Origin: an uncultured Phycisphaerae bacterium
GTDB lineage: Bacteria > Planctomycetota > Phycisphaerae > UBA1845 > Fen-1342
DNA length: 64,000 bases
Direction of reading: 5' to 3'
Assembly (NCBI GenBank): GCA_937928595.1
Contig: CALGJV010000027.1
Location: forward strand, 1 to 64,000
In this document: piece after piece, positions 1 to 64,000 of the stretch
Layout: each line of letters starts with the position of its first letter
How positions within the stretch are numbered: position 1 is the first letter of the stretch
The notes under the pieces: model-generated
Told to the model about the DNA's origin: nothing
The model's input: only the letters and a program-made list of their open reading frames with translations
Database searches by the model: none
Translations under genes and position numbers: made by a program

Positions 1-243
1 CGGCCGCAGCGCCGCGCGGCCGGACTGCGTAGTGCGAACAAAGCAGATAACCGTGCCCGTCTCTATTCTGCGGGGCGGACCCAAGAAGCGGTGTCGCGAC
101 GCCGAAGCGTCGCCCGGGGCCCGGGGTGCGCGCCCGCGCGGGCGGCACGGACCGGACGCCCCGAAATCCCCGCAAGCACAAGCCGGAGCGTGTGCTTCCG
201 GATGAGCGGAACGAGTTTCGCAGAGAAAAGCAGGAGGTTCAGA

Positions 244-1881
244 ATGAGTGGCAGGAAACTCGCGACCGGGTTCCTGGCGCCGGTGCTGGCCGTCGCCGCC
301 TGGGCCCAGCCCGGCTACCTTGTTGGCGACTTCCACCAGCACAGCGTCCACACCGACGGCAGCTATCAGATGCCTGACGTCTTTGCGCAGGCCAACGCCT
401 TCGGGTTGAACTGGTGGGCCAACTCCGAGCACGGCGGCTTCAGGGCCACGATCAACGGCGAGACGTCCTACCGCTGGCAGGACTTTTACGGCGACACCAA
501 CCGCCCGGGCGGCGTGTACGTCCCGCAGACCATCGTCAAGGGCAGCGCCACCTACGTGAGCACGTTCCAGGAGGTTCTGAACGGCCGCGCGGCGTACCCC
601 AACCGCACGGTTATCCAGGGCCTCGAGCTGAACCCGCCCGGCCACGAGCACGCCAGCACGGCGATCATCGCCAACCAGTTCAGCGCGAACCCGAACTGCG
701 ACCCGATCGCGCAGTTCGAGTTCCAGTTCGACCGGGCCGAGACGGCGCCGGACACGCCGTTCACGCAGGCCCAGGGCTGGGTGGCCGACCGCGTCGGGCA
801 CGCGGCCAGCATCCGCGCGGCCCAGTGGCTCCAGCAGAACTACCCGACGCAGAGCTGGTTCATCCCGGCGCACCCGGAGCGGCGGACCGCGACCGATGCC
901 GGCAACGGCACGGGGTGGACGCTGAAGTCGCTGCGTGAGCTGAACGACGCAGCGCCGAGCGTCTTCTTCGGCTTTGAGTCGATGCCGGGCCACCAGAAGG
1001 CCGGCAACCGCGGTGAGTACGGCACCAGCTCGATGGGCAGCGGTGCGTACGGCGGCTGCGGCGTGTATGCGGCCCGCGTGGGCGGCGTGTGGGACAACAT
1101 GCTGGCCGAGGGCCGCAAGTTCTGGTTGTTCGCCAGCTCCGACTTCCACAGCATCGGCTCCGATTTCTGGCCGGGCGAGTATCAGAAGACCTACAGCGCG
1201 GTCGCCGATGTCCAGAATGTCAGCGCTCAGGACATCGTTGACAGCCTCCGCGGCGGCAACAGCTACGTGGTCATGGGCGACCTGATCAACGAGCTGCGCT
1301 TCACCGTGACGAACGACAGCACCGGCCAGACCGGGCAGATGGGCGAGTTCCTGCCCATGTCCGCGGGCGACACCGTCACGATCAACATCCGCTTCAAGAG
1401 CCCGCAGTTTAACAACAACGGCGACCAGAATCTGGTCAATCTCGTCCAGCTCATCGAGGGCAACGTGGTCGGCGCGCTCAACCCGACGGACTACGCCAAC
1501 TACATCTGCCGCCAGTCCGACGGTCTGATCGTGGACGGCGTGGACAACCCCGCCGACATCTCCGGCGCGCACGTGGCCAAGCTGTTCAACCGCGCGGCGA
1601 ACGAGCCGGGCCAGTTCGTCGTTGACGCCGACGGCTATACGGTTCTGACGTTTACCACCGTCGTCAACGGCCAGAAGTACTATCGCATCCGCGGCACGAA
1701 CAACGTGCTGGGCGGCGACCAGGTGGACGAGTTCGGCAACCCCCTCCGCGACATCCCGGGCACGAACACGGCGGCCGCGGCGTGGGCGGACCTGTGGTTC
1801 TACTCGAACCCGATCGGCGTGCCCGAGCCGGCGACCGCGCTGCTGTGCGTGACGCTGCTGCTGGGGCTGCGCCGCCGCTAA
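244..1881 (+). CDS. Secreted PHP-like phosphoesterase-type protein with PEP-CTERM anchor
   Basis: The predicted protein has 545 residues. A signal peptide (about 1-22, ending AAWAQ) is followed at once by DFHQHSVHTDGS (29-40), which resembles metal-binding motif I of PHP-superfamily phosphoesterases. SDFHSIG later in the chain resembles a further metal motif. The last 22 residues form a PEP-CTERM signal: VPEP, a hydrophobic helix and an RRR tail. The start is chosen because AGGAGG (232-237) lies 6 nt before this ATG; an in-frame reading upstream has no signal peptide. PEP-CTERM proteins are normally cleaved and anchored at the cell surface by an exosortase; none is in this window. The substrate is unknown. 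The Ser/Asn/Gly-rich middle has no domain I recognise. The PHP assignment rests on motifs only. Confidence 0.85.
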   Translation: MSGRKLATGFLAPVLAVAAWAQPGYLVGDFHQHSVHTDGSYQMPDVFAQANAFGLNWWANSEHGGFRATINGETSYRWQDFYGDTNRPGGVYVPQTIVKGSATYVSTFQEVLNGRAAYPNRTVIQGLELNPPGHEHASTAIIANQFSANPNCDPIAQFEFQFDRAETAPDTPFTQAQGWVADRVGHAASIRAAQWLQQNYPTQSWFIPAHPERRTATDAGNGTGWTLKSLRELNDAAPSVFFGFESMPGHQKAGNRGEYGTSSMGSGAYGGCGVYAARVGGVWDNMLAEGRKFWLFASSDFHSIGSDFWPGEYQKTYSAVADVQNVSAQDIVDSLRGGNSYVVMGDLINELRFTVTNDSTGQTGQMGEFLPMSAGDTVTINIRFKSPQFNNNGDQNLVNLVQLIEGNVVGALNPTDYANYICRQSDGLIVDGVDNPADISGAHVAKLFNRAANEPGQFVVDADGYTVLTFTTVVNGQKYYRIRGTNNVLGGDQVDEFGNPLRDIPGTNTAAAAWADLWFYSNPIGVPEPATALLCVTLLLGLRRR

Positions 1882-2088
1882 CCGCGTCGTCGTAACCGTA
1901 TCTTCTCGGGCTCCGTGTCGTCCGGTCCCGCCGGGCGGCCGGAGCCCCTACGTTGTCCGGCTTGCCGACCCGGGCCGTGCCGCGCGCGAAGGCGGGGTTG
2001 CGGGCGGGGCGGAGGCGGCCCGGCCGGCGGCGAGCGCGGGCGCCGGCTCAGGCCATGAAAAACGCTGGCCGCGCGTCCCGCGCGGTGG

Positions 2089-2094
2089 TAGAGT
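2089..2094 (+). promoter_or_regulatory. -10-like hexamer TAGAGT
   Basis: TAGAGT in GGTAGAGTGCCGCC matches the TAnnnT pattern seen before many genes here. It would give a leader of about 75 nt for the radical SAM gene at 2177. No -35 box is visible. Confidence 0.35.
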
Positions 2095-2176
2095 GCCGCC
2101 GGCGACGCCGACGGCGGCGCGGCGACGGGAGAGGCCGCCACGCTCGACGAGTGACAGACCTGCACGGAGGGCGGTC

Positions 2177-3793
2177 ATGCGGATCGGCCTCGTCTCGACC
2201 CACACGCATCCGTTCGCAATCGGCTTGCGTTCCGTCTGCGCGACACTCAAAGCAGCCGGGCACGACGTCGTCATGCTGTTCATGTCCTCGCGGCGCGACA
2301 CCGCGCGGCCGGACTACAGTCCGGCGGCGCTGGCGCAGTTCGTGGATGTCCTGCGGGACTGCGGGCTCATCGGCATGAGTCTGCTGACGAACACGTTCCA
2401 CCGGGCTGGCGCGCTGCTCGAGGCGATTCGGGCGGCGGGGCTGTCGGCGCCGGTCGTCTGGGGCGGGACGCACCCGACCGTTGCACCGGAGGAATGCCTG
2501 CCGCTGGCGGATGCGGTGTGTATCGGCGAGGGCGAACAGGCGATGCTGGAGCTGGCCGACCGTCTCGCCGCCGGGCGCGACCCGACCGGCGTGCCCAACT
2601 TGTGGTATCGCGTCGGCGGCGCGCTCAGCCCGACGCGCGAGATCCGCAACCCGCTCGCGCTGCTCCGCACGAATCTCGACGAGCTGCCGTTCCCGGACTA
2701 CGACCTCGACACGCATTGGGTCGCGCAGCCCGACGGTCTGGCCCGTGCGACGCCCCGCAACCTGCGCGGCGCGCTCGATGTGGCGCGCGTCATCACGGCG
2801 CGCGGCTGCCCCTATCACTGCACGTTCTGCAACAACACCGCGTTGCGCGAGATCCACCGCGGGCAGGGGCCGTGGGTGCGGCTGCGGTCGGTGGATCACG
2901 TGCTGGGCGAGCTGCGGCAGCTCAAGGCGCGCTTCCCCACGATCCACGCGGTGAACTTCGTTGATGATCTGTTCTTGGTGCGCTCCGAAGAGGAGCTGGA
3001 GCGGTTCGCCGAGCGGTACGCCCGCGACATCGGCTGGCCGCTTGAGCTGGACGTTTTCCCAAACACCGTCACGGAGCGCAAGCTGGCCGCGCTGCGGCGG
3101 GTCCCGCTGCGGCTGGTCAGCATGGGCATCGAGAGCGGCAGCGCCGACACGCTCGAGAACCTCTACCGCCGCCCCACGCCGCCGGCCCGCATCGCGGCCG
3201 CGATCGAGACCCTCGCCCGGCACCGCGTGCCCACCGAGTATCACTACATCGTGAGCAACCCGTACGAGCCGGAAGCGAACGTCATCGAGACGCTGCGTTT
3301 CATCGCCGATCATCACCGCGGGCCTGCGCGGCTGCGCGTCTTCCCGCTGATGTTCTATCCCGGCACGCCGCTGCACGCCCGGGCGGTCGCCGAGGGGCGC
3401 ATCCGCGGGCGCGACCACGCGGCCTACGATTACATGGGCAGCGGGGCGCTCGAGCTGGCCCGCCACGACTACCTGGCCGTGTGGCTGCGCATCGTGCTGA
3501 ACCTGCGGAACATCGGCGTGCCGCGGTGGGTATGCCACCGCATCATCGACTTCGCGATCGCCCGGCCGGTGCGGGCCGTCCTCGATCGCCGCTGGTTCTG
3601 CCCCACGGTGTTCTTCGGCTACCAGGCGGCTCGCAAGATCTGGCGAAACTTTGTCTACCAGCCGTTCGTCCGGCCGCTGAAGTACCTGCGCCGCCCGCGG
3701 GCGGCGGCGTCTGCGTGGCGCGGGGCGCGCCGCGGGCCCGCGTCGCGCAGCGCGGCCTGGACGCGGGCCAGATCGACGAGATCGACGTCTTGA
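2177..3793 (+). CDS. B12-binding-type radical SAM protein
   Basis: The protein has 538 residues. Residues 1-140 look like the cobalamin-binding Rossmann domain of B12-dependent radical SAM enzymes, with GGTHPTVAPEECL and CIGEGEQAMLEL near 96-125. The radical SAM core follows, with the cluster motif C211-PYH-C215-TF-C218. MGIESGS near 316-322 is typical of the core. These enzymes bind a 4Fe-4S cluster and S-adenosylmethionine; the substrate (methylation, cyclisation or hopanoid/lipid modification) cannot be told. The start is set by GGAGG (2166-2170), 6 nt before the ATG. The last 139 nt overlap the convergent gene at 3655-5982, and the final 45 residues are Arg/Ala/Ser-rich and unlike the rest, so the true conserved protein may end near residue 490. 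Confidence 0.88.
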   Translation: MRIGLVSTHTHPFAIGLRSVCATLKAAGHDVVMLFMSSRRDTARPDYSPAALAQFVDVLRDCGLIGMSLLTNTFHRAGALLEAIRAAGLSAPVVWGGTHPTVAPEECLPLADAVCIGEGEQAMLELADRLAAGRDPTGVPNLWYRVGGALSPTREIRNPLALLRTNLDELPFPDYDLDTHWVAQPDGLARATPRNLRGALDVARVITARGCPYHCTFCNNTALREIHRGQGPWVRLRSVDHVLGELRQLKARFPTIHAVNFVDDLFLVRSEEELERFAERYARDIGWPLELDVFPNTVTERKLAALRRVPLRLVSMGIESGSADTLENLYRRPTPPARIAAAIETLARHRVPTEYHYIVSNPYEPEANVIETLRFIADHHRGPARLRVFPLMFYPGTPLHARAVAEGRIRGRDHAAYDYMGSGALELARHDYLAVWLRIVLNLRNIGVPRWVCHRIIDFAIARPVRAVLDRRWFCPTVFFGYQAARKIWRNFVYQPFVRPLKYLRRPRAAASAWRGARRGPASRSAAWTRARSTRSTS

Positions 3794-5982
3794 TCAGCGT
3801 CGATGTCGCGGCAGTTGCACGGTGCGGGCACCGCGGCCTGCGGCCCGTGCAGGCAGGCGGCCAGACCCAGCGCGTCGTCGGCGGTCACGACGCCGTCGTA
3901 GTCGCAGTCGCCCGGCGGGCCGACGGGAATCCCCGTCGGACAGGTCCAGGTTTCGACCGTGCCGTTTGCGGCGAGGCGGTTGTAATACACGAAAACCTGC
4001 GTCCGGCCGATCAGCCACTCGGGGTCGAAGCGGGTCACACCGGGTTCGCCGTCGTCACAGCGGCGCGCGAAGCGTGTCGCGGGGGCGTCATCCATGCCGA
4101 AAATCCAGATTTCCCCGGGCTGGGGGCCGGCGGCGGCGGCTTTGAGCGTCAGGCTGATGTACGAACGTCCGTTGGCCACGAACGGTTCCGGCGACGCGAC
4201 GACCGGGTAGGTCGCCCCTACAGGCGGGGTCAACGTCGCGATCCGCGTCCAGTACGGTCCGCCGGTGTCGCGGTAGATGCCGAGCGCCGCATCGTCGATG
4301 ACCGCCAGCACCAGCAGCGCACCGCCGAACTCGGGGGCGTGCCAGCCCCACGGGTTGCTCTTGAAGCCGGCGTCGTTCGTGATCGTGATCAGGCGGTCGG
4401 CGGCGGCGTCGTAGCGGGCGACCTGGCCCGCGGCCGGCCCGCCGCGCCAGCTTACGACGAAGTCGTTGGAGCCGTGGACCCAGTGGAGCGTCGAGGCGCG
4501 CCCGACGACGAACTCGATGTCGTGCTCGGTCTGCGGGTCGGACTCGTCCAGCCAGCTCAGCATGCCACCGTTTTCCCATGACCCGCGCAGCACGAGCAAG
4601 CGCGTGTGCGGCGCGGCCGGGTTGCGGCTGGCCAGCGCCGCGAGGTGAGGCGGGCCGCTCGTGAGCGGGACGGTGGTGAATCCGGTTTCGCCAAGGGTGG
4701 CACGCCATGTCTGCGGGATGCCGGAGACGCTTTTCGTGTAGAAGACCGCCCACCCAGCGGCGTCGCAGCCGAACTCGGGCCCGTTGTAGCTGATCAGCGG
4801 GGTCGGCAGACCGAAGTCGATGAGCTGTTCGCGGCCGTCGCCGTAACGAAACCGGCCTGTTCTCGGATCGATCCGGGCGAACCACGCATTGCCACCGCCG
4901 TCCTGCGAGACGATGGCCTCCTGTTCGCTCAGCACCTCGGGATCGATCAGGTGGACGCCGGGCCCGCTGACGCGCTCGGCCTCGCCCGGGGCCGGTGTGA
5001 TCAGCAGATACTCCCAGGCGGACGACAACCGCGGTCGCCCTTGCTCGTCCCGAGTGAGGAACGCGTCGGCGGCCACCGCGTTGTGGTACGCCCCTTGCGC
5101 CGCCGGGTTCGGCGGCGGCAAGCCGGTCGTGAGCTGGTGGGTCATCAGGTACGGCGGCGGCGTCTCTTCCGTGTTGCGCGGCGGACCGAATTCGGGCAGC
5201 CCGAGGATCTCCCACGCGCCGAGGTAGGCGTCCGCCGAATCCTGCTCGTGCACCAGCCCGTAATAGCGGGCGGCCGGCGTGGTGTGCCCGCTGAGCCACG
5301 GCGCATAGCGACGCGGCCAGCCGAAAAACAGGTCGGTGCCGCCCGCGAGCATGACGACGCGGGCGACCGAGTAGCGTTTGGCGATGAAGGCGGCGTGTCC
5401 GCCACCCTGCGAGTGCCCGGCCGTGACGATGCGGTTCCAGCGTGGCAGACCCGCGGCGAGGTATTGGCCCCAGCCCTCACCGGGGTACTGATGGTCGAGA
5501 TGCAAAAGCAGCTTCACGAGGCGGTTGATGATGCAGTTCGCCGGGCCGACCTGGATCAGCGCGCTGCTGTCGCCGCCGTCGAGGATTTCGCTGCGCACGC
5601 GCTCGTGGCAGTCCGCATCCGTCGAGAAGCCGCACAGGTCGAAGTTCACACTCCACGAGTTCGGGTAGCGGAGTCCGATTGCGTGGAAGCCCAGGCCGGC
5701 CGCGAAGCGCACGAACTCGGTGTACTGGCTCGGCAAGGCGCCCGAGCCCGGAAAAAACACGAGCAACCGCCCGCGCGACGGCACGGCGGCGTCGAGCGCC
5801 ACGAAGTGCGGCTCCAGCCAGTCGTCGATGGCGGGATCGGTATCGGCCGGGGCGATCCAGCGGACGGTGGCGGTCGTTTCGGAACCATTATCGACGGGGA
5901 TCTCCGTCGAGGGCGGGTCGCAACCGAGGGCCGAGAAGGCTGCCAGCGAGACGAGCAGCCAGAGCGGGCCGGAACGGGTCAT
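3655..5982 (-). CDS. Lipoprotein alpha/beta hydrolase with C-terminal dockerin domain
   Basis: The protein has 775 residues. A lipoprotein signal (LAAFSALGC, acylated Cys21) is followed by an alpha/beta hydrolase fold: FFPGSGALPSQ (oxyanion region, near 76-86) and the nucleophile elbow GHSQGG with Ser191. The middle (about 350-680) looks like repeated beta-strand segments, possibly a propeller. Near residue 690 the dockerin-like pair GDCDYDGVVTADDALG and DIDADQDVDLVDLARVQ holds Asp-rich calcium loops. Dockerins bind cohesins; no cohesin gene is seen here. The start has GGAGG about 7 nt upstream. The last residues after the dockerin, Arg/Ala-rich, are read through the convergent radical SAM gene. 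It probably acts on an ester or amide at the cell surface; the substrate is unknown. Confidence 0.82.
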   Translation of the reverse strand: MTRSGPLWLLVSLAAFSALGCDPPSTEIPVDNGSETTATVRWIAPADTDPAIDDWLEPHFVALDAAVPSRGRLLVFFPGSGALPSQYTEFVRFAAGLGFHAIGLRYPNSWSVNFDLCGFSTDADCHERVRSEILDGGDSSALIQVGPANCIINRLVKLLLHLDHQYPGEGWGQYLAAGLPRWNRIVTAGHSQGGGHAAFIAKRYSVARVVMLAGGTDLFFGWPRRYAPWLSGHTTPAARYYGLVHEQDSADAYLGAWEILGLPEFGPPRNTEETPPPYLMTHQLTTGLPPPNPAAQGAYHNAVAADAFLTRDEQGRPRLSSAWEYLLITPAPGEAERVSGPGVHLIDPEVLSEQEAIVSQDGGGNAWFARIDPRTGRFRYGDGREQLIDFGLPTPLISYNGPEFGCDAAGWAVFYTKSVSGIPQTWRATLGETGFTTVPLTSGPPHLAALASRNPAAPHTRLLVLRGSWENGGMLSWLDESDPQTEHDIEFVVGRASTLHWVHGSNDFVVSWRGGPAAGQVARYDAAADRLITITNDAGFKSNPWGWHAPEFGGALLVLAVIDDAALGIYRDTGGPYWTRIATLTPPVGATYPVVASPEPFVANGRSYISLTLKAAAAGPQPGEIWIFGMDDAPATRFARRCDDGEPGVTRFDPEWLIGRTQVFVYYNRLAANGTVETWTCPTGIPVGPPGDCDYDGVVTADDALGLAACLHGPQAAVPAPCNCRDIDADQDVDLVDLARVQAALRDAGPRRAPRHADAAARGRRRYFSGRTNGW

Positions 5983-6175
5983 GTCTTGCCTCCGTCTTCC
6001 CAGGGGAGCCGAATGTCGGCCGGGTCGAGGTATTGCGGTTAATTCTTTGTGAGCCCCCCGGCTCCGAAGGTCGCTTCGACAACCCGACCGGGCGCAATTA
6101 GAACGGGCTCGGAGGACCGAACGCACAGGGAACGCGGCCGGAAGCCGACGCCGGCCGCCGCTGGTCAGCGAGGCG

Positions 6176-7387
6176 CTATGGCCCGCCGACCGGCAGGGGG
6201 ATGCTTCCGTCCGGGCGCGGCAGCGGGTCCGGCGGGCGGACGGCGACGGCCGTGCCCGTCAGGCGCGCCTCGCCCCGGGCGACCCTTTCCGCGAACGCGC
6301 GGCATTCGTGCAGCAGCGCCTCCAGCATCCGGTCTTCCGTCACGGTCTGCTTCTGCTCGCCCTGCACGTAGATGATTCCGCGGCCCTTGCCCGCGAAGAT
6401 GGCCACGTCGGCCCCCTCGCACTCGCCCGGTCCGTTCACGACGCAGCCCATCACCGCGAGCTTCAGCGGAATCTTGATCTCCGTCAGGATCGTCCGCCGC
6501 ACGTCCTGCACCAGCTTGAACAGGTCCACCTCGATCCGCCCGCACGTCGGACAGGCGATCAGTTCCGGTTCGTTTCGCGGCCGCAGGCCCAGGCAGCACA
6601 GCAGCTCCTTGCCGTCCTCGACCTCGATCACCGGGTCGGCGGCGTACGAGATGCGGATCGTGTCGCCGATGCCGCTCGCCAGCAGCGTGCCGAGCGCGGT
6701 GATCGAGCGGATGCGGCCGGTCTCCGGCGGTCCCGCGTGCGTCACGCCCAGGTGCAGCGGGTAGTCGTAGCGGCGGCTGATGGCGGTGTACGCGTCGATC
6801 ACGATGCGCGGGTCGGGCGATTTGGCGCTGATGACGACGTCGTGGAAGTCCTCCGCCTCGAAAACCTTCAGGTACTCGTCCAGCTTCTCCAGCATGATGC
6901 GGATCAGACCGGCCGCGTAGTCCCGGTCGAGGGCGGCCTTCTCGGCCGCGCGCTGCTCCTTGTCCCGGCGCTCGACGATGCCGCCCTCGTTGGCGCCGAC
7001 GCGGATCGGGATGCCGCGCTCCTTGCAAGCCGCGATCACGCGCCGCACCTTGGTCCGGTCCTGGAGGTTCCCGGGATTCAAGCGGATCTTGTGGACGCCC
7101 GCTTCGATCGCCTCGAGCGCCCGCTCGAAGTGAAAGTGCACGTCGGCCACGATCGGCACGGGGCTGCTCGGCACGATCGTCCGGAGCGCCTCGGTGTCGC
7201 GCCGGTCGGGCACGGCCACGCGAACGAGGTCGGCGCCGGCGCGGGCCAGAGCGTGGATCTGCGCGAGGGTGCCGTCGACGTCGTAGGTGTACGTGCTGGT
7301 CATCGACTGGAGCGCCACGGGGGCGTCGCCGCCGATGCGGACGGGGCCGACGGAAACGCAGCGGGTCAGGCGGCGCGGGGTGGGCAA
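6176..7387 (-). CDS. ispG: 4-hydroxy-3-methylbut-2-en-1-yl diphosphate synthase (IspG/GcpE)
   Basis: IspG reduces methylerythritol cyclodiphosphate to HMBPP in the MEP pathway of isoprenoid synthesis, using a 4Fe-4S cluster in the cytoplasm. The N-terminal TIM barrel is clear (VALQSMTSTYTYDV, VADVHFHF, IRLNPGN). The C-terminal iron-sulfur domain has C279-PT-C282 and MGCVVNGPGE with Cys315 and Glu322, the four ligands expected from the E. coli enzyme. The length of about 403 residues fits the short bacterial form without the plant-type insert. The start is uncertain: the reading frame is open far upstream, antisense to the divergent hydrolase gene, and I chose the TTG at 7385-7387 because it falls just before the conserved N-terminus. 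No strong ribosome site is visible. Confidence 0.93.
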   Translation of the reverse strand: MPTPRRLTRCVSVGPVRIGGDAPVALQSMTSTYTYDVDGTLAQIHALARAGADLVRVAVPDRRDTEALRTIVPSSPVPIVADVHFHFERALEAIEAGVHKIRLNPGNLQDRTKVRRVIAACKERGIPIRVGANEGGIVERRDKEQRAAEKAALDRDYAAGLIRIMLEKLDEYLKVFEAEDFHDVVISAKSPDPRIVIDAYTAISRRYDYPLHLGVTHAGPPETGRIRSITALGTLLASGIGDTIRISYAADPVIEVEDGKELLCCLGLRPRNEPELIACPTCGRIEVDLFKLVQDVRRTILTEIKIPLKLAVMGCVVNGPGECEGADVAIFAGKGRGIIYVQGEQKQTVTEDRMLEALLHECRAFAERVARGEARLTGTAVAVRPPDPLPRPDGSIPLPVGGP

Positions 7388-7451
7388 GCGTCGATTCTCG
7401 CAGCCGGGACAAGAGACGCACGGGCGGCGGACGCCCCGCCGCGCTTGCCGT

Positions 7452-7457
7452 ATTGTA
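7452..7457 (-). promoter_or_regulatory. ispG: -10 hexamer TACAAT for ispG
   Basis: Read on the minus strand, TACAAT lies about 65 nt before the proposed TTG start of ispG in the divergent intergenic region. No -35 box is evident. Confidence 0.45.
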
Positions 7458-7514
7458 GTAAGCCGCAGTCCCGGTGGAACCGGCCGGATTCCTGGCACAA
7501 CCCGCACTTCCCGG

Positions 7515-7520
7515 TATACT
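7515..7520 (+). promoter_or_regulatory. -10 hexamer TATACT abutting a start codon
   Basis: TATACT ends 9 nt before the ATG at 7530. Transcription would begin 2-4 nt before, or at, the start codon. There is no Shine-Dalgarno sequence, so the mRNA may be leaderless. Confidence 0.5.
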
Positions 7521-7529
7521 TCCGCCTCA

Positions 7530-8573
7530 ATGTCGAGCCTTTCTCGACCGCTACTCTTCCTGCGCTTCGGATGCGTTCGCCGGTCGCCGCGGGCGGCCGG
7601 CCGCCGCGCCAGTGCGGACCGCGCGCGCGCCGCGGCGTTCGTCGGGCTGGCACTGCTCACGGCCGGCTGCATCACGAACCTCGTGGCCGACAATCTCGAC
7701 GCGGTCGTCGAGATCGACGGCACGACGGTGCGCGCCACGGCCGGCGCCGTCGAGCAGGCGCTCCCGGACGTTCCCAACACACTCTGGCTCCTGATCGACC
7801 GGCCCGAGCCCGGCCGCACCGTCGGCGCGCTCCTGTCGCCGGACCCGCGGCCGGGCCTGGTCGTGCTGCTGTGCGGCGCCAGCACGCTCGACCCGAAAGG
7901 GCGGTTCGAGGCCGTGCGGCGGTTCGATCGGCTGTACGGCGCGGACCTGCGGGCGGCGGGCTTCCGGACATTGGCCCCGGTGCTGTCCGAGTGCCACACG
8001 CCGTACGGCGGCGAGGACCTGGCCGACGCGCGGGCCGTGGTGGACTGGCTCGCGTCCGGCGGGGCGGAGTTTCTGGGAACCGAGCGCGTCTACGTCGTCG
8101 GGTACTCGACCGGGGCGACGGTCGTGAACCTGCTGAACGCCGAGCGTCGGGTGACGGCGATGGTCTCGCTGGCCGGCCTGTCCGAGCCCGACCAGCTCGA
8201 GTACTTCCAGCCGCTGTACCGTCTGCTCACGCTCCTGTTCCCGGACAACACGGGCTTCTGTCAGCTCGCGACGACGCTCGACACGTACGGTCCGCCCGGG
8301 AAGCCGCGTTGGACCGCGCTCGACGCCGTGAACCGTGTGGCGGAGTTCCGCAACCCGACGCTCTTCATCCACGGCACGAGCGACTTCGTGTACGTCGTGG
8401 ACAACACGCGGCACCTCGAGGCCCGGTACGCGGCGCTGCTGCGCGCCGGTCGTACCGACCTGCCGCCGCTCGAGTTCGTGTACCTGGCAGGGGGCTCGCA
8501 TTTTGATCCCGCGTACAGCGCCGCCGAACGGCAGCGCGTGATCGCGTATCTGAAGCGGTTCGAGCCGGTTTGA
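7530..8573 (+). CDS. Lipoprotein alpha/beta hydrolase
   Basis: The protein has 347 residues. A long basic N-terminus (Arg-rich, about 35 residues) precedes a hydrophobic stretch ending ALLTAGC, a lipobox with Cys47. The rest is an alpha/beta hydrolase: VVLLCGAS near the oxyanion strand, the nucleophile elbow VVGYSTGAT (Ser), FIHGTSDFVY before the acid residue, and GGSHFD supplying the likely catalytic His. The nearest named activities would be serine esterases or peptidases; the substrate is unknown. The gene is divergent from ispG. There is no ribosome site, and a -10 hexamer lies 9 nt upstream (see that entry). A later start would leave a more usual signal peptide, so the N-terminus is less certain than the rest. 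Confidence 0.82.
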   Translation: MSSLSRPLLFLRFGCVRRSPRAAGRRASADRARAAAFVGLALLTAGCITNLVADNLDAVVEIDGTTVRATAGAVEQALPDVPNTLWLLIDRPEPGRTVGALLSPDPRPGLVVLLCGASTLDPKGRFEAVRRFDRLYGADLRAAGFRTLAPVLSECHTPYGGEDLADARAVVDWLASGGAEFLGTERVYVVGYSTGATVVNLLNAERRVTAMVSLAGLSEPDQLEYFQPLYRLLTLLFPDNTGFCQLATTLDTYGPPGKPRWTALDAVNRVAEFRNPTLFIHGTSDFVYVVDNTRHLEARYAALLRAGRTDLPPLEFVYLAGGSHFDPAYSAAERQRVIAYLKRFEPV

Positions 8574-8763
8574 GGGGTGGGGCGAGTCGCGAGTCGCGAG
8601 TGGCGCGTTGTGAGCCGGGGCGTCCAGTTCGCCCATCCGTGTTTCGCGGAACGGCGGGTGGGACGCCCGCCGTTCCAGAATCGCGGGCGGGCGGCGGGCG
8701 ACGGCCGACGGGGGCGTCGGCCGCTAGGGTGCGCGCGGCCGAGACGGGGCGCGCGGCGGCGGC

Positions 8764-8769
8764 TACACT
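8764..8769 (+). promoter_or_regulatory. -10 hexamer TACACT for the aldolase gene
   Basis: TACACT in GGCTACACTACCGG lies 81 nt before the aldolase ATG. The preceding spacer holds a short direct repeat (GTCGCGA twice, 8586-8600). No -35 box is seen. Confidence 0.4.
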
Positions 8770-8850
8770 ACCGGCCGGGCGGGCGGGGCCCGGCGGCCGG
8801 CCGCCGCCCGACGTTTCGCCGGCCTGCGGGCCGCGTTTCAGGAGAAAGCG

Positions 8851-9942
<1,092 letters not shown>

Positions 9943-9989
9943 GGGGCCCGGCGGGGGGGCGGCGCGCAGACAGCCGCGGCCGGGAGCTG

Positions 9990-9995
9990 TAAAAT
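9990..9995 (+). promoter_or_regulatory. -10 hexamer TAAAAT for the LacI-type regulator
   Basis: TAAAAT in GCTGTAAAATGTCGG lies 87 nt before the regulator ATG, in an otherwise very GC-rich spacer. Confidence 0.35.
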
Positions 9996-10082
9996 GTCGG
10001 GCCTGGGGCGGTCGCCCGGCGCCGCGGGCTGGCGCGGGGTGGCCGCTGCGCCACACGTCATGCGGTTCGCAGGTCTGCGGTT

Positions 10083-11108
10083 ATGGCCAACAGCAAGCGT
10101 ACCAAGCGGGTCACAATTCGGGACGTGGCCAGGGCGGCGGGCGTCTCGGTCGGTGCGGCCTCGACCGCCCTGAGCAACACGCGCAGCAACGTGGCCCTCA
10201 GCAAGGAAACCCGGGAGCGCGTGCGGCGCGTGGCGGTCGAGCTCCGGTACCGCCCGCTGGCCGCGGCCCGGGCGATGGCCGGCATGCAGGTCCACACGAT
10301 CGGCGTGCTGGCGACGGAGTACTGCTTCCTCGGCAGTTTCTACAGCAGCACGCTGCGGGGTATCGCAAACGAGGCTGGCGAGCAGGGCTACCCGCTGACG
10401 CTGATCACCGTCCGCAGCACGACGGAGATGGAGGGGGCCAGCATCTTCGCCGAGCAGAACATCGACGGGGTGATCATTCCGGCCGATGCCGAGTCGCGGA
10501 CGAACGCGGCTTTGCTGCACTACGACATCCCGCACGTGTGGCTCAACACGGCCCTGCACCAGCCGCACAACTGCGTGCACGTGGACGACGTGCAGGGCTC
10601 GCGGACGGCGGTGGACCACCTCGTGCGGCTCGGGCACCGGCGGATCGGCTTCGTGCACCACTTCACGGGCGAGCGGCACCACGTGACGGTGAAGCGCGAG
10701 CAGGGCTACCTTGAGGGGCTGCGGGCGCACGGCCTCGAGCCGGTCCCGACGTACGACCGCTACCTGGACATCGCCGAGCACGTCGACCTGTACCTGGCCA
10801 TGAAACCGCGCGTCACCGGGCTGGTCGTCTTCTCCGACGCGATGGCGATCCTGGTCTGCAACGCGCTCGTCAAGCGCGGTGTGCGCATCCCGCAGGACAT
10901 GAGCGTCGTCGGCCACGAGGGCGTGGTCCTGCACGAGTACGGCTTCTCCAAGCTCACTACGGTGAAAAGCCCCACGGTGGAACTGGGCCGCACGGCCGTG
11001 CGGATGCTCAAGCACCAGTTCGATATCGGCCAGCCCGCCCCGTCGGTCATGCTGCCCGAGACGCTGGAGGTGAACGAGACGACGGGCCCGCCGCCACCCG
11101 AGGCCTGA
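10083..11108 (+). CDS. LacI/GalR-family transcriptional regulator
   Basis: The protein has 341 residues. The N-terminal helix-turn-helix covers about 9-34 (VTIRDVARAAGVSVGAAS), with the hinge-helix region ending in YRPLAAARAMAG. The remainder is the periplasmic-binding-protein-like effector domain: IGVLATEYCFLG, DGVIIPADAES, NCVHVDDVQGSR, HRRIGFVHH and the late VKSPTVELGRTAVRML typical of LacI proteins. It would bind a palindromic operator and respond to a sugar or sugar phosphate. Its place between the aldolase and the NagB/PIG-L fusion suggests control of hexose or amino-sugar use; this is inference. No Shine-Dalgarno sequence stands out before the ATG. Confidence 0.93.
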   Translation: MANSKRTKRVTIRDVARAAGVSVGAASTALSNTRSNVALSKETRERVRRVAVELRYRPLAAARAMAGMQVHTIGVLATEYCFLGSFYSSTLRGIANEAGEQGYPLTLITVRSTTEMEGASIFAEQNIDGVIIPADAESRTNAALLHYDIPHVWLNTALHQPHNCVHVDDVQGSRTAVDHLVRLGHRRIGFVHHFTGERHHVTVKREQGYLEGLRAHGLEPVPTYDRYLDIAEHVDLYLAMKPRVTGLVVFSDAMAILVCNALVKRGVRIPQDMSVVGHEGVVLHEYGFSKLTTVKSPTVELGRTAVRMLKHQFDIGQPAPSVMLPETLEVNETTGPPPPEA

Positions 11109-11416
11109 GCGGCCCGCGCGTCTCGGCGTCCCGGGCGGGGCCGGGCGCCGTCGGCGTAGTCGCCGGTGCATGCGTTGTGCGCGCGTGGGAAGGCGGGAAC
11201 GTGAACACGGGGCGGGTGCTTCCGACTTCTCCTTTACGCCTTCGCTCGGCGGTGTTCCGTTCTTCTTGCCGGTGCGGCCCGCCGACGGCGGGCGAGACGC
11301 GCGCGCCCCTTCGACCTGCCGCGCCCGACGTGCTATCCTTTCGGGACTGCGCGGTCGCCGGCCCGGCGCCGGGACCGCTGCCGCCCGGCTCCAGCCGGGC
11401 CCAGGAGAGTCGTACG
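11109..11416 (+). other. 308-nt spacer before the NagB/PIG-L gene
   Basis: I see no gene here. The only features are a TATCCT hexamer (11334-11339) about 78 nt before the next ATG and GC-rich sequence. It is a candidate site for the adjacent LacI-type regulator, but I could not pick out a convincing operator palindrome. Confidence 0.4.
11334..11339 (+). promoter_or_regulatory. -10-like hexamer TATCCT
   Basis: TATCCT in TGCTATCCTTTCGGG lies about 78 nt before the NagB/PIG-L ATG. No -35 box is evident. Confidence 0.35.
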
Positions 11417-13804
11417 ATGTCCCACACGCAGGAAGCGCCGCCCGCCGTGCCCATTGCGCCCGCGGAGGGCCCCACGAGCCGGGTGGAACAGATCGCTTTG
11501 GCCAGGAGCGGCTACGCGTTTCGCTACGCGCCCGAAGAGAAGATTCCCTCGATCGTCGTCTCGAACTTCCCCGCGCTCGGCCGCCTGACCGCGGCCCGCT
11601 TTCTCGAGTGGGTGCTGGAGAACCCGGAGGGCGTGGTCTCGCTGCCGACCGGCAAGACCCCCGAGTACTTCATCAAGTACGTGCAGCACTACCTGCGGCA
11701 CTGGAACCGCAAGGAGACCCAGGGCGCGCTGGAGAACCTCGGCCTGGCCACCGGCCGCAAGCCCGACCTGTCGGGGCTGCGCTTCGTGCAGATCGACGAG
11801 TTCTACCCGATCGACACGAAGCAGCAGAACAGTTTCTACTACTACGTGAACCGGTTCTACCTGAAGGGGTTCGGGATGAGCCGGCAGCGGGCGCTGCTGA
11901 TCGACCCGCTGCGGATCGGGTTGCCGCGCGGCACGACGCTGGCGGACGTGTTCCCGGACATGAAGGTTGATCTGTCGCTCCGCGTGCGTCGGGCGGGGAC
12001 GCTGCTGGAGAAGCGGCAACAGGCCGTGCTGCGGGCCGTCGACGAGTTCTGCACGGAATACGAGCAGCGCATCCGGGCGATGGGCGGGCTGGGCTTCTTC
12101 CTCGGCGGCATCGGCCCGGACGGGCACATCGCGTTCAACATCCGCGGGTCGGACCGCTACTCGACCACACGGCTGCTCGACCCCAACTACGAGACCAAGG
12201 CGGCGGCGGCCACTGACCTGGGAGGGATGGAGGTCGCGCGGCACAAGAGCGTGATTACGATCGGCCTGCGCACCATCACGTACAACCCGGACTGCGTGGC
12301 GCTGATCACCGCGGCCGGCGAGGCCAAGGCCAAGATCGTCGCGCGAACGATCCAGAGCGACATGTGCAACCAGTATCCCGGCTCGGTGCTGGCGCAACTG
12401 CCGCAGGCCCGGTTCTACCTGACGGCCGGGGCGGCCAGCCGACTGACGAGCCGGCTGTTCGTGGACTTCGCGCGGCAGGACCCGGTGCCGGAGGAGCAGG
12501 TCTGGCGCGTGGTCATGAACCTCTCGCTGAATTTGCACAAGCCGCTGCGCACGCTGAGCCGCGAGGACTTCCTCGGCGACCGGTTCGGCGCCGAGCTGCT
12601 CCGCAAGACGCAGGCGACGCACCAGCAGCTTCGCGAGCAGACCGAGCAGCGGGTGCTGGACAACCTGAAGCGGGGGCACGCCCCGGTGGAGAACAAGACG
12701 CTGCTGCACACCGCGCCCCACCACGACGACATCATCCTCGCGTATCTGCCGTACGTGACGAACGCCGTCCGTCGCCGCAGCACGAAGCACTGCTTCGCCT
12801 ACATGACCTCCGGCTTCAACGCCGTCACCAACAGCTACATGTACGAGGCGGTCACGGCCCTGGCCGAGCGGCTCCGCAGTCCGGAGTTCCGCGCCCGACT
12901 CAAGCCCGAGGTCTTCGAGGTCGACAACGTTCTCGCCCGGCGCATCGATACCTCGCATTACTTCCAGGGCGTGGCCCGCAACCACGACGAGCTCCGGCAG
13001 GACGCGGCCGGCCAGCGCCTGCTCCGCAACCTGATGGAGCTCTACGAGGACGACAACCTCGACAACATCCAGCAGCGGCTCACCGAGCTCCAGAACTACT
13101 TCCGCACGCAGTACCCCGGCAAGAAGGACATGGCCGTCGTGCAGGCGCTCAAGGGCCGCATGCGCGAGTGGGAAAGCGACCTGAAGTGGGCCTACTACGG
13201 CTTCACCGGCGAGGCCGTGCGCCACCTGCGCCTGGGCTTCTACAAGGGCGACGTCTTCACCGAGATCCCGACCGTCGACCGCGACGTCGTCCCGATCCGC
13301 GACCTGCTGCTTGAGATCAACCCCGACATCGTGACCGTCGCGTTCGACCCCGAGGGCAGCGGCCCCGACACGCACTACAAGGTGCTGCAGGCCGTCGCCC
13401 ACGCCCTGCGGCTCTTCGAGGAGGAGACCGGCCGCCACGACGTCCGGGTCATCGGCTACCGCAACGTGTGGTTCCGCTTCCACCCGGCCGACGCGAACCT
13501 GTACGTGCCGTCTTCGCTGACGCACATGAACGACCTCGAGGACTGCTTCGACACGTGCTTCGCCACCCAGCGCACGGCGTCGTTCCCGAGCTGGGAGTTC
13601 GACGGGCCGTTCTCCAAGCTCGCCCGCCGCATCCAGGCGCAGCAGTTCGAGCACGTCCGGACCTTCCTCGGCGAGGACTTCTTCGTCTACAACGAAGACC
13701 ACGGCCTGCGGGCCGCCTGCGGCATGGTTTACCTACGCGACATGAGCCAGGCCGAGTTCTACGGCAAGTCGGCTGAGCTCAAGCACTACACCGAGGACCT
13801 GTGA
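11417..13804 (+). CDS. nagB: NagB-like glucosamine-6-phosphate deaminase fused to PIG-L/LmbE-type deacetylase
   Basis: The protein has 795 residues, against about 260 for plain NagB. Residues about 30-350 form the NagB sugar-phosphate isomerase fold: VSLPTGKTPEYF (74-85, phosphate loop), VQIDEFYPI (124-132) and GGIGPDGHIAFN (230-241), where His237 matches the catalytic His. Residues about 425-780 form a PIG-L/LmbE-type fold with HTAPHHDDI (431-439, the zinc motif) and AFDPEGSGPDTHYK. NagB turns glucosamine 6-phosphate into fructose 6-phosphate and ammonia; PIG-L enzymes deacetylate N-acetylglucosamine derivatives. The fusion could deacetylate then deaminate an amino sugar; similar two-domain proteins occur in Bacteroidetes. 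AGGAG (11403-11407) sets the start. It is followed 34 nt later by a PfkB kinase, probably co-transcribed. Confidence 0.88.
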   Translation: MSHTQEAPPAVPIAPAEGPTSRVEQIALARSGYAFRYAPEEKIPSIVVSNFPALGRLTAARFLEWVLENPEGVVSLPTGKTPEYFIKYVQHYLRHWNRKETQGALENLGLATGRKPDLSGLRFVQIDEFYPIDTKQQNSFYYYVNRFYLKGFGMSRQRALLIDPLRIGLPRGTTLADVFPDMKVDLSLRVRRAGTLLEKRQQAVLRAVDEFCTEYEQRIRAMGGLGFFLGGIGPDGHIAFNIRGSDRYSTTRLLDPNYETKAAAATDLGGMEVARHKSVITIGLRTITYNPDCVALITAAGEAKAKIVARTIQSDMCNQYPGSVLAQLPQARFYLTAGAASRLTSRLFVDFARQDPVPEEQVWRVVMNLSLNLHKPLRTLSREDFLGDRFGAELLRKTQATHQQLREQTEQRVLDNLKRGHAPVENKTLLHTAPHHDDIILAYLPYVTNAVRRRSTKHCFAYMTSGFNAVTNSYMYEAVTALAERLRSPEFRARLKPEVFEVDNVLARRIDTSHYFQGVARNHDELRQDAAGQRLLRNLMELYEDDNLDNIQQRLTELQNYFRTQYPGKKDMAVVQALKGRMREWESDLKWAYYGFTGEAVRHLRLGFYKGDVFTEIPTVDRDVVPIRDLLLEINPDIVTVAFDPEGSGPDTHYKVLQAVAHALRLFEEETGRHDVRVIGYRNVWFRFHPADANLYVPSSLTHMNDLEDCFDTCFATQRTASFPSWEFDGPFSKLARRIQAQQFEHVRTFLGEDFFVYNEDHGLRAACGMVYLRDMSQAEFYGKSAELKHYTEDL

Positions 13805-13838
13805 ACGCGGCCGCCGCGCCGCGCGCGGAGCAGCTCCC

Positions 13839-14999
13839 ATGCCCTCGCCCGTCGCCGTCGTGGCCGGTCACATCTGTCTGGACATCATCCCGGCGCTGCC
13901 GCCGCGGGCCGGCGGCCTGACGGACCTCCTGCGGCCGGGGACGCTGGCACAGGTCGGCCCGGCCGCCCTCTCGACCGGCGGAGCCGTCTCGAACACGGGC
14001 CTGGCGCTGCACCGGCTGGGCGTTCCCACCCGCCTGATGGGCCGCGTGGGCGACGACCTGTTCGGCGCCGCCGTCCGCGAGCTGCTCCGCCGCCACGGCC
14101 CCGCTCTCGCCGACGGCCTGCTCACCGCCGCCGGCGAACCGACGTCGTACACCGTCGTCGTGAGCCCGCCCGGCGTCGACCGCATTTTCCTGCACTGCCC
14201 CGGCGTCAACGACACGTTTGCCGCGGCCGATGTCCCCTACGACGAGCTGCGCGGCACGCGGCTGTTCCACTTCGGTTATCCCCCGATCATGCGCCGCATG
14301 TTCGCCGACGGCGGCGCCGAGCTCGCCGACCTGCTGCGCACCGCCCGGGCCCGCGGACCCGCCGTCTCGCTCGACATGGCCTTTCCCGACCCCGCCAGCG
14401 ACGCCGGCCGCGCCGACTGGCCGAGCCTTCTGGCGCGCGTCCTGCCGCACGTGGACCTGTTCCTCCCGAGCATCGACGAGATTCTGTTCATGCTCCGCCA
14501 CCCGGCCCACGGGCGGACATGGGATGGCGACACGCTGGCGGACGTGGCCGATCGCCTGCTGGATTGCGGCGCCGCCGTGGTCGGGCTCAAGCTCGGCGAC
14601 CGCGGGTTCTACGTCCGCACCACGTCGGACGCGGGGCGGCTGGAGCGCCTGGCCGCGGCGGCCGGCGGCCGGCGGGACGATTGGCGGGCCCGCGAGCTCC
14701 TGGCGCCGTGCTTCGCCGTCGAGGTGGCGGGGACGACCGGCTGCGGCGACTGTACGATCGCGGGTTTCCTGGCCGGGCTGCTGCACGGCCAGTCGCTCGA
14801 CGAAGCGGCCGCCGCCGCCGTGGCCGTGGGCGCGTGCTGCGCCGAGCGGCCGGACGCGACGAGTGGCGTGCAAACTTGGGACGCAGTCCAGGCGCGGATC
14901 GGCGCCGGCTGGCAGAAACTGGGGAGCGGTCCGCCGTGGCCGGGTTGGCACTGGGACGCCGCGCGCGGCCTCGCGCGGGGGCCGCGGGACGGGCGGTAG
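13839..14999 (+). CDS. PfkB-family carbohydrate kinase
   Basis: The protein has 386 residues. GHICLDIIP at the N-terminus, STGGAVSNTGLALHRLG (about 47-63, PfkB signature 1) and the C-terminal AGTTGCGDCTIAGFLAG (signature 2, with the catalytic base Asp) show a ribokinase/PfkB sugar or nucleoside kinase. Signature 2 usually begins with Asp (DTTGAGD); here Gly takes that place. The protein has an extended loop before signature 2 and a Trp/Gly/Pro-rich C-terminal tail (last 30 residues). It lies 34 nt after the NagB/PIG-L gene and may phosphorylate the sugar that feeds it; the substrate cannot be read from sequence. It abuts the next small gene. Confidence 0.88.
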   Translation: MPSPVAVVAGHICLDIIPALPPRAGGLTDLLRPGTLAQVGPAALSTGGAVSNTGLALHRLGVPTRLMGRVGDDLFGAAVRELLRRHGPALADGLLTAAGEPTSYTVVVSPPGVDRIFLHCPGVNDTFAAADVPYDELRGTRLFHFGYPPIMRRMFADGGAELADLLRTARARGPAVSLDMAFPDPASDAGRADWPSLLARVLPHVDLFLPSIDEILFMLRHPAHGRTWDGDTLADVADRLLDCGAAVVGLKLGDRGFYVRTTSDAGRLERLAAAAGGRRDDWRARELLAPCFAVEVAGTTGCGDCTIAGFLAGLLHGQSLDEAAAAAVAVGACCAERPDATSGVQTWDAVQARIGAGWQKLGSGPPWPGWHWDAARGLARGPRDGR

Positions 15000-15002
15000 A
15001 CG

Positions 15003-15305
15003 GTGGGCGCCGGCGGAGACGACTTCTTCCGGTTCGCGAACCACGCCGAGGCGGGCCTCTGGGCGCTACTCGGGCTGGGCCTGGCGCTCGGCGGCCTGCG
15101 ACGCCGCGGCGACATCCGTCGCAGTGCGTGGGCCGGCGCAGTCATTCTCGTGTTGTTCGGGCTTTCGGACGTTGTCGAGACGCGGACGGGGGCGTGGTGG
15201 CGGCCGTGGTGGCTGCTGGCGTGGAGGGCGGCGTGTATCGTTGCTCTGACCGCGCTGTTCGTCCGGCACTACCGCCGATTTGGGCCTCGTGGGGGCGGCG
15301 GGTGA
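15003..15305 (+). CDS. Small multi-pass membrane protein, unknown
   Basis: The predicted protein has 100 residues from a GTG start 3 nt after the PfkB stop codon. It has hydrophobic segments at about 18-33 (AGLWALLGLGLALGG), 43-57 (WAGAVILVLFGLSDV) and 68-86 (WWLLAWRAACIVALTAL), so two or three membrane spans, with a basic C-terminus. I do not recognise the family. The tight spacing to the kinase suggests co-expression. The start is plausible but there is no good ribosome site, and it could be translationally coupled. Confidence 0.55.
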   Translation: MGAGGDDFFRFANHAEAGLWALLGLGLALGGLRRRGDIRRSAWAGAVILVLFGLSDVVETRTGAWWRPWWLLAWRAACIVALTALFVRHYRRFGPRGGGG

Positions 15306-15473
15306 GTTGGGCCGGTCGGTTTGAGCGTCAGGCACGACTTCGGTCCGCGCGTCCGGGAAACCGGCGGCGGTGGGGCGGTCCGGCGGGGGACTATCCGCCC
15401 TGCTGCGGTATTGCAGCCGTGCGGGCGGGTAGCCGATGGGCACTGCGGACACTCGCCGCAGACCGGAGCTCGA

Positions 15474-16274
15474 ATGACGCTGGACCTCGACGAGCTGACG
15501 TCCGGCTGGGATTGCCCTCCCGGTGAGATTCGGGCCCGCGTGGTGGTCGGCCGCGACGGGCACGAGCTGTTGCAGCTCCGCATTGACCTGGGCGTGATGC
15601 AGATGCAGCCGCAGGGCCGTCCGGATGGGCAGCGCTGCCACGGACTGGAATCTGCCCGGGACTTCGTCGCGCACGAGCTGCACGTCGGTACGCGGTCGCT
15701 GAGCGAAGCGGACTGGGACGAGCTGGAGCGGGAGATCACCCAGGTGAACTACCGCCGGATGGCATACGCGACGCTGGCGGAGGACGCGCTGCGCGTGAAC
15801 GATCCGGACGCGGCCCGCCGGTTTCTGCGCGGGGCGCTGGTGGACGTCGAGTTCTGCCTGGCGGAGTTGGCGCTGCTGGCGCGCCGGGAGCCGCTGGGCG
15901 GCGAGTACGCGACGCTGCGGGCCACGCTCGTGTTCGACCACGCGCGGCTGCGGACCCAGCTTCACATTGTCAACGAGCGTTACGAGGACGCGATCGAGGA
16001 GGCCGAGCGCGGCGCGGCCCACCTGGCGCGCGTGCTGGCGGAGTTCGGCTACGACGAGGAACAGCAGGCCGACGACCCCGGGGTCAGCTATCTCCGCGAG
16101 CTGAGCCGACGGCTGCGGTCGGAGTACGGCATCGGCCGGACGCTGCGGGAGCGGCTGGCCGAGGCCATCGCGCACGAGGACTTCGAGCAGGCGGCCCTGC
16201 TGCGGGACGAGCTGGAGCAGCGGGAGCCGCTGGGGCCGGGCGGGGAGGAAGCTCCCGATCCCAGCTGGAACTGA
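15474..16274 (+). CDS. UVR (UvrB/UvrC) motif protein, unknown role
   Basis: The protein has 266 residues. The N-terminus (LDELTSGWDCPPGEIRARVV) and the stretch through DLGVMQMQPQGRPDG form a domain I cannot name. The middle (about 75-215) is helical, Ala/Glu/Arg-rich, with repeated helix pairs resembling tetratricopeptide-type packing. The C-terminus (RLAEAIAHEDFEQAALLRDE, about 228-247) is a UVR motif, the helical hairpin that joins UvrB to UvrC and also occurs in ClpC/McsA-type proteins. GGAG (15465-15468) precedes the ATG. It may be a scaffold or stress adaptor; I do not assign a function. It is convergent with the HU-like gene, with a strong hairpin between. Confidence 0.8.
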   Translation: MTLDLDELTSGWDCPPGEIRARVVVGRDGHELLQLRIDLGVMQMQPQGRPDGQRCHGLESARDFVAHELHVGTRSLSEADWDELEREITQVNYRRMAYATLAEDALRVNDPDAARRFLRGALVDVEFCLAELALLARREPLGGEYATLRATLVFDHARLRTQLHIVNERYEDAIEEAERGAAHLARVLAEFGYDEEQQADDPGVSYLRELSRRLRSEYGIGRTLRERLAEAIAHEDFEQAALLRDELEQREPLGPGGEEAPDPSWN

Positions 16275-16313
16275 GGAGGGGCGGTCCGGCGCGGGCCGGC
16301 TCGAAACGACGCA

Positions 16314-16351
16314 CAGCCCGGGAGCGCGGCCCGCGCCGCGTTTCCGGGCTG
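16314..16351. terminator. Bidirectional hairpin between convergent genes
   Basis: CAGCCCGG (16314-16321) pairs perfectly with CCGGGCTG (16344-16351), and inside it CGCGGC (16325-16330) pairs with GCCGCG (16335-16340). It sits between the convergent UVR-motif and HU-like genes. There is no T-run, so intrinsic termination is unproven. Confidence 0.5.
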
Positions 16352-16374
16352 CGTGCTTGCGCTTCGCCGCGGCT

Positions 16375-16698
16375 CTAGGACACCAGTTCCTTGAGACCCT
16401 TGAGCGGACGGATCTTGACGAGCTTGCGGGCCGGCTTAGCCTTGACGGTCATCATCTCGCCGGGCTTGAACGGGTTCGGGACCGTCTTGGCCTTGGTGGC
16501 GGGCTTCTTGACCACCGTGATCTTCATCAGGCCGGGGACCGCGAAGATGCCGGGGCCCTTGTTGAGATCCTTCTTGATCAGGCCGGTCATCTCGTTGAAC
16601 ACCGATGCGACCTGTTTGCGGGTCAGGCCGCTGGTTTCGGCCAGAGCGGCGTACACCTCGGACTTGCTGCGGGGCTTGTTCGCACTCTTCTTGGCCAT
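16375..16698 (-). CDS. HU/IHF-family DNA-binding protein
   Basis: The protein has 107 residues. It follows the HU pattern: N-terminal helices (KSEVYAALAETSGLTRKQV), FNEMTGLIKKDL, then beta strands with GPGIFAVPGLMKITVVKKPA and the flexible arm region containing NPFKPGEMMTVKAKPA, ending KIRPLKGLKELV. HU proteins bend and coat DNA as dimers. Arm and C-terminus are Lys/Pro/Ala-rich. GGAG 9 nt upstream of the ATG supports this start over a longer reading. The presumed leader contains a strong hairpin (16718-16744). Confidence 0.93.
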   Translation of the reverse strand: MAKKSANKPRSKSEVYAALAETSGLTRKQVASVFNEMTGLIKKDLNKGPGIFAVPGLMKITVVKKPATKAKTVPNPFKPGEMMTVKAKPARKLVKIRPLKGLKELVS

Positions 16699-16717
16699 GT
16701 TGCTTCTCCGGGACCGT

Positions 16718-16744
16718 GGGCCCTGGCAAGGGGCCGCAGGGCCC
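16718..16744 (-). promoter_or_regulatory. Hairpin in leader of the HU-like gene
   Basis: GGGCCCTG (16718-16725) and CAGGGCCC (16737-16744) are perfect inverted repeats with an 11-nt loop, ending 20 nt before the ATG. It could affect mRNA stability or translation. Confidence 0.4.
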
Positions 16745-16949
16745 CCCATCAGGTTGGTGAAGAACGATACGGATGAACGCCGTGGCGCAGGCTACGCACG
16801 AGTCTCGGGGCTCCATCCACGCGCGCCGTTCCGCGGCGCCGCGCGCGTCCTTCTCGCACGTTTTTCGCCTTTCGTCAAGGGGTTTTCGCGCCCCCCCGTG
16901 CCGAATTGTCGGGAATTCCAGAAGTTTTCGGGCGCCGTGCCCCGGCCCG

Positions 16950-17993
16950 CTACAGTCCGTCCCGGTTCAGCACATCCACGCATTGCCGCAGCCGCCCCGT
17001 GCTCTTCCGGTCAAACCGTAGCACGATGCGGGCCTTGTCCGGCAACTCGTCCCCCTCCTCCCGCAGCGGCGGCCCCTGCTCGATCCGCCCGGCCGTCAGG
17101 ATGTCGCCGAACTCCGCGTTCACCCGCGCCAGGGTGTCCGCCGACACCGGCCGGTTCAGCCGCAGCACCAGGTCGTCCCCCACGTAACGCATCGAATGGT
17201 ACACCCGATAGAACTGCACGACTTCCTGCACCGCCGTCTCCACGTCGTCCGTGATGCGAAACAGGTGCATGTCCGGCTCGCTGATCATCCCGGTCCGCAG
17301 CAGTTCCGCCGCCACGTACGCCCTCCACTGGAGCCAGTACGTCCCGCCCGGCCGCTCCACCATCACGATCGGGATGAGCGGCGCCTTGCCCGTCTGGACC
17401 AGCGTCAGCGCCTCGAACCCCTCGTCCTGGGTCCCGAACCCCCCGGGGAACAGCGCCACCGCCGAGGCTTCCTTCATGAACATCAGCTTCCGGGCGAAGA
17501 AGTACCGGAAGTTCACCAGCTTGTCATCGTCCGCGATCACCGTGTTGGTCTTCTGCTCGAACGGCAGCCGGATCGCGACGCCGAAGCTGGCCTCCCGGCC
17601 GGCCCCGCCGTGACCGGCCTTCATGATCCCGTCCCCGGCCCCGGTGATGACCATCCAGCCGACCTCGGACATGCGGCGCGCAAAGCGCACGGCTGTTTCG
17701 TAGTCCGGGTGGCCCTCCGGCGTCCGGCTGGACCCGAAGATGCTGATCTTCCGCACGTGCGCGTACGGCGCGAAAACCTTGAACGCGTAGCGCAGTTCCC
17801 CGAGGGCCTTGGCGAGAATCTTCACGTCCCCCCGCGGGGCCTCGTCCCGATTCAGACGCGTGAGCGTGACCAGGATCTCCTCGTACAGGTCCTGGTTCGG
17901 GCCGGACAGGAACCGATCCGCGAACGCGCGGACGGCGGCCGCCCGCTCGCGGCGGCGTTGTGCATCGGATACATCGGCGGGCCCGGAAGTCAC
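16950..17993 (-). CDS. LOG-family protein (TIGR00730-type nucleotide phosphoribohydrolase)
   Basis: The protein has 347 residues, longer than ordinary LOG proteins (about 190). The Rossmann core shows ISIFGSSRTPEGHPDYE (84-100), ITGAGDGIMKAGHGGA (116-131) and the family motif PGGFGTQDE (183-191). LOG enzymes cleave nucleoside 5'-monophosphates at the N-glycosidic bond; many were once misnamed lysine decarboxylases. An N-terminal helical region (1-80) and a C-terminal region (about 260-347) are extra, as in the large LOG subgroup. The start is GTG at 17991-17993; the ribosome site is weak. A TACACT hexamer lies about 66 nt upstream. The biological role is unknown. Confidence 0.88.
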   Translation of the reverse strand: MTSGPADVSDAQRRRERAAAVRAFADRFLSGPNQDLYEEILVTLTRLNRDEAPRGDVKILAKALGELRYAFKVFAPYAHVRKISIFGSSRTPEGHPDYETAVRFARRMSEVGWMVITGAGDGIMKAGHGGAGREASFGVAIRLPFEQKTNTVIADDDKLVNFRYFFARKLMFMKEASAVALFPGGFGTQDEGFEALTLVQTGKAPLIPIVMVERPGGTYWLQWRAYVAAELLRTGMISEPDMHLFRITDDVETAVQEVVQFYRVYHSMRYVGDDLVLRLNRPVSADTLARVNAEFGDILTAGRIEQGPPLREEGDELPDKARIVLRFDRKSTGRLRQCVDVLNRDGL

Positions 17994-18058
17994 GCCGTCC
18001 CACTCCGTTTCAGGTCTGCAAGCGCCGGCGCGGCGGTCGCACCCGGCCCAGCCGGGAT

Positions 18059-18064
18059 AGTGTA
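18059..18064 (-). promoter_or_regulatory. -10 hexamer TACACT for the LOG gene
   Basis: Minus-strand TACACT about 66 nt before the GTG start of the LOG gene, in a region divergent from the glycosyltransferase gene. Confidence 0.4.
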
Positions 18065-18130
18065 GCTGCCTTCCGCCGGCAGCGGAAATGCCCCCGGCGC
18101 CCGATTGACCCCCGGGCGCCGAGTTTCTAG

Positions 18131-18136
18131 GATAAT
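18131..18136 (+). promoter_or_regulatory. -10 hexamer GATAAT for the glycosyltransferase gene
   Basis: TAGGATAAT (18128-18136) contains GATAAT and an overlapping TAGGAT. It lies 50 nt before the ATG at 18186. Confidence 0.4.
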
Positions 18137-18185
18137 CCGCTTACGGACATAGGGTTAACGTCCCGGTTGGCGGGTTCTGCGCTCG

Positions 18186-19706
18186 ATGGAGTCCGAAACC
18201 TTAGCTCGCGTGGCCATCGCCGCTTACCTCGCGGTGTTGACCCTCATCTGCATTTACGGGGCGCACCGGTACTTCCTGGTCCTGCTGTACTACCGGGTCC
18301 GGTCGCGTGGACCCCGGCCCCGAGCCGAGTTCGCCGAGCTGCCGCGCGTCACGGTCCAGCTGCCGATGTTCAACGAGCAGTTCGTCGCCCGCCGGATCAT
18401 CGAGCAGGCCGCCGCCATCGACTACCCCCGCGACCGGCTCCAGATCCAGGTGCTGGACGATTCGACCGACGAGACCCAGGCCATCGCCCGCGAGACGGTC
18501 GAGCGGCTGCGGGCGGCCGGCCATGACATCGTGTACCGCCACCGGACCAACCGCACCGGCTTCAAAGCCGGGGCGCTCGAGGAGGGCACCCGGGAGGCGA
18601 CCGGCGAGTTCATCGCCATTTTTGACGCCGACTTCCTGCCGCCGCCGAACATCCTCCGCGCGACGATCCACTTCTTCACCGACCCGGCGGTCGGCATGGT
18701 GCAGTCCCGCTGGGAGCACCTCAACCGCGACGTGTCCGTCCTGACCCAGGCCCAGGCGATTCTTCTCGACGGCCATTTCGTGATCGAGCACACCGCCCGC
18801 AACCGCACCGGCCGGTTCATGAGCTTCAACGGCACGGCGGGCATCTGGCGGAAGGCCGCGATTGCGGACGCCGGCGGGTGGCAGCACGACACGCTGACCG
18901 AGGACCTCGACCTCTCGTACCGGGCGCAACTGCGCGGCTGGCGCTTCGTCTTCCTGCCGAACCTGACGTCGCCGGCCGAGCTTCCGCCCGAGATGAACGC
19001 GTTCAAGGCGCAGCAGCACCGCTGGACGAAGGGCGGCGCGCAGACCTGCGTGAAGCTGTTGCCGCAGGTCCTGCGGAGCCGGGCGCCCTGGTGGGTCAAG
19101 CTCGAGGCGTTCTTCCATCTGACCAGCGGGGCGGTGTACGTGCTCGTCGTTCTGCTGAGTCTGCTGGTGGGCCCGGCGCTGCTGGCCAAGCTGACGCTCA
19201 AGCACGAGCAGTCCCGCTGGGTGCTCTGGTACGAGCTCGCGCTGTTCATCATCGGGTTCGGCTCGACGACGGCCTTCTACGTCATCAGCCAGCGCGAGCT
19301 GCTGCGGAGCTGGTGGCGGGCGCTGAGCTACGTGCCCACGCTCATGGCCGTCGGCATCGGCATCGCGTTCAACAACGCGGTCGCAGCGCTCGACGGCTTC
19401 TTCGGCTCCACCGGCGAGTTCGTTCGCACCCCCAAGTTCGGCGATGCGGCCCACCGACCGGCGGACTGGCGCAAGCGGCTCGGCGGACTCCGGATCCGCA
19501 GGAACTGGAAGGCCTGGGCCGAGCTGGCGATGGCCCTGTACCTTCTCGCCTGCGCGGCGGCCCTGTTCTTCTACGACAACTGGTTCCAGCGCGTTTCGAT
19601 GGCCCTGCCGTTCCTCGTGATCTTCATCGCCGGCTACTTCTACGTCGCTTTCGAGACGTTCTACACGCACTGGCTCGCCGAGCGCACCCCCGCGGCCGCC
19701 CGTTGA
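18186..19706 (+). CDS. Membrane glycosyltransferase family 2 (cellulose/glucosylceramide synthase type)
   Basis: The protein has 506 residues. An N-terminal membrane span (about 10-32) precedes a processive GT-A domain: PMFNEQ (60-65), VLDDSTD (89-95), FDADF (146-150), TEDLDL (238-243) and QHRWTKG (277-283), the D, D, D, QxxRW set of family 2 synthases. Four C-terminal hydrophobic segments follow (about 312-332, 350-368, 384-403 and 447-491). Such enzymes polymerise or transfer sugars from nucleotide-sugar donors to form glucan, mannan or glycolipid at the inner membrane. No PilZ domain and no cellulose partner genes are nearby, so the product is unknown. Confidence 0.92.
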   Translation: MESETLARVAIAAYLAVLTLICIYGAHRYFLVLLYYRVRSRGPRPRAEFAELPRVTVQLPMFNEQFVARRIIEQAAAIDYPRDRLQIQVLDDSTDETQAIARETVERLRAAGHDIVYRHRTNRTGFKAGALEEGTREATGEFIAIFDADFLPPPNILRATIHFFTDPAVGMVQSRWEHLNRDVSVLTQAQAILLDGHFVIEHTARNRTGRFMSFNGTAGIWRKAAIADAGGWQHDTLTEDLDLSYRAQLRGWRFVFLPNLTSPAELPPEMNAFKAQQHRWTKGGAQTCVKLLPQVLRSRAPWWVKLEAFFHLTSGAVYVLVVLLSLLVGPALLAKLTLKHEQSRWVLWYELALFIIGFGSTTAFYVISQRELLRSWWRALSYVPTLMAVGIGIAFNNAVAALDGFFGSTGEFVRTPKFGDAAHRPADWRKRLGGLRIRRNWKAWAELAMALYLLACAAALFFYDNWFQRVSMALPFLVIFIAGYFYVAFETFYTHWLAERTPAAAR

Positions 19707-19759
19707 ACGCCCCCTCGCCGGTGTTCCACAGATCCCCCAGGGCTCGACGCCATCGGGCG

Positions 19760-20214
19760 CTATTCTCCGCCCGCGCTGAGCCCGCGGATGTCGCGCCAGT
19801 ACGGGCTGCGGGCCAGATAGCCGCGCGGCTCCGCCCGGAACGCCGCCTTGCGCGTTAGCCCCGCCGCGGCCGCAGCCGCGTCCGGCACGGTGTCCGCCTC
19901 CGTCGGCCAGGCCGCGTCGGCCAGTTCCCACGCGGCTCCGGGCTGGCCGGAGTAGATCAGGTCCAGGATCGCTTCGTAGCACGCCGAGGGAACCCCGCCC
20001 CGCGCCCATCCGACGTCGGCCCGGATGCGCTGCGCGAGGTCGGCCAGCGCGGCTCCGGCGGGCCCGTCAGGTTGTTCCAGCACTTCGGGCAGCGCGGTCG
20101 GCCGCGCGCCGGGTCCCCGCGCCAGCCCCGGGCCCGTCGCACGAGGCCAAACAGAGCGCCGGCCCCCGCCAGCAGAAGATAGGCCAGGGACGACGCAGCC
20201 GGCGCGGGTGACAT
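19760..20214 (-). pseudogene. Zinc-ribbon membrane-anchored protein, frameshifted
   Basis: Two reading frames together make one sensible protein. From ATG 20214 (GGAG upstream) frame one encodes a membrane anchor (SSLAYLLLAGAGALFGLV) and a zinc-ribbon half, RCPKCWNNLTG, as in many planctomycete membrane proteins. It then turns into Arg/Pro/Ser-rich sequence. At about 20045-20070 the next frame takes over with a sound helical sequence (ALADLAQRIRADVGWARGG, ACYEAILDLIYSGQPGAAWE) that ends at 19760. The total length is not a multiple of three, so a one-base insertion or deletion in a GC-rich run explains it. This could be a sequencing or assembly error, a true pseudogene or programmed frameshifting. 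Confidence 0.6.
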
Positions 20215-20322
20215 CGCGGGAGACTCCGGAGGTGCGCGGCCGCGCATGACCACTGCCGCCCGTCAACGGAGCGGAAGGTCGGCGACGGCCGCCGGCCGGC
20301 GCCGCGGCCCCGCACCGCCCCG

Positions 20323-23300
20323 CTACTTTAGCTCGACGCCCATGATTTGCCATGGATCGATGAGAAACGCGATCGTCCCGCCGCCGTTCTGGAGCCGCGG
20401 GATCAGGCCCACCTTCGAGCCGGCCGCCAGCGGCACGCGGGCCACCGGCCGCGGCACGAGCACCTGAAGCACCGTCCGCCCGCCGCTCGTCGCCACTTCC
20501 GCCGTGCACGCGCTGGCGCGTTTGACCTCCGCCGCGCCGTCCTTCCACTCGAGCTCGATCGTCGAGTAGGTCTGATCGAACCCCGTGAACCAGCCGTCGT
20601 TGTTCCAGTCCATCGGCAGGAACACGGTGCGAGCGGGCCGGGCCAACTCGATCTCGTATGCGAGCCCGTCCGGCTGCCAGGCCGCGCGGATCGTCGCATC
20701 GGCCCACGCGCTCTGGATACGGCCCAGCGTGGCGGGCGGCTGCGTCCCGGCCGCCGTGATCGTCGTCTGCACCTTGAACTGCGGGTACGGGTCGCGCGCG
20801 TCGGGCACGCCGTTGCCGTTCGTGTCGGCTTTCCGCGGATCGCTGCTGGTGAACGTCCCGGCACACAGCTCGCCGAGATCGTCGAGACCGTCGCCGTCGG
20901 TGTCCGGCTTGGCCGGATCGGACCCGAACCGCTGCTCGTCGAGCGGCAGCGTCGGGTCGGCATCGGGCAGGCCGTCGCCGTCGGCGTCATCAACCAGCCG
21001 GAGCGTCCCGAACTTGAATCGCAACCAGTTCAGCGCGTCTGCTCGCCGGCACAGGAACGCGTTGCAGTCCCAGTGCTCGCCGTAGCGGCCGATGTGCACC
21101 GTCGCGTCCGGGTGGTTGAGCCACCAGTCGGTGAAGCCGCTCTTCTCGAAGTAGGCGTCGAGCTGGTGGCCCCATTCGTGGGCCATGAGCCAGGCCTGCC
21201 CGTGGTTCCACAGCGCGTAGCCGCTGTACGCGAACGGCGTGAGCCCGCCGCCACCCACGTAACCCGGGTCGTCCAAGGCTGCGACATCGAAACCACCCAT
21301 GGGGTGGATGCCGATCAGGCTGTGCTCCGCGGTGATGGGCTTGAGCCCCCGCTGCTCGCGTGCCCGGTTCACCAGCGTGCGGGCCGCGGTCGGCTGGATC
21401 CACCCCCCGTTGACCTCGGCCTCCACATCGTCGATCACCATGTACTCGAACTGCTTGTTCAGGATCGCGTGGCTGCTCAGCCAGTAGAAATGCCGGTCAC
21501 GGGCCAGCTCGCGCTCGAGCCGCGCGAGGACGGCCTGCGGATCGGCCTCGACGCGCAGCTCCTTGCCCTTCTCATCCTTCGCCTGCGTGAACACCGCCAC
21601 GAGCACCGGCATGTCGATCACATACTTTTTCCCGGCCGGCGGCGGCGGGGGCAGCTCATACGCGCGCAAGTCCGTCGGGGCGGCCGCGGGCCAGACCGTG
21701 CACGGCGGCTCCGTCGGCCGGACGACGATCCGGTCGCCCTTCGCGTTGCGCTCCCGGGACGTGGCCGTCGTCGTCACGCCGTCGGCCTTCGTCAGCGTGA
21801 GCTGCACGCCGCCGTCGGGCGTCCACGCAAACTTCGGCAGCGGCTCGACGAAGTTCGGCGGCAACACGAGGATGCGGTCCTTGTCCGGGTCGGCGACGTA
21901 GATCAGCCCGCCCGGCCCTTCGCCGGCCCGCACCTTCTCGGTCAGGTCGCCCAGCGCGGCCCCCGTGAACACCTGCCAGCCGAGCCCGTCCAGCGTCATG
22001 ACGCGCACGGCGCCGTACGACCGGTAGAACTCGAACAGACCCGCCAGCACCAGCCGGCCGGCGCGATCGAACCGGACGCCCTCGACCATCGGCAGCCACG
22101 GCCCCTGCGTCACCCACTCGAACCTGTTCGCGTCCGCGTCGTAGCGGTGCGCGACGTACGTGTAGTTGCCGCGGTCCATGACGACCAGCGTGCCATCCGG
22201 GCCGAGCGCGATGCCGCGCGGCTGCTTGAACTTGCCGGCCGCCTTCGGGTCGGGCCGGCCGTACCCGTTGGCGTCGCCCTTCTCCCCGAACTTGAGCAAC
22301 TCCTTCCCGGCCGCGTCGAGAACGCGGATGCCGGGGATGCTCTCGTCGCTGATGAAGATGTGCCCGGTCGGCGCGACCGCGACGCCCATGCCCTTCATCT
22401 CCGCGTCGCGCAGCACCGGCCCGTCGCCGACCTGCTTGAGCTGCGCGTCGAACCGGTACAGCGCCGTGCCGCCCTCGGCCAGGACGAGCACGCCGCGCGG
22501 CGCGTCGGGCTCCGCTCCGGCGGCCGGCGCGTCCCAACCCAACGCGGAGGGCTGGAAATCGTCGCCTTGCCGGCCCCTCAGGTCCGCCACGCGCGCCTGA
22601 CCGCGCTGCGTGCCCTGCGCATCGAGGCTCACGAGGAAATCCGCCGCCCGCCGCAGCACCAGCACCCGCTGGGCATCACCGAGCACGTCGATCATGCCGC
22701 TGTACTGCCCCGGCGGCTTGATGCCTTCCAGCTCCTGCGCCGTCGCCGGCCGCAGCTCGACCTTGAGAAACGTGTGCGGGCCGCCGCTGCTCTGAATCCC
22801 GACGAACCCCTGCGTGTGGAACGTGCGGACGTTCGTCGCCATGCGCTCGCCGTGGTGGTAGATGTTGAAACCCTGCTTGTCCGGGTCCACCGCGATCGCC
22901 AGCGTCTGCTCGGCGTCGCCGTCGTCGTCGTACGTGGCGTCCCCGTAGTAATTGAACGTGCCGCCCGCGTCGAACCAGCCCCACAGAATCCGCCCGCCCG
23001 GATCACAGCGCACCAGCATCCCGCCCGCCTTCTTCTCCGTGGTCGGCAACGCGAAGAACAGACCGCCGCCGTTGAAGGCGCTGTCCGGCCGGAACCGCAC
23101 CGCCAGGTAGTACGGCCCGGTCGGCCGGGCGTCCTTCAGCAGCGCGCCGCAGTCGAAGTCGGCGGCCGTCTGCCGGGCCCGACCCTCGGCGAAATCCCAC
23201 TTCCCGGCGATAACGTTCCAACGCTCGGCCGCTCCGGGTCCGAACGTCTCAATCAGCGGGAACTGCCGCGGCTCGGCCGCCAAGGGGAGCAGGAGCGCGA

Positions 23301-23328
23301 GCAGGCTGAAACAGGGCGTGAGCATCAT
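20323..23328 (-). CDS. Large secreted multidomain metalloprotease (NHL-like propeller, HExxH, thrombospondin type 3 repeats)
   Basis: The protein has 1001 residues. A signal peptide (1-18) leads to a lectin-like jelly-roll domain (about 25-195), then repeat segments with NHL-propeller features (about 205-500; for example QPRGIALGPDGTLVVMDRGN at 369-388). A peptidase-like region follows with MAHEWGHQLDAYF; HEWGH (717-721) fits the HExxH zinc motif. The stretch DDADGDGLPDADPTL and PDTDGDGLDDLGE (about 780-850) is thrombospondin type-3-like calcium loops. The last 150 residues resemble a CBM9-like carbohydrate-binding module. GAGGA precedes the ATG. Substrate and maturation are unknown. The presumed mRNA starts with a perfect 11-bp hairpin (23347-23371). 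Confidence 0.87.
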   Translation of the reverse strand: MMLTPCFSLLALLLPLAAEPRQFPLIETFGPGAAERWNVIAGKWDFAEGRARQTAADFDCGALLKDARPTGPYYLAVRFRPDSAFNGGGLFFALPTTEKKAGGMLVRCDPGGRILWGWFDAGGTFNYYGDATYDDDGDAEQTLAIAVDPDKQGFNIYHHGERMATNVRTFHTQGFVGIQSSGGPHTFLKVELRPATAQELEGIKPPGQYSGMIDVLGDAQRVLVLRRAADFLVSLDAQGTQRGQARVADLRGRQGDDFQPSALGWDAPAAGAEPDAPRGVLVLAEGGTALYRFDAQLKQVGDGPVLRDAEMKGMGVAVAPTGHIFISDESIPGIRVLDAAGKELLKFGEKGDANGYGRPDPKAAGKFKQPRGIALGPDGTLVVMDRGNYTYVAHRYDADANRFEWVTQGPWLPMVEGVRFDRAGRLVLAGLFEFYRSYGAVRVMTLDGLGWQVFTGAALGDLTEKVRAGEGPGGLIYVADPDKDRILVLPPNFVEPLPKFAWTPDGGVQLTLTKADGVTTTATSRERNAKGDRIVVRPTEPPCTVWPAAAPTDLRAYELPPPPPAGKKYVIDMPVLVAVFTQAKDEKGKELRVEADPQAVLARLERELARDRHFYWLSSHAILNKQFEYMVIDDVEAEVNGGWIQPTAARTLVNRAREQRGLKPITAEHSLIGIHPMGGFDVAALDDPGYVGGGGLTPFAYSGYALWNHGQAWLMAHEWGHQLDAYFEKSGFTDWWLNHPDATVHIGRYGEHWDCNAFLCRRADALNWLRFKFGTLRLVDDADGDGLPDADPTLPLDEQRFGSDPAKPDTDGDGLDDLGELCAGTFTSSDPRKADTNGNGVPDARDPYPQFKVQTTITAAGTQPPATLGRIQSAWADATIRAAWQPDGLAYEIELARPARTVFLPMDWNNDGWFTGFDQTYSTIELEWKDGAAEVKRASACTAEVATSGGRTVLQVLVPRPVARVPLAAGSKVGLIPRLQNGGGTIAFLIDPWQIMGVELK

Positions 23329-23346
23329 GATGAGTCCTCGCGGTAG

Positions 23347-23371
23347 CCGATGGGCCGTTGCGGCCCATCGG
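23347..23371 (-). promoter_or_regulatory. Perfect 11-bp hairpin at the 5' end of the metalloprotease mRNA
   Basis: CCGATGGGCCG (23347-23357) and CGGCCCATCGG (23361-23371) pair perfectly around a 3-nt loop. The minus-strand -10 hexamer ends at 23379, so transcription should start at about 23372, just at the base of the stem. Confidence 0.55.
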
Positions 23372-23378
23372 GTGGGGC

Positions 23379-23384
23379 AGTGTA
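23379..23384 (-). promoter_or_regulatory. -10 hexamer TACACT for the metalloprotease gene
   Basis: Minus-strand TACACT, 50 nt before the ATG of the metalloprotease gene. No -35 box recognised. Confidence 0.45.
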
Positions 23385-23478
23385 CCGCCGCCCGACCGGG
23401 CGAGCCAATGAAACGGCTTCTCCTCCCGGCCGCGCTGCGGTTTCGTTACCGTCATTTCCCGCCGCCGCCCCGCGTGGG

Positions 23479-23484
23479 TATTGT
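23479..23484 (+). promoter_or_regulatory. rnpA: -10-like hexamer TATTGT for rnpA
   Basis: TATTGT in GGGTATTGTGGCC lies 68 nt before the rnpA ATG. Confidence 0.35.
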
Positions 23485-23552
23485 GGCCGACGGCCGGGCG
23501 GGCCGCGGCCGCACCGCCGGACCCTGCCCGCAACCGCGAGGTACCGCCGATC

Positions 23553-24035
23553 ATGTCTGCGAAGCGTCCCCAGTCGCCGTCCGAAACCGAATCGGCGGCC
23601 AACCCGCCGCACGGCCCGTCCAGGGGGGCGTCGAACGCGGACGCAGGTGGTACGGGGCCGGCGGCCGCGGGACGGCACCGTCTCCGTTTTCCCCGGAAGC
23701 TCCGCATCGTGCGGCACGCCGAGTTCGACCGGGTGATGCGGGACGGCGTGCGCGGCAGCGACGGCCGGATCGCGTTGTGGGCATTGACCTCGCCGACCGG
23801 TGTGACGCGGCTGGGGATCGTGGTGGGTCGGCGCCACGGGGGTGCCGTGCGGCGGAACCGCATCAAACGCCGGTTGCGCGAAGCGTTTCGGCAGATTCAG
23901 GCCACGCTGCCGGCGGGGCTGGATCTGGTGGCCTCGCCGCGGCCGGGGACCGAGCCGTCCGTGGCGGAGCTGCAGGTGTCGCTGGCGGCGCTGGCGGAGC
24001 GGCTGGCACCGCGGGCGCGGAGGGGGGCGAAGTGA
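23553..24035 (+). CDS. rnpA: Ribonuclease P protein component
   Basis: RnpA binds the catalytic RNA of RNase P and helps it mature tRNA 5' ends. The protein has 160 residues. The core (about 45-150) shows RIVRHAEFDRVMRDG, LGIVVGRRHGGAV and the RNR motif RRNRIKRRLRE (100-110), then LVASPRP. The first 45 residues (Pro/Ser/Gly-rich) are extra compared with the usual length of about 115. A start nearer the core is possible, but no internal ATG or ribosome site stands out. The usual neighbours (rpmH upstream, yidD or yidC downstream) are absent. A LON-domain gene follows with its own promoter. Confidence 0.88.
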   Translation: MSAKRPQSPSETESAANPPHGPSRGASNADAGGTGPAAAGRHRLRFPRKLRIVRHAEFDRVMRDGVRGSDGRIALWALTSPTGVTRLGIVVGRRHGGAVRRNRIKRRLREAFRQIQATLPAGLDLVASPRPGTEPSVAELQVSLAALAERLAPRARRGAK

Positions 24036-24107
24036 GAAGAGGGACGTGGGAATCGGTGCGTTCGAACTGCGGGCTTCCGCCCCGCATTCGCGGCTCGCCG
24101 GCGGGTC

Positions 24108-24113
24108 TACAAT
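24108..24113 (+). promoter_or_regulatory. -10 hexamer TACAAT for the LON-domain gene
   Basis: TACAAT lies 49 nt before the chosen ATG at 24163. It overlaps an earlier in-frame ATG (24112), which argues against that earlier codon as the start. Confidence 0.5.
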
Positions 24114-24162
24114 GAGAACAGGCGGCGCGAGGCAAAGCGGAACGCCCCGCCGCCGAAAGGCG

Positions 24163-24840
24163 ATGGACGAGGTTTTCTATATCCCGACGGTCGTGCCGGT
24201 GTTCCCGCTGCCCCAGCTCGTGCTGTTCCCCGGCACGCTGCTGCCGCTGCACGTGTTCGAGCCGCGGTATCGTGCTCTTACGCGCGACGCCTGGGCCGGT
24301 GATCGGGCCGTGGCCCTTGCGCACCTTCGCGCGGGCTACGAGCCGCTCTACCACACGCACCGCGCCCCGATTCACCCGGTGCTCACGGTGGCCCGGCTCG
24401 AGCAGGCCGTGCGGCTGCCGGAGGGCCGCTACAACATCCTCGTGCGCGGCCTCAGCCGGGCGCGCGTGGTCGACGAGTCTGAGGACAAGGCGTACCGCCT
24501 CGCCCGCATCGAGCTCCTGGAGACCGGCTGTCGGGCCGATCCCGACCGCGTCGCCGAGCTCCGCGCCGAGCTCGCCGCCGCGGCCCACGAGAACCCCGGC
24601 CTCGACCCGTCCCTCCGCGGGCATTGGGACAAACTCCTCGCTACGGACCTCGACCTGGACCCGCTCACCGATCTGCTCGCGGCCGCCCTGCCCGCCGACG
24701 CCGACGTGCGGCAACTGCTGCTGGAGGAGACCGACGCGGCCGAACGGGCCGAGTTGCTCGTTCGCCACCTGCGGACCCTGGCCGCGCTGGCCGCGCGCCG
24801 GCGATTCAGCGGCATCGACGGGGAGCGGAACTTGAATTGA
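24163..24840 (+). CDS. LON substrate-binding-domain protein (stand-alone)
   Basis: The protein has 225 residues. VPVFPLPQLVLFPGTLLPLH and VFEPRYRAL at the N-terminus are the hallmark of the Lon protease N-terminal (PUA-like) domain, followed by helices rich in Leu/Ala/Asp. There is no AAA+ or protease domain, so this is the stand-alone family of about 200-230 residues, whose role is not settled. The start was chosen because the -10 hexamer overlaps the earlier ATG; AAGG 4 nt upstream is a weak ribosome site. It is close to rnpA but has its own promoter. Confidence 0.88.
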   Translation: MDEVFYIPTVVPVFPLPQLVLFPGTLLPLHVFEPRYRALTRDAWAGDRAVALAHLRAGYEPLYHTHRAPIHPVLTVARLEQAVRLPEGRYNILVRGLSRARVVDESEDKAYRLARIELLETGCRADPDRVAELRAELAAAAHENPGLDPSLRGHWDKLLATDLDLDPLTDLLAAALPADADVRQLLLEETDAAERAELLVRHLRTLAALAARRRFSGIDGERNLN

Positions 24841-24870
24841 CCACCGCACAGCGGCCGTGAGCAGAGCCCG

Positions 24871-24917
24871 AAAAGGCGAGAGAGCAAGAGAACGAGAGAT
24901 CAAGAGAGCAAGAGGGG
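24871..24917 (+). repeat. Purine-rich degenerate repeat
   Basis: The spacer is almost all G and A on this strand. The 11-mer GAGAGCAAGAG occurs at 24880-24890 and again at 24904-24914, a 24-nt period. Confidence 0.5.
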
Positions 24918-25069
24918 GCGCTTCGTCCGTCCGAGCTGGAGCCGGAGCCGGGGGCATACGGTAACAAGGTCATGAAGTGACAAGGTGACAACGGTCGCAC
25001 GCCGGCGACCCAGCCGAACGCGAAGCGCCAGCGAGTGCGGACGTCGCGGCGCTGGCCGCCGCCGGCCGG

Positions 25070-25075
25070 TACAAT
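25070..25075 (+). promoter_or_regulatory. -10 hexamer TACAAT for the glycosyltransferase-like gene
   Basis: TACAAT in GGTACAATCCGCC, 28 nt before the ATG at 25104. Confidence 0.45.
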
Positions 25076-25103
25076 CCGCCGCGTCGCGTGGAGAAGCCGC
25101 CGC

Positions 25104-26201
25104 ATGACCCCGCTCGCGCCGGTCGTCATTCACGTCACCGCCGCCGATCTCGACCCCGCGCAGCGCGCGGTGCTCGAACGGCTTGCCGCGCCGCAGGACT
25201 CCTATGCCCACTACCTGTTCCACGTCGGCGGAGGCCGCGGTCCGCGCGTGCCGGGCCTCCCGGTGCAGCGCGTGCATGCCCCGTTCGACTGGCCCGTGCT
25301 CGGCGCCGGGCTTCTGCGTCGGGCGGTGCTGGCGCGCGTGCCCGCCGGTCCGCCCCGCATCGTCCACGTGTGGACGCGGGCCGCCGCCCGCAGGGCCGTC
25401 GGCCTGGCCGAGGACGCCGCGGCCATGCTGTTCGAGGTTCCTCCGACGCTGGACGCGGCCGGGCTGCGGACGTGGCTGTGCGACGTGCCGCTCGCCGCGG
25501 CCGCGCTGGCCTGCCCGCTCAGCGCGGTTCGCGCGCGGCTTGAAGCGCTGGGCGTGCCCCGGCGCCAGTGTCTGATCGTTCCGCCGCTCGTCGATGTCGC
25601 GGCGCTCGAGGCCGCCGACCGCGACGCTGCGCGGGCACGCTGCGGCTTGTCGAGCGGCGACACGGCAGTGCTGATTCTGCCGCCGATCGAGCGCGGCAGC
25701 GGGGCGTTCTACACGGCGTGGGCCGGCATGCTGGTGGAGAAAATCCGTCCCGACGTGCGACTGGTGCTCCCACTGGGATCGGCGGAAGGCAACCGCATCG
25801 GGCGCCTCGTGGCGGCCTGCGAGCACCGTTGGATGTTCCGGACCGTCGAACCCGACGTGTCCCTGCCCGAGCTGGTGACGGCCGCCGACCTCGCCGCGCA
25901 CCTCGCCCTCGGTCCCGTGCGGCCGTTCGGTCTGGCTGCGGCGCTCGCGGCGGGGCGGGCGCTGGTGGCGACGGACAACGCGGCGGTGCGGGAGCTGCGG
26001 GGCGATCGTGGGGCCGTATGGTGGTGCCGACCGCGGGACCCGAAGGACGCCGCTCGGGCACTTCTCGCGGCACTGGAGGCGCCGCCGGAGGCCCGCGTCG
26101 TGTCGGCCGTTGTAACCGCGGCTGCCCGGGAGACGTTCTTCCCTGCGGCGGTCCGGGCCGTCTACGCCGCGGCTTACGCCGAGCTGGCTGCCAGACGCTG
26201 A
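25104..26201 (+). CDS. Glycosyltransferase-like protein (GT-B type, uncertain)
   Basis: The protein has 365 residues and is rich in Ala, Arg and Val. The overall pattern fits a GT-B fold: N-terminal half with IVHVWTRAAARRAVG, a linker, then DTAVLILPPIERGSG and VTAADLAAHLALGPVRPFGL, which resembles the late region of family 4 glycosyltransferases (the part that usually carries the donor-binding Glu). FGLAAALAAGRALVATDNAAV fits the following helix. The expected EGFG-type Glu motif is changed to PFGL, so activity is uncertain. Convergent with the zinc-ribbon gene downstream. It could also be a distant relative without catalytic function. Confidence 0.65.
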   Translation: MTPLAPVVIHVTAADLDPAQRAVLERLAAPQDSYAHYLFHVGGGRGPRVPGLPVQRVHAPFDWPVLGAGLLRRAVLARVPAGPPRIVHVWTRAAARRAVGLAEDAAAMLFEVPPTLDAAGLRTWLCDVPLAAAALACPLSAVRARLEALGVPRRQCLIVPPLVDVAALEAADRDAARARCGLSSGDTAVLILPPIERGSGAFYTAWAGMLVEKIRPDVRLVLPLGSAEGNRIGRLVAACEHRWMFRTVEPDVSLPELVTAADLAAHLALGPVRPFGLAAALAAGRALVATDNAAVRELRGDRGAVWWCRPRDPKDAARALLAALEAPPEARVVSAVVTAAARETFFPAAVRAVYAAAYAELAARR

Positions 26202-26216
26202 ACCCCCTCAGGCCGA

Positions 26217-26234
26217 GGCGGCACATGCGCCGCC
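26217..26234. terminator. Weak hairpin between convergent genes
   Basis: GGCGGC (26217-26222) and GCCGCC (26229-26234) flank a 6-nt loop in the convergent spacer. There is no T-run. Confidence 0.3.
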
Positions 26235-26301
26235 GAGTGAACCCCGAACCCCCCGACGGGATCGCCGGGCGGAAGACCGCACCGCACGATGCGACCCGGA
26301 T

Positions 26302-26616
26302 TCAGGCCGTATCACCCTTGCCCGGGGCCTTGATCCGGATCGGGCCCCGCATCTTCTTGACGGCGTCGGCGGCCTCGTCGGAGGCTTGAGCCTCGGCGGG
26401 CATGCTGATGACCTTCGGCTGCTCGACCGCCTCCTCGGCGTCCTCGTCCTCGGGCGACGCCAGCCAGGCCAGCACGCTGTCTTCGAGGCTCTGCTGCCGC
26501 GGGACCTCGAACTTCTCACCGCACCGCTTGCAGCGGGCGGTGCGACCCTGCGCCTCGATCGGGAGCCGGTACTTGGCTCCGCATTTCGAGCACGTGCACT
26601 TGATCGTTTCCGCCAT
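26302..26616 (-). CDS. Small zinc-ribbon protein (MJ0042-type)
   Basis: The protein has 104 residues. Two CxxC pairs, CSKC (9-12) and CKRC (29-32), form a zinc ribbon of the MJ0042/zinc-ribbon class. The rest is acidic (EDEDAEEAVEQ) and Lys/Arg-rich at the end, probably disordered. AGGTGA 4-5 nt upstream is a good ribosome site. A TTGCGA-N17-TACGAT promoter (26782-26810) would give a leader of about 160 nt. The role is unknown; such proteins are common in planctomycetes. Confidence 0.82.
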   Translation of the reverse strand: MAETIKCTCSKCGAKYRLPIEAQGRTARCKRCGEKFEVPRQQSLEDSVLAWLASPEDEDAEEAVEQPKVISMPAEAQASDEAADAVKKMRGPIRIKAPGKGDTA

Positions 26617-26921
26617 GACTCACCTCGGTCCCTCGCGCGGGCGTGCAGCCATGCTGCTCGCCGTGTCCCTCACGCTTCGGACTCCTCGCAGACCACGTTG
26701 TCGGCTGATCAAGGCTATGAGCGAGATGAGATCAATGATGGCAACTCGTGCGGGTGCTCAGCCGGACACTCGCTGCGTCTAATCGTATCGACTCACCAAG
26801 TGCGTCGCAATCACTAAAGTTGACCCGCGACTCCCGTGAAATGTTCCCGGTGGCTGATAAAAAACGATTCCAAGGCGTCAATTCGACGAGTTATCCCAAC
26901 CGCAGTTCTCCGTGCGCGATT
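26617..26921. other. Spacer with lower GC than the rest
   Basis: The DNA from about 26690 to 26900 is visibly lower in GC (about half) than the rest of the window. It holds the minus-strand promoter of the zinc-ribbon gene and no gene I can support. Confidence 0.45.
26782..26810 (-). promoter_or_regulatory. Sigma-70-like promoter TTGCGA-N17-TACGAT
   Basis: On the minus strand TTGCGA (26810-26805) and TACGAT (26787-26782) are 17 nt apart. It would drive the zinc-ribbon gene with a leader of about 160 nt. Confidence 0.45.
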
Positions 26922-28565
26922 TCAGGGGCGGTGCCACTCTTGACACCGGCCGCAAATTGCGAGCTCTTGCAACTCCAGCTTGGCGTGCCAGAGCCGGGCC
27001 TGGCGCAGTGCCGCCCCCTGCCAGATCGCCGCCAGCGGCTCCCGCGTCCAGTCCCCGATTCGAGTCTCCCCACCGACATCCTGCTCGCACAGCACCGCAG
27101 TCCCGTCGGCCAGCAGCATCATCCGCCGCCCGAGTCGCCGGCAGGGCTCCCGAATGGGTGGTTCGGTCCGCAAGAGTGTGTCCGGCGGCATTCGCCCCGC
27201 AAATTCGTTGTAGCCGCGGATTAGTGCCGTTCCGTGCCGGACGATAAACGCGTCGTGGAATGTCTCAAGCTCCGCCAGCGTCGCGCTGTGCCGGGTGAGA
27301 CTGCACACCAGGATCGGCCGCGGCGCCGAAGCGGTGCGGCGGCGTTCTTCGAGCCGGGCCAGGTTGGCCATGACACGGTCGAACGCATCGACCCCGTGGA
27401 TACGTTGGTAGGAAGCGGCGGACGTCGCGTCGAGGAGGACCTCCACCACGTCCACGGGGGCCGCGAAGAGCGCTTCGAACGCGGTTTCGGGCAACTCCAC
27501 CAGCGGCGTGGCCACGGCCAGACCGTAGACGCCGCCGGCCCGCAGCAGCCGGCACACGTCCGCGAAGTGCGGGTGGCAGAGGGGGTCGCCGTGCCCGCCG
27601 AGGCAGACCAGCCGGTCATCCCACGCCCCCAGTTCCGCGCCGAGGCGCTGAACCGCTTCCAGGTCTGACAACTCGCGCTTCGGTACGCGGGCGCCGCGCG
27701 GCCGCAACACGGTGTCGGGCAGCGGATCGGTGGTCGTGAGCTCGAGTTCAACCTCCTGCGGCAGGGCCGCCCAGGGGTCGCAGCGGCCGTCGCGCAGCCA
27801 GGCGCACAGGCGCGCTGCGTCGGCCTCATCCCCGAGTTCGGTCAGCGCCGCCGTGAGCAGCTCGAACGACGTTCTCGTATCCGCAGTGAGTCGGGCCGCG
27901 GTTTGTGCGATCTCGGGCGCGACGTGGCAACAGGCGGACAGGGTCAGCGGGTCGGGGTGGGCCATTTCCGGCCGGTACGACAGCATCAGTCCGATCGGCC
28001 AGTCGCCGCGCAGCAGGTCCACGAGCAGCGCTTCGCCGACCAGCACGCCGGCCAATCCGGGCGGTGCGGGGGTAAACGTGAACTTCGCGAGCTGGGCGTG
28101 CTCGACGTGGTGGGCGCACATCGCGGAAGCGAGGGTCGGATCGAGCAGGGGCTGGTGGCCGTCGCAACACAGCACGGCGTCGCAGCGATAGTGCTGGACG
28201 ATGCGGGCCAGCGTAGGGGGATCGGCGAACTCGTCGAACCAGCTCACGCCGAGCAGCCCGCCGCGCCACGACGCGAGGTTCCACTTGCGCGCCGCGCGGA
28301 TCAGCTCGCGCCGCGGGCGCAGTCCGGTGTCGAGCGTTTTGACCTCGAAGCTGTCGGCCAGGCCGGCGGTCCGGAGCAGCGCGCGGGCCGCGGTCTCATC
28401 GCGGGGTTGCACGCACAGACAGCGTCCGGCGGGTCCGTCGATGCGGGCGACGCGTTGGAGCGTGCGCACGAGGACCGGCGTGCCGGCGAGCGGCTCGGCC
28501 AGGCGCGCCGGCCCGCCCGGGTTGGCCTCGTGAAAGTCGGCGAGCACGGCGGCGACGATGTTCAT
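26922..28565 (-). CDS. SpsF-like nucleotidyltransferase fold fused to a degenerate radical SAM/SPASM domain
   Basis: The protein has 547 residues. Residues 1-250 resemble a SpsF/cytidylyltransferase-like GT-A fold (IVAAVLADFHEANPGGPARL, GTPVLVRTLQRVARI, HYRCDAVLCCDGHQPLLDP). From about 270 the chain follows radical SAM enzymes (LGGHGDPLCHPHFADV 322-337; VVEVLLDATSAASYQRIHG 373-391), but the place where CxxxCxxC should be (TTTDPLPDTVLRP, 277-289) has no cysteine. The end looks like a SPASM region with Cys475, Cys493, Cys538 and Cys541. The radical SAM cluster site is therefore probably lost. The gene begins with an ATGA overlap with the DUF115 gene upstream, so the two proteins likely act together, perhaps in surface glycosylation. 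Function is unproven. Confidence 0.78.
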   Translation of the reverse strand: MNIVAAVLADFHEANPGGPARLAEPLAGTPVLVRTLQRVARIDGPAGRCLCVQPRDETAARALLRTAGLADSFEVKTLDTGLRPRRELIRAARKWNLASWRGGLLGVSWFDEFADPPTLARIVQHYRCDAVLCCDGHQPLLDPTLASAMCAHHVEHAQLAKFTFTPAPPGLAGVLVGEALLVDLLRGDWPIGLMLSYRPEMAHPDPLTLSACCHVAPEIAQTAARLTADTRTSFELLTAALTELGDEADAARLCAWLRDGRCDPWAALPQEVELELTTTDPLPDTVLRPRGARVPKRELSDLEAVQRLGAELGAWDDRLVCLGGHGDPLCHPHFADVCRLLRAGGVYGLAVATPLVELPETAFEALFAAPVDVVEVLLDATSAASYQRIHGVDAFDRVMANLARLEERRRTASAPRPILVCSLTRHSATLAELETFHDAFIVRHGTALIRGYNEFAGRMPPDTLLRTEPPIREPCRRLGRRMMLLADGTAVLCEQDVGGETRIGDWTREPLAAIWQGAALRQARLWHAKLELQELAICGRCQEWHRP

Positions 28566-30544
28566 GCGGTCCGCTCCCGGACGCGCCGCAGGGCCTCGGG
28601 CAACAGCCCGAGGAGGTAGTCGCAGCCGTCGATGAGCGCGGCGACGTACTCGCGATCGCGGCGCAGCCGCCGCCGCGCCCGGGCAGGCGTCTCGCGCTCG
28701 TCGTCGCTGATCGTGCGGTCGGCCCGCACGCGCCGCAGCTCGGCCAACTGCGAGACATGGCTGACCAGTCCGTAGGTGCGGTCGTGCCGTCCCATCCGCA
28801 CGCGCAGCTCGTCGATGCGGGCGACACCGCGGTTGAAGTCCGCCGGGCGGTCCAGCAATCCGGCCAGCCGGTCCAGTTCCGCGAGGGTCTCGGTCGCGAT
28901 GGCGCGGATCTCGTGCAGCTCGCGGAGGCGGTCCTCCAGGGCCGCGCACGCGGATCGGGATGCCTCGGTCCCGGCCGGTCCGGGCGGGAGCGCAAACAGC
29001 CCCGGCGGCAACGGGCGCGCGCAGAACCGCTCCGCGGCCGCTCGGAGCGTCATGATTTCCGTCCCCTCCAGCGGGATCCCGCCCTCGCAGGCATGGATGA
29101 CGCGGGCCCGGCTTGCGAGGAAGTCGGCCTGAAACTGCTCGGCGTAGGTGAACATCTGGTCGTCGGTGTAGGCGGGCCGCCCGTGGATGTCGGTCACGCG
29201 CCGCAGCCCGCCGCGCATCCGCATGATGCGCTCCCACTGTTTTGTCTCAACCGTCATGAACCGCCCGAGCTCCGGCGCCCAGATCCGTTCGACCTGCATG
29301 CCGGGCGGGTAGTACAGGCCCTCCGTGAACGACAGGTCCTGGCCGACGAGGATGATCGGGTCGCAGCCGAGGTGCTGCGCGAGGTAGAACGAGAGATGGG
29401 CGACCGTGCTGCCCGCGGGCAGTGCGGCCCGGGCCGGCGCCGCCGCCTGGAGCAGATCGTCGGCGAACGGCGCGTGCAGGACGTGCGCGCGACCCCGGAA
29501 GGTGTCGAGCACATGCCACGTCACCTTCGGCTCGGCCACGAGGATGACGTCGCCGAAGTTCTCGACGCCGCGGAAGAACTGGGCCGAGATTTCGTGGTAA
29601 TCGAGGGCCGTGACGAAGTGCGGGGGCACGCCGCGCGACAGCATGAGCTTCAACACGGTCTGCACGCCGATCAGCACCGCCCGGTCCCGCAGTCCGGCGA
29701 GTTGATCGAAGTTGCGGGTCAGCGACGGCCCGGCCGCGACCAGGATCGCCGGGTAGCCTGCGGCCCGGTCCTTCAGGACCTCCACGCCGGGTTGCGACAG
29801 ATACGTTGGCAGGTTGAAGGCGATGTTCTTACACGTCACCCGCGCGTTGCGGAGCAGCGAATACATCTGCACGCGCGAGTACGACACGAAGTCGCGCACC
29901 AGGCTTCGCACGGCGGCGTGAAACCCGGCGTGCCAGCGCGTGGTATACGGCGCTGCGAGCAGCCGCAGCCCGAGCATGATGGCCGTTAGCGCCGGTCGCA
30001 GCCGCTCATGAACGGTCGCTTTGTCGGCGGAGGTGAGGAAGGTCAGCCGGCGCTCGCGGAGCGGCTTGGTGAAATCGGTCACGCAGAATGCGGCTTTCAG
30101 CACGCCCGGATCGTCTTCCGCGACCATGAGCAGGGGACGGGGGTAGCGGTCTTCCAGTTCCGCAACGACATAACCCAACCCGAGTCCGTGCACGAGGAAG
30201 CAGAGCCCCTCGGCTTCATCGTCGTCGTCGCCCGCGTTCGGCGCGGCCGCGTCGGAGTCCGGCGCGCGCTGCGCCTGCTGCGCGACGAGCGTCCGGGCCT
30301 CATCGCGGGGCCGGTAACGGCTGTGCGCGTAGATCGGCTGGCCGTCGTCCGCGCTCAGCCGCAGCGTGAGCAGTCCGTCGCGCGTGGGTTCCAGAGCCGG
30401 CGTTGCGGCGAACGGAAGCGCCTCAACGCGGGTGGCCAGGTCGGCGTCGACGGCGTACAGGGCGGCGAGGTTGTCCACGTAGCGCGCGCGGAAGTCCCCG
30501 AGCGGGGACGGCGGGACGGCGGCGGGTGACGAACCGGACGGCAT
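28562..30544 (-). CDS. DUF115 / Maf-like glycosyltransferase-type protein
   Basis: The protein has 660 residues. FLVHGLGLGYVVAEL (116-130) and the DUF115 core (about 230-440) with ILVAAGPSLTRNFDQL (267-282), TALDYHE and IILVGQDLSFTEG (397-409) match the 6-hydroxymethylpterin pyrophosphokinase MptE-like / motility accessory factor (Maf) family. Maf proteins glycosylate flagellin with nonulosonic acids in some bacteria. No flagellar gene is nearby. The ATG lies 10 nt after a minus-strand TACACT hexamer and has no ribosome site, so the mRNA may be leaderless. The stop overlaps the start of the SpsF-like gene (ATGA), a tight operon. Confidence 0.83.
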   Translation of the reverse strand: MPSGSSPAAVPPSPLGDFRARYVDNLAALYAVDADLATRVEALPFAATPALEPTRDGLLTLRLSADDGQPIYAHSRYRPRDEARTLVAQQAQRAPDSDAAAPNAGDDDDEAEGLCFLVHGLGLGYVVAELEDRYPRPLLMVAEDDPGVLKAAFCVTDFTKPLRERRLTFLTSADKATVHERLRPALTAIMLGLRLLAAPYTTRWHAGFHAAVRSLVRDFVSYSRVQMYSLLRNARVTCKNIAFNLPTYLSQPGVEVLKDRAAGYPAILVAAGPSLTRNFDQLAGLRDRAVLIGVQTVLKLMLSRGVPPHFVTALDYHEISAQFFRGVENFGDVILVAEPKVTWHVLDTFRGRAHVLHAPFADDLLQAAAPARAALPAGSTVAHLSFYLAQHLGCDPIILVGQDLSFTEGLYYPPGMQVERIWAPELGRFMTVETKQWERIMRMRGGLRRVTDIHGRPAYTDDQMFTYAEQFQADFLASRARVIHACEGGIPLEGTEIMTLRAAAERFCARPLPPGLFALPPGPAGTEASRSACAALEDRLRELHEIRAIATETLAELDRLAGLLDRPADFNRGVARIDELRVRMGRHDRTYGLVSHVSQLAELRRVRADRTISDDERETPARARRRLRRDREYVAALIDGCDYLLGLLPEALRRVRERTA

Positions 30545-30554
30545 CTGGCGACGT

Positions 30555-30560
30555 AGTGTA
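30555..30560 (-). promoter_or_regulatory. -10 hexamer TACACT abutting the DUF115 start
   Basis: Minus-strand TACACT ends 10 nt before the ATG at 30544. Transcription would begin about 3-4 nt before the start codon. Confidence 0.5.
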
Positions 30561-30833
30561 TCGAGACCGAGGGCCCTGAAGCGGCGAACGCTCGGGCGGG
30601 CCGCGCAGAATGTACCGTTTCACGCATGAACCGGCGAGCCGGTTGCTCAAGAGAGAAGCCGCTCGAAGTCGATAGTCAAAGGCGTGAGAGAGCGCAAAGG
30701 TCGGGCGTGCGCCGCGCGGCGGAACGCGGCCCCCGCCAGCCCGGGAGCGTGACCCGGCGGTAGTCGCGACGAGCCGCGAGGGTTCGACCGGGTGGCGCCG
30801 TCACGAATGGTTTAGCACGCGAGGAGATGGCTC

Positions 30834-31121
30834 ATGACGCCGTCGGCTGCAGCCGAGTCGGTTCCGCGTGTGAGGAGCCGGTCCCGCAGCGGTGTGGCGA
30901 TGCCGCTGAACGCGGTCACGACGCCAGGGACGTACGTCTGCCACTGGAGCGGACACCTGCTGCGGGTGCCACCGGGCGGACTGGGGCGTGACGGGGTGCT
31001 CGGCGTGAACCTCGTCGGCAGCGAGCCGCTCGTCGTGACGAAGATCAGCGACGACCCGGATCTGCCGCTGTCGAAGGCCCGCGGCCTGGCGTGGTCGTTC
31101 GGACTGAACATCGGGTTCTGA
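30834..31121 (+). CDS. Small unknown protein, copy 1 of a tandem pair
   Basis: The protein has 95 residues. After an Arg/Ser-rich start, MPLNAVTTPGTYVCHWSGHL, LLRVPPGG and LVGSEPLVVTKISDDPDLPL form a conserved core shared with the next gene (31367-31639): GTYVCxWxGxLLRVPP and EPLxVTxISDDPxLPL. No signal peptide or metal site. GAGGAG (30821-30826) gives a good ribosome site 7 nt before the ATG. I do not recognise the family. The single conserved Cys and Trp and the ISDDP loop are the features to search with. Confidence 0.7.
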   Translation: MTPSAAAESVPRVRSRSRSGVAMPLNAVTTPGTYVCHWSGHLLRVPPGGLGRDGVLGVNLVGSEPLVVTKISDDPDLPLSKARGLAWSFGLNIGF

Positions 31122-31366
31122 GCGCGACGTGGCGGGGGAGCGGGGTGACGTGCGGCGCCTGCGGCCGCGCGCTGCGCGCAGCCGTCCCGGGTTATCCCGG
31201 TGAGCCTCCGGCCTGATGACCGCGCGCACGCGCACGAGGCGGACGCGATACGAATCGACGGTTTTCGTTTGACGCGCAGGGTTTCGTGTGGAATTTTCAG
31301 TGCGGCGGAGGTGCGTGCCACTGGAGCCGAAGCGGTTGGCACGCGGGGCGGGCTGGAGGTGTCGCG

Positions 31367-31639
31367 ATGCGAGCGGCGACGGCGGAGAACGTGGAGCCCG
31401 GGGCCGGCGTGCCAGTGAGCATTCCGCTGGACGCGGTGTCCGGGGCGGGGACGTACGTGTGCAACTGGAACGGGCAACTCCTGCGCGTCCCGCCGGGGGC
31501 GGCGACGCCGCGGGGCCTCGCCATCAACATCGTGGGACGCGAGCCATTGTTTGTGACGCGGATTAGCGACGACCCGCGCCTGCCGCTCGAGCGGGCGCGC
31601 GCACGGGCGGCCGCGCTGCGACTCACGGTCGGTTTCTGA
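31367..31639 (+). CDS. Small unknown protein, copy 2 of a tandem pair
   Basis: The protein has 90 residues. GTYVCNWNGQLLRVPPG, INIVGREPLFVTRISDD and PRLPLERARARA match copy 1 closely (about half the positions of the core identical by eye), so this is a tandem duplication. GGAGGT (31355-31360) is 6 nt before the ATG, which fixes this start over an upstream ATG at 31286. The unit is unknown in function. The pair sits between a glycosylation-like operon and the DUF3352-like gene, but on the other strand. Confidence 0.7.
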   Translation: MRAATAENVEPGAGVPVSIPLDAVSGAGTYVCNWNGQLLRVPPGAATPRGLAINIVGREPLFVTRISDDPRLPLERARARAAALRLTVGF

Positions 31640-31714
31640 CACGACCCCGCCGATCCGTCCGACGGGGAGCGGCCGAGGCACCGGCGGCAACCCCGACGGA
31701 CGGCGTTCGCGGGG

Positions 31715-33535
31715 CTATTTCTCGGGCTTCAGCGTCACGGAGGTGAACTGCACGCCCTCGGGCGTTGTCGTGATGGTCATCACGCCGGCCGCCGAGTACG
31801 GCAGCATCTTCCGCATGACCTCCGGGTCCTTGTCCCCCGTGCCGCCGGTCAAGCCGCTCATGAGCCCCGACAGGAGGCCGCTGGCGTCCATCGGGACGTC
31901 CGTCTTCGCCAGCTCGATCGCAGCTTCCATCATCTTGCGGCTGTCGGCGTAGACGGTCAGCCACGATTGCTCCGGGACGAGCCGCGCCAGCTTCTTCCAG
32001 GCATCCGACTCGGCCAGCGGGTCGCCCGACTTCGCTTCCAGGGCGTTTTCGACCGCCGCGGTGTTTCCCAAGACGAGCCGGTCGCTCGTGGCGGCCAGGG
32101 TCATCTGGAACATCGGCATGTCGAACACCTGCGTGCCCCGGAGATCGCGCGGCTGAAGCAGCCCGGCGAAGCCGCTGAAGAACTTGGTCATCGCCGGCTG
32201 GTCCTTGTGACCCAGCGACAGGACGAAGCGGACCGCGTCCGCGTTGAGCGGCCGCGCGAACGCCAGGCTCATCGTCAGCGGGCCGCGCAGGTGGTCCATG
32301 AAGTCCTTGAGGATGTTGACCGGCTGTCCGCTGGGCAGCGGCACGGCTTCCAGCGCCTGCCGCATCTGGTCCGCCGCTTCCGCGCCCGTCTGGCGCACCA
32401 TCCGCTCGATGTCCTCGTACAGCTTCATGGGCTGGAGGTTCACGCCGAAGAACACCACGGTGTCGGCGCTGATGGAGGCGGGCGGCGCCGTCGGCCGGTT
32501 CTCCATGCTCAGGATCTTCGCCAGGCCTGAGCGCTCCGATTTCATGAGGAGCAGAAGCTCGAACTTCGAGTCGTAGGCGGCCGCGCCGAACCGCATGTGC
32601 CCGACCAAGCTGCGCAGGCTGTCAACGCCGATGACCTGGAGCATCTTTGCGAGGTCCTCGTCGTCGTCCTTGGCGGCGGCCTTACCCATTTCGATCACGC
32701 GCGGCACGTTGCACACCAGGCGGACCGGCCCGACCGGCTTCAGATGCCGCAGCAGCGCCTTGTAATCATCGGCCTCCGCGAGGCTCTTGCCCGGCTTGTC
32801 GCGCTTCAGCGCCGCTTTCACCTGATCAATCGATCCGGCCACGATCAGCCGGTCCTGCGTCAGGCACAGCGCCAGCGTGGGCGGCATCGTCTCGGCGGAG
32901 AACAGCTCATCGAGGGCCCGCTCGATGGCCTTGTCGGGGCCGCTGGCGAGCAGTTCCAGCGGCGACTCACCGGCGTCGAAATCCGGGTCCTGGTCGTCCT
33001 CCTTCTTCGCCCCGTCCCCTTCGCTCCGGGAGGTGAACACGTCGATCGTGTCTCCGCCGAAGTTGACAGTCTCGTACTTGCCGACGTCCTTCAGCTTCCG
33101 GACGGCGGCGTCGTAGTACTTTCGCATGGTGGCCGCGTCGCCCACGGTCGCGATCAGGCCCGGCTCGAGCTCGCCCGGCTTGGCCGGGTCGCCCAGCGCG
33201 TAGAGCGCCAGGGGCCCGCGGAACGGGTTCCGAAGCTGCTCCTTCGACACGTCGAGCGCCTTCGCGAGGCGCTCCTGGAGCTTCTCCTGTGCCGAGGCGA
33301 ACAAGCCCATCTCCGGGGCTTTCTCGGTCAGCGACTTGTCGTTCAGCATGGCATAGCTCGCCGTTTTCTTGAAGTCCTCCCAGACGCGCTCCACGTCCGT
33401 GATGCCCAAGTACAGGAGCGTGTCGGCCGGCACCCATTCGGCCGGATCGATCTCCTTCGAGGGCGAGTCCTGAGCCGAAGCGGAGGCCGCGAGGAGGGCC
33501 AGAAGCAGCGACAGGGGCAGAAGCGTGCGTTTCAT
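31715..33535 (-). CDS. Secreted DUF3352-like protein
   Basis: The protein has 606 residues. A signal peptide (LLPLSLLLALLAASASA, cleaved after about 21) leads to a Lys/Asp/Ala-rich secreted protein with WVPADTLLYLGITDVER, GPLALYALGD and a repeated pattern of the DUF3352 family (ADT-x-FxG, LVLGNTAAVENAL). No catalytic motif is visible. GGAAGGA precedes the ATG by 7 nt. The gene follows a trypsin-like protease gene by 81 nt on the same strand, so the two may be co-transcribed. The role is unknown; the family is common in planctomycetes. Confidence 0.78.
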   Translation of the reverse strand: MKRTLLPLSLLLALLAASASAQDSPSKEIDPAEWVPADTLLYLGITDVERVWEDFKKTASYAMLNDKSLTEKAPEMGLFASAQEKLQERLAKALDVSKEQLRNPFRGPLALYALGDPAKPGELEPGLIATVGDAATMRKYYDAAVRKLKDVGKYETVNFGGDTIDVFTSRSEGDGAKKEDDQDPDFDAGESPLELLASGPDKAIERALDELFSAETMPPTLALCLTQDRLIVAGSIDQVKAALKRDKPGKSLAEADDYKALLRHLKPVGPVRLVCNVPRVIEMGKAAAKDDDEDLAKMLQVIGVDSLRSLVGHMRFGAAAYDSKFELLLLMKSERSGLAKILSMENRPTAPPASISADTVVFFGVNLQPMKLYEDIERMVRQTGAEAADQMRQALEAVPLPSGQPVNILKDFMDHLRGPLTMSLAFARPLNADAVRFVLSLGHKDQPAMTKFFSGFAGLLQPRDLRGTQVFDMPMFQMTLAATSDRLVLGNTAAVENALEAKSGDPLAESDAWKKLARLVPEQSWLTVYADSRKMMEAAIELAKTDVPMDASGLLSGLMSGLTGGTGDKDPEVMRKMLPYSAAGVMTITTTPEGVQFTSVTLKPEK

Positions 33536-33616
33536 CCCGTGTTCCTTCCACGAAAAATGGGCTTCGTTGTCCGTTGAGCCGTGGTTGTCGCGCGGGGCGG
33601 CGACCGGTCCGGTGGG

Positions 33617-34582
33617 TCAGGGCTTCGCCGCCGCCGGCCGCAGCGCCGGCGCGACGCCGGCCTCCTTGCGGGCGGGCGGTTGCAGGTAGCGGTAGCCGGC
33701 CTCGGAGGACTCGCTGTTGTACGCGAACGCCTCCCGGTTTTTGAGGAAGTCGATCACGTACCGCACCGGAATCGCGAAACCGAGTCCCTCGCCGCCCATG
33801 ATCTTCATGTTCGTCACCCCGACGACCTGTCCGCGGGCGTTGAACAGCGGTCCGCCCGAGTTGCCGGGGTTGATCTGCGTGGTGGTCTGGATGTAGACGA
33901 GCCCTTCTTCCGCCCGGTTGCGGCGGCTGACGATGCCCTCCGACACGCTGCGCTCGAGACCGAGCGGGTTGCCGATCGCAAAGACCGGGTCGCCGTCCCG
34001 CAGGTCGTCGTCGGTGTCGAGGTACGTGATGACGGGCTGGTAGTCCGCGGGCAGGCTCACTTTCAGCAGGGCCAGGTCGAGGAAGGAGTTCGTCGCGACG
34101 ATCTCGACTTCCTCGTACTTGTCGCGCCGGAACTCGTCGCCCACCCGACGGAAGATCGTGACGGCCAGCTTCCGCTCACCCTCGACGACGTGAAAGTTCG
34201 TGATGAGGTGCCCCTGCGCCGAGATGAAGAACCCGCTGCCGAGCCCGCTGGGCGAGGACACCAGCACCACCCCCTCCCCGAAACGCTCCGCGAGCTGCTT
34301 CGCACTCATCGGCGGCAGTTCCCGCGCGGTGAACAGGTGTTCGGTCGTGCGCTCCGCCCCCGCCGGTGCGGCGGCGGGCGCCTCGACCGGCCGGATCTCG
34401 AGCACGCTGCGGCGCGGGATCGAGAGCACGTCGAAGCCGAGGTCCACCACCACGCGCTCGGGCGTCTCGCGCAGCACGTCGGCCTGGATCGTCGCGCCCT
34501 CCCGCAGCACGATCACCGACGCCGCCGCGGCCGAAGTCGCCGCCACCCATGCCGCCGCCAGCAGTGTCCACGCCCGGTTCAT
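33617..34582 (-). CDS. Secreted trypsin-like serine protease (HtrA/DegP type without PDZ)
   Basis: The protein has 321 residues. A signal peptide (1-21, AAAA-S) and a short N-terminal domain precede a chymotrypsin-fold protease with a complete triad: His131 (ITNFHVVEG), Asp169 (SFLDLALLKV) and Ser242 (INPGNSGGPL). This is the HtrA/DegP subgroup by motif, but no PDZ domain follows, only about 60 residues ending AAAKP. It probably works in the periplasm or outside the cell. GGAG about 8 nt upstream supports this ATG over a longer start. It is just upstream of the DUF3352-like gene. Confidence 0.9.
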   Translation of the reverse strand: MNRAWTLLAAAWVAATSAAAASVIVLREGATIQADVLRETPERVVVDLGFDVLSIPRRSVLEIRPVEAPAAAPAGAERTTEHLFTARELPPMSAKQLAERFGEGVVLVSSPSGLGSGFFISAQGHLITNFHVVEGERKLAVTIFRRVGDEFRRDKYEEVEIVATNSFLDLALLKVSLPADYQPVITYLDTDDDLRDGDPVFAIGNPLGLERSVSEGIVSRRNRAEEGLVYIQTTTQINPGNSGGPLFNARGQVVGVTNMKIMGGEGLGFAIPVRYVIDFLKNREAFAYNSESSEAGYRYLQPPARKEAGVAPALRPAAAKP

Positions 34583-34726
34583 CGACCCTCTCCGTCCGAG
34601 GCTCCGCAGGCCGCTACCAATCGTAGACGCCCCGGCCGACGTCACACAAGGGACCGCGGCCCATCCCCCGCGCCCGCCGGCCGCAATCGACAGTTTTCGA
34701 CGGACGCCGGCGGTGGCCCCGAGCGG

Positions 34727-35866
34727 TCAGCCGCGCAGCAGCTCGCGGGCGATCACATGCCGCTGGATCTCGCTGGTGCCTTCGTAGATCGTCGTGATGC
34801 GGGCGTCGCGGTAGAGCTGCTCGACGCGGAACTCGTGCACGAACCCGTACCCGCCGTGGACCTGCACCGCCCGATAGGCGATCCGGTTCGCCGCCTCCGA
34901 CGCGAAGAGCTTGGCCATCGACGCCTCGCGCGTGAACGGCCGGCCGGCGTCCTTGAGCGCGGCCGCCCGCTCGATCAGGAGCTGCGCCGCGTCCAGCTCC
35001 GTCCGCGTGTCCGCCAGCATCCACTGGATGGCTTGGAAGTCGGCGATCGGCCGCTGGAACTGCTGCCGCTGCCGGGCGTAGGCGGTCATCAGGTCGAGGC
35101 ACGCCTCGCCGATCCCCGCTGCTTGCGCCGCGATGCCGATCCGCCCGCCGTCGAGCGCGGAGAGCGCGATCTTGAGTCCGTCGCCCGGCTGCCCGAGCAG
35201 GTGATCTTCCGGCACGTACACGGCGTCCAGCACCATCTCGGCCGTTTCGGACCCGCGAATGCCCATCTTGCCGTGGATCGGCCGCCGCTCGACGGTCGCC
35301 TGCCGCGCATCCATCAGGAACATGCTGAAATCGCGGCTGCCCCTGTCCCGCCCCGTCCGGGCCAGCACGACGAACCACCGGCCGGTCATGCCGTTGGTGA
35401 CCCACATCTTCGTGCCGGAGAGCTTCCACCCGCCGGGGACGGGCTCGGCCCGCGTCTTGGCGGAGGCCGGATCGGACCCGGCGTCCGGCTCGCTGATGGC
35501 GAACGCTGCCAGGTTGTCGGCCGTGCCGAGCTGCTTCAGCACCGCGTCGCGCACGTCGGGCGGGGCGAACATCCGAATGGCCTCGCACACCATGCTGTGG
35601 ACGCTGACGGTCACCGCAACCGACGGCGAGGCGTACGCCAACTCGCGGATGATGTGCGCGTACGGCACCATCGGCACGCCGAGCCCGCCGTCCGACTCGG
35701 GCACCCGCAGGCCCAGCAGCCCCATCTCGTGGAACTGCGTCAGACGTTCGCAGCAGGACCGCTCCTCGCGGTCCCAGTCGCGATCCGCCGCGAGCAGCTC
35801 GCCGCGGGCGTAGTCGCGCACCGCCTGCACGAGCAAGAGGTGATCATCCGCTACGGAACTGGCCAT
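34727..35866 (-). CDS. Acyl-CoA dehydrogenase
   Basis: The protein has 379 residues, the usual length. It catalyses FAD-dependent alpha,beta-desaturation of acyl-CoA. AFAISEPDAGSDPAS (FAD/substrate site), WVTNGMTGRWFVV, SALDGGRIGIAAQA, QVHGGYGFVHEF and IYEGTSEIQR with the likely catalytic Glu362 match the short/medium-chain family. Electrons would go to an electron-transfer flavoprotein, not seen here. Two start choices exist: GTG at 35878 or ATG at 35866; the ATG gives the normal N-terminus, and I used it. The gene is divergent from yjbQ. Confidence 0.93.
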   Translation of the reverse strand: MASSVADDHLLLVQAVRDYARGELLAADRDWDREERSCCERLTQFHEMGLLGLRVPESDGGLGVPMVPYAHIIRELAYASPSVAVTVSVHSMVCEAIRMFAPPDVRDAVLKQLGTADNLAAFAISEPDAGSDPASAKTRAEPVPGGWKLSGTKMWVTNGMTGRWFVVLARTGRDRGSRDFSMFLMDARQATVERRPIHGKMGIRGSETAEMVLDAVYVPEDHLLGQPGDGLKIALSALDGGRIGIAAQAAGIGEACLDLMTAYARQRQQFQRPIADFQAIQWMLADTRTELDAAQLLIERAAALKDAGRPFTREASMAKLFASEAANRIAYRAVQVHGGYGFVHEFRVEQLYRDARITTIYEGTSEIQRHVIARELLRG

Positions 35867-35912
35867 GCTCCACACCACACGAGCGTGCTGTCAGTGAACC
35901 CGCCGCGGACGA

Positions 35913-35918
35913 TATGAT
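35913..35918 (+). promoter_or_regulatory. -10-like hexamer TATGAT
   Basis: GATATGATCC in the spacer between the divergent acyl-CoA dehydrogenase and YjbQ-type genes holds TATGAT on the plus strand. The distance to the YjbQ ATG (226 nt) is large, so the link is weak. Confidence 0.25.
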
Positions 35919-36143
35919 CCACACCACCAGTGTGCACGAGCCGCGGCCTGCCGCAACGCGGCCCGCGTCACGACACTGGGAGTCTAGCCGAGGAACACCC
36001 CGGATGAAAGCCTGTCGCGCCCGCCTGCTGGTTCCGAGCGTGGTTTCGGCCGCCGCGGTCCGCGCCGGGGGGCCGCCGCCCGCCGCCCGGTCGGCTGCCG
36101 GTGCCGCGCGGGCGGAAACGCAAGAAACCCGCGAGGCCCGCGC

Positions 36144-36563
36144 ATGATCCACACCGGCCGGCTGCACATCGCGACGCAGGGGCACACCGAAGTGCTCGAT
36201 ATCACCGACGGCGTGGCGCGGGTGGTGGCGGAAGCGGGCGTCCGCAGCGGCGTGGCGGTGGTGTTCGTCATCGGCTCGACCGCGGGCGTGACGACCACCG
36301 AGGCCGAGCCGGGGCTTCTGAACCATGACCTGCGGGCGTTTTTCGAGCGGATCGCGCCGGCCGGGGCCGACTACGCCCACGAGGCCACCTGGCACGACGA
36401 CAACGGGCATGCCCACGTGCGGGCGGCCGCGGTCGGTCCGTCGCTGACCGTGCCGGTCGTGGAGGGGCGGCTGACGCTGGGGACGTGGCAGCAGATCGTG
36501 CTGCTGGACTTTGACACGCGGCCGCGGCGGCGGGAGGTGGTGGTGCAGGTGGTGGGCGAATAA
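36144..36563 (+). CDS. yjbQ: YjbQ-family (UPF0047) protein
   Basis: The protein has 139 residues, the family length. GHTEVLDITDGVARVV, VVFVIGSTAGVTTTE, LNHDLRAFFERIAP, YAHEATWHDDNGHAHVRA and LGTWQQIVLLDFD are the conserved blocks. The His/Asp residues in HEATWHDDNGHAH and the Glu in TTE are the conserved, probably metal-binding, positions. YjbQ proteins have been reported with weak thiamine-phosphate synthase activity; the physiological role is not settled. GAGG lies about 9 nt before the ATG. Confidence 0.92.
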   Translation: MIHTGRLHIATQGHTEVLDITDGVARVVAEAGVRSGVAVVFVIGSTAGVTTTEAEPGLLNHDLRAFFERIAPAGADYAHEATWHDDNGHAHVRAAAVGPSLTVPVVEGRLTLGTWQQIVLLDFDTRPRRREVVVQVVGE

Positions 36564-36698
36564 CGCGGGGGCAGCGCGAGTGGTGAGCAGCGAGCAGCGA
36601 AGAGCGCGTTGAAAAGCAGCCCGCCCGGTCCCTCGCTCGCTCCTCGCTGTGCTCTGCGGACCTGGCGCGCGGCCCTACGCGATCGGCCGGGGCGGCGG

Positions 36699-36704
36699 TA
36701 GGAT
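36699..36704 (+). promoter_or_regulatory. -10 hexamer TAGGAT for the MFS gene
   Basis: TAGGAT in GCGGTAGGATGCCGG, 41 nt before the ATG at 36746. The same GxxTAGGATGCCG context recurs before apt (42761). Confidence 0.4.
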
Positions 36705-36745
36705 GCCGGCCGCATTGTCAACCTTCACCGGAGGTGCGCCCGCCC

Positions 36746-38041
36746 ATGACGCCGATCGACGACGCCCCGCTGACCCGCGCCCCGCGTGTTCCCGCCGCCC
36801 CCGTCGCCCGGCTCTCGATCATGATGTTCCTCCAGTTCGCGATCTGGGGCTCGTGGGCCGTGCTCGTCGCCGGGCATATGCGCAATCTTGGTTTCAGCGA
36901 TCCGCAGATCAACCTCGTGTACCTGACGACGGCGATCGGTGCCATGCTTAGCCCGCTGATCGCGGGCTGGATCGCCGACCGGTTTCTGCCGAACCAGGTC
37001 TTCACGGGCGGCGTGCATCTCGTCGGCGCGGCGCTGCTGGTGGTCGCCTGGCGGCAGCAGACCTTCAACGGATTGTTCGCCGTCGTCCTGGCCTATGCCG
37101 TGCTGTACATGCCGACGATCGCGCTGACCAACGCGATCGCCTTTCACCACATGCCGGACAGCCGCAAGTTCGGCTTCATCCGGGTCTGGGGCACGATCGG
37201 CTGGATCGTGATCAACTGGGTCATGAGTCTCTACCTGCGGATGTGGGAGCAGTGGGCCCCCGGCGCGTCCCGCATCGGCGACTGCCTCGTCGCGGCGGCG
37301 ATCCTGTCGGCCCTGATGGGGCTGTACTGCTTCTCGCTCCCCCACACCCCGCCGAGCAAACAGGCCCAGAACCCCTACGCGTTTCTCGACGCGCTCAAGC
37401 TGACCGCCAACCGCAACTTCGCGGTGCTGCTGGTCATCTCGTTCGTGGTCGCGATCGAGTTGCCGTTCTACTACAACCTGACGTTCCTGTTCCTGACCGA
37501 GCCGGGTACGGGCATCGGCCTGCGGGAGAGCCAGGCCAATCTGGCCATGAGCCTCGGGCAGATCGCCGAAGTGCTCATCATGCTGCTGCTGGCGCCGGCG
37601 CTGCGCTACCTCGGCATGCGGACCACGATTCTGCTCGGGATTCTGGCCTGGCCCCTGCGGTACGCGATCTTCGCCCTCGGGCAGCCGACGTGGCTGGTCG
37701 TCGCGGCCCAGGGCCTGCACGGCATCTGCTACTCGTTCTTCTTCGTCGGCGGCATGATCGCGGTGGAGCGCCTCGCCTCGAAGGACATCCGCGCCAGTGC
37801 GCAGGGCCTGATCGTCTTCGCGACCAACGGCGTCGGCATGCTCATCGGGAGCCTCCTCGCCGGGCAGGTCGCGAATTTCTTCCTGCTCGAGACCGGCGGG
37901 CACGCGTGGGCGAAGATCTTCCTCGTCCCGATCGCCATCACGGTCGTCGCCGCCGTGGCGTACGCCCTGCTGTTCAACGAGCGCCGCTTCCGCGCGGACA
38001 GCGAGCGCATCGAGCGCGAAGCCGCGGCGGCCCACGCGTAG
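36746..38041 (+). CDS. MFS transporter, nucleoside:H+ symporter (NupG/XapB) type
   Basis: The protein has 431 residues with about twelve hydrophobic spans. SIMMFLQFAIWGSWAVLVAG at the N-terminus and WIADRFLPNQ in the first loop follow the NupG/XapB family, as does IRVWGTIGWIVINWVMS in the middle and GMIAVERLASKDIRASAQGL late. It would import nucleosides or a related small polar compound across the inner membrane using the proton gradient. GGAGGT (36730-36735) lies 10 nt before the ATG; an overlapping GTG at 36734 is less likely. A perfect hairpin follows the stop. Confidence 0.88.
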   Translation: MTPIDDAPLTRAPRVPAAPVARLSIMMFLQFAIWGSWAVLVAGHMRNLGFSDPQINLVYLTTAIGAMLSPLIAGWIADRFLPNQVFTGGVHLVGAALLVVAWRQQTFNGLFAVVLAYAVLYMPTIALTNAIAFHHMPDSRKFGFIRVWGTIGWIVINWVMSLYLRMWEQWAPGASRIGDCLVAAAILSALMGLYCFSLPHTPPSKQAQNPYAFLDALKLTANRNFAVLLVISFVVAIELPFYYNLTFLFLTEPGTGIGLRESQANLAMSLGQIAEVLIMLLLAPALRYLGMRTTILLGILAWPLRYAIFALGQPTWLVVAAQGLHGICYSFFFVGGMIAVERLASKDIRASAQGLIVFATNGVGMLIGSLLAGQVANFFLLETGGHAWAKIFLVPIAITVVAAVAYALLFNERRFRADSERIEREAAAAHA

Positions 38042-38061
38042 CCGGCCGGGCGGTCCGTGCG

Positions 38062-38082
38062 GCACCGGCCGATGGCCGGTGC
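38062..38082 (+). terminator. Perfect hairpin after the MFS gene
   Basis: GCACCGGCC (38062-38070) and GGCCGGTGC (38074-38082) pair perfectly around GAT, 20 nt after the stop. There is no T-run. Confidence 0.45.
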
Positions 38083-38273
38083 GAGGTGGCGCGGGTTGCG
38101 AGCGGCTTTGAACGCTCGCCGGCGTTTCGCGCTTGCGTAGACGGCCGACGCGAGGGGTTGCCGCTATCGGCGCGATGGGCTCAGCCGGGAACCGAGCAGC
38201 CCTAATCGCGTGATCTCAAACCCTCCATCCTTCAGTCCCTCAGCTCCTTTCGCGTGGCCGCGCGTTGCCACCC

Positions 38274-38337
38274 GGCCGCCGTCCGCGCGCCCCGCTCGCG
38301 GGCACGGCCGCCGTCCGCGCGTCCCGTTCGCGGGCCC
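38274..38337. repeat. Two tandem copies of a 32-nt repeat
   Basis: Copies at 38274-38305 and 38306-38337 match at 29 of 32 positions (GGCCGCCGTCCGCGCG then yCCCGyTCGCGGG). They lie just beyond the 3' end of the frameshifted lipoprotein gene. Confidence 0.65.
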
Positions 38338-38345
38338 GGCCCCCT

Positions 38346-38824
38346 TCAGTGCGGCATATCCGCGGGCCCGGCCGGCGTCGCGCGTTTCGAGAGGTCCAGC
38401 AGCAACTGCCGCACGTTCGCCTGGAGCGCCTGCACGGCCGCACTCGGCGACTTCGTGCGCGTGCGGGCGGCCGCACGATCAGCCCGCGGACCGTCTGAAC
38501 CTGCTCGATGAGGGCCGCCGTCGGGCTGCCGGATTCCGCCAGCTGCCACCAGCCGTCACCTTCCGCCCCCCAGACCCCTTCGACCCAGACCGGGGACGTC
38601 CATCCGTCGCGGGTCCCTTCCCTGGCGTCGGCGACCTTGGCGACCGCGAGCATGGTCGGAAAGGCCGGGCGCACGTCCGCCTTCAGGTACGTCTCGATGG
38701 CCGTGTCGGAGAGCGACTGGAGGTCGCCCGACACGCCGCGCAGGCTCGGCGTCGGCTTGGTGATGCCCTTGTAGGGCGTCGCGCAGCCCAGCGTCACGGC
38801 CAGAAGCGCTAGGCCCCACCCCAT
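38346..38824 (-). pseudogene. Lipoprotein gene with a frameshift
   Basis: Frame one starts at ATG 38824 with a lipoprotein signal ([10 protein letters not shown]) and runs through LRGVSGDLQSLSDTAIETYL and WVEGVWGAEGDGWWQLAESG to IVRPPAR, then becomes Arg/Cys-rich with no stop for 200 nt. The next frame, from about 38455-38475, gives a sound end: TKSPSAAVQALQANVRQLLL and DLSKRATPAGPADMPH. The total length is not a multiple of three. A one-base error in the GC-rich CGCGTGCGGGCGG run is the simplest explanation; this is either an assembly error or a real pseudogene. The intact protein would be about 159 residues, secreted and lipidated. Family unknown. Confidence 0.62.
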
Positions 38825-38978
38825 TCGCACGCGCGGTAGCCGCCCGACTGGATCTCCGGCCCGTCCTCGGTGGCTGCGGCGGGCGACGGGACCGCGCGCC
38901 GCCGCGGATACCAGGATGCCGGCGCGCGGCCGCGGGCGAAACGCCGCTGCGCGCGTTCCCGCTCGGCGGCGGCGCCCG

Positions 38979-38984
38979 TATACT
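38979..38984 (+). promoter_or_regulatory. fusA: -10 hexamer TATACT for the EF-G gene
   Basis: TATACT in CGTATACTACCGGG, 51 nt before the EF-G ATG. No -35 box is clear. Confidence 0.5.
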
Positions 38985-39035
38985 ACCGGGTCTTGCGGCC
39001 CGGGCGGGGGGCCCCGGCGAAGTGGTCAGGCGAGC

Positions 39036-41105
39036 ATGGACGACTTATCCAAGATCCGGAACATCGGCATCGCCGCGCACATCGACGCGGGCAAGACCAC
39101 GACCACCGAGCGTGTGCTGTACTACAGCGGCACGATCCACAAGATGGGGGACGTGGACGACGGCACGACCGTCACCGACTTCGACGTCGAGGAGCAGCAG
39201 CGCGGCATCACGATTTACAGCGCCGCCGTGTCGTTCGACTGGCGCGACTGCCGGATCAACCTGATCGACACGCCCGGGCACGTGGACTTCACGGCCGAGG
39301 TCGAGCGCAGCCTGCGGGTGCTGGACGGGGCGGTGGTGGTGTTCGACGCCAAGGAAGGCGTCGAGGCGCAGTCGGAGACCGTCTGGCGGCAGGCGGACAA
39401 GTACCGCGTACCGCGCATCTGCTTCCTGAACAAAATGGACAAGACCGGGGCCGACTTCCACCGCGCCGTGGGCACGATTCGCGCGCGGCTGGGCGCGAAT
39501 CCGGTGCCCATCCAGCTCCCGCTCGGGCAGGAGAACGCGTTCCACGGCGTCATCGACCTGCTGACGATGACGGCGTGCGTCTACCGCGGCGGCGACGGGC
39601 GGCAGTTCGACGTTGTCGAGATCCCCGCCGAGCACGCCGCCACGGCCGCCGAGTTCCGCCACCAGCTCGAGGAGAAGGCGGCGGAGATCGACGAGGCGCT
39701 GATGCTCAAGTACGTCGAGAACCAGCCGCTGAGCGAGGCCGAGCTGCGGGCGGCGCTGCGCAAAGGGACGCTGGCGCGGCAGTGTCAGCCGGTGCTGTGC
39801 GGCTCGGCCCTGCGCTACATGGGCGTGCAGCCGGTGCTCGACGCGGTCTGTGATTTTCTGCCGTCGCCGCTGGACGTGCCGCCGATCCAGGGGCACGACC
39901 CCGAGCGCCCCGACAAGCTCGTGCAACGGAAGTGCGACCCCGGCGGTCCGCTGACGGCGCTGGTCTTCAAGGTCGTCGCCGACCCGCATGGCGACGTGGC
40001 GTTCCTTCGCATCTACTCGGGGACGCTCAAGGCCGGCTCGCGGGTGCTGAACGTCGGCCGCCGCAAGAAGGAGAACGTGCCGCAGATTTTCCGCGTCTTC
40101 GCCAAGCGACGCGAGAAGATCGAGAAAGCCCACGCGGGCGACATCGTGGCCGCCGTCGGCCTGAAGGAATCGACGACCGGCGACACGCTCTGCGACACGC
40201 ACGGCGGCGTGCTGCTGGAGCGGATCGAGTTCCCCGAGACGGTCATCCGCATGGCCATCGAGCCGCGCTCCAGCGCCGACCGCGACAAGCTGCTGGACGT
40301 GCTGGCGATGCTGGCGCGCAGCGACCCGACGTTCGAGTTCCGGGCCGACGCCGAGACCGGCCAGACCCTCATCGCCGGGATGGGCGAGCTGCACCTCGAG
40401 GTCATCTGCCACCGCATCGAGCGCGACTTCCACGTGCCCGTGAAGGTCGGCAAGCCGCGCGTCGCCTACCGCGAGACGATCACGCGGGCCGCCGAGGACG
40501 AGGGCCGCTTCGTGCGGCAGGCCGGCGGCAAGGGCCAGTTCGCGGTCGTGCGGCTGCGGGTCGAGCCGTTCACGCCGCAGCCGGGCGAGGAGCACTTCCG
40601 GTTCGAGAACCGCCTGCCGGACGGGCTGATCCGGCCGCAGTTCCTGCCGGCGATCGAGCAGGGCGTCCGCGACGCGGGGCGGAGCGGCAACCTGGGCGGC
40701 TACCCGCTGATCAACGTGAAGGTGACGCTGATCGGCGGCGAGGACCACCCGACGGACGCGTCGGAGCTGGCCTTCGAGAGCGCCGCCGGCATCGCGTTCC
40801 AGCGGACGGTGCAGCAGGCCGGGCCGGTGCTGCTGGAGCCGATCATGCGGGTCGAGGTGGTGACGCCGGAAGAGTACTTCGGGGCGATCAACGGCGACCT
40901 GATGTCGCGCCGCGCGACGATCACCGGGACGACGCTGCGCGGGCCGAACCACGTGATCACGGCCGAAGTGCCGCTGGCGACGATGTTCGGCTACGCGACG
41001 CAGGTGCGGTCGCTCTCGCAGGGCCGGGCGTCGTATGCGATGGAGCCGTGCCGGTACGAGCGCATGCCCGACAACCTGGCCCGCCAGGTGCTGGGCGTGA
41101 TGTAG
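39036..41105 (+). CDS. fusA: Elongation factor G (paralogue or stand-alone copy)
   Basis: The protein has 689 residues, the EF-G size. EF-G is the GTPase that moves tRNA and mRNA through the ribosome. G1 is [11 protein letters not shown] (14-24), switch region [19 protein letters not shown]3 DTPGHVDF (78-85), G4 NKMD (132-135), and domains II-V follow ([40 protein letters not shown]). The switch I/II spacer differs from the usual DWMEQEQERGITI, so this may be a second EF-G. It stands alone: rpsL, rpsG and tuf are not nearby. The start follows a weak AGG site; the TATACT hexamer supports it. Confidence 0.9.
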
Positions 41106-41134
41106 CGGCGGCCGCGTAACGTCTGGAAGGGCGT

Positions 41135-41165
41135 GCGGGAGCCGCCCCCGTCGCCCCGCTCCCGC
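41135..41165. terminator. Hairpin between convergent EF-G and TDH genes
   Basis: GCGGGAGC (41135-41142) and GCTCCCGC (41158-41165) pair perfectly with a 15-nt loop. It lies 30 nt after the EF-G stop and before the convergent TDH stop. There is no T-run. Confidence 0.45.
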
Positions 41166-41206
41166 CGGCGTCCGAAGCGCGCGGGCTCATCCCGCTCCTC
41201 AACCCG

Positions 41207-42229
41207 CTACTTCCGCTCTGCGTAATACCGCGAGATCGTCGGCACGAGGTACTCGTCGAACGCGCGGGCGAAGTCGTAGTCGGGCTGCCAGCCCCAGTCC
41301 CGCCGCGCGGCCGTGTCGTCCACGTCGGCCGGCCAGCTGTCGATGATCCGGGCGCGCGGCTTGTCCGGCTTGAACGTGATGTCCGCGTGGGGGAACGCCC
41401 GGAGCACGCGCTCGCGGATCTCGGCCGCGGTGGGGCTGAACGCTCCGACGTTGTACACCCGCTGCGTGAGCCGCTCCTCGGGCGCCGCCGCGAGCGTCAC
41501 GAGCGCCTTCACGCCGTCCGGCATCGCCATGAACGGGATCCGCGCCTCCGGCGCGACGAAGCACGCGTAGGGCTTGCCCTGGGCGGCCGCGTGGATCATC
41601 TCGGGGGCGTAGTCGCTCGTGCCGCCGGTCGGCATCGTCACCGCGCTGATGAGGCCTGGGAACCGGATCGCGCGGAAGTCCACGCCGCTGGTCGTCTGCT
41701 CGGCCGCGAGCTGCCGGTAGTGCAGGGTGTAATAGCGGCCGAGGTGCTCGCAGTAGAGCTTGTTGCAGCCGTACATCGTCGTCGGGAAGTTCCAGTCGGT
41801 CTCCCGCACACGGCCGACCTTGTTCTTGGTCTCGACATCAGGCAAACCGTAGGCCGCGATCGAGCTGGGGAACAGGAATTTCACGCGGTGGCCGTGCCAC
41901 CGGGCCTGCTCGACCGCCAGCTTGATGAGCTTGAGCGTGCCCTCCACGTTGACGCTGTGGGCGGTCTCCGGCGTGTACTCGGCCCGCGTGCTGAGCAGCG
42001 CGGCCAGGTGGTAGATCGCGTTGATCTCATACTCGCTCACCAGCCGTCCCATGAGGAAATCGTCGAGGATGTCGCCCGCGATGTGCGCGTGGCAGTACGG
42101 GCGCAGGGACTCATCGATCGGCTTGAGGTCGAGCGCGACCACGGCCGTGCCGTTCTTCCGCAGGTGCTCGATCAGGCCGTGACCGATTTCACCATTCGCG
42201 CCGGTGATGAGCGTGACGGGGACGCGCAT
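41207..42229 (-). CDS. tdh: SDR-type L-threonine 3-dehydrogenase
   Basis: The protein has 340 residues. It belongs to the extended short-chain dehydrogenase (epimerase) type of threonine dehydrogenase that oxidises L-threonine to 2-amino-3-ketobutyrate with NAD. The Rossmann motif is TGANGEIGHG (9-18), with SS at 122-123 and Y153-GCN-K157 as the catalytic set. RFPGLISAVTMPTGGTSDYA and IDSWPADVDDTAARRDWGW match the SDR-type TDH signature well. A simple UDP-glucose epimerase is less likely because of these blocks. The start is the ATG at 42229. No ribosome site is strong. Confidence 0.85.
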   Translation of the reverse strand: MRVPVTLITGANGEIGHGLIEHLRKNGTAVVALDLKPIDESLRPYCHAHIAGDILDDFLMGRLVSEYEINAIYHLAALLSTRAEYTPETAHSVNVEGTLKLIKLAVEQARWHGHRVKFLFPSSIAAYGLPDVETKNKVGRVRETDWNFPTTMYGCNKLYCEHLGRYYTLHYRQLAAEQTTSGVDFRAIRFPGLISAVTMPTGGTSDYAPEMIHAAAQGKPYACFVAPEARIPFMAMPDGVKALVTLAAAPEERLTQRVYNVGAFSPTAAEIRERVLRAFPHADITFKPDKPRARIIDSWPADVDDTAARRDWGWQPDYDFARAFDEYLVPTISRYYAERK

Positions 42230-42414
42230 GCGACACTCCCGGGAGGCACCCAAGCGAGCTCCCGACCAGTGTCGCCCGCGCGGGGCCGGCACGCAAGTGC
42301 TGCGCTGAGCGGCCCGCGCCGGGACGCAGGGCGCGAAATCGGGGGCTTCCGAGGCGGGCGGTGAGCTCACTGTGGCGTGCCGGCGCGGCGGTGGGCGCCC
42401 GCCCCGCGCCCGTC

Positions 42415-42627
42415 TTACTTCTTCGCGGCCTGCTGCTCGTTTTCGCGGGCGGCCTCCTCGGCCTTGGCGGCCTGCCCGCGGGCCTTCTTGGCACGGGCTT
42501 CCGCGAGGGCCTCGCGGTAGCTGCGCAGCATCTCTTCGGAGATGTGCTTGGTGCGGCTGACGTGGTGCCAGACCACCAGCGCGCCACCCACCGCGATGGC
42601 CAGCCATGTGAGCGTTCCGGGTGACAT
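42415..42627 (-). CDS. Small membrane protein with a charged helical tail
   Basis: The protein has 70 residues. One membrane span (LTWLAIAVGGALVVWHH, about 6-22) is followed by a basic/acidic coiled-coil-like tail (LAEARAKKARGQAAKAEEAA). Family unknown; the role may be structural. GGAG is 15 nt upstream, too far for a good site. The gene is divergent from apt. Confidence 0.55.
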   Translation of the reverse strand: MSPGTLTWLAIAVGGALVVWHHVSRTKHISEEMLRSYREALAEARAKKARGQAAKAEEAARENEQQAAKK

Positions 42628-42760
42628 GGCGTTGCGATGGGTCTCCGTGGACGGACGCACGCGGCGGGAGCCGCAACGCTTCCCGCCCGAAGTATCGACT
42701 GGTTTGCGCCGGCCGGTCAAATCTGGGGCAGCGGGCGTTGCGGGTCCGCGGCGGTGCGAC

Positions 42761-42766
42761 TAGGAT
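42761..42766 (+). promoter_or_regulatory. apt: -10 hexamer TAGGAT for apt
   Basis: TAGGAT in GCGACTAGGATGCCGCC, in the same context as the hexamer before the MFS gene. It is followed by a strong ribosome site AAGGGAG (42780-42786) and an in-frame ATG at 42792. Confidence 0.45.
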
Positions 42767-42902
42767 GCCGCCCGGCCGGAAGGGAGCAGTCATGGCGCCG
42801 GCCCGCGCGGCCGTGGGCGGCGCCGGTGTGCCTTTTTTTGCGCGAGTTTCGCCGGGCGGCTGGGCGCCGACCGGCGGACCGCAGCCGAGGCGCGGCGACG
42901 CT

Positions 42903-43460
42903 ATGAACTCCGGGCAGGTGTGGCGCGACGTTTCGGAAGCGGCGGACCTGCGACGACTCATTCGCGACGTGCCCGACTTTCCGAAGCCGGGGGTGCTCTT
43001 CAAGGACATCACGCCGCTGCTGCGCGACGCGTCCGGGCTCGCGCTGGCGGTCGAGCTGATGGTGCAGCCGTTTCGCGGCACGCATGTGGACGTGGTGGTG
43101 GGAGCGGAGTCGCGGGGCTTCATTTTTGGAACGGCCGCCGCGAAATCTCTCTCAGTGGGGTTCGTGCCGATCCGCAAACCGGGCAAGCTGCCGCGTTCCA
43201 CGCGGCGCGTGGAATACGCGCTGGAGTACGGCACGGACGCGCTCGAGATGCATGCCGATGCCCTTCAACCCGGCCAGAATGTGCTGATCGTGGATGACGT
43301 GCTGGCGACCGGCGGCACGCTGGCGGCGTGCTGCGGGCTCGTGCGGGCCGCCGGCGCGCGGATTCAGGCAGTCGCGGTGCTCATTGAGCTCCCGAAGCTC
43401 GGCGGCCGAGCGCTGCTCGGCGACGTGCCCGTGTTCAGCGTGATATCTTATCCGAAGTGA
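42903..43460 (+). CDS. apt: Adenine phosphoribosyltransferase
   Basis: Apt makes AMP from adenine and PRPP (purine salvage). With this start the protein has 185 residues, matching the E. coli enzyme. DVPDFPKPGVLFKDITPLLR is the N-terminal block, GAESRGFIFGTAAA the next, and VLIVDDVLATGGT the PRPP motif. An alternative start at 42792 has a much better ribosome site (AAGGGAG, 42780-42786) and would add 37 Ala/Gly/Pro-rich residues; codon use there is less typical (TTT TTT, GTT), so I kept 42903. Either is possible. Confidence 0.92.
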   Translation: MNSGQVWRDVSEAADLRRLIRDVPDFPKPGVLFKDITPLLRDASGLALAVELMVQPFRGTHVDVVVGAESRGFIFGTAAAKSLSVGFVPIRKPGKLPRSTRRVEYALEYGTDALEMHADALQPGQNVLIVDDVLATGGTLAACCGLVRAAGARIQAVAVLIELPKLGGRALLGDVPVFSVISYPK

Positions 43461-43721
43461 CGCCGTAAGTCGCTTTGGGGAAAACGTTTGCGTGGATGGG
43501 GTGCCGCAGACCCTCGGGCGCGGGCTGGACACCTCGGAGGTTGATGCGGTGGCGACAATGGTGGTGGCGGGGCCGCCGGCGGCGGTTGGAGCAAGGCCGC
43601 TTGCCGGGCGCACGGCCGCGCGGTACACCGCTGCACGCGGAGTTGGATCGGTCCGGAATGGGGTACGCCCCTCGCGGGGCGGCCGTCCGGAGCTGACGCG
43701 TGTCGGCGGTTGGAGGCTGGC

Positions 43722-44261
43722 ATGACACTCAGACGCGGTGCGTGGCGGTGTGGCGTGGTCGCCGGGCTGGCGGCAGTGGCGATCGGCGGTTGCGCGCTCG
43801 CCACGGACCTGGTGAACCCGACGCTGGCGTCGTCCCTGGGGTTGCCGGGCAGCCAGTCGGGCGAGCGCGGCGTCGTCATCATGGCGTTCAACAACACGAC
43901 GAAGTTTCCGGCGGTGTTCCTGGCATTTGAGGCCGGGGATGCGACCGACGCGACGAGCGGCCGGAACTTCTCGGTGCAGGCGCAACCGGGCGAAGTCGCC
44001 AACGAGATCATCGAGTGCCCGGTGGCCGTGCTCGGTCCCGGGACGCTCGGGGCGGACCTGTCGGTGGATACCGCCGCCGCGGTCGTCGTCGCCGGGCAGA
44101 ATGTCGCGACCGTGGGCTACGCCGGGGGGCCGCTGCGCTCCGGCACGGCCTACAAGTGCGGCGACGTCATCGAGGTCCGCCTGGTCGCGACGGCGACCGG
44201 CACGGGGGACCAGCAGCAGCAGAATCTGCGGATCGTGGTGCGGGTGATCCCCGGGCAGTGA
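43722..44261 (+). CDS. Lipoprotein A of a paralogous set
   Basis: The protein has 179 residues with a lipobox AVAIGGC (Cys24). Just after it, TDLVNPTLASSLGL starts a motif shared with lipoproteins B and C (T-x-[IL]-[LIV]-N-P, the N 8-9 residues past the Cys). The body has VIMAFNNTTKFPAVFLAFEA and SGTAYKCGDVIEVRL, which match B. No catalytic motif. GGAGG (43712-43716) lies 5 nt before the ATG. It begins a set of four genes (43722-48515) that are very closely spaced, so an operon is likely. It may be a surface or outer-membrane protein of unknown role. Confidence 0.75.
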   Translation: MTLRRGAWRCGVVAGLAAVAIGGCALATDLVNPTLASSLGLPGSQSGERGVVIMAFNNTTKFPAVFLAFEAGDATDATSGRNFSVQAQPGEVANEIIECPVAVLGPGTLGADLSVDTAAAVVVAGQNVATVGYAGGPLRSGTAYKCGDVIEVRLVATATGTGDQQQQNLRIVVRVIPGQ

Positions 44262-44280
44262 ACGCCGTAAGGAGCAGAGC

Positions 44281-44817
44281 GTGATGGTGGGAGCACAGGC
44301 TTGGCGGTGGACGGTGCTGGCCGGACTCGTGCTGGCCGGGGGCTGCGCCGACCCGACGGAGATCCTGAATCCGGAGTTTGTGGACAGTCTGAGCCGCGGG
44401 AGCGGAAGCGTCGCATCGCTGCCGGGTGATGCCCCGGGGCTCGCCGTGTTTGTCGAGAACCAGACGACGCGCTGGATCAGCGCGGCCGTCTCGTATCGGG
44501 ATGGGGACGGGAACGCCCGCAGCTTCACGCAGGTGGTCGGGCCGGGTGAGCGGACGGGGCAGATGCTGGTCTGCCAGATCCAGGAGATCACGCTCGGGAA
44601 CGTGTCGGATCTGGGCGCGGTCGGCGCCGTCGTCTACCTGTCCGACCCGGCGACGGGCAGTCTGGCGGACTCGCCGTTCGTAGAAGTGGAGCCGTTCGGG
44701 CTGCTGCTCCGCAGCGGCGTGAACTACGAGTGCGGCGACGGGGTGGACTTCATCGTGCGGGCTTCGTCGAACACGGCTTCGGGTTACCAGACGTACGCGC
44801 GGCTGCGCAACAATTGA
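44281..44817 (+). CDS. Lipoprotein B of a paralogous set
   Basis: The protein has 178 residues (177 from the ATG three nt later). The lipobox is GLVLAGGC (Cys22), followed by TEILNPEFVDSLSRG, the motif shared with A and C. LAVFVENQTTRWISAAVSYR and SGVNYECGDGVDFIVRA match A. The last part (ASGYQTYARLRNN) is not conserved. GGAG (44271-44274) supports GTG 44281 (6 nt) or ATG 44284 (9 nt). The gap to A is 19 nt. Function unknown. Confidence 0.75.
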   Translation: MMVGAQAWRWTVLAGLVLAGGCADPTEILNPEFVDSLSRGSGSVASLPGDAPGLAVFVENQTTRWISAAVSYRDGDGNARSFTQVVGPGERTGQMLVCQIQEITLGNVSDLGAVGAVVYLSDPATGSLADSPFVEVEPFGLLLRSGVNYECGDGVDFIVRASSNTASGYQTYARLRNN

Positions 44818-44853
44818 GCGGCGGCCACGGCGCCGCGTCCGCGGGAGTGTCGG

Positions 44854-47661
44854 ATGAGAAACGCAGTACACAAGGCCGGAGCCTGGGCCGTCGGGGTGCT
44901 CGTCAGCCTGCTGGCGGGCGGGTGCCCGACGGGGCCGGGTGGTGGCGGCGACGTGATCGCCGGCGGCACGGGCGACACGGGGCAGATCCGCAACGAGGCG
45001 TCGGTGCGGGTGCTGACCCCGTCGGCGACGCTGTCGATCACCGGCGGCACACAGGTCGAGGTCAACTGGCAGGCCTTCGGCACGACGCGTTTCGCGGTGC
45101 TGGACGTCTTCTTCGACGTCGACCGGAACGCCGCCAACGGCAACGAGATCGTCGCGCTGGGCAACCGGCCGCTGACCGAGACCTCGGCCCTGCTCGACAC
45201 GACCCGCCTGCTGCGCGGCACGTACTTCATCGGCGTGCGGGTGAAGGAGGCCGGCGCGGTCGTGGCGTTCGGCTACGCGCCGGGGCAGGTCGTCATCGAC
45301 CAGCGGCCGTCGTTCCGCTTCACGACCGACGATGTGCGGGAATCGACCATCAGCGACCGGTCCAATCGCATCGTGTTGACGTTCAACGTGCAGTGGGAGT
45401 TCAGTGATCCGGACTCGACGAACACGGTGCGGGTGTATCTCGATCCCGACCGGGGCGAGGACGTGAACGCCAACGCGGCCCTGGGCGTCAACGGCAACGA
45501 AATCCTGCTGTACACGAGTGCCCGGGCCCCGGACGCGGACGGCGTGACGCGCGACGGGTTCACGTTCGACCTGCCGCCGGCGTCGTTTCCGCCGGGCCGC
45601 TACCGCATCCTGGCGATCGTGTCGGACGGCAACACGGCCATCCCGTTCTACGCGCCGGGCGTGGTTACGCTGCGGTCGCGGCTGGCGGGGTACGTGGATC
45701 TGCGGTTCATGGACTTGCCCAGCAGCCCGGTGCGCGGCGCGATCTTCGAGGGCTTCAACCCGCGCGACAATGCGGGCAGTCTCGTCGCCAGTGCCAAGGA
45801 CTTCGACGGCGATGGTTTCGGCGACTTCATGATCGTCTCGCAGTTCGGCAAGCCGCGCTACCAGGTGAACACCCAGGGCATCGGCCTGGGTGAAGCCTAC
45901 CTGATCTACGGTCGCCGGAAGGCGTTTACCGGGGTGAACAATCTGAACTCGACCGGCACGCTCTTCCGCGGCGAGATTTTCGGCGGCGTTCCGGAAGCGT
46001 CGGATCCGATCCGCCCGACGCGGGGCATCACGAGCTTCACCGTCGTGTCCGACATGAACGGCGACGGGGCCCAGGAGCTCGCGTTCGGTCTGCCGTTCGT
46101 CGATTCGGCGCCGCAGGGCATTCTGGATGCCGCCGGCTATTTCCGGACCGGCGGCGTCGTGGTCGTGTCCGGCTCCGTGTTCGGCGGTTTCTTCGGCCAG
46201 ACGTACATCCCGCTCGCGGAGGTGGGCACGCGGACCCCGTCGCCCGGACCGCCGGACCCGGTCTACTGTCCCGAGGGGTTCGTGGGCGTGAAGGCGCCGT
46301 CGTCGTCGCTCGGCTGGACGCTCTTCCATGAAAACTACGGCGTGGCGGTGCTCGAAACGCGGCTCGGCATGCGCATCTCGACGGCCGTTTTCGGCGACCA
46401 GTGCGGTGAGACGCTGTCCACCTACCCGTTCTTCGCCGGTGGGTCGAACACCGCCCTGGTGATCTCCGCCCCGGGGCGCGACCCGACGCGGACCGCGTTC
46501 GTGGGTAGCCGGCCCGGCGCCGGCACGGTCAGCATTTTCTACCACACGCCGGGGTACAACCTGTGGGACACCGAGACGGACGAGCTGCCGGTGGGCGGGC
46601 CGTTCCACTACATTCTCGACGACCGGACGTACCCGCCGTTCGCACTGGCCGGCTACTACACCACCACCCTGACGGATGACCCGTGCACGGAGCAGATCCA
46701 GTCGTCCAACACGCCCATCCGGTCGAACACGGCGCGGCTGTACGGCGAGTTCGCCGGCGCCGCCGCGGGGAACGCCGTGGGGGTCTCCGACTTCAACGCG
46801 GACGGCCTGCCCGACCTGCTGGTCGGCAGCCCGCTGGCGTTCGGCGGGCGCGGCGCGTGCTACATCGTGCTGGGCCGGATTCCGGCCCTCGTCACGGGCA
46901 CCGAGTTGGGACTGGAGGAGCTGAGCCTTCCGATGAATGCGGGCGGGGCGCAGCGCGTGTTTGACGGCATCCGGGTGGTCGGCGCCCCCGGCGACCGGCT
47001 GGGCGAATCGCAGGACGATGCCGGCGATTTCAACAATGACGGCATCGCCGACGTGATCATCGGCTCGCGGAACCTGAACGACCGCCGCGGGGGGGCGGCC
47101 GTGTTCTTCGGCTCGCGCACCGTGATCAACCTGACGGAGGACGAGATTCCGTTCAACGAGATCGCCAGCCGCGGGCTGGGCGTCATCTTCCGCGGCGAAA
47201 GCTCGGGAGACCTCGCCGGGGCGCGGGTGTCCAACGCGGGCGACGTCGACGGTGACGGCAACACGGATCTCCTGATCGCCGCGCCGGGCCGGACGGTCAC
47301 ACTCGATCTGGACCTGGATGGCGTGACCGAGATCGACCGCACCAACTGCGGCGTTGTGTATCTGGTCTACGGCTCGCCGCGCCTGGCGAGTATGGCGACT
47401 CCCGGCAACCCGCCGGGTGTCTTCGATTTGGCGTACTGCGGCACGGAGCACCTGCCGGGCGTGGTCTTCATCGGCCGCCGCAGCGGTGATCAGCTCGGCG
47501 CCGCGGTCGGCCTGCAAGGCGACCGCACCCGGGCCATCGCGCCGGCCGGCGACATCGACGGCGACGGCTTCGCCGACCTGCTGCTGGGCTCGGCGACGGC
47601 CTCGCCGCGGGATCGGACGGAGGCGGGCGAAGTGTACCTGATCTACGGGCTCGGAGATTGA
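44854..47661 (+). CDS. FG-GAP/integrin-alpha-like lipoprotein
   Basis: The protein has 935 residues. A lipobox (SLLAGGC, Cys24) leads to an N-terminal region with Ig-like strands (about 50-290), then FG-GAP-type repeats (about 300-935) with calcium loops such as DFDGDGFGDF, DMNGDGAQEL, DFNADGLPDLLVG, DFNNDGIADVIIG, DVDGDGNTDLLI and DIDGDGFADLLLG. FG-GAP proteins fold as a beta propeller and often mediate binding. It lies in the middle of the lipoprotein set, 36 nt after B and 41 nt before C. It is probably exposed on the surface and may be the main functional partner of the small lipoproteins. Ligand unknown. Confidence 0.85.
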   Translation: MRNAVHKAGAWAVGVLVSLLAGGCPTGPGGGGDVIAGGTGDTGQIRNEASVRVLTPSATLSITGGTQVEVNWQAFGTTRFAVLDVFFDVDRNAANGNEIVALGNRPLTETSALLDTTRLLRGTYFIGVRVKEAGAVVAFGYAPGQVVIDQRPSFRFTTDDVRESTISDRSNRIVLTFNVQWEFSDPDSTNTVRVYLDPDRGEDVNANAALGVNGNEILLYTSARAPDADGVTRDGFTFDLPPASFPPGRYRILAIVSDGNTAIPFYAPGVVTLRSRLAGYVDLRFMDLPSSPVRGAIFEGFNPRDNAGSLVASAKDFDGDGFGDFMIVSQFGKPRYQVNTQGIGLGEAYLIYGRRKAFTGVNNLNSTGTLFRGEIFGGVPEASDPIRPTRGITSFTVVSDMNGDGAQELAFGLPFVDSAPQGILDAAGYFRTGGVVVVSGSVFGGFFGQTYIPLAEVGTRTPSPGPPDPVYCPEGFVGVKAPSSSLGWTLFHENYGVAVLETRLGMRISTAVFGDQCGETLSTYPFFAGGSNTALVISAPGRDPTRTAFVGSRPGAGTVSIFYHTPGYNLWDTETDELPVGGPFHYILDDRTYPPFALAGYYTTTLTDDPCTEQIQSSNTPIRSNTARLYGEFAGAAAGNAVGVSDFNADGLPDLLVGSPLAFGGRGACYIVLGRIPALVTGTELGLEELSLPMNAGGAQRVFDGIRVVGAPGDRLGESQDDAGDFNNDGIADVIIGSRNLNDRRGGAAVFFGSRTVINLTEDEIPFNEIASRGLGVIFRGESSGDLAGARVSNAGDVDGDGNTDLLIAAPGRTVTLDLDLDGVTEIDRTNCGVVYLVYGSPRLASMATPGNPPGVFDLAYCGTEHLPGVVFIGRRSGDQLGAAVGLQGDRTRAIAPAGDIDGDGFADLLLGSATASPRDRTEAGEVYLIYGLGD

Positions 47662-47702
47662 CGACGGACCGGTCGCCCCGGTGCGACCGCAGGAGTGGAC
47701 GT

Positions 47703-48515
47703 GTGATGAACCGCGGGCTTCTCGGCGGGTGCGGGCTCGTGCTGGCGGTCCTTCTGGCCGCGTGCGGCACGCCCGCGACGGGCATCATCAATCCGTACCT
47801 CACGCTGGCCAACACGTTCGGCGTCACGCCGACGGGGACCGACAGCGACACCGACTCGGGCGGCAGCGGGACCCAGGCCGGCGGCGCGTTCCGGCGGAAT
47901 GTGCGCCTGCTGATGGAGAACCTGCACTCCTCGGCGCAGGTGGACACTTCGTGGATCGCCTGGGTCGAGGCGGGCAGCGTACGGACCACGGACCAGCAGG
48001 ACGATCTGCTGCGGGCCGGGTACACCCGTCTGACGAGGCCGGTGGCCATCGGCACGGTCTTCACGCTGCCGATCGGCACGTATGTGTACAACGGACCGGG
48101 GCTGGCCGGGGCCACGCCGGTGCGGCTGGGCATCCCCGGGGCGCGGGTCGGCTCGCCGACGTACGAGATCTCGCTCTTGACGCCCGACGCCCTGCTGGTG
48201 TTCTCGCAACCGCCGGTGTCATGCGACAGCGTGGCTTGGCGGCTGCTGGACGCCCGCGGCAACGTCTTGACCGGCCCGGTCTCCGGCCCCGGCGGTTTCA
48301 AGACCCTGGCGCAGATCGACGCCTACCAGTGCGACCCGCTTCGGCCGGGGCTGTTTCTGCGCGTCGGCGGCGGGCGCCCGGCGGACAATGAGTATGTCGA
48401 GGGCGACAGCATCCTGTTCACGTTCAGCGAAGGGTCCGACGCCGATGGCAACTTCGCGTTCGTGACGATCGGAGCCGATCTTACTTTCACGCCCACGACG
48501 GGCACGACGCCGTAA
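47703..48515 (+). CDS. Lipoprotein C of a paralogous set
   Basis: The protein has 269-270 residues. The lipobox is AVLLAAC (Cys20 from the ATG at 47706) followed by TGIINPYLTLANTFGV, the motif shared with A and B. NVRLLMENLHSSAQVDTSWI corresponds to the IMAFNN/FVENQT block of A and B. The C-terminal half is longer than in A and B and contains SFSEGSDADG-like acidic loops. AGGAG (47691-47695) supports GTG 47703 or ATG 47706. Last gene of the operon-like set. Role unknown. Confidence 0.75.
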   Translation: MMNRGLLGGCGLVLAVLLAACGTPATGIINPYLTLANTFGVTPTGTDSDTDSGGSGTQAGGAFRRNVRLLMENLHSSAQVDTSWIAWVEAGSVRTTDQQDDLLRAGYTRLTRPVAIGTVFTLPIGTYVYNGPGLAGATPVRLGIPGARVGSPTYEISLLTPDALLVFSQPPVSCDSVAWRLLDARGNVLTGPVSGPGGFKTLAQIDAYQCDPLRPGLFLRVGGGRPADNEYVEGDSILFTFSEGSDADGNFAFVTIGADLTFTPTTGTTP

Positions 48516-48518
48516 AAC

Positions 48519-48534
48519 GTTGCAAACTCGCAAC
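48519..48534 (+). other. Short inverted repeat after lipoprotein C
   Basis: GTTGC (48519-48523) and GCAAC (48530-48534) flank AAACTC, just after the stop of lipoprotein C and before the TATAAT of the next gene. It could be a weak terminator or an operator half-site pair. Confidence 0.3.
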
Positions 48535-48565
48535 AGGATCGGTCGGGTTCGGCCGGTGCGAGTGG

Positions 48566-48571
48566 TATAAT
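48566..48571 (+). promoter_or_regulatory. -10 hexamer TATAAT
   Basis: A perfect TATAAT in AGTGGTATAATCGAGC, 29 nt before the ATG at 48601. No -35 box was found at 16-18 nt spacing. Confidence 0.55.
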
Positions 48572-48600
48572 CGAGCGACGGAATGTGAGAGGTATGGACG

Positions 48601-50049
48601 ATGTGCAGGCGCTTGGCGATTTTGACCGGCGTGGCGGCCGTTCTGGGGGCGGCGCCGTGGGGGCTGGCGCAGGGTACCGCCGATACGCCGCCGGTGATCG
48701 ATGAGACCGGCGTGGCGTTCGGGATCTGGCGGCTCACCGCCACCGGCTGGGTTCCCGACCTGGCGGATCCGCCGGCGCCGTTTGACCCGAACACGGATAT
48801 CGCTAATGAGGGCGACCGGATCTTGATCCTCGTGCCGTTTTCAGACGTCGAGTTGGGGGAGGTTGACGAGAACGGCAACCGGACGAAGCCGCAGGAGTTC
48901 TATGCTCTCAAGCAGAGCACCTGGTTGCTGGACTTTCCCGATCCGCCGGAGCCGCCTCCGGTCGGCGGCGACACGAGCATCTATTTCCCCGCGCCCAATC
49001 TGGAAGTGGACCCCCCGCCCGCGACGACGGGCCGGTTTGTGTACATCTTCCGCATTCCTGAGTTCAACGGTCCCAGTCAGGCGCGCCTGCGCGATCCGGT
49101 GGGTCACCCGTACGATGTCGGTTGGTTAGTGCTGATCTGCCTTGCGAACGTGCGCGAACCCGAGCCGGGTTTTGCGAGCTGCATCCTGCTTCCTCTGGTT
49201 GCCAAGGAGAACTTCGTCCTGCGGCCTCCGAACCCGCCGACGTTCGCGGACGCTGGGCCGGACCAGACGGTGGCGCTGAACACGCTCGTGACGCTGGACG
49301 CCCGGGGGACCTTCGATGCGTGGAACATCGGCTTCGACTTGGCTGATCCGAACGTCTTTGAGAAGGACCGCCTCACGTTCATCTGGGAATGGGTTTCGGG
49401 TCCCGCGCGGGTGGAGCCCACGCAGTCGAGCATCTACTCCCCGCTGGCCACGGTGACGCTCACCGTCCGCGGGGACTACGTCTATCGCGTGATCGCGACG
49501 GACGGTTTCACCGTGCCGCCGAGCGTGGACACGGTCAACATCTTCGCGCGGAACGCCAGCGAACTGCCCTCGGCCAACCGTCGGCCGGTCGCGAGCGCGA
49601 TCGGGCCGGCCGCGAACGTGACGGTGGGGCAGGTCATCACACTCGATGGGCGCGGTTCGTCCGACCCGGACGGCGACACGCTGAACTACCGCTGGAAACA
49701 GACCAACGAAGTCGGCGGCGAGCTGACGTTCGACGAAGTGGCCGCGGCGTTCCAGCCGATGAGCGGCCTGCGGGAGGCGGTGAGCACGTGGCGGGCGGTC
49801 GCTCCCGGCACGTACAACTTCCTGCTGGTTGTGACGGACCCGTACGGCCAGGCCGACTCGACTCCCGTCACGGTGACGGTCGTGTCCGGCACGGCCGGGC
49901 AGACGGTCAACCGCGGAACCACGGCGGGCGCGGACGGCGGCGCGGTCACGGTGCCGGCGCCCGTCGCGCCGCTGGGCTGTGGCGCGGGACTGGCGCCGCT
50001 GCTGGTGGTGCCGCTGGTGCTGCGGATGATGCGCGGACGAATGCGCTGA
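48601..50049 (+). CDS. Secreted PKD/cadherin-like repeat protein with cysteine-containing C-terminal sorting signal
   Basis: The protein has 482 residues. A signal peptide (1-24, GLAQG) is followed by a unique N-terminal region (about 30-205) and two Ig-like/PKD-type domains (about 213-315 and 328-430; PTFADAGPDQTVALNTLVTL, TLDGRGSSDPDGDTLNYRW). The end, APLGCGAGLAPLLVVPLVLR with MMRGRMR, has a Cys-Gly motif, a hydrophobic helix and a basic tail: a three-part anchoring signal of the kind used for surface sorting, but not PEP-CTERM. GAGAGGT precedes the ATG. It follows the lipoprotein set but has its own TATAAT. Confidence 0.82.
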   Translation: MCRRLAILTGVAAVLGAAPWGLAQGTADTPPVIDETGVAFGIWRLTATGWVPDLADPPAPFDPNTDIANEGDRILILVPFSDVELGEVDENGNRTKPQEFYALKQSTWLLDFPDPPEPPPVGGDTSIYFPAPNLEVDPPPATTGRFVYIFRIPEFNGPSQARLRDPVGHPYDVGWLVLICLANVREPEPGFASCILLPLVAKENFVLRPPNPPTFADAGPDQTVALNTLVTLDARGTFDAWNIGFDLADPNVFEKDRLTFIWEWVSGPARVEPTQSSIYSPLATVTLTVRGDYVYRVIATDGFTVPPSVDTVNIFARNASELPSANRRPVASAIGPAANVTVGQVITLDGRGSSDPDGDTLNYRWKQTNEVGGELTFDEVAAAFQPMSGLREAVSTWRAVAPGTYNFLLVVTDPYGQADSTPVTVTVVSGTAGQTVNRGTTAGADGGAVTVPAPVAPLGCGAGLAPLLVVPLVLRMMRGRMR

Positions 50050-50080
50050 CACGAACTTGAGCCGGGTGACGCTCACGAGC

Positions 50081-50119
50081 GGGCGGCGGGCCGAGCGATC
50101 GGCCGGTCGCCCATTTTTG
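50081..50119 (+). terminator. Rho-independent terminator after the PKD-like gene
   Basis: GGGCGGCGGGCCGA (50081-50094) pairs with TCGGCCGGTCGCCC (50099-50112) at 12 of 14 positions, with loop GCGA, and is followed by ATTTTTG. It lies 31 nt after the stop and before a convergent gene. It is the only classical hairpin plus T-run I found in the window. Confidence 0.8.
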
Positions 50120-50241
50120 TTGCCGGGCTCGCCCGGGGCGGGCCGCGGACCCGGCCGCCGCCGGACGCACGAACAGCGGGGCGGTGTTGCGGCGGGCTTC
50201 ACCCGGTCCCGCCTGACCGCGTCCGACACGGGGGTCGGACG

Positions 50242-51261
50242 CTACGCGTCGTCGGCTGCGTCGGGGACGGGATGAGATCGGGCGCCGGCCTCATCCGCCG
50301 CGGCGAGCTCCTCTTTCGGGCGGTGTTTCCAGCGCCGGTGGACCCACAGGTACTGCTCGGGGTGCCGACGGATCAGCCGCTCCATCGCGGCGGAGAACTC
50401 CTGCGTCACCCAGAGCAGCGGATCGTCGCGGCCCTCCCACTCCGGCGGGTGGATGACGCGCTCCACGTCCATGTGATACCGAAACCGCCGCCCGACGCGG
50501 TGCGCGGCCCCCACCACGATCGGCACGCGCTTGTGCATCGCCAGCAACCCGATCGACTTGTACGTCGACGCCTTGCGGCCGAAGAACTCGACGAACACGC
50601 CCTTGCGCCCGGCGTCCTGGTCGGCGATGAAGCTCAGTGCGCCCCCGCGGTCGAGAATTTCGCCGGCGACGGCGGAGACGCCCTTCTTGAACAGCAGTTC
50701 CATGCCGCCGCGCTCGCGGGACGCGACGAGGAACCGGTTGACCAGCGGGTTGTCGAGCGGGCGCATCACGGCTGTGATCGGCAGCCCTAGCCGGCAGAGC
50801 GTCAGGCCCAGCAGCTCGTAGTTGCCGAAGTGGGGCGTCAGCAGGATGCAGCCGCGCCCGGCGAGCAGCGCCCGCAGCGCTGAATCCAGCCGCCCGAGCT
50901 CGACATGCCTGGCCCAGGCCCAGGTGCTGATGAGGCGCGGCGTCAGCGCCACTTCGACCGTGTAGAGCTGCGCGAAGTGCTCGAACGAGCGCCGCGCGAT
51001 CGCGCGCAGCTGCGCTTCCGTGTAATCACGCCCCAGCGCCGGCCGCAGGTTCTCGAGCGCCCGCTCGCGGTGCCGGGGGCTGGCCCACCACCAGATGCGG
51101 CCGAGCAGCCGGCCGGTGTGCAGGTTCCACTCGATCGGGAAGCAGCCGATGATCGCGATCCACGCGCGCAGCGCGGCGTACTCGCCGACGCGGCGCAGGG
51201 CCGTGCGGAGGTCGGGCGCCTCGGTCGCACGCAGCAGTCTGTCGATCCAGTCGCGCAGCAT
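50242..51261 (-). CDS. LpxL/HtrB-family acyltransferase
   Basis: The protein has 339 residues. It belongs to the lysophospholipid/lauroyl acyltransferase family that adds an acyl chain to lipid A in the inner membrane. LTPHFGNYELLG has the H-x4-E catalytic pair. MRPLDNP, FIADQDAG, VFVEFFGRKAS and YLWVHRRWKHRPK are further family blocks. A hydrophobic N-terminal stretch (about 30-40) may anchor it. The gene starts 7 nt after the stop of the PMT-like gene on the same strand, so the two are co-transcribed. It supports a lipid-A-type outer membrane, though substrate is inferred. Confidence 0.92.
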   Translation of the reverse strand: MLRDWIDRLLRATEAPDLRTALRRVGEYAALRAWIAIIGCFPIEWNLHTGRLLGRIWWWASPRHRERALENLRPALGRDYTEAQLRAIARRSFEHFAQLYTVEVALTPRLISTWAWARHVELGRLDSALRALLAGRGCILLTPHFGNYELLGLTLCRLGLPITAVMRPLDNPLVNRFLVASRERGGMELLFKKGVSAVAGEILDRGGALSFIADQDAGRKGVFVEFFGRKASTYKSIGLLAMHKRVPIVVGAAHRVGRRFRYHMDVERVIHPPEWEGRDDPLLWVTQEFSAAMERLIRRHPEQYLWVHRRWKHRPKEELAAADEAGARSHPVPDAADDA

Positions 51262-51268
51262 GTCGACG

Positions 51269-53215
51269 TCAGTCCGTCGGTGCCGACGCGCTGGCCGGCG
51301 CCCGCGCCGCCAGGATCCGCTCGGCCTCCTGCTCGGCCGCGGCGAGCCGCGCGCGCAGCTTGTCGGTCAGGCGCAGCTCCGGCTCCGGGAACGGCGGCGC
51401 GACGTTGCCGAATACCACGAAATGCTGGCCGAAGTCACCATAACGCGACTGGAGCCAGTGCCGGATCGGCGGCAGCCGGCGCCCCTCGGCCGCCAGCGCC
51501 GGCGGGGCCTGGATCCGCAGCTCCATGTACTCTTCGAAGCGCGCGACGAACAGCGCCGGCGCCGGCCGCGCGAGGGCGGCGATGATCTCCTCGGCCGTGC
51601 GGCGTTTCTCGTAGTCGAGGCTGCGCGGGCCCCGCTGCTCGCGCAGCAGTTGCAGCGGGTCGATGACGCGCGGGAAGCGCACGTCGCTGTACCAGACGAT
51701 GCGCGAGTCCTGGAACCCCACGCTGCGCAGGGCCGCCCGGTACTCCGGCGGGATCTCGTCGCGCAGTTGCCGGGCGAAGTCGATGTACGCCCGCTGCGAC
51801 TCGATCAGCGGCAGCAGCCGCGGCCAGGCCCACAGCCACACGCCCCACATCGTGATCACCAGCAGCGCGAACGAGGCCGCCGCGCGGCGGCGCTGGTACA
51901 GCGTGGCCGCCAGTCCGAACCCGACCGTCAGGATGGCCCCGGTGACCGCGAAGGCGATCGCCACATCGCGACCGGTCGCCAGGCCCTCGAGCTCGAGCGT
52001 GCCGCTGAGCTGGTACCAGCGGCGCAGGCCGACCAGCCCCGCGACGGCGAGGCCGAGCGGCACCCCGAGCCAGACGGCCCACAAAGCGGCCCGTTCCAGC
52101 TTCGGGTTCGGACGCCGCTGCGGGTCGAACAGGCGCGCCAGCTCGATGCCCAGCAGCACCAGCAGCGGCGGCACGGCCGGCAGCAGGTACCGCCATTCCT
52201 TGCCCGCCGACACCGTGAAGAAGGCGAAGTGCCCGAGGAACCACAGCGCGAGGAAGAGCGTGCCGCGGCGGTTGACGCCCTCCGGCGGCCGCAGCGCCCG
52301 CAGCAGCGCGGCCGGCACGGACAGCGTGAACGGCAGGGTGTAGAGTGCGGCCGCACCGAAGTAAGTGAACCACCACGGCAGCGCGCGCTGGCCGGCGACG
52401 CTGGGCAGGTCGCCGGTGAAGCGGTCCAGGAACTCGACGCGCCAGCGGAGCAGGGCGGCGGGATCGGAATGGATGACCGCGACGGCCCAGGGCAGCCACG
52501 GCAGCAGGAACAGAGCCAGGCCCACGAGGTGCCAGCCGCTGGCGAGAAGCGTCCAGCGTCGCAGGACGACGACGTATAGCACGGCCGGAAGGCCCACGAG
52601 CACGAGCGGCATCGGCATCTTGTAGAGCATGCCGAGGCCCGCGGTGAAGTAACCGGTCAGCCATAGCGCGACCCGCATCCGGCGGCCGCGGACGGCCTCG
52701 GAGCCGATCCACAGCGCGGCCAGCGATGCGGTTGTGCAGGTGGTCAGTCCGAGGTCGCTGGCGGCGCGGTGCGACCACCACAGGACGAGCACGCTGGCCG
52801 ACGCGGCGAACCCGGCGAACCGGGCGGCCCGCTCCCCGGCGATGCGATGCGCGAGCCAGAAGATCGTCAGGACCAGCAGCACCGCCGCGATGGCGCTGGG
52901 CAGTCGGGCGGACACGGTGTCCACCGGCGTGCCGCGGGCCAGACTGGTGAGCATCACCGCCCAGTACGGGCCGGGCGACTTCTGCATTCGCGTTTCGCCG
53001 GCGAACCGCGGCACGAGCCAGTCACCCGCGGCCTGCATCTCGCGGGCCGTCTGCGCCACCCAGCAGTCGATGGGCTCGAAACCCGGCCCGCCGTCGAGGT
53101 CGTAGAGCGCCAGGGCGAGCGTGGCGCCGGCCAGCAGCGCGAACCAGCACCACGTCGTGCCCGTCCAGGCATCCGGCCCGACGGCCGGGAGAGCGGGCGC
53201 CGGAGCCTCGCTCAC
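51269..53215 (-). CDS. ArnT/PMT-family membrane glycosyltransferase
   Basis: The protein has 648 residues with about a dozen hydrophobic spans (for example about 27-40, 108-124, 200-222, 228-250). The N-terminal loop after span 1 has the Asp/Glu-rich GPGFEPIDCWVAQ and RFAGETRMQKSPGPYW, resembling the family-39/83 (PMT, ArnT) acidic motif region. These enzymes transfer a sugar from a polyprenyl-phosphate donor, often to lipid A or proteins. The C-terminal region (about 480-640) is soluble. The start is GTG; its GTGA overlaps the stop of the YlbF-like gene upstream. Donor and acceptor are unknown; its link to an LpxL-like gene hints at lipid A. Confidence 0.85.
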   Translation of the reverse strand: MSEAPAPALPAVGPDAWTGTTWCWFALLAGATLALALYDLDGGPGFEPIDCWVAQTAREMQAAGDWLVPRFAGETRMQKSPGPYWAVMLTSLARGTPVDTVSARLPSAIAAVLLVLTIFWLAHRIAGERAARFAGFAASASVLVLWWSHRAASDLGLTTCTTASLAALWIGSEAVRGRRMRVALWLTGYFTAGLGMLYKMPMPLVLVGLPAVLYVVVLRRWTLLASGWHLVGLALFLLPWLPWAVAVIHSDPAALLRWRVEFLDRFTGDLPSVAGQRALPWWFTYFGAAALYTLPFTLSVPAALLRALRPPEGVNRRGTLFLALWFLGHFAFFTVSAGKEWRYLLPAVPPLLVLLGIELARLFDPQRRPNPKLERAALWAVWLGVPLGLAVAGLVGLRRWYQLSGTLELEGLATGRDVAIAFAVTGAILTVGFGLAATLYQRRRAAASFALLVITMWGVWLWAWPRLLPLIESQRAYIDFARQLRDEIPPEYRAALRSVGFQDSRIVWYSDVRFPRVIDPLQLLREQRGPRSLDYEKRRTAEEIIAALARPAPALFVARFEEYMELRIQAPPALAAEGRRLPPIRHWLQSRYGDFGQHFVVFGNVAPPFPEPELRLTDKLRARLAAAEQEAERILAARAPASASAPTD

Positions 53216-53574
53216 GCCGGCTTCTCCGGGGTCGCGAAGCGGGTCAGCGGTTCGTCGATCGCCCGGTTCACGCGTGCCATGAGGTCGACGTAGTCGGCCT
53301 GCGTGCGCATCAGCGTCTTCAGCGCGTCATGCCCGGCCATCTGCGTTTCGAGGTCCTTGAGCCGGTGCTTGTCGGCGACCTCGATCGGCTTCTGCTCGGC
53401 CTCGAGCGCGTGCAGGCGGTCGAGGTGCGCCTGGTAGTCCTGGAGGAGCCGGCGCGCCGAGGCGTCGGTCCGCACGGCCTGCTGCGCCCGGTAGTAGGCC
53501 TGCACGGTCGGGTGCGCCGCGAGCGTTTCGCCCAGCGCGCGGGCCTGATTCAGAAGATCCTGGGGTTCCGGCAT
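53212..53574 (-). CDS. YlbF/YmcA-like (DUF964) protein
   Basis: The protein has 120 residues. ALGETLAAHPTVQAYYRAQQ (helix 1) and LLQDYQAHLDRLHALEAEQK (helix 2) are the pattern of the helical YlbF/YmcA family; those proteins in Bacillus form a complex that affects RNase Y. In a diderm the role is unknown. AGGTGA 3-4 nt upstream is a good ribosome site. TAGAAT (53640-53645) is a likely -10. First gene of a three-gene operon with the PMT-like and LpxL-like genes. Confidence 0.8.
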   Translation of the reverse strand: MPEPQDLLNQARALGETLAAHPTVQAYYRAQQAVRTDASARRLLQDYQAHLDRLHALEAEQKPIEVADKHRLKDLETQMAGHDALKTLMRTQADYVDLMARVNRAIDEPLTRFATPEKPA

Positions 53575-53639
53575 GGTTCACCTGCTCTCCGGCGCCGGCC
53601 GGGCGCCCCGGCGGCCCGGCGGCGGCCGCGTCGGCCGCG

Positions 53640-53645
53640 ATTCTA
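53640..53645 (-). promoter_or_regulatory. -10 hexamer TAGAAT for the YlbF operon
   Basis: Minus-strand TAGAAT, 65 nt before the ATG of the YlbF-like gene. Confidence 0.4.
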
Positions 53646-53677
53646 CTGGCCCGGCGGGGCGGGGGCACGCGGCTGCG

Positions 53678-54940
53678 TCACACGTTCCGGAGCTGGTGGC
53701 CGAGCTTGTACTTCTTGGTCTCGAGGTAGCGGCGGTTGTGCTCGGTGGGGGCGATCTCGAGCGGCAACTGCTCGACGATGTGCAGCCCGTAGACCTCCAG
53801 CCGGCTGATCTTCTTGGGGTTGTTCGTGAGAATCCGCAGGTGGGTAACGCCGAGGTCCCGCAGGATCTGGGCCCCGATGCCGTAGTCGCGCTGGTCGTCG
53901 CGGAACCCGAGGAACCGGTTGGCCTCGACCGTGTCGAGCCCCTGGTCCTGGAGGCGGTACGCGTGCAGCTTGCCCTCGAGCCCGATGCCGCGCCCCTCCT
54001 GCCGCAGGTAGACGACCGCCCCGCGGCCGGCCTCCGCGATGAGGCGCAGCGCGGCCCGGAGCTGCTCGCCGCACTCGCAGCGCATCGAGCCGAACACGTC
54101 ACCGGTGAGGCACTCCGAGTGGACGCGCACCAGCACGGGCTCGGCCGCGGGTACGACGCTCCCGCGGGCGTCCAGCTCGCCGATCCCGCCGCGGCACAGG
54201 GCGACGTGCGTGGCGTGGTCCGTCCGCGCCCGGTACGCGATCAGCAGCCAGTCGCCGAACTCGTTCTTCAGCGGGATGGTCTCCACCCGTTCCACCAGCC
54301 GCTCGCGCTGGAGCCGGTACTCGATGAGCTGCGCGATCGTGCACATCTTCAGCCCGTGCCGCCGGCACAGCTCCGTGAGCTGCGGCACGCGGGCCATGCT
54401 GCCGTCTTCGTTCAGCACCTCGATCAGCGCCGCCCCGGGCAGAAGCCCGGCCAGCCGACACAGGTCCACCGAACCCTCGGTCTGCCCGCCCCGCACCAGG
54501 ACGCCGCCCTCCCGCGCGATCAGGGGGTTCACGTGGCCGGGGCGCACGAAATCCTCCGGCACGGCCTCCTCGGCCACGAGATGCCGGATGGTCGTCGCCC
54601 GGTCGAACGCCGACACGCCGGTGGTGGTGCCGAGGTGCGGCCCGGCGTCGACGGTGACGGTGAAGTTCGTGCCCAGGCGCGTCGTGTTCTGCGAAACCTG
54701 CGGCGGGAGGTTGAGCTGCCGGCAGCGGCTTTGGGACAGCGCCACGCACAGCGTGCCCCGGCCGTGCTTCAGCATGAAGTTCACCTTCTCGGGTGTCACG
54801 GCCTGCGCCGGACAAACGAGGTCACCTTCGTTCTCCCGCTCCTCGTCGTCCACAAGCACGATCATCCGGCCGGCGCGCAGCTCCGCGAGGATTTCGTCAA
54901 TCGGGCTGAACGGGCTGACAGGCGGGTCCGACGCGGTCAT
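53678..54940 (-). CDS. ribBA: Bifunctional 3,4-dihydroxy-2-butanone-4-phosphate synthase / GTP cyclohydrolase II
   Basis: The 420-residue protein joins the two entry reactions of riboflavin synthesis. The N-terminal RibB domain shows VLVDDEERENEGDL and RPGHVNPLIAREGGVL, and RHGLKMCTIAQLIEYR at its end. The C-terminal RibA domain shows VRVHSECLTGDVFGSMRCEC with the zinc cysteines, YLRQEGRGIGL and RILTNNPKKI. The length and order are typical of RibBA. GGAG about 6 nt upstream supports this ATG. A TACAAT hexamer and a perfect hairpin lie in the leader; I see no FMN riboswitch. Confidence 0.95.
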   Translation of the reverse strand: MTASDPPVSPFSPIDEILAELRAGRMIVLVDDEERENEGDLVCPAQAVTPEKVNFMLKHGRGTLCVALSQSRCRQLNLPPQVSQNTTRLGTNFTVTVDAGPHLGTTTGVSAFDRATTIRHLVAEEAVPEDFVRPGHVNPLIAREGGVLVRGGQTEGSVDLCRLAGLLPGAALIEVLNEDGSMARVPQLTELCRRHGLKMCTIAQLIEYRLQRERLVERVETIPLKNEFGDWLLIAYRARTDHATHVALCRGGIGELDARGSVVPAAEPVLVRVHSECLTGDVFGSMRCECGEQLRAALRLIAEAGRGAVVYLRQEGRGIGLEGKLHAYRLQDQGLDTVEANRFLGFRDDQRDYGIGAQILRDLGVTHLRILTNNPKKISRLEVYGLHIVEQLPLEIAPTEHNRRYLETKKYKLGHQLRNV

Positions 54941-54979
54941 GCGGCGCTCCGCAGGCCGCCGGCGCACACCAAGACTCGG

Positions 54980-54998
54980 CCCCGGCACATTGCCGGGG
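54980..54998 (-). promoter_or_regulatory. ribBA: 8-bp hairpin in the ribBA leader
   Basis: CCCCGGCA (54980-54987) and TGCCGGGG (54991-54998) pair perfectly with loop CAT. It lies about 18 nt after the predicted transcription start and 40 nt before the ATG. It could regulate translation or decay; it is not an FMN riboswitch. Confidence 0.45.
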
Positions 54999-55023
54999 TT
55001 GGGCCGGCGCCAGCGGCCTCCTC

Positions 55024-55029
55024 ATTGTA
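55024..55029 (-). promoter_or_regulatory. ribBA: -10 hexamer TACAAT for ribBA
   Basis: Minus-strand TACAAT in GGTACAATGAGGAGG, 83 nt before the ATG. Confidence 0.45.
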
Positions 55030-55062
55030 CCACGGGAACCCGGGGCCCCGGCGGGCCGGCGG

Positions 55063-55728
55063 TCAGGCCCCGGCGGCGGCGGCGACCTCGACCGGCGGCG
55101 CGGGGACGGGCTGCTTGAGGGTGAGCGTCTCCATGGGCGGCAGGTCGGCCAGGTCGGCCAGACCGAACACGTCCAGGAACTTCTTCGTCGTGCCGTAGAG
55201 CAGCGGGCGGCCGACGATCTCGGCCCGGCCGACGATCCGGACGAGGCCGATTTCGCGCAGGCGATTGAGCACCTCGCCGCAGGCGACGCCGCGGATGGCT
55301 TCGATATCGGCGCGGATGATCGGCTGGCGGTAGGCGACGATGGCGAGAGTCTCCAGTGCCGCGTCGGTCAGGCGGGCCTGTGCCCGCTGGAGGTTGAGCC
55401 GTGCGACCCAGGGCTGGGCCGCCGGCAACGTGAGCATCTGGAAGCCGCGGGCGATTTCGTCAATGCGAAAAGTCAGGCCCGCCGCCGCGTAGCGGGCATT
55501 GAGCTCGTCGATCCAGCCGCGGACATCGCGGGCCGTACCGACGCCCGCGAGTTCCGCGAGCCGCGCCGCGCTGAGCGGCGTGTCCGACGCGAACAGCAGC
55601 GCCTCGATGATCTGGGCCGGCGCCAGCGCGGCATCGGCCACGGCCGGCGGTGTGATCGCGGTGTGCATCCGGTCGCCCGTGGAAGCGTCCCCCGGATCGA
55701 CAGCGACAACATGTTCCTCGCGGTCCAT
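55063..55728 (-). CDS. scpB: Segregation and condensation protein B
   Basis: The protein has 221 residues with two winged-helix domains typical of ScpB, a partner of SMC in chromosome segregation. AQIIEALLFASDTPLSAARL, WIDELNARYAAAGLTFRIDE, GFQMLTLPAAQPWVARL, ALETLAIVAYRQPIIRADIE and IRGVACGEVLNRLREIGLVR are family blocks, ending LYGTTKKFLDVFGL. GAGGA about 8 nt upstream sets the start at 55728. ScpA and Smc are not adjacent. The N-terminus before residue 30 is Asp/Glu-rich and not conserved. Confidence 0.93.
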   Translation of the reverse strand: MDREEHVVAVDPGDASTGDRMHTAITPPAVADAALAPAQIIEALLFASDTPLSAARLAELAGVGTARDVRGWIDELNARYAAAGLTFRIDEIARGFQMLTLPAAQPWVARLNLQRAQARLTDAALETLAIVAYRQPIIRADIEAIRGVACGEVLNRLREIGLVRIVGRAEIVGRPLLYGTTKKFLDVFGLADLADLPPMETLTLKQPVPAPPVEVAAAAGA

Positions 55729-55863
55729 CGCGCGGTCCTCGTCATCCCTGACTCTGAAACACTCGCTCCAAACTGCCCGACATACTACCGGCAGCGGAGG
55801 CGCACGTCCAGAGGCACGATCGGCGGTTGTCACTGGCGGCGGCGGCCGCCACGGGTACGACCG

Positions 55864-56799
55864 CTACGGCCAAGCGGCGCCGGACTGCGCGAACAGCGTC
55901 TCGGCGAAGTAGCTGCTGCGGACGAACGGCCCGCTGGCGACCGCGGCGAAGCCCAGCGCGCGGGCCGCAGCCCCCAGCTCATCGAACTCCGCCGGCGTGT
56001 AGAACCGCTCGACCGGCGCGTGTCCGGTCGTGTCGCCGGACGAGGGCTTGAGGTACTGCCCGATGGTCAGGAGGTCGCACTGCACGGCCCGCAGATCCCG
56101 AAACACCGCCTCGAGCTCCGCCCGCGTCTCGCCCAGCCCCACCATCACGCCGCTCTTGGTGAGCATCTGCGGCCGCAGCTGCTTGGCCAGGCGCAGCGTC
56201 TCGAGCGAGCGGGCGTAGCGGGCCTGCGGGCGGACGCGTTTGTGGAGGCTCGGCACGGTCTCGACGTTGTGGTTGAACACCTCCGGCGCCGCGTCGGCCA
56301 CGGCCTGCACGCACTCGCGGCGGGCGTGAAAGTCCGGCACGAGAACCTCGACCGTCACGCCCGGGCGGCTGCGGTGCACGGCGGCGACGCAGCGCGCGAA
56401 GTGCCCGGCGCCCTCGTCCGGCAGGTCGTCGCGCGCGACCGACGTGATGACCACGTGCCTGAGCTTCAGGTGCGCGGCCGCTTCGGCCAGCCGGGCGGGC
56501 TCCTCGGGATCCAGCGGGTCTGGCCGGGCCGTGTGGACGGCGCAGAAGCGGCAGCGGCGTGTGCACTTGTCGCCGAGGATCATGAACGTGGCGGTGTGCC
56601 GTGACCAGCATTCCGTGAGATTCGGACAGCGGGCCTCGACGCAGACCGTATTCAGCTTGAGCCCGTGGATGAGCCGGCGCGTGGCCAGCATCGCCTCGGC
56701 GACAGGCATCGGCCGTTTGAGCCAGGGCGGCAGGCGGCGGGCGCGCGGGGCGGCGGGGACGCCGGGTGCGAGCACGGGCAGGGACTGCGTGTCACTCAT
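55864..56799 (-). CDS. lipA: Lipoyl synthase
   Basis: LipA inserts two sulfurs into protein-bound octanoyl groups to make lipoate, with two 4Fe-4S clusters. Cys53, Cys58 and Cys64 (CVEARCPNLTEC) hold the auxiliary cluster, and Cys79, Cys83 and Cys86 (CTRRCRFC) the radical SAM cluster. VITSVARDDLPDEGAGHFA, VEVLVPDFHARRE, KSGVMVGLGET, YLKPSSGDT and GPFVRSSYFAE complete the family. The length of 311 is usual. The start shares ATGA with the MBL gene upstream, so it is translationally coupled, and TACAAT 9 nt before the ATG may also give a leaderless transcript. Confidence 0.96.
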   Translation of the reverse strand: MSDTQSLPVLAPGVPAAPRARRLPPWLKRPMPVAEAMLATRRLIHGLKLNTVCVEARCPNLTECWSRHTATFMILGDKCTRRCRFCAVHTARPDPLDPEEPARLAEAAAHLKLRHVVITSVARDDLPDEGAGHFARCVAAVHRSRPGVTVEVLVPDFHARRECVQAVADAAPEVFNHNVETVPSLHKRVRPQARYARSLETLRLAKQLRPQMLTKSGVMVGLGETRAELEAVFRDLRAVQCDLLTIGQYLKPSSGDTTGHAPVERFYTPAEFDELGAAARALGFAAVASGPFVRSSYFAETLFAQSGAAWP

Positions 56800-57707
56800 G
56801 GTGCGCTGATTGTAGCGGCGGGTGGCGCGTCGGGACCGCGCCGGCGGCGGCGGTAATCCATCAGGAACACGACGCGGGCGGCGTGCTCGCCCAGCTCCCG
56901 CCGCACCGTGGCCTTCGCGACCGCGTGCGGCGTGCGGCGCGAAAGGTGCACGAGCACAATTCGCTCGCAGGCCAGCGCCGGAATCACGCGAGCGAGGTCG
57001 CTGACGTGCATGTGGTAGCCCGCCCGCGCGCGGTCGATGTGATCCGGCTCGACGAACGTGCATTCGAGCAGCAGCACCCGGCTGGTCCGCACGAAATCGA
57101 GCTGGAAGAAGTCGCCCACGGCCGTGTCGCCGCAGTATGTGACGAGCGGCCGCTCCACGCGGCGCGTGATCGCGACGCCCTGCTGCTTGAGCGCGACGAG
57201 TTGCGGGCCCGTCAGGTCCTGGTATTCGGCCAGCAGCTTCTGCCGCACCTCGATGGCCGTGAACCCGAGGGCCGGCACGACGGAGCGGTCGTGCCGCCGG
57301 CAGGGGTGGTTGACCGTGAAGGGGCGGACGATCAGATCGCGCCGCAGCTCGATGTCCACGCCGGGCTCGGCGGCGTGCAGGTTTGCGGGCGGCTCGTGGC
57401 CGTCGATGTCGGCCCAGATGCGCAGCAGGCGGCGCAGCGGCTCGATCAGCGGGCGCGGCGCGTAGAGGTGGCCGGGCGCGTTGTCGAGGAACATGCGCTG
57501 CGAGAAGTAGTACGCCACGCCGGCGGCGTGGTCCATGTGCCCGTGGGTGAGGAACACGTGGTCGACGTTCAGAACGTCGCCGGGGCAGCGGCCGACGTCG
57601 AACGCGAGGTTGAGCTCGGGAGCGACGATGAAGGTTTCCTCGCCGGCAAGCGAGGACCCGATCAGCCGCAAGTTATCGTGGACGAACTCCGCGCGGGTGG
57701 TAGCCAT
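56796..57707 (-). CDS. MBL-fold hydrolase (RNase Z-like)
   Basis: The protein has 303 residues. VFLTHGHMDHAAGVAYYFSQ has the HxHxDH zinc motif; VNHPCRRHDRSVVPALGF, LVTYCGDTAVG, LLECTFVEPDHIDRARAGYH and RIVLVHLSRR supply the other metal ligands of the metallo-beta-lactamase fold, in an order seen in RNase Z and related proteins. It is shorter than standard RNase Z at the N-terminus in the exosite region, so tRNA 3' processing is possible but not shown. Its ATGA overlap with lipA suggests joint expression. Confidence 0.82.
   Translation of the reverse strand: MATTRAEFVHDNLRLIGSSLAGEETFIVAPELNLAFDVGRCPGDVLNVDHVFLTHGHMDHAAGVAYYFSQRMFLDNAPGHLYAPRPLIEPLRRLLRIWADIDGHEPPANLHAAEPGVDIELRRDLIVRPFTVNHPCRRHDRSVVPALGFTAIEVRQKLLAEYQDLTGPQLVALKQQGVAITRRVERPLVTYCGDTAVGDFFQLDFVRTSRVLLLECTFVEPDHIDRARAGYHMHVSDLARVIPALACERIVLVHLSRRTPHAVAKATVRRELGEHAARVVFLMDYRRRRRGPDAPPAATISAP
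56809..56814 (-). promoter_or_regulatory. lipA: -10 hexamer TACAAT abutting the lipA start
   Basis: Minus-strand TACAAT ends 9 nt before the lipA ATG, inside the end of the MBL gene. It could give a leaderless lipA mRNA. Confidence 0.45.
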
Positions 57708-57764
57708 GACGGGGCGGTTATACCGGCCGCGTTGCGGAAAGTCTTGGGCGGGTGTTTGAAAATG

Positions 57765-57793
57765 TTGACACGCAACGGGTAGTTGTTTACATT
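57765..57793 (+). promoter_or_regulatory. nrdR: Sigma-70-like promoter P1, TTGACA-N17-TACATT
   Basis: TTGACA (57765-57770) and TACATT (57788-57793) are exactly 17 nt apart, in an AT-rich stretch. It is the best canonical promoter in the window and lies about 120 nt before nrdR. Confidence 0.75.
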
Positions 57794-57812
57794 GTGCGTC
57801 GTAACAACCCGT
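57775..57812. promoter_or_regulatory. Dyad overlapping the nrdR promoters
   Basis: ACGGGTAGTTGTTTAC (57775-57790) is an imperfect inverted repeat of GTAACAACCCGT (57801-57812). It covers the -10 of P1 and the spacer of P2. Possible operator; not an obvious match to the NrdR box. Confidence 0.5.
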
Positions 57813-57820
57813 GGTATGAT
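57792..57820 (+). promoter_or_regulatory. nrdR: Sigma-70-like promoter P2, TTGTGC-N17-TATGAT
   Basis: TTGTGC (57792-57797) and TATGAT (57815-57820) are 17 nt apart, immediately downstream of P1. Confidence 0.5.
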
Positions 57821-57913
57821 TCTGGAGAAGACTGGCGCGGACCACGGGCAGGTCGAGCGGCCCGACGCGGCACGTGTCGGAGTCGCCGCCGGCGCAGTAC
57901 GGAACGAGGCCCC

Positions 57914-58420
57914 ATGCGGTGTCCGTTCTGCAAGGAAGACGACGACCGGGTGATCGACTCGCGCTCGAGCGAAGGCGGGCTGTGCATCCGGCGGCGGCGC
58001 AAGTGTGAGCGCTGCGGGCGGCGGTTCACGACGTACGAGCGGATCGAGGAAGCGATCAAGCTCGCGGTGATCAAGCGCGACGGTTCGCGCGTGCCGTACG
58101 ACCGAAACAAGATGCTCGAAGGGATTCGGCACGCGGCGTACAAGCGACCGGTCTCGGCCGAGCGGCTCGAGCAGGTGGTGGACGAAGTCGAGGAGTGGCT
58201 CGTATCGAACTTCGAGAAGGAGGTGTCGAGCCAGACGATCGGCGAACGGCTCGCGACAGTGCTGCGGCGAGTGGACCAGGTGGCTTACGTGCGGTTCGCG
58301 AGCGTGTATCGCCAGTTCGAGGACGTCGGCGATTTCATCGAAGAAGCCCGGGACGTGCTGGAGCGCTCGGCGGACGACATCCCGGGGCAGCAAACCCTCT
58401 TCGAAGGAGCGACCGAGTGA
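57914..58420 (+). CDS. nrdR: Transcriptional repressor NrdR
   Basis: NrdR represses ribonucleotide reductase genes in response to ATP/dATP. The 168 residues hold the zinc ribbon (MRCPFCKEDDDRV, Cys3, Cys6, Cys31, Cys34) and the ATP-cone (about 46-135; KLAVIKRDGSRVPYDRNKML), with VYRQFEDVGDF at the end. Length and order are normal. Two promoters and a dyad lie upstream. The stop overlaps the GTG start of a second ATP-cone gene. No ribonucleotide reductase gene is in the window. Confidence 0.96.
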   Translation: MRCPFCKEDDDRVIDSRSSEGGLCIRRRRKCERCGRRFTTYERIEEAIKLAVIKRDGSRVPYDRNKMLEGIRHAAYKRPVSAERLEQVVDEVEEWLVSNFEKEVSSQTIGERLATVLRRVDQVAYVRFASVYRQFEDVGDFIEEARDVLERSADDIPGQQTLFEGATE

Positions 58421-58977
58421 AAACCCGCAGGCCGTTGGTCGTTACGAAGCGGGACGGGACGCTCGAGCGATTCGATCCGGCGAAGTTGCGGAACGTGTTG
58501 TCGGCCGCGATGCAGCGGCGCGGGTACGACCCGCGGCTGGCCGACCCGCTGATGCGGGCGGTGGCGCTGCACCTGCGGGAATGGGCCGGCGATCGGCCGC
58601 CGACGACGCAGTACATCCACCAGTGCGTGTGCGCCGTGCTGGAGCAGACGGATCTCGAGGAAGTGGCCGCCGACCTGCGGTGGCACCGCCGACAGCGGGC
58701 GCTGCGGCGCCGCGCGATCGAGGTCGTGGCCGACCCCGGCGGCAGTTCGGCTCCCTGGCGCAAGAGCGCCGTGGCGCGGGCGCTCCAGGACAAGTACGGC
58801 TTGCGCCAGAGCGTGAGCCGCGTGCTGGCCGGCCGGATCGAGCAGCAGGTACTGGGACTGGGCTTCCGCCGCGTGCGGAAGTCGCTGATCGCGGAATTGG
58901 TGCGGTGCGAGGTTGCCGCGTGGGGTCTGTCGGACGAGCTACAGCTCGTTCCGCCGCCCGCGGCGGACCCCGCGTGA
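58417..58977 (+). CDS. Stand-alone ATP-cone protein coupled to nrdR
   Basis: The protein has 186 residues. VVTKRDGTLERFDPAKLRNV (about 9-28) starts an ATP-cone like that of NrdR, and the second half (about 105-175: KSAVARALQDKYGLRQSV, VLAGRIEQQVLGLGFRRV, LIAELVRCEVAAWGL) looks like a second, more divergent cone. There is no zinc ribbon, DNA-binding domain or enzyme domain. The GTGA overlap with nrdR and AGGAG (58405-58409) show translational coupling. It could be a nucleotide-sensing partner of NrdR. I know no family with this layout. Confidence 0.78.
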   Translation: MKTRRPLVVTKRDGTLERFDPAKLRNVLSAAMQRRGYDPRLADPLMRAVALHLREWAGDRPPTTQYIHQCVCAVLEQTDLEEVAADLRWHRRQRALRRRAIEVVADPGGSSAPWRKSAVARALQDKYGLRQSVSRVLAGRIEQQVLGLGFRRVRKSLIAELVRCEVAAWGLSDELQLVPPPAADPA

Positions 58978-59169
58978 TCGAGACCGGGCATCGGTGGCAG
59001 GCGGCCGCAGGCTGCGCCACGGCTGAGACAGCTGTCTGCCCACGGATGCTGCCATGATGGCTCGGGGCCTGTAGCGTGCCAAGGGATGGCATGCCCCGTC
59101 GGGTGGCTGCGCCGGCGGCCGCTGCCGGGACCGCTGCGGCCCCAATCAATCTCCGTTCCCCCTGATGAA

Positions 59170-59214
59170 GGGCGAGTCGAGTCCCGCCTCCTAACGCCCA
59201 TGCTCGACTCGCCC
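59170..59214. other. 12-bp perfect inverted repeat
   Basis: GGGCGAGTCGAG (59170-59181) and CTCGACTCGCCC (59203-59214) are perfect inverted repeats with a 21-nt loop. It could be a terminator for the nrdR operon, an operator or a structured RNA element. Confidence 0.55.
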
Positions 59215-59253
59215 GCCCTACTTAACGACAGCCCCGGCCGGACGCGCAGCCTG

Positions 59254-59259
59254 TATAAT
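59254..59259 (+). promoter_or_regulatory. -10 hexamer TATAAT for the plsY operon
   Basis: A perfect TATAAT in CTGTATAATGCGGCG, 71 nt before the ATG at 59331. No -35 box is seen. Confidence 0.55.
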
Positions 59260-59330
59260 GCGGCGACGCGCCCGGAGACGGCACGGCCCGCGCGGGGCCG
59301 CCCCGACCGGGCACGCTGGAGCCGGCACGG

Positions 59331-59924
59331 ATGAACATCCCGCGGGTGGAGCAGCCGCAGAAGTACGGCGGCCTCTACATCTTCGAGTTTGAGGGCTGGA
59401 CCGGCCTCGGCTACACGGCCGAGGAAATCGCGTTCCTGCTGGAGCACGAGCGCTACCGGTCGGGCAGGGTCTACCGCATCGTCCGCGCCGCCCCGGACGG
59501 CACGTTCGAGCTGAAGGGCGTGCCCCGCGAGCGCTTCCTGCTGGAGAGCGGCGTTTTCTGCTACCGCATGGAGCGCGCCGCGGCCGAGGCCGACTTCGAC
59601 GATCTCGTTGCGCGGGCTGAGCAGACGCCCCCGCCCGCGCGGGCGTTCGTGCACCTGACGGACCGGGGCCCGGCCGCCGGGCCGACCCGGTACGTCACCG
59701 CCCTGATCTACCCGGCCGAGCGCGACGAGGATTTCGGGCGCTGGCTGCTCGCGATCGGCTACGCGGGGGGCGACACGGTCGAGGGCGGTTGCAGCGCGGT
59801 GACGAACTACTACGAGGAGCGTCCCGCCGTGCAGCGGCGGCAGCAGCTATGGAGCCGGTCCGCGATTCCATCCCGTTCCCGCGACGAAGTGCTGCGGAGC
59901 GTCCGGCAGGCCGTCCAGCGGTAG
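59331..59924 (+). CDS. Unknown protein upstream of plsY
   Basis: The protein has 197 residues. It begins MNIPRVEQPQKYGGLYIFEF and has WTGLGYTAEEIAFLLEHERY, KGVPRERFLLESGVFCYRME, RYVTALIYPAERDEDFGRWL and VTNYYEERPAVQRRQQL. No membrane span, signal or known catalytic motif. The conserved Trp, Tyr and Asp/Glu suggest a soluble folded protein. GGAG lies about 10 nt upstream and TATAAT 71 nt upstream. Its 3' end overlaps the next gene by 76 nt, and plsY follows, so it is probably in an operon with plsY. I cannot name the family. Confidence 0.7.
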   Translation: MNIPRVEQPQKYGGLYIFEFEGWTGLGYTAEEIAFLLEHERYRSGRVYRIVRAAPDGTFELKGVPRERFLLESGVFCYRMERAAAEADFDDLVARAEQTPPPARAFVHLTDRGPAAGPTRYVTALIYPAERDEDFGRWLLAIGYAGGDTVEGGCSAVTNYYEERPAVQRRQQLWSRSAIPSRSRDEVLRSVRQAVQR

Positions 59925-60148
59925 GCCGCGCGCGGCGCGTTCTGCTGGCGCTGGCGTGGCCGCTGGCGGCGTGGCTGGCCGCGCGGCGGTGGACGGTCGT
60001 GCGCCCGGAGGACGTCCTGCCGCACCTGTCGGTCGGGCAGGTCCGCGGGCGGGGATTTCGCTGGACCGAATGGCTGCGCGATCGGCTGCGGCCCGGCTGG
60101 CTGCGGGTGCGGGCGGCGCCGGATGCGGACGAGGGGCCGGGGGCGTGA
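59849..60148 (+). CDS. Small membrane-anchored unknown protein
   Basis: The protein has 99 residues from ATG 59849, overlapping the previous gene by 76 nt. One hydrophobic span (VLLALAWPLAAWLAA, about 51-65) is followed by a basic segment with VVRPEDVLPHLSVGQVRGRG. No family recognised. Its stop overlaps the GTG start of plsY (GTGA). The overlap with the previous gene and lack of a ribosome site lower confidence, but its linkage to plsY supports a real gene. Confidence 0.5.
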   Translation: MEPVRDSIPFPRRSAAERPAGRPAVGRARRVLLALAWPLAAWLAARRWTVVRPEDVLPHLSVGQVRGRGFRWTEWLRDRLRPGWLRVRAAPDADEGPGA

Positions 60149-60813
60149 CGGCGGCGCTGCTGATCGTCGGGGCGTACCTGCTCGGCGCGGTGCCGTTCGG
60201 GCTGCTGATCGGGCTGGCCCGCGGGGTGGACGTCCGCACGCAGGGCAGCCGGAACATCGGCGCGACCAACGTCGGCCGCATGCTCGGGCGCAAGTGGGGT
60301 TTCCTGTGTCTGGCGCTGGACATCCTCAAGGGTTTCGCGCCGACGCTGACCGTGACGCTGGCTCTGCCGGGGGCGGCCGCCGACCCGACGCGGCAGGTGC
60401 TGGTCCTTGCGACGGCCGTGGCGGCCGTGCTGGGGCACGTGTTCCCGGTGTACCTGGGTTTTCGGGGGGGCAAGGGCGTGGCGACGACGATCGGCGTGGC
60501 GTTGGGCATCTGGCCGCACTACACGATCGCGATGCTGGTGGCGCTGGCGGGCTACGGGGTGGCGCGGTACACGACAGGAACGGTGTCGGTGGGGTCGCTG
60601 GTGCTGGCGGTGCTGTTTCCGGCGGCGGTGGTGGTGGAACTGAGCTGGAGCGGTGCGGGGGTGACGGCGCACGGGCCGCTGGTGGGGGTGGCGGTGCTGC
60701 TCGGGGTGGTGATCATCGCGCGGCACCGGGAGAACATCGCCCGGCTGCTGCGCGGGGCGGAGCACCGCGCGCCGGGGGGGCAGGGGGGAGCAGGTGAGCA
60801 TGTGGAAACGTGA
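60145..60813 (+). CDS. plsY: Glycerol-3-phosphate acyltransferase PlsY
   Basis: PlsY moves an acyl group from acyl phosphate to glycerol 3-phosphate, the first step of phospholipid synthesis in the inner membrane. The 222 residues have five or so membrane spans and the family blocks YLLGAVPFGLLIG, GSRNIGATNVGRMLG, VLGHVFPVYLGFRGGKGVAT and RHRENIARLLRGAEHR. The start is the GTG overlapping the previous stop. PlsX is not nearby. The C-terminal 15 residues (Gly-rich) are not conserved. The repeat GTGGAAAC occurs at 60802-60809 and 60818-60825, at and after its 3' end. Confidence 0.94.
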   Translation: MTAALLIVGAYLLGAVPFGLLIGLARGVDVRTQGSRNIGATNVGRMLGRKWGFLCLALDILKGFAPTLTVTLALPGAAADPTRQVLVLATAVAAVLGHVFPVYLGFRGGKGVATTIGVALGIWPHYTIAMLVALAGYGVARYTTGTVSVGSLVLAVLFPAAVVVELSWSGAGVTAHGPLVGVAVLLGVVIIARHRENIARLLRGAEHRAPGGQGGAGEHVET

Positions 60814-61112
60814 GAAGGTGGAAACAGGGGCCAATTTCGAGAGCACGGTCGCGGACGCGGATACGGCTTCGAATGCGGGCCGGCCTGAAGGCGGGGGCAA
60901 GACGCAACGCCCCGGAGGGGCGCGGGTCAGTAGCCGAGGGCCAGGCCGCCGCAGGCGGCCGCCGCCCACGGATCGCGGCGGTTCTCCATCCTCTTCCCGC
61001 AGCCGGCGCGTTCGCGCCGGCCGCGAAACAGAGCGATGAGACGCGGAAGCGGTCCGGGGGTTGCGCTGCGCTCCACCCCCGGCTACGGGCCGGTAGCCCC
61101 CTTCGTGGGCGG
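60814..61112. other. Spacer between plsY and the ABC ATPase gene
   Basis: This 299-nt convergent spacer has no gene I can support, no clear terminator and no promoter hexamer. It starts with a purine-rich stretch. Confidence 0.4.
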
Positions 61113-61910
61113 CTACGGCCCCCACCACTGCGGCAGGACCAGTCGTCGGCCCGTCGGCGTGGTCACGACCGCGAACGTCGCGCCGTAGATCGCTTCCAGT
61201 CGTTCGGGCGTCAGCACCTCTTCCGCCGGACCTTCCGCCGCGATGCGCCCGTCGCGCAGCGCCACGACGCGGCCGCCCAGCGCCGCCGGCCATTGCAGGT
61301 CGTGGCTCACCAGCACCAGCGCTCGCCCGGCCGTGTGCCACGCCCGCAGGATCGCGACCAGCTCAAGCTGCACGGCCGGATCGAGAGCGGTTGCGGGCTC
61401 GTCGAGCAGCAGCACGGCGGGCTCCTGCGCGAGCGCGGCGGCGATGAGCGTCTTCTGGCGTTCGCCGCCGCTGAGCGTGTCGAACGTGCGGTCCGCCAGC
61501 GGCGTCAGCCCGCAGGCCGCGAGGGCCCGGTCGATCGCGGCGGCGTCGACGGCGGTCAGGCCGCCAAAGCGGGCGCGGTGCGGGTGCCGCCCGCCGGCGA
61601 CGACCTCGCGCACGCGGAACGCGGGCACGGCGTCGAGCGTTTGCGGCACGTACGCGGCGAACCGCCCGCGCTGCCGTGCGCCCAGCGCGTGCAGCGGCTT
61701 GTCATCGAGCAGGACGTCGCCGGCAGCCGGACGCAGCAGGCCGAGCAGCGTCTTGAGCAGCGTGGTCTTGCCGGCCCCGTTGGGGCCGACGAGCGCCAGG
61801 CAGTCGCCAACGCGGACCGTGAGGTCGATTTCGCGCAGCAGTTCGCGGCGGCCGCGGCGAACGCCGACGCCGACACAGCGGAGCGTCCAGGAGCGCGGGG
61901 GGTCAGTCAT
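61113..61910 (-). CDS. ABC transporter ATP-binding protein (FecE/BtuD type)
   Basis: The protein has 265 residues. Walker A is GPNGAGKTT (42-50), the signature LSGGERQ and Walker B VLLLDEPAT follow, with the switch His in LVLVSHDLQ. The late VLTPERLEAIYGATFAV is typical of ATPases of siderophore/cobalamin importers (FecCDE/BtuCDF). It would energise uptake of a metal chelate or corrinoid. The gene overlaps the binding-protein gene by 8 nt, but no permease gene is beside it. Confidence 0.93.
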   Translation of the reverse strand: MTDPPRSWTLRCVGVGVRRGRRELLREIDLTVRVGDCLALVGPNGAGKTTLLKTLLGLLRPAAGDVLLDDKPLHALGARQRGRFAAYVPQTLDAVPAFRVREVVAGGRHPHRARFGGLTAVDAAAIDRALAACGLTPLADRTFDTLSGGERQKTLIAAALAQEPAVLLLDEPATALDPAVQLELVAILRAWHTAGRALVLVSHDLQWPAALGGRVVALRDGRIAAEGPAEEVLTPERLEAIYGATFAVVTTPTGRRLVLPQWWGP

Positions 61911-62877
61911 GCCGGCCCTCCGCGACGAGGCCGGCGAGCGCGGCGTAGGTGTGGGCGATCCGCGGGCCGAGCAGGAAGTGCTCCGGTCCGATGAGCACGT
62001 GGACGCGGCCCGCGGCGACGGCCCGCAGGCGGCCGACGCGGGCCCACGCGCGGGCGGCGTCCGCGTCGCCGCCCGGCCGGGCGCGGCGGTCGGGGGCCAG
62101 CTCGATGATCACGTCGGGGTCGGCGGCGACAACGGCCTCGAGGCCGAGCGGCGCGAACGGCCGAGCGGTGTCCGCGGCGGCGTTCGTGTGGCCGGCGAGT
62201 CGCAGCAGATCGTCGTAGAACGAGCCGGGGCCGGCGGCGTCAGCCTGCGTGGGCGGGTCGGGCAGCGGCCCGGTCAGGAGCAGCACACGCCGGGGCGGTG
62301 CGGCGGCATAACGCCGGGTGACGGCGGCCAGATCGTCCCGCAACGCAGCAGCGAGCGCGGCGGCCGTCTGCGGGCGGCCGGTGAGCTCGCCCAGCCGGCG
62401 GATGCTGGTGAAGAGGTCGTCGAGGCGCGTGTCGGGCAGCGATTCGAAGCGGAGTCCGAGCTGCGCGAGGCGGTCGCGGATCGCGCGGCTCGTGCCGGAG
62501 ACGAGCACGAGGTCGGGCCGCAGGCCCGGGAGAATCTCGGCGTTGAGGTCGTTTAGCGCCCCGACGGCGGGCACGGAGGCGACGCCGGGCGGGTGCAGGC
62601 AGTAGCGCGTCCGGCCGACGAGCGCGCCGCGAAGCCCGAGCGCGCAGCACAACTCGGTGAGATTCGGTGCGGCGGAGAGCAGCCGTGGGGCCGGTGCGTC
62701 GCGTTCCGCGGGAGCGATGTCCGGATCGGCCGCGTAGTCGCGCAGGACCGGCGCGGGGCGGCTCGTCGGCGCGGATGTCGCCGGGGCGGCAGCGGCCGGC
62801 GGAGCGGGCGGAGGCCGGTCACAAGCCGCGAGCAGGAGCAAAAGCAACGGGGCGACGTGACGGCCGCGCGGGGTCAT
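61903..62877 (-). CDS. ABC substrate-binding lipoprotein (BtuF/FecB-like)
   Basis: The protein has 324 residues. The lipobox is LLLLLAAC (Cys19), then a Pro/Ala-rich linker (20-43) and a binding-protein fold of the BtuF/FhuD class: RLLSAAPNLTELCCALGL, VGRTRYCLHPPGV, VGALNDLNAEILPGLRPDLV, RFESLPDTRLDDLF and VVAADPDVIIELAP. These bind vitamin B12, haem or siderophores. The ATG overlaps the stop of the upstream lipoprotein gene (ATGA). The ligand is not clear from sequence. Confidence 0.88.
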   Translation of the reverse strand: MTPRGRHVAPLLLLLLAACDRPPPAPPAAAAPATSAPTSRPAPVLRDYAADPDIAPAERDAPAPRLLSAAPNLTELCCALGLRGALVGRTRYCLHPPGVASVPAVGALNDLNAEILPGLRPDLVLVSGTSRAIRDRLAQLGLRFESLPDTRLDDLFTSIRRLGELTGRPQTAAALAAALRDDLAAVTRRYAAAPPRRVLLLTGPLPDPPTQADAAGPGSFYDDLLRLAGHTNAAADTARPFAPLGLEAVVAADPDVIIELAPDRRARPGGDADAARAWARVGRLRAVAAGRVHVLIGPEHFLLGPRIAHTYAALAGLVAEGRHD

Positions 62878-63413
62878 CGCGGATCATCCGGGATTCCGGG
62901 CGGCATGCGCTTGGTCAGGTACGCGGCCAGGAGCGAAGACTGGACCTCGCTGCCCCAGCTTGCTTCGGGGCCGAAGACCTCGATAACCAGCCGTCCCCAG
63001 CGGAACAGCACGCCGAGCTCGGTCCAGTAGCCCTCGTCGCCGAAAGAGACGGGCTTGGCGCCGGCCGGGCGGAAGCGCGCGACGGCCGCGCGGGCGTCAT
63101 CGGCCGACGCGACCGCGAAGCAGCGGACGGTGAGGAGGCGGTCGGACTTGTCCTCGTGTCGGTACTTCGCCAGCCAGACGCGCGTGGGGTGGAACACTTC
63201 CCAGGCGTCCGCGTCGGGCCCGAGGCCGGGGGCGGCTTCGGCGAGCGTGCCGGACCAGACGGCGCCGTCGAGCGTCCACGGCGCCGCGACGCTCCCGGGC
63301 GGGAACGCCTCGACGAGCGTGCGGCGGCCGGAGGCGCAGCCCGTGAGCAGCACGGCCAGGCTCGCGGCGATGGCTGCGCAGGCGGTGTGTTGCGCTCGGA
63401 ACCCGGGCGTCAT
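62874..63413 (-). CDS. Lipoprotein, unknown
   Basis: The protein has 179 residues with lipobox SLAVLLTGC (Cys26). The mature part has AAPWTLDGAVWSGTLAEAAP, VFHPTRVWLAKYRHEDKSDR, LLTVRCFAVASADDARAAV and GYWTELGVLFRWGRLVIEVF, a compact domain I cannot name; the pattern suggests a secreted ligand-binding or sensor domain. It is coupled by ATGA overlaps to genes on both sides and is probably part of the same operon as the ABC genes. Confidence 0.75.
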   Translation of the reverse strand: MTPGFRAQHTACAAIAASLAVLLTGCASGRRTLVEAFPPGSVAAPWTLDGAVWSGTLAEAAPGLGPDADAWEVFHPTRVWLAKYRHEDKSDRLLTVRCFAVASADDARAAVARFRPAGAKPVSFGDEGYWTELGVLFRWGRLVIEVFGPEASWGSEVQSSLLAAYLTKRMPPGIPDDPR

Positions 63414-64000
63414 TCGTCGTACTCGCCGTTCAGGAACGGGTTCTCGGTGCGCTCGGTCGCGATCGTGCTGGCGGGGCCGTGGCCGCTGTAGATGACGGTC
63501 TCGCCCGGGAGCGTGAGCAGGTGGTCGCGGATGTTCCCGAGCAGCCGGGCGAGCGACCCGCCGGGAAAATCGGTGCGGCCGATGCTGCCGGGGATGAGCG
63601 AGTCGCCGGTGAAGACGACGCCGGCCGCGGCGCAGTAGTACGCGAGGCCGCCGGGCGAGTGGCCGGAGACATCGAGAGCCCGGAAGCTGAGCCCGCCGAG
63701 GCGGAGCGTGTCGCCGGGGGCGACGGGGTGGTCGGCGGCGGGGGCGACGATCGGCACGCCGAACTCGGCGGAGAGGTTGGCGTGGGCGTCGATGAGCATG
63801 TCGAGCTCGCCCCGCGGCGCGTAGATGGCGGCCTGCGGGCAGGCGTCGCGGATCGCGCCGACGCCGGCGATGTGGTCGGCGTGCCCGTGGGTGATGACGA
63901 CGCCGCCGACCGCGAGGTCGCGGGTGCGGGCGGCGGCGAGGATGCGCTGGGGTTGCGGGGGGAAGCTCGGGTCGAAGACCCAGGCGTCGCGTCCGGTCCA
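63410..64000 (-). CDS. MBL-fold hydrolase, glyoxalase II-like, cut by the window edge
   Basis: The 5' end lies beyond the window, so at least 196 residues are seen. VVITHGHADHIAGVGAIRDA has the HxHxDH motif, followed by LDVSGHSPGGLAYYCAAAGV, VFTGDSLIPGSIGRTDFPGG and GETVIYSGHGPASTIATERT, the usual metal ligands of hydroxyacylglutathione hydrolase-type MBL proteins. It cleaves a thioester or related bond; the substrate is not certain. The stop overlaps the start of the lipoprotein gene (ATGA). No internal start is needed as the frame is open to the edge. Confidence 0.85.
   Translation of the reverse strand, partial: WTGRDAWVFDPSFPPQPQRILAAARTRDLAVGGVVITHGHADHIAGVGAIRDACPQAAIYAPRGELDMLIDAHANLSAEFGVPIVAPAADHPVAPGDTLRLGGLSFRALDVSGHSPGGLAYYCAAAGVVFTGDSLIPGSIGRTDFPGGSLARLLGNIRDHLLTLPGETVIYSGHGPASTIATERTENPFLNGEYDE

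Follow-up and report, generated by a model that had tools for sequence, protein, structure and literature searches.

A pair of overlapping genes in an uncultured Phycisphaerae bacterium raises the question of what a protein with a radical SAM fold can do when the CxxxCxxC motif of the SAM-cleaving cluster is missing, and of what ties such a protein to the glycosyltransferase-like gene directly upstream. The pair lies within a 64,000-nucleotide stretch of DNA (contig CALGJV010000027.1), hereafter the window, which had been described in a first-pass annotation from its letters and open reading frames. The genes, designated A and B, and their features are as follows:

28562..30544, minus strand: gene A, predicted Maf-type DUF115/MptE-like (PF01973) glycosyltransferase, 660 aa (Pfam, AlphaFold2 fold)
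26922..28565, minus strand: gene B, SpsF/CMP-sugar-synthetase-like domain plus radical SAM/SPASM fold without CxxxCxxC, 547 aa
28562..28565, minus strand: stop/start overlap of A and B, ATGA
27780..28565, minus strand: N-terminal domain of B, residues 1–262, cytidylyltransferase fold (6oew, Z 21.6)
26925..27779, minus strand: C-terminal part of B, residues 263–547, radical SAM barrel plus SPASM (BtrN 4m7t, Z 23.4; SuiB, anSME, MoaA, PqqE)
27696..27761, minus strand: conserved loop of B at the place of CxxxCxxC, residues 269–290 (column counts of alignment A3)
26940..27143, minus strand: SPASM segment of B, residues 475–542, with cysteines 475, 493, 538, and 541 (Pfam SPASM, column counts)

The junction of the two genes reads ...GACCGCATGAACATC, in which the stop codon of A overlaps the start codon of B, and the ATGA overlap given in the first-pass annotation is thus present as described.

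Gene A Encodes a Probable Maf-Type Transferase

The upstream partner had been annotated as a DUF115 protein, and the Pfam scan revealed the MptE-like/DUF115 domain PF01973 at residues 240–408 of A (E 8.6e-35; 120.5 bits against a gathering cut-off of 34.6). DUF115 is present as a single copy in this genome, A being its sole representative. The AlphaFold2 model of A (pLDDT 86.4, pTM 0.81) matched the Magnetospirillum Maf structure 5mu5 with a Z score of 23.9 over 545 aligned residues (rmsd 5.8), the runner-up entry reaching Z 15.6, and Foldseek gave E 8e-18 against Maf. Through the 5mu5 match, the full-length Maf fold, i.e., the N-terminal Rossmann-like, central, and helical C-terminal domains, was recognized in the model; CstII and mammalian sialyltransferases were found among the lower-ranked structural matches. 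Against the PseD model NF050051, A scored 61.3 bits, which is under the curated cut-off of 670. Published work on Aeromonas, Magnetospirillum, and Clostridium reports that Maf proteins carry out, or are required for, the transfer of nonulosonic acids to flagellin (PMC4065374, PMC11339370, PMC7591256). A is probably a Maf-type enzyme that attaches sialic-acid-like sugars to flagellin.

Domain Structure of the Gene B Product

The first-pass annotation had described the 547-residue protein as an SpsF-like N-terminus followed by a radical SAM-like C-terminus, and both halves were recovered by fold comparison. The AlphaFold2 model of B, built with 39 window and genome-contig sequences, showed a mean pLDDT of 92.9 and a pTM of 0.93. 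Residues 1–262 matched the Leptospira cytidylyltransferase 6oew (Z 21.6, rmsd 2.7, 215 residues aligned), with KdsB and TarI as other structural matches, and an independent profile comparison by hhalign aligned the N-terminus at a probability of 94.8 and E 5e-8 with PseF-like enzymes, whose genes adjoin the pair in relatives and lie at another site in this genome. Residues 263–547 matched the radical SAM enzyme BtrN (4m7t; Z 23.4, rmsd 2.7, 234 residues aligned), and further matches to this part included SuiB, anSME, MoaA, PqqE, and viperin, so that the fold comparison, in which Foldseek was also used, confirms the radical SAM barrel.

At the sequence level, the Pfam SPASM domain PF13186 was detected at residues 475–542 (E 3e-8; 34.1 bits against a gathering cut-off of 21.5), and the Radical_SAM domain at residues 296–408 scored 24.6 bits, below its gathering cut-off of 29.5. 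No CTP_transf_3 match was reported in the Pfam scan of B. A search of solved structures by sequence returned spurious PARP2-type matches only.

Lost Motifs and Retained Residues in the B Family

The cysteines of B are located at positions 49, 51, 128, 133, 134, 150, 212, 213, 254, 262, 321, 330, 338, 421, 475, 493, 538, and 541. Residues 277–289, where the cluster motif had been noted as lacking cysteine, indeed contain none, and the SPASM-like set 475, 493, 538, and 541, noted as remaining, falls within the Pfam SPASM domain. Relatives of B were searched in phylum, class, and named genomes, the scan being performed with a four-sequence alignment as a 13-sequence alignment proved too diverse. 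CxxxCxxC was missing from B and from every one of about 100 full-length relatives, which originated from Planctomycetota together with one Alphaproteobacteria-labelled record and one labelled only 'bacterium'. A search for B on plasmids gave partial matches to the radical SAM part only.

Stand-alone radical SAM/SPASM proteins of the same phylum, retrieved with the TIGR04321 profile, do carry CxxxCxxC. The tree built for the region common to both groups placed proteins with the motif on one side of one branch and those without it on the other (SH-aLRT 99); it was made by a quick method with midpoint rooting and with the cluster columns kept in. As read from these sequences, the loss is a family trait and a single change on the tree. 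The first-pass annotation had described the motif as absent, and this reading stands: no close homologue has the motif, and none of the other frames scanned across B contains it.

Column counts in A3, an alignment of 39 diverse sequences, indicate that the loop in place of CxxxCxxC is conserved and not decayed, with P269, E271, E273, E275, and T277 found in 39/39 sequences, P289 in 38/39, and R288 in 32/39. The four SPASM cysteines are likewise present in 39/39, and the family has no conserved cysteine beyond them. The GxG(D/E)P segment, the counterpart of the SAM-contacting GGE, is retained (G324 and G326 in 39/39, D or E at position 327). In the N-terminal domain, the CTP-binding motif ARxGSxRLPGK is absent, D10...G17, S20, and R21 standing in its place (loop residues 10–21), and the lysine of the CTP loop is mostly changed to arginine; the neuA-like gene found elsewhere in the genome still has the complete motif. 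A nearly invariant family signature, RKW..xWRGG..DE, occupies residues 93–112, and the invariant charged or aromatic residues of B include R93, R101-G102-G103, R225, E271, E273, and E275.

The best NCBIfam match of B is TIGR04321 (spiro-SPASM), at 119.3 bits against a curated cut-off of 250. TIGR04321 is a near-full-length match for deep-branching relatives of B (profile 75–506 of 510 at 158 bits for locus L002) and shares the same SPASM end, but the planctomycete B family falls below its curated cut-off, and a scan of 199 phylum genomes found no member above 250. When cysteines were exchanged for alanine in two ordinary radical SAM proteins and the proteins rescored, TIGR04321 was seen to reward each CxxxCxxC cysteine by about 3 bits and each SPASM cysteine by about 7.4, ordinary radical SAM models giving about 6 bits per CxxxCxxC cysteine. 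The low reward suggests, by this indirect read-out, that proteins with the motif and proteins lacking it were both included in the TIGR04321 seed. Among pseudo-radical-SAM families, whose radical SAM fold is presumed inactive, at least one already has a name in NCBIfam, TIGR04347 (pseudo_SAM_Halo), by its name a different family from B; the concept of a pseudo-radical-SAM protein is hence an established one. The literature search found no paper on spiro-SPASM, under pseudo-rSAM wording, or describing the A–B pair; nor did the literature searched contain an account of a pseudo-radical-SAM protein obligately paired with, and fused to, a Maf transferase.

Association With Flagellin and Nonulosonate Genes

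With few exceptions among the loci, A immediately precedes B, and the pair recurs in the same order across the phylum, which is not a matter of chance. In a tabulation of 397 genomes of one class, uncorrected for phylogeny, A (scored as DUF115) and B (strict matches plus weak matches in family f2) occurred together in 204 genomes, A only in 6, B only in 9, and neither in 178. No DUF115 was seen near B at L144–L146, and the genomes with B and without detected DUF115 are few, some being incomplete. Flagellin was present in 197 of the 200 genomes with a strict B match, and B was absent from 83 of 86 flagellin-less genomes of the same class; in the window's own order, three of the five genomes without B were also without flagellin. 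Shared ancestry partly accounts for this co-occurrence of A, B, and flagellin.

In 16 loci (9 of the 44 named loci, six fused loci, and L114), the pair has neighbors coding for a PseF-like cytidylyltransferase, NeuB (as in the frame at L106), NeuC, and, once, NeuD. The family to which the window belongs does not have nonulosonate genes next to the pair, which stands alone in this genome. Elsewhere in the genome, one contig (C25) carries neuA-neuB-neuC with an intact cytidylyltransferase motif, another (C31) carries flgK, fliW, and two flagellin genes, and Flagellin_N matches number four in all. The Aat, DnaK-like, and FHA genes near the pair were taken as unrelated neighbors outside the module, and a glycosyltransferase-like gene at 25035–26201 was not recovered as a conserved neighbor. 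The glycosylation or surface-modification system proposed in the first pass is in agreement with the fit of A to Maf, with the tracking of flagellin by the pair, and with its nonulosonate neighbors in part of the family.

Fusion of A and B and Erosion of the SPASM Site

At seven loci, belonging to families f2, f96, and f98, A and B are joined into a single open frame that begins with A, and none of these seven fusions retains any of the four SPASM cysteines. Among unfused proteins, all four were lost at L125 and one each at L132 and L133; a separate, deeper A–B fusion (L016) has kept them. It follows from the fusions and from L125 that the SPASM cluster is not essential to the core role of B. 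WRGG..DE is retained in the fused proteins without any SPASM cysteine. By motif content, the degeneration is double (radical SAM and CTP motifs) and, in some lineages, triple.

Proposed Function and Alternative Explanations

The explanation favored here, with a probability of roughly 0.6, is that A and B constitute a Maf-type nonulosonate O-glycosylation module for flagellin, in which B is an obligate and probably non-catalytic pseudo-radical-SAM partner. The module would act in the cytoplasm and O-glycosylate flagellin with a nonulosonic acid of the sialic, legionaminic, or pseudaminic type, which A would move from its CMP form onto serine or threonine residues. B would descend from a CMP-sugar synthetase domain that became linked with a radical SAM/SPASM protein, the latter now stripped of its SAM-cleaving cluster. 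Most likely it uses no radical chemistry and serves as a subunit: by binding the flagellin acceptor, the nucleotide sugar, or both, B would present them to A. Its SPASM-type barrel may hold flagellin in the way that peptides are held by related enzymes, its N-terminal domain may hold the nucleotide sugar, and the SPASM cluster, where kept, may be structural. With both catalytic signatures lost, substrate binding is the simplest role for B, and we infer from the sequence that catalysis is absent, even though the invariant R93, R101-G102-G103, E271, E273, E275, and R225 could belong to another active site. A physical complex of A and B is likely as B is inherited with A, often translationally coupled to it, and sometimes fused to it. 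Only tentatively can it be suggested further that a whole branch of flagellin glycosyltransferases relies on a protein that is a pseudo-enzyme twice over, its CMP-sugar synthetase and radical SAM parts both being stripped of catalysis, and that recognizes both flagellin and the sugar donor. The SAM cluster would have been lost first and then, in the fusions, the SPASM cluster as well, so that the radical SAM barrel would remain there as a metal-free binding module.

The conservation of RKW..xWRGG..DE over 39 diverse sequences, the survival of WRGG..DE in fusions devoid of SPASM cysteines, and the conservative nature of the lysine-to-arginine change would also suit a new kind of active enzyme, in which the cytidylyltransferase-fold domain makes or alters the activated sugar of A and the radical SAM-like part serves as a structural or binding platform. 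However, the canonical ARxGSxRLPGK is gone, no CTP_transf_3 match was reported, and a separate intact PseF/NeuA-like enzyme adjoins neuB in this genome; such an enzyme is therefore considered unlikely. It is improbable that the SPASM [4Fe-4S] cluster is the working part, by which B would hand electrons to another enzyme such as a sugar-modifying B12 radical SAM protein. Intermolecular electron transfer via an auxiliary cluster has been documented for PapB (PMC10470005), the SPASM cysteines are invariant in A3, and a B12 radical SAM cluster gene occurs near the pair in four loci (three genomes, L113 repeating L065); yet this gene is missing from most loci, and the A–B association persists where the cysteines have been lost wholly (the seven fusions and L125) or partly (L132 and L133).

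The retained GxG(D/E)P would fit with B being a genuine radical SAM enzyme whose cluster motif is non-standard and lies elsewhere in the protein, but this reading is given very little credence, as the SPASM four are the only invariant cysteines and the fused proteins of f2, f96, and f98 are devoid of cluster cysteines. A sequencing error or pseudogene, for which the missing motif alone speaks, is hardly credible, since about 100 rows from independent genomes agree, the frames are open, and the replacement loop is conserved. A frameshift in B was ruled out, as no frame across the gene carries a CxxxCxxC that it could hide and the homologues are alike. The earlier proposal that a radical SAM fold has been re-used without its cluster is thus supported by the barrel found in the fold comparison and by the universal loss of CxxxCxxC in the full-length family examined.

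The A–B module would provide a traceable case of such re-use: the association with a Maf glycosyltransferase and with flagellin is close to one-to-one, and nature supplies both intermediates (SPASM kept, eroding, and lost) and A–B fusions. Two questions become testable, i.e., how Maf chooses its flagellin acceptor and what a cluster-less radical SAM fold is able to do. It would be misleading to annotate B proteins as SpsF or as radical SAM enzymes.

Comparison With Known Systems

B has the barrel and C-terminal cluster domain in common with BtrN, SuiB, anSME, and other radical SAM/SPASM (twitch) enzymes but differs from them in the absence of CxxxCxxC. Its N-terminal fold is that of the CMP-sugar synthetases PseF, NeuA, KdsB, and SpsF, from which it is distinguished by the altered CTP loop and the family-specific RKW..xWRGG..DE. 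A shares the PF01973 domain and the whole fold with the Maf flagellin glycosyltransferases (Magnetospirillum 5mu5, C. botulinum Maf, and PseD), and, similar to Maf systems, the A–B module goes together with flagellin and, for some members of the family, with nonulosonate genes. In contrast to Maf systems, A of the Phycisphaerae examined almost never occurs without B and is sometimes fused to it; the passages on Maf in the papers cited above do not mention a pseudo-radical-SAM partner. A precedent for the role proposed for B is Caulobacter FlmG, a flagellin glycosyltransferase reported to require a separate flagellin-binding module (PMC7591256). FlmG differs from A–B in two respects: it does not belong to the Maf enzymes, and flagellin is bound by a further domain of FlmG itself.

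Organization of the DUF115 Partner and Gene B

Genes A (DUF115) and B are fused into single open frames of about 1260–1480 codons at a group of loci from other genomes (L106–L111 and L140), and these fusions, in which no cluster cysteines are left, are a natural single-chain version of the pair. A separate A–B fusion, L016, branches deeper than these and was found to retain the four SPASM cysteines and to lack the CxxxCxxC motif. At the locus L044, the DUF115 gene upstream of B is apparently split into frames (7651–8001), with only its end being recognizable. The deep-branching B members at L144, L145, and L146, which belong to other classes, showed no DUF115 gene on the stretch examined.

Genes Neighboring the A–B Pair

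Three further open frames were located near the pair in the window:

25035–26201, + strand, weak glycosyltransferase group 1 relative (match below Pfam cut-offs)
30834–31121, + strand, small open frame 1 (95 aa)
31286–31639, + strand, small open frame 2 (117 aa), paralog of frame 1

The glycosyltransferase-like gene faces the A–B operon and was not recovered as a conserved neighbor in the neighborhoods of the pair in relatives. The two small frames, present upstream of A on the opposite strand, are paralogous, sharing a 77-nt core with 77% identity and the motif GTYVCxWxGxLLRVPPG.

In certain Sedimentisphaerales/Phycisphaerae, at L060, L064, L065, and L113 (the latter two from one genome), the nonulosonate operon includes a B12-binding radical SAM gene placed directly downstream of the cytidylyltransferase gene. 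The Radical_SAM domain was intact in the member tested (L065). The product of this B12-binding radical SAM gene may add a methyl group to the sugar or modify it in some other way.

What the first reader, a model, noticed from the sequence alone, without database searches (positions are those of the whole stretch)
43722..50049. Surface cluster of three paralogous lipoproteins around an FG-GAP lipoprotein
Lipoproteins A, B and C all have T-x-[IL]-[LIV]-N-P 8-9 residues after the acylated Cys, plus a shared later block, and they flank an FG-GAP-type lipoprotein in a tight operon. A secreted PKD-like protein with its own promoter follows. It suggests a dedicated surface complex, perhaps assembled through the shared N-terminal motif.
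Basis: partly seen in the sequence, partly recalled or inferred. Interest (0 to 1): 0.7.

Follow-up and report, generated by a model that had tools for sequence, protein, structure and literature searches.

The report
Conserved lipoprotein cluster; selenoprotein in relatives
A block of five cell-surface protein genes is kept in the same order throughout one family of Phycisphaerales bacteria, and in two related genera its largest protein, an integrin-like propeller, appears to carry the rare amino acid selenocysteine, which has not been reported for this protein type in the papers searched.

Summary
Five co-directional genes (A, B, FG-GAP, C, PKD; 43722-50049) occur in the same order in all 21 complete loci of one Phycisphaerales family; family C occurs nowhere else in the order (0 of 87 genomes). 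A and B are paralogues. C is not demonstrably related to them by sequence, only similar in predicted fold class. The motif T-x-[IL]-[LIV]-N-P is a coincidence of this genome (2/20, 2/19, 1/24 orthologues). A separate PKD promoter has no support. The likeliest role is an envelope complex built round the FG-GAP propeller (inferred). Unexpectedly, the FG-GAP lipoprotein of two sister genera has an in-frame TGA in one blade loop, followed by 404 equally constrained codons, frozen third-codon positions and a SECIS hairpin with the spacing, loop and covarying stem of the formate dehydrogenase SECIS elements of the same genomes. Both genomes encode SelA and SelB; tRNA-Sec was found in one and in a congener of the other. 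No other TGA in the family loci combines such a hairpin with open frames. The window's own copy lacks it. I read this as an undescribed selenoprotein family, untested biochemically.

The parts
43722..44261 (+). Lipoprotein A (179 aa): lipobox GGC, mature transthyretin/TssJ-like beta-sandwich with conserved C99 and YxCGD
   Evidence: orthologues throughout the family loci
44281..44817 (+). Lipoprotein B (177-178 aa; GTG 44281 or ATG 44284 start), paralogue of A
44854..47661 (+). FG-GAP (integrin-alpha-type beta-propeller) lipoprotein, 935 aa; DxDGDG-type loops at residues 400, 725, 797, 900
46423..46455 (+). Blade loop (residues 524-534, YPFFAGGSNTA) that in the orthologues of G014 and G007 is longer and holds the in-frame TGA; no TGA or SECIS here in the window
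47706..48515 (+). Lipoprotein C (269 aa), a separate family found only in this taxonomic family; no Pfam match
48601..50049 (+). Secreted PKD protein (482 aa) with signal peptide and C-terminal CG-hydrophobic-RRR tail
42756..43460 (+). Conserved upstream neighbour: phosphoribosyltransferase (apt-like), ahead of the block in every family locus that reaches that far

Best explanation
A vertically inherited five-gene cell-envelope module of one Phycisphaerales family. SHOWN by sequence: invariant order, export signals, family-wide conservation, A/B paralogy, integrin-type propeller. INFERRED: the FG-GAP lipoprotein is the membrane-tethered scaffold, a propeller with partly Ca2+-stabilised blades; the small lipid-anchored beta-sandwich proteins A, B and C dock on it (as the beta-sandwich lipoprotein TssJ holds its partner); the PKD protein, anchored by its C-terminal tail, joins it at the cell surface or in the periplasm for adhesion or envelope scaffolding. 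In the common ancestor of two genera (G014, G007) the propeller acquired an extended blade loop with a UGA read as selenocysteine through a bacterial SECIS just downstream. This step is strongly supported by comparative evidence but not by biochemistry. Sec lies where the Ca2+ loop of an ordinary FG-GAP blade would be and probably serves a redox or soft-metal-binding role; that last step is a guess. Separate confidences: Sec in G014/G007 about 0.85; a physical complex about 0.55.
For: Same order and strand in 21 complete loci plus 3 cut by contig ends. C in 24 of 27 family genomes and 0 of 87 other genomes of the order. A/B homology. FG-GAP and integrin-alpha matches. A and C models hit the same beta-sandwich neighbours: A Z 9.4 to pneumolysin domain 4, 7.7 to SciN/TssJ; C Z 6.4 to PUD-1, 5.8 to TssJ1. 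For Sec: TGA in the same alignment column in two genera; amino-acid identity 68% before and 72% after it over 404 codons, substitutions 94/63/207 by codon position; clade support 100/100 with branch lengths 0.24 and 0.45; hairpin with loop GGTTC starting 19 nt after TGA, same geometry as the FdhA SECIS of G014, G007, G005, G006 and G018, all 28 cells paired, 3 of 4 pairs with double changes, covariation 0.74 against 0.27 in shuffles; G014 and G007 hairpins at -8.8 and -8.4 kcal/mol; third-codon identity 9/10 in the ten codons after TGA although only 5/10 residues are conserved (15 of 898 windows reach 9); no other TGA in the family loci has the fixed-spacing hairpin plus open frames; SelB, tRNA-Sec, SelA and Sec-FdhA.
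Against: No interaction data; co-conservation of an operon does not prove a complex. Z values below 10 and Foldseek E above 0.001 do not fix the fold assignments. For Sec: only two sequences; over 38 nt the free MFE of the G007 element prefers another fold (-19.1 against -12.4 kcal/mol constrained), and 48-nt z-scores are weak (-0.8, -1.5). No Cys at exactly the Sec column in orthologues, unlike most selenoproteins. G007's own tRNA-Sec was not found (MAG 89% complete), though its congener G024 has it. The window's own protein lacks Sec.
Confidence: 0.6

Rival explanations
1. The TGA in G014 and G007 is a real stop: the gene was split in an ancestor into two ORFs, the second translated by re-initiation.
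For: Two open frames of 515-526 and 403-405 codons; an in-frame ATG 12 codons after the TGA in G007.
Against: The second half would have no signal peptide, although it is part of an exported propeller; no ATG in the first 40 codons in G014; the frame is kept exactly, with equal constraint before and after; a SECIS-like hairpin and frozen third positions follow the TGA; the genomes decode Sec.
Confidence: 0.08
2. The cluster is a loose collection of envelope proteins kept together by genomic inertia at a conserved chromosomal place, without a joint complex.
For: Neighbours outside the block are conserved too (apt-like gene upstream in every locus with enough flank; acyltransferase and glycosyltransferase downstream in 12-13), so position alone says little.
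Against: Five genes never separated in 21 loci of different genera whose FG-GAP proteins are only about 51-61% identical to the window's, while the downstream neighbours vary; short gaps suggest one transcript.
Confidence: 0.3
3. A, B and C are three true paralogues from one ancestor, C having diverged beyond sequence recognition by insertions.
For: A and C models share their top PDB neighbours over one beta-sandwich; B-C profile alignment of the last hairpin, P 0.018; combined profile P 0.0023; similar post-Cys N-P core.
Against: No significant sequence relation; the fold class is common and the C match is weak (Z about 6); signal peptides inflate the combined P.
Confidence: 0.35

Closest known systems
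Bacterial integrin-type (FG-GAP) beta-propeller proteins (PMC3192720)
   Same: PF01839 repeats with DxDGDG Ca2+ loops; integrin alpha-V and alpha-IIb are the best solved relatives.
   Different: N-terminal lipid anchor, N-terminal region of about 250 residues, fixed five-gene cluster; one blade has a degenerate Ca2+ loop that in two genera holds a TGA.
Bacterial selenoproteins with bSECIS (model as given in PMC13188914)
   Same: [quoted passage not shown] host genomes with the decoding genes.
   Different: The review text has no occurrence of FG-GAP, propeller, lipoprotein or Planctomycet-; no Cys homologue at the Sec column.
TssJ/SciN, the beta-sandwich lipoprotein of the type VI secretion membrane complex
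   Same: Small lipid-anchored beta-sandwich; A model Z 7.7 (3rx9) and 7.2 (3zhn), C model Z 5.8 (3zhn).
   Different: No sequence relation was detected and no type VI gene lies next to the block; CDC domain 4 scores as high, so only a fold class is indicated.
MYXO-CTERM-like C-terminal sorting tails (from own knowledge)
   Same: PKD orthologues end in C-G, a hydrophobic stretch and a run of Arg.
   Different: Not matched to a curated model here; processing unknown.

Membership tests
Selenoprotein (bSECIS class) | In-frame UGA conserved between species, with coding continued after it | tested here: met
   G014 and G007, same column, 404 codons under equal constraint; not in the window's own protein
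[quoted passage not shown]
   Spacing 18-19 nt, loop GGUUC or GUU, 4-6 bp, -8.8 and -8.4 kcal/mol for nt 10-36; an alternative fold competes in G007
Selenoprotein (bSECIS class) | Host has SelA, SelB, tRNA-Sec(UCA) | tested here: met
   SelB above cut-off in 26/27 family genomes; tRNA-Sec in G014, G024, G000 and others; SelA in G000, G007, G014. tRNA-Sec of G007 itself not found
Selenoprotein (bSECIS class) | Cys-containing homologue at the Sec position (usual, not obligatory) | tested here: not met
   No orthologue has Cys in that column; G001 has two Cys within the loop
Selenoprotein (bSECIS class) | Sec demonstrated in the protein | not testable with these tools
   Needs mass spectrometry or 75Se labelling
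Integrin-type FG-GAP beta-propeller | FG-GAP/Cage repeats (PF01839) with DxDxDG Ca2+ loops | tested here: met
   E 7e-27, five stretches; four DxDGDG-type loops
Integrin-type FG-GAP beta-propeller | Seven blades in one domain | tested here: inconclusive
A/B lipoprotein family | C is a third paralogue | tested here: inconclusive
   No sequence relation, similar fold class
TssJ-like lipoprotein | Transthyretin-like beta-sandwich on a lipid anchor | tested here: inconclusive
   Z 7-8 for A, 5-6 for C, tied with other families
TssJ-like lipoprotein | Part of a type VI secretion locus (TssM, TssL) | tested here: not met
   Neighbours looked at are an apt-like gene, a lipid A acyltransferase and a glycosyltransferase

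The most novel reading that the evidence does not exclude
An exported, lipid-anchored integrin-type propeller in Phycisphaerales is a new selenoprotein family: Sec evolved without a Cys precursor in a blade loop that usually binds Ca2+, within a family-specific surface complex, and gives that complex a redox or soft-metal function.
Probability: 0.5. Interest if true: 0.75.

Novelty: new variant of a known kind. Interest (0 to 1): 0.55.

Why it matters
Most known selenoproteins are redox enzymes whose Sec stands where relatives have a catalytic Cys. A selenocysteine in a structural, integrin-like surface propeller, gained once in a clade inside a loop without a Cys counterpart, would widen what Sec is used for and how it arises. 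The cluster also gives a testable module (five gene families, three without any Pfam entry) for the envelope of a poorly studied Planctomycetota lineage.

Tried and rejected
T-x-[IL]-[LIV]-N-P as an assembly signal: rejected, not conserved. C as sequence paralogue: not supported. Another FG-GAP hit with an in-frame TGA in G057: looks like a frameshifted paralogue, not a Sec site. Stops reported inside C hits of several genomes: profile matches over the frames show no internal stop except one at the very end in G012, so they are normal gene ends. Wider search for more TGA-bearing homologues in 397 genomes of the class: only G007 (the query came from G014). Functional match for A or C in PDB: Foldseek gave no E below 0.001; families not listed are not excluded. 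Papers that join FG-GAP and selenoprotein: two, both unrelated; Phycisphaerae and selenocysteine: two, unrelated by title. A SECIS-like site in the window at 9311: the frame looks spurious, not followed.

Full report
WHAT IS THERE. The window lies in contig C27 of a 3.7-Mb Phycisphaerales genome (the nearest named relatives are Phycisphaerales/Phycisphaerae MAGs). Five co-directional genes fill 43722-50049: A, B, an FG-GAP protein, C and a PKD protein. A, B, FG-GAP and C have a lipobox and Cys. The gaps are 19, 36, 44 and 85 nt, which favours one transcript; a sigma-70 scan found no site anywhere in the block, so the separate PKD promoter has no support, although the scan says little for this lineage.

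THE THREE 'PARALOGUES'. A and B are paralogues (BLASTP 2e-16; profile-profile E 9e-18). C has no BLASTP relation to either and no convincing profile relation (P 0.35 and 0.018; P 0.0023 with signal peptides included, probability 12%). The motif T-x-[IL]-[LIV]-N-P holds for the three window proteins but for only 2/20 A, 2/19 B and 1/24 C orthologues. What recurs is a loose N-P core near residue 9 after the Cys; the consensus is roughly D-[LIV]-x-N-P in A and B and ERNPFLTLTE in C. AlphaFold models of A (pLDDT 87) and C (pLDDT 83, above 90 over the core) are beta-sandwiches that hit the same PDB chains: cholesterol-dependent cytolysin domain 4, the HGSNAT luminal domain, PUD-1 and the type VI lipoprotein TssJ/SciN. 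Z is up to 9.4 for A and 6.4 for C. A remote common origin is possible, not shown. No Pfam family matches A, B or C convincingly.

CONSERVATION. In the window's taxonomic family (27 genomes, 24 genera) the order A-B-FGGAP-C-PKD is the same in 21 complete loci and consistent in three cut by contig ends. Outside it, C is absent from all 87 further genomes of the order; FG-GAP matches there are weaker paralogues of about 1300 aa. An apt-like phosphoribosyltransferase gene precedes the block in every locus that reaches that far; a lipid A acyltransferase and a PMT-type glycosyltransferase follow on the other strand in 12-13.

THE UNEXPECTED PART. FG-GAP orthologues of two genera, G014 (L163) and G007 (L165), are each interrupted by one TGA in the same alignment column. 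The two sequences are sisters (support 100/100, branches 0.24 and 0.45), so one gain suffices. Downstream of the TGA 404 aligned codons keep frame, 72% amino-acid identity (68% upstream) and a coding substitution pattern (94, 63 and 207 changes at codon positions 1, 2 and 3). The sequence around it is YPFYAGFT-TGA-ALADPSGSLDC in G014 and YPFYGGYT-TGA-GLAAEGGSPDM in G007. The window protein has YPFFAGGSNTA there and no TGA.

SECIS. In both genes the TGA is followed by 18 nt, then GGTTC flanked by a four-base stem. The formate dehydrogenase genes of G014, G007, G005, G006 and G018 have an in-frame TGA at their Sec site with the loop [AG]GTYT at exactly the same distance. On the seven aligned elements all 28 pair cells are standard pairs, three of four pairs have changes on both sides, the covariation score is 0.74 against 0.27 in shuffles, and every slid control is far lower; note that the stem was chosen on these sequences. 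Within the FG-GAP pair alone one stem pair changes from A-U to G-C. Nucleotides 10-36 fold into the same hairpin in both gene families (-8.8 and -8.4 kcal/mol for FG-GAP), within the bSECIS model summarised in PMC13188914. Over longer stretches other folds compete, strongly so in G007. In the ten codons after the TGA third positions are identical in 9/10 although only 5/10 residues are; 15 of 898 windows reach 9, and the mean is 4.7. Among 12,987 TGA triplets in the loci scanned eight have this fixed-spacing loop and stem, and only these two also have open frames on both sides.

MACHINERY. SelB scores above its cut-off in 26 of 27 family genomes. tRNA-Sec with anticodon TCA is in G000, G014, G024 (a congener of G007) and others. 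SelA is in G000, G007 and G014. Both TGA-bearing genomes also carry a Sec-type FdhA.

INTERPRETATION. FG-GAP blades carry a DxDxDG Ca2+ loop between strands 1 and 2 (PMC3192720). The blade FGDQCGETVS...LVISVPGRDP keeps the FG and AP landmarks but not the Ca2+ loop, and the TGA lies where that loop would be; this placement is read from the sequence, not from a model. In G001 the same loop has two Cys. A redox or soft-metal role is a guess. For the whole cluster the best reading is an envelope complex with the propeller as scaffold and small beta-sandwich lipoproteins as partners; this is inference from invariant co-occurrence.

NOVELTY. A full-text search for FG-GAP with selenoprotein gave only two unrelated papers, and the 2026 review of prokaryotic selenoproteomes has no occurrence of FG-GAP, propeller, lipoprotein or Planctomycet-. 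Selenoproteins are known in other Planctomycetes (PMC4807772). These sources do not cover all literature. The cluster itself is a lineage-specific assembly of known folds; the TGA-bearing orthologues look like a new selenoprotein family. Interest is held at 0.55 because the Sec form is in relatives, rests on two sequences and is untested biochemically.

Noticed in passing
L163 10213-7424 (- strand), TGA at 8635-8633; L165 887-3649, TGA at 2432: In-frame TGA with SECIS-like hairpin in the FG-GAP lipoprotein of two sister genera; candidate new selenoprotein family.
   Followed up: yes
window 48601-50049, C-terminus, and orthologues: PKD proteins end in C-G, a hydrophobic stretch and an Arg run, like MYXO-CTERM sorting tails; the processing protease was not looked for.
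   Followed up: partly
window 42756-43460 and 50242-53215: The block sits at a fixed chromosomal place: apt-like gene upstream in all family loci with enough flank, lipid A acyltransferase and PMT-type glycosyltransferase downstream on the other strand in 12-13.
   Followed up: partly
G000 C6, C14, C17 (window's own genome): Sec-decoding genes are present (SelA, SelB, tRNA-Sec), but its FdhA hits showed no in-frame TGA, so its own selenoproteins remain unidentified.
   Followed up: no
G294 contig C464 (another family of the class): An FG-GAP homologue 52% identical to the family's, on a MAG with 9% contamination: transfer or contaminant.
   Followed up: no
L170 (G001), FG-GAP loop AYRCTTFGASCGLII: Two Cys in the loop that holds the TGA in G014/G007, hinting at a thiol/selenol role for this loop.
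   Followed up: no
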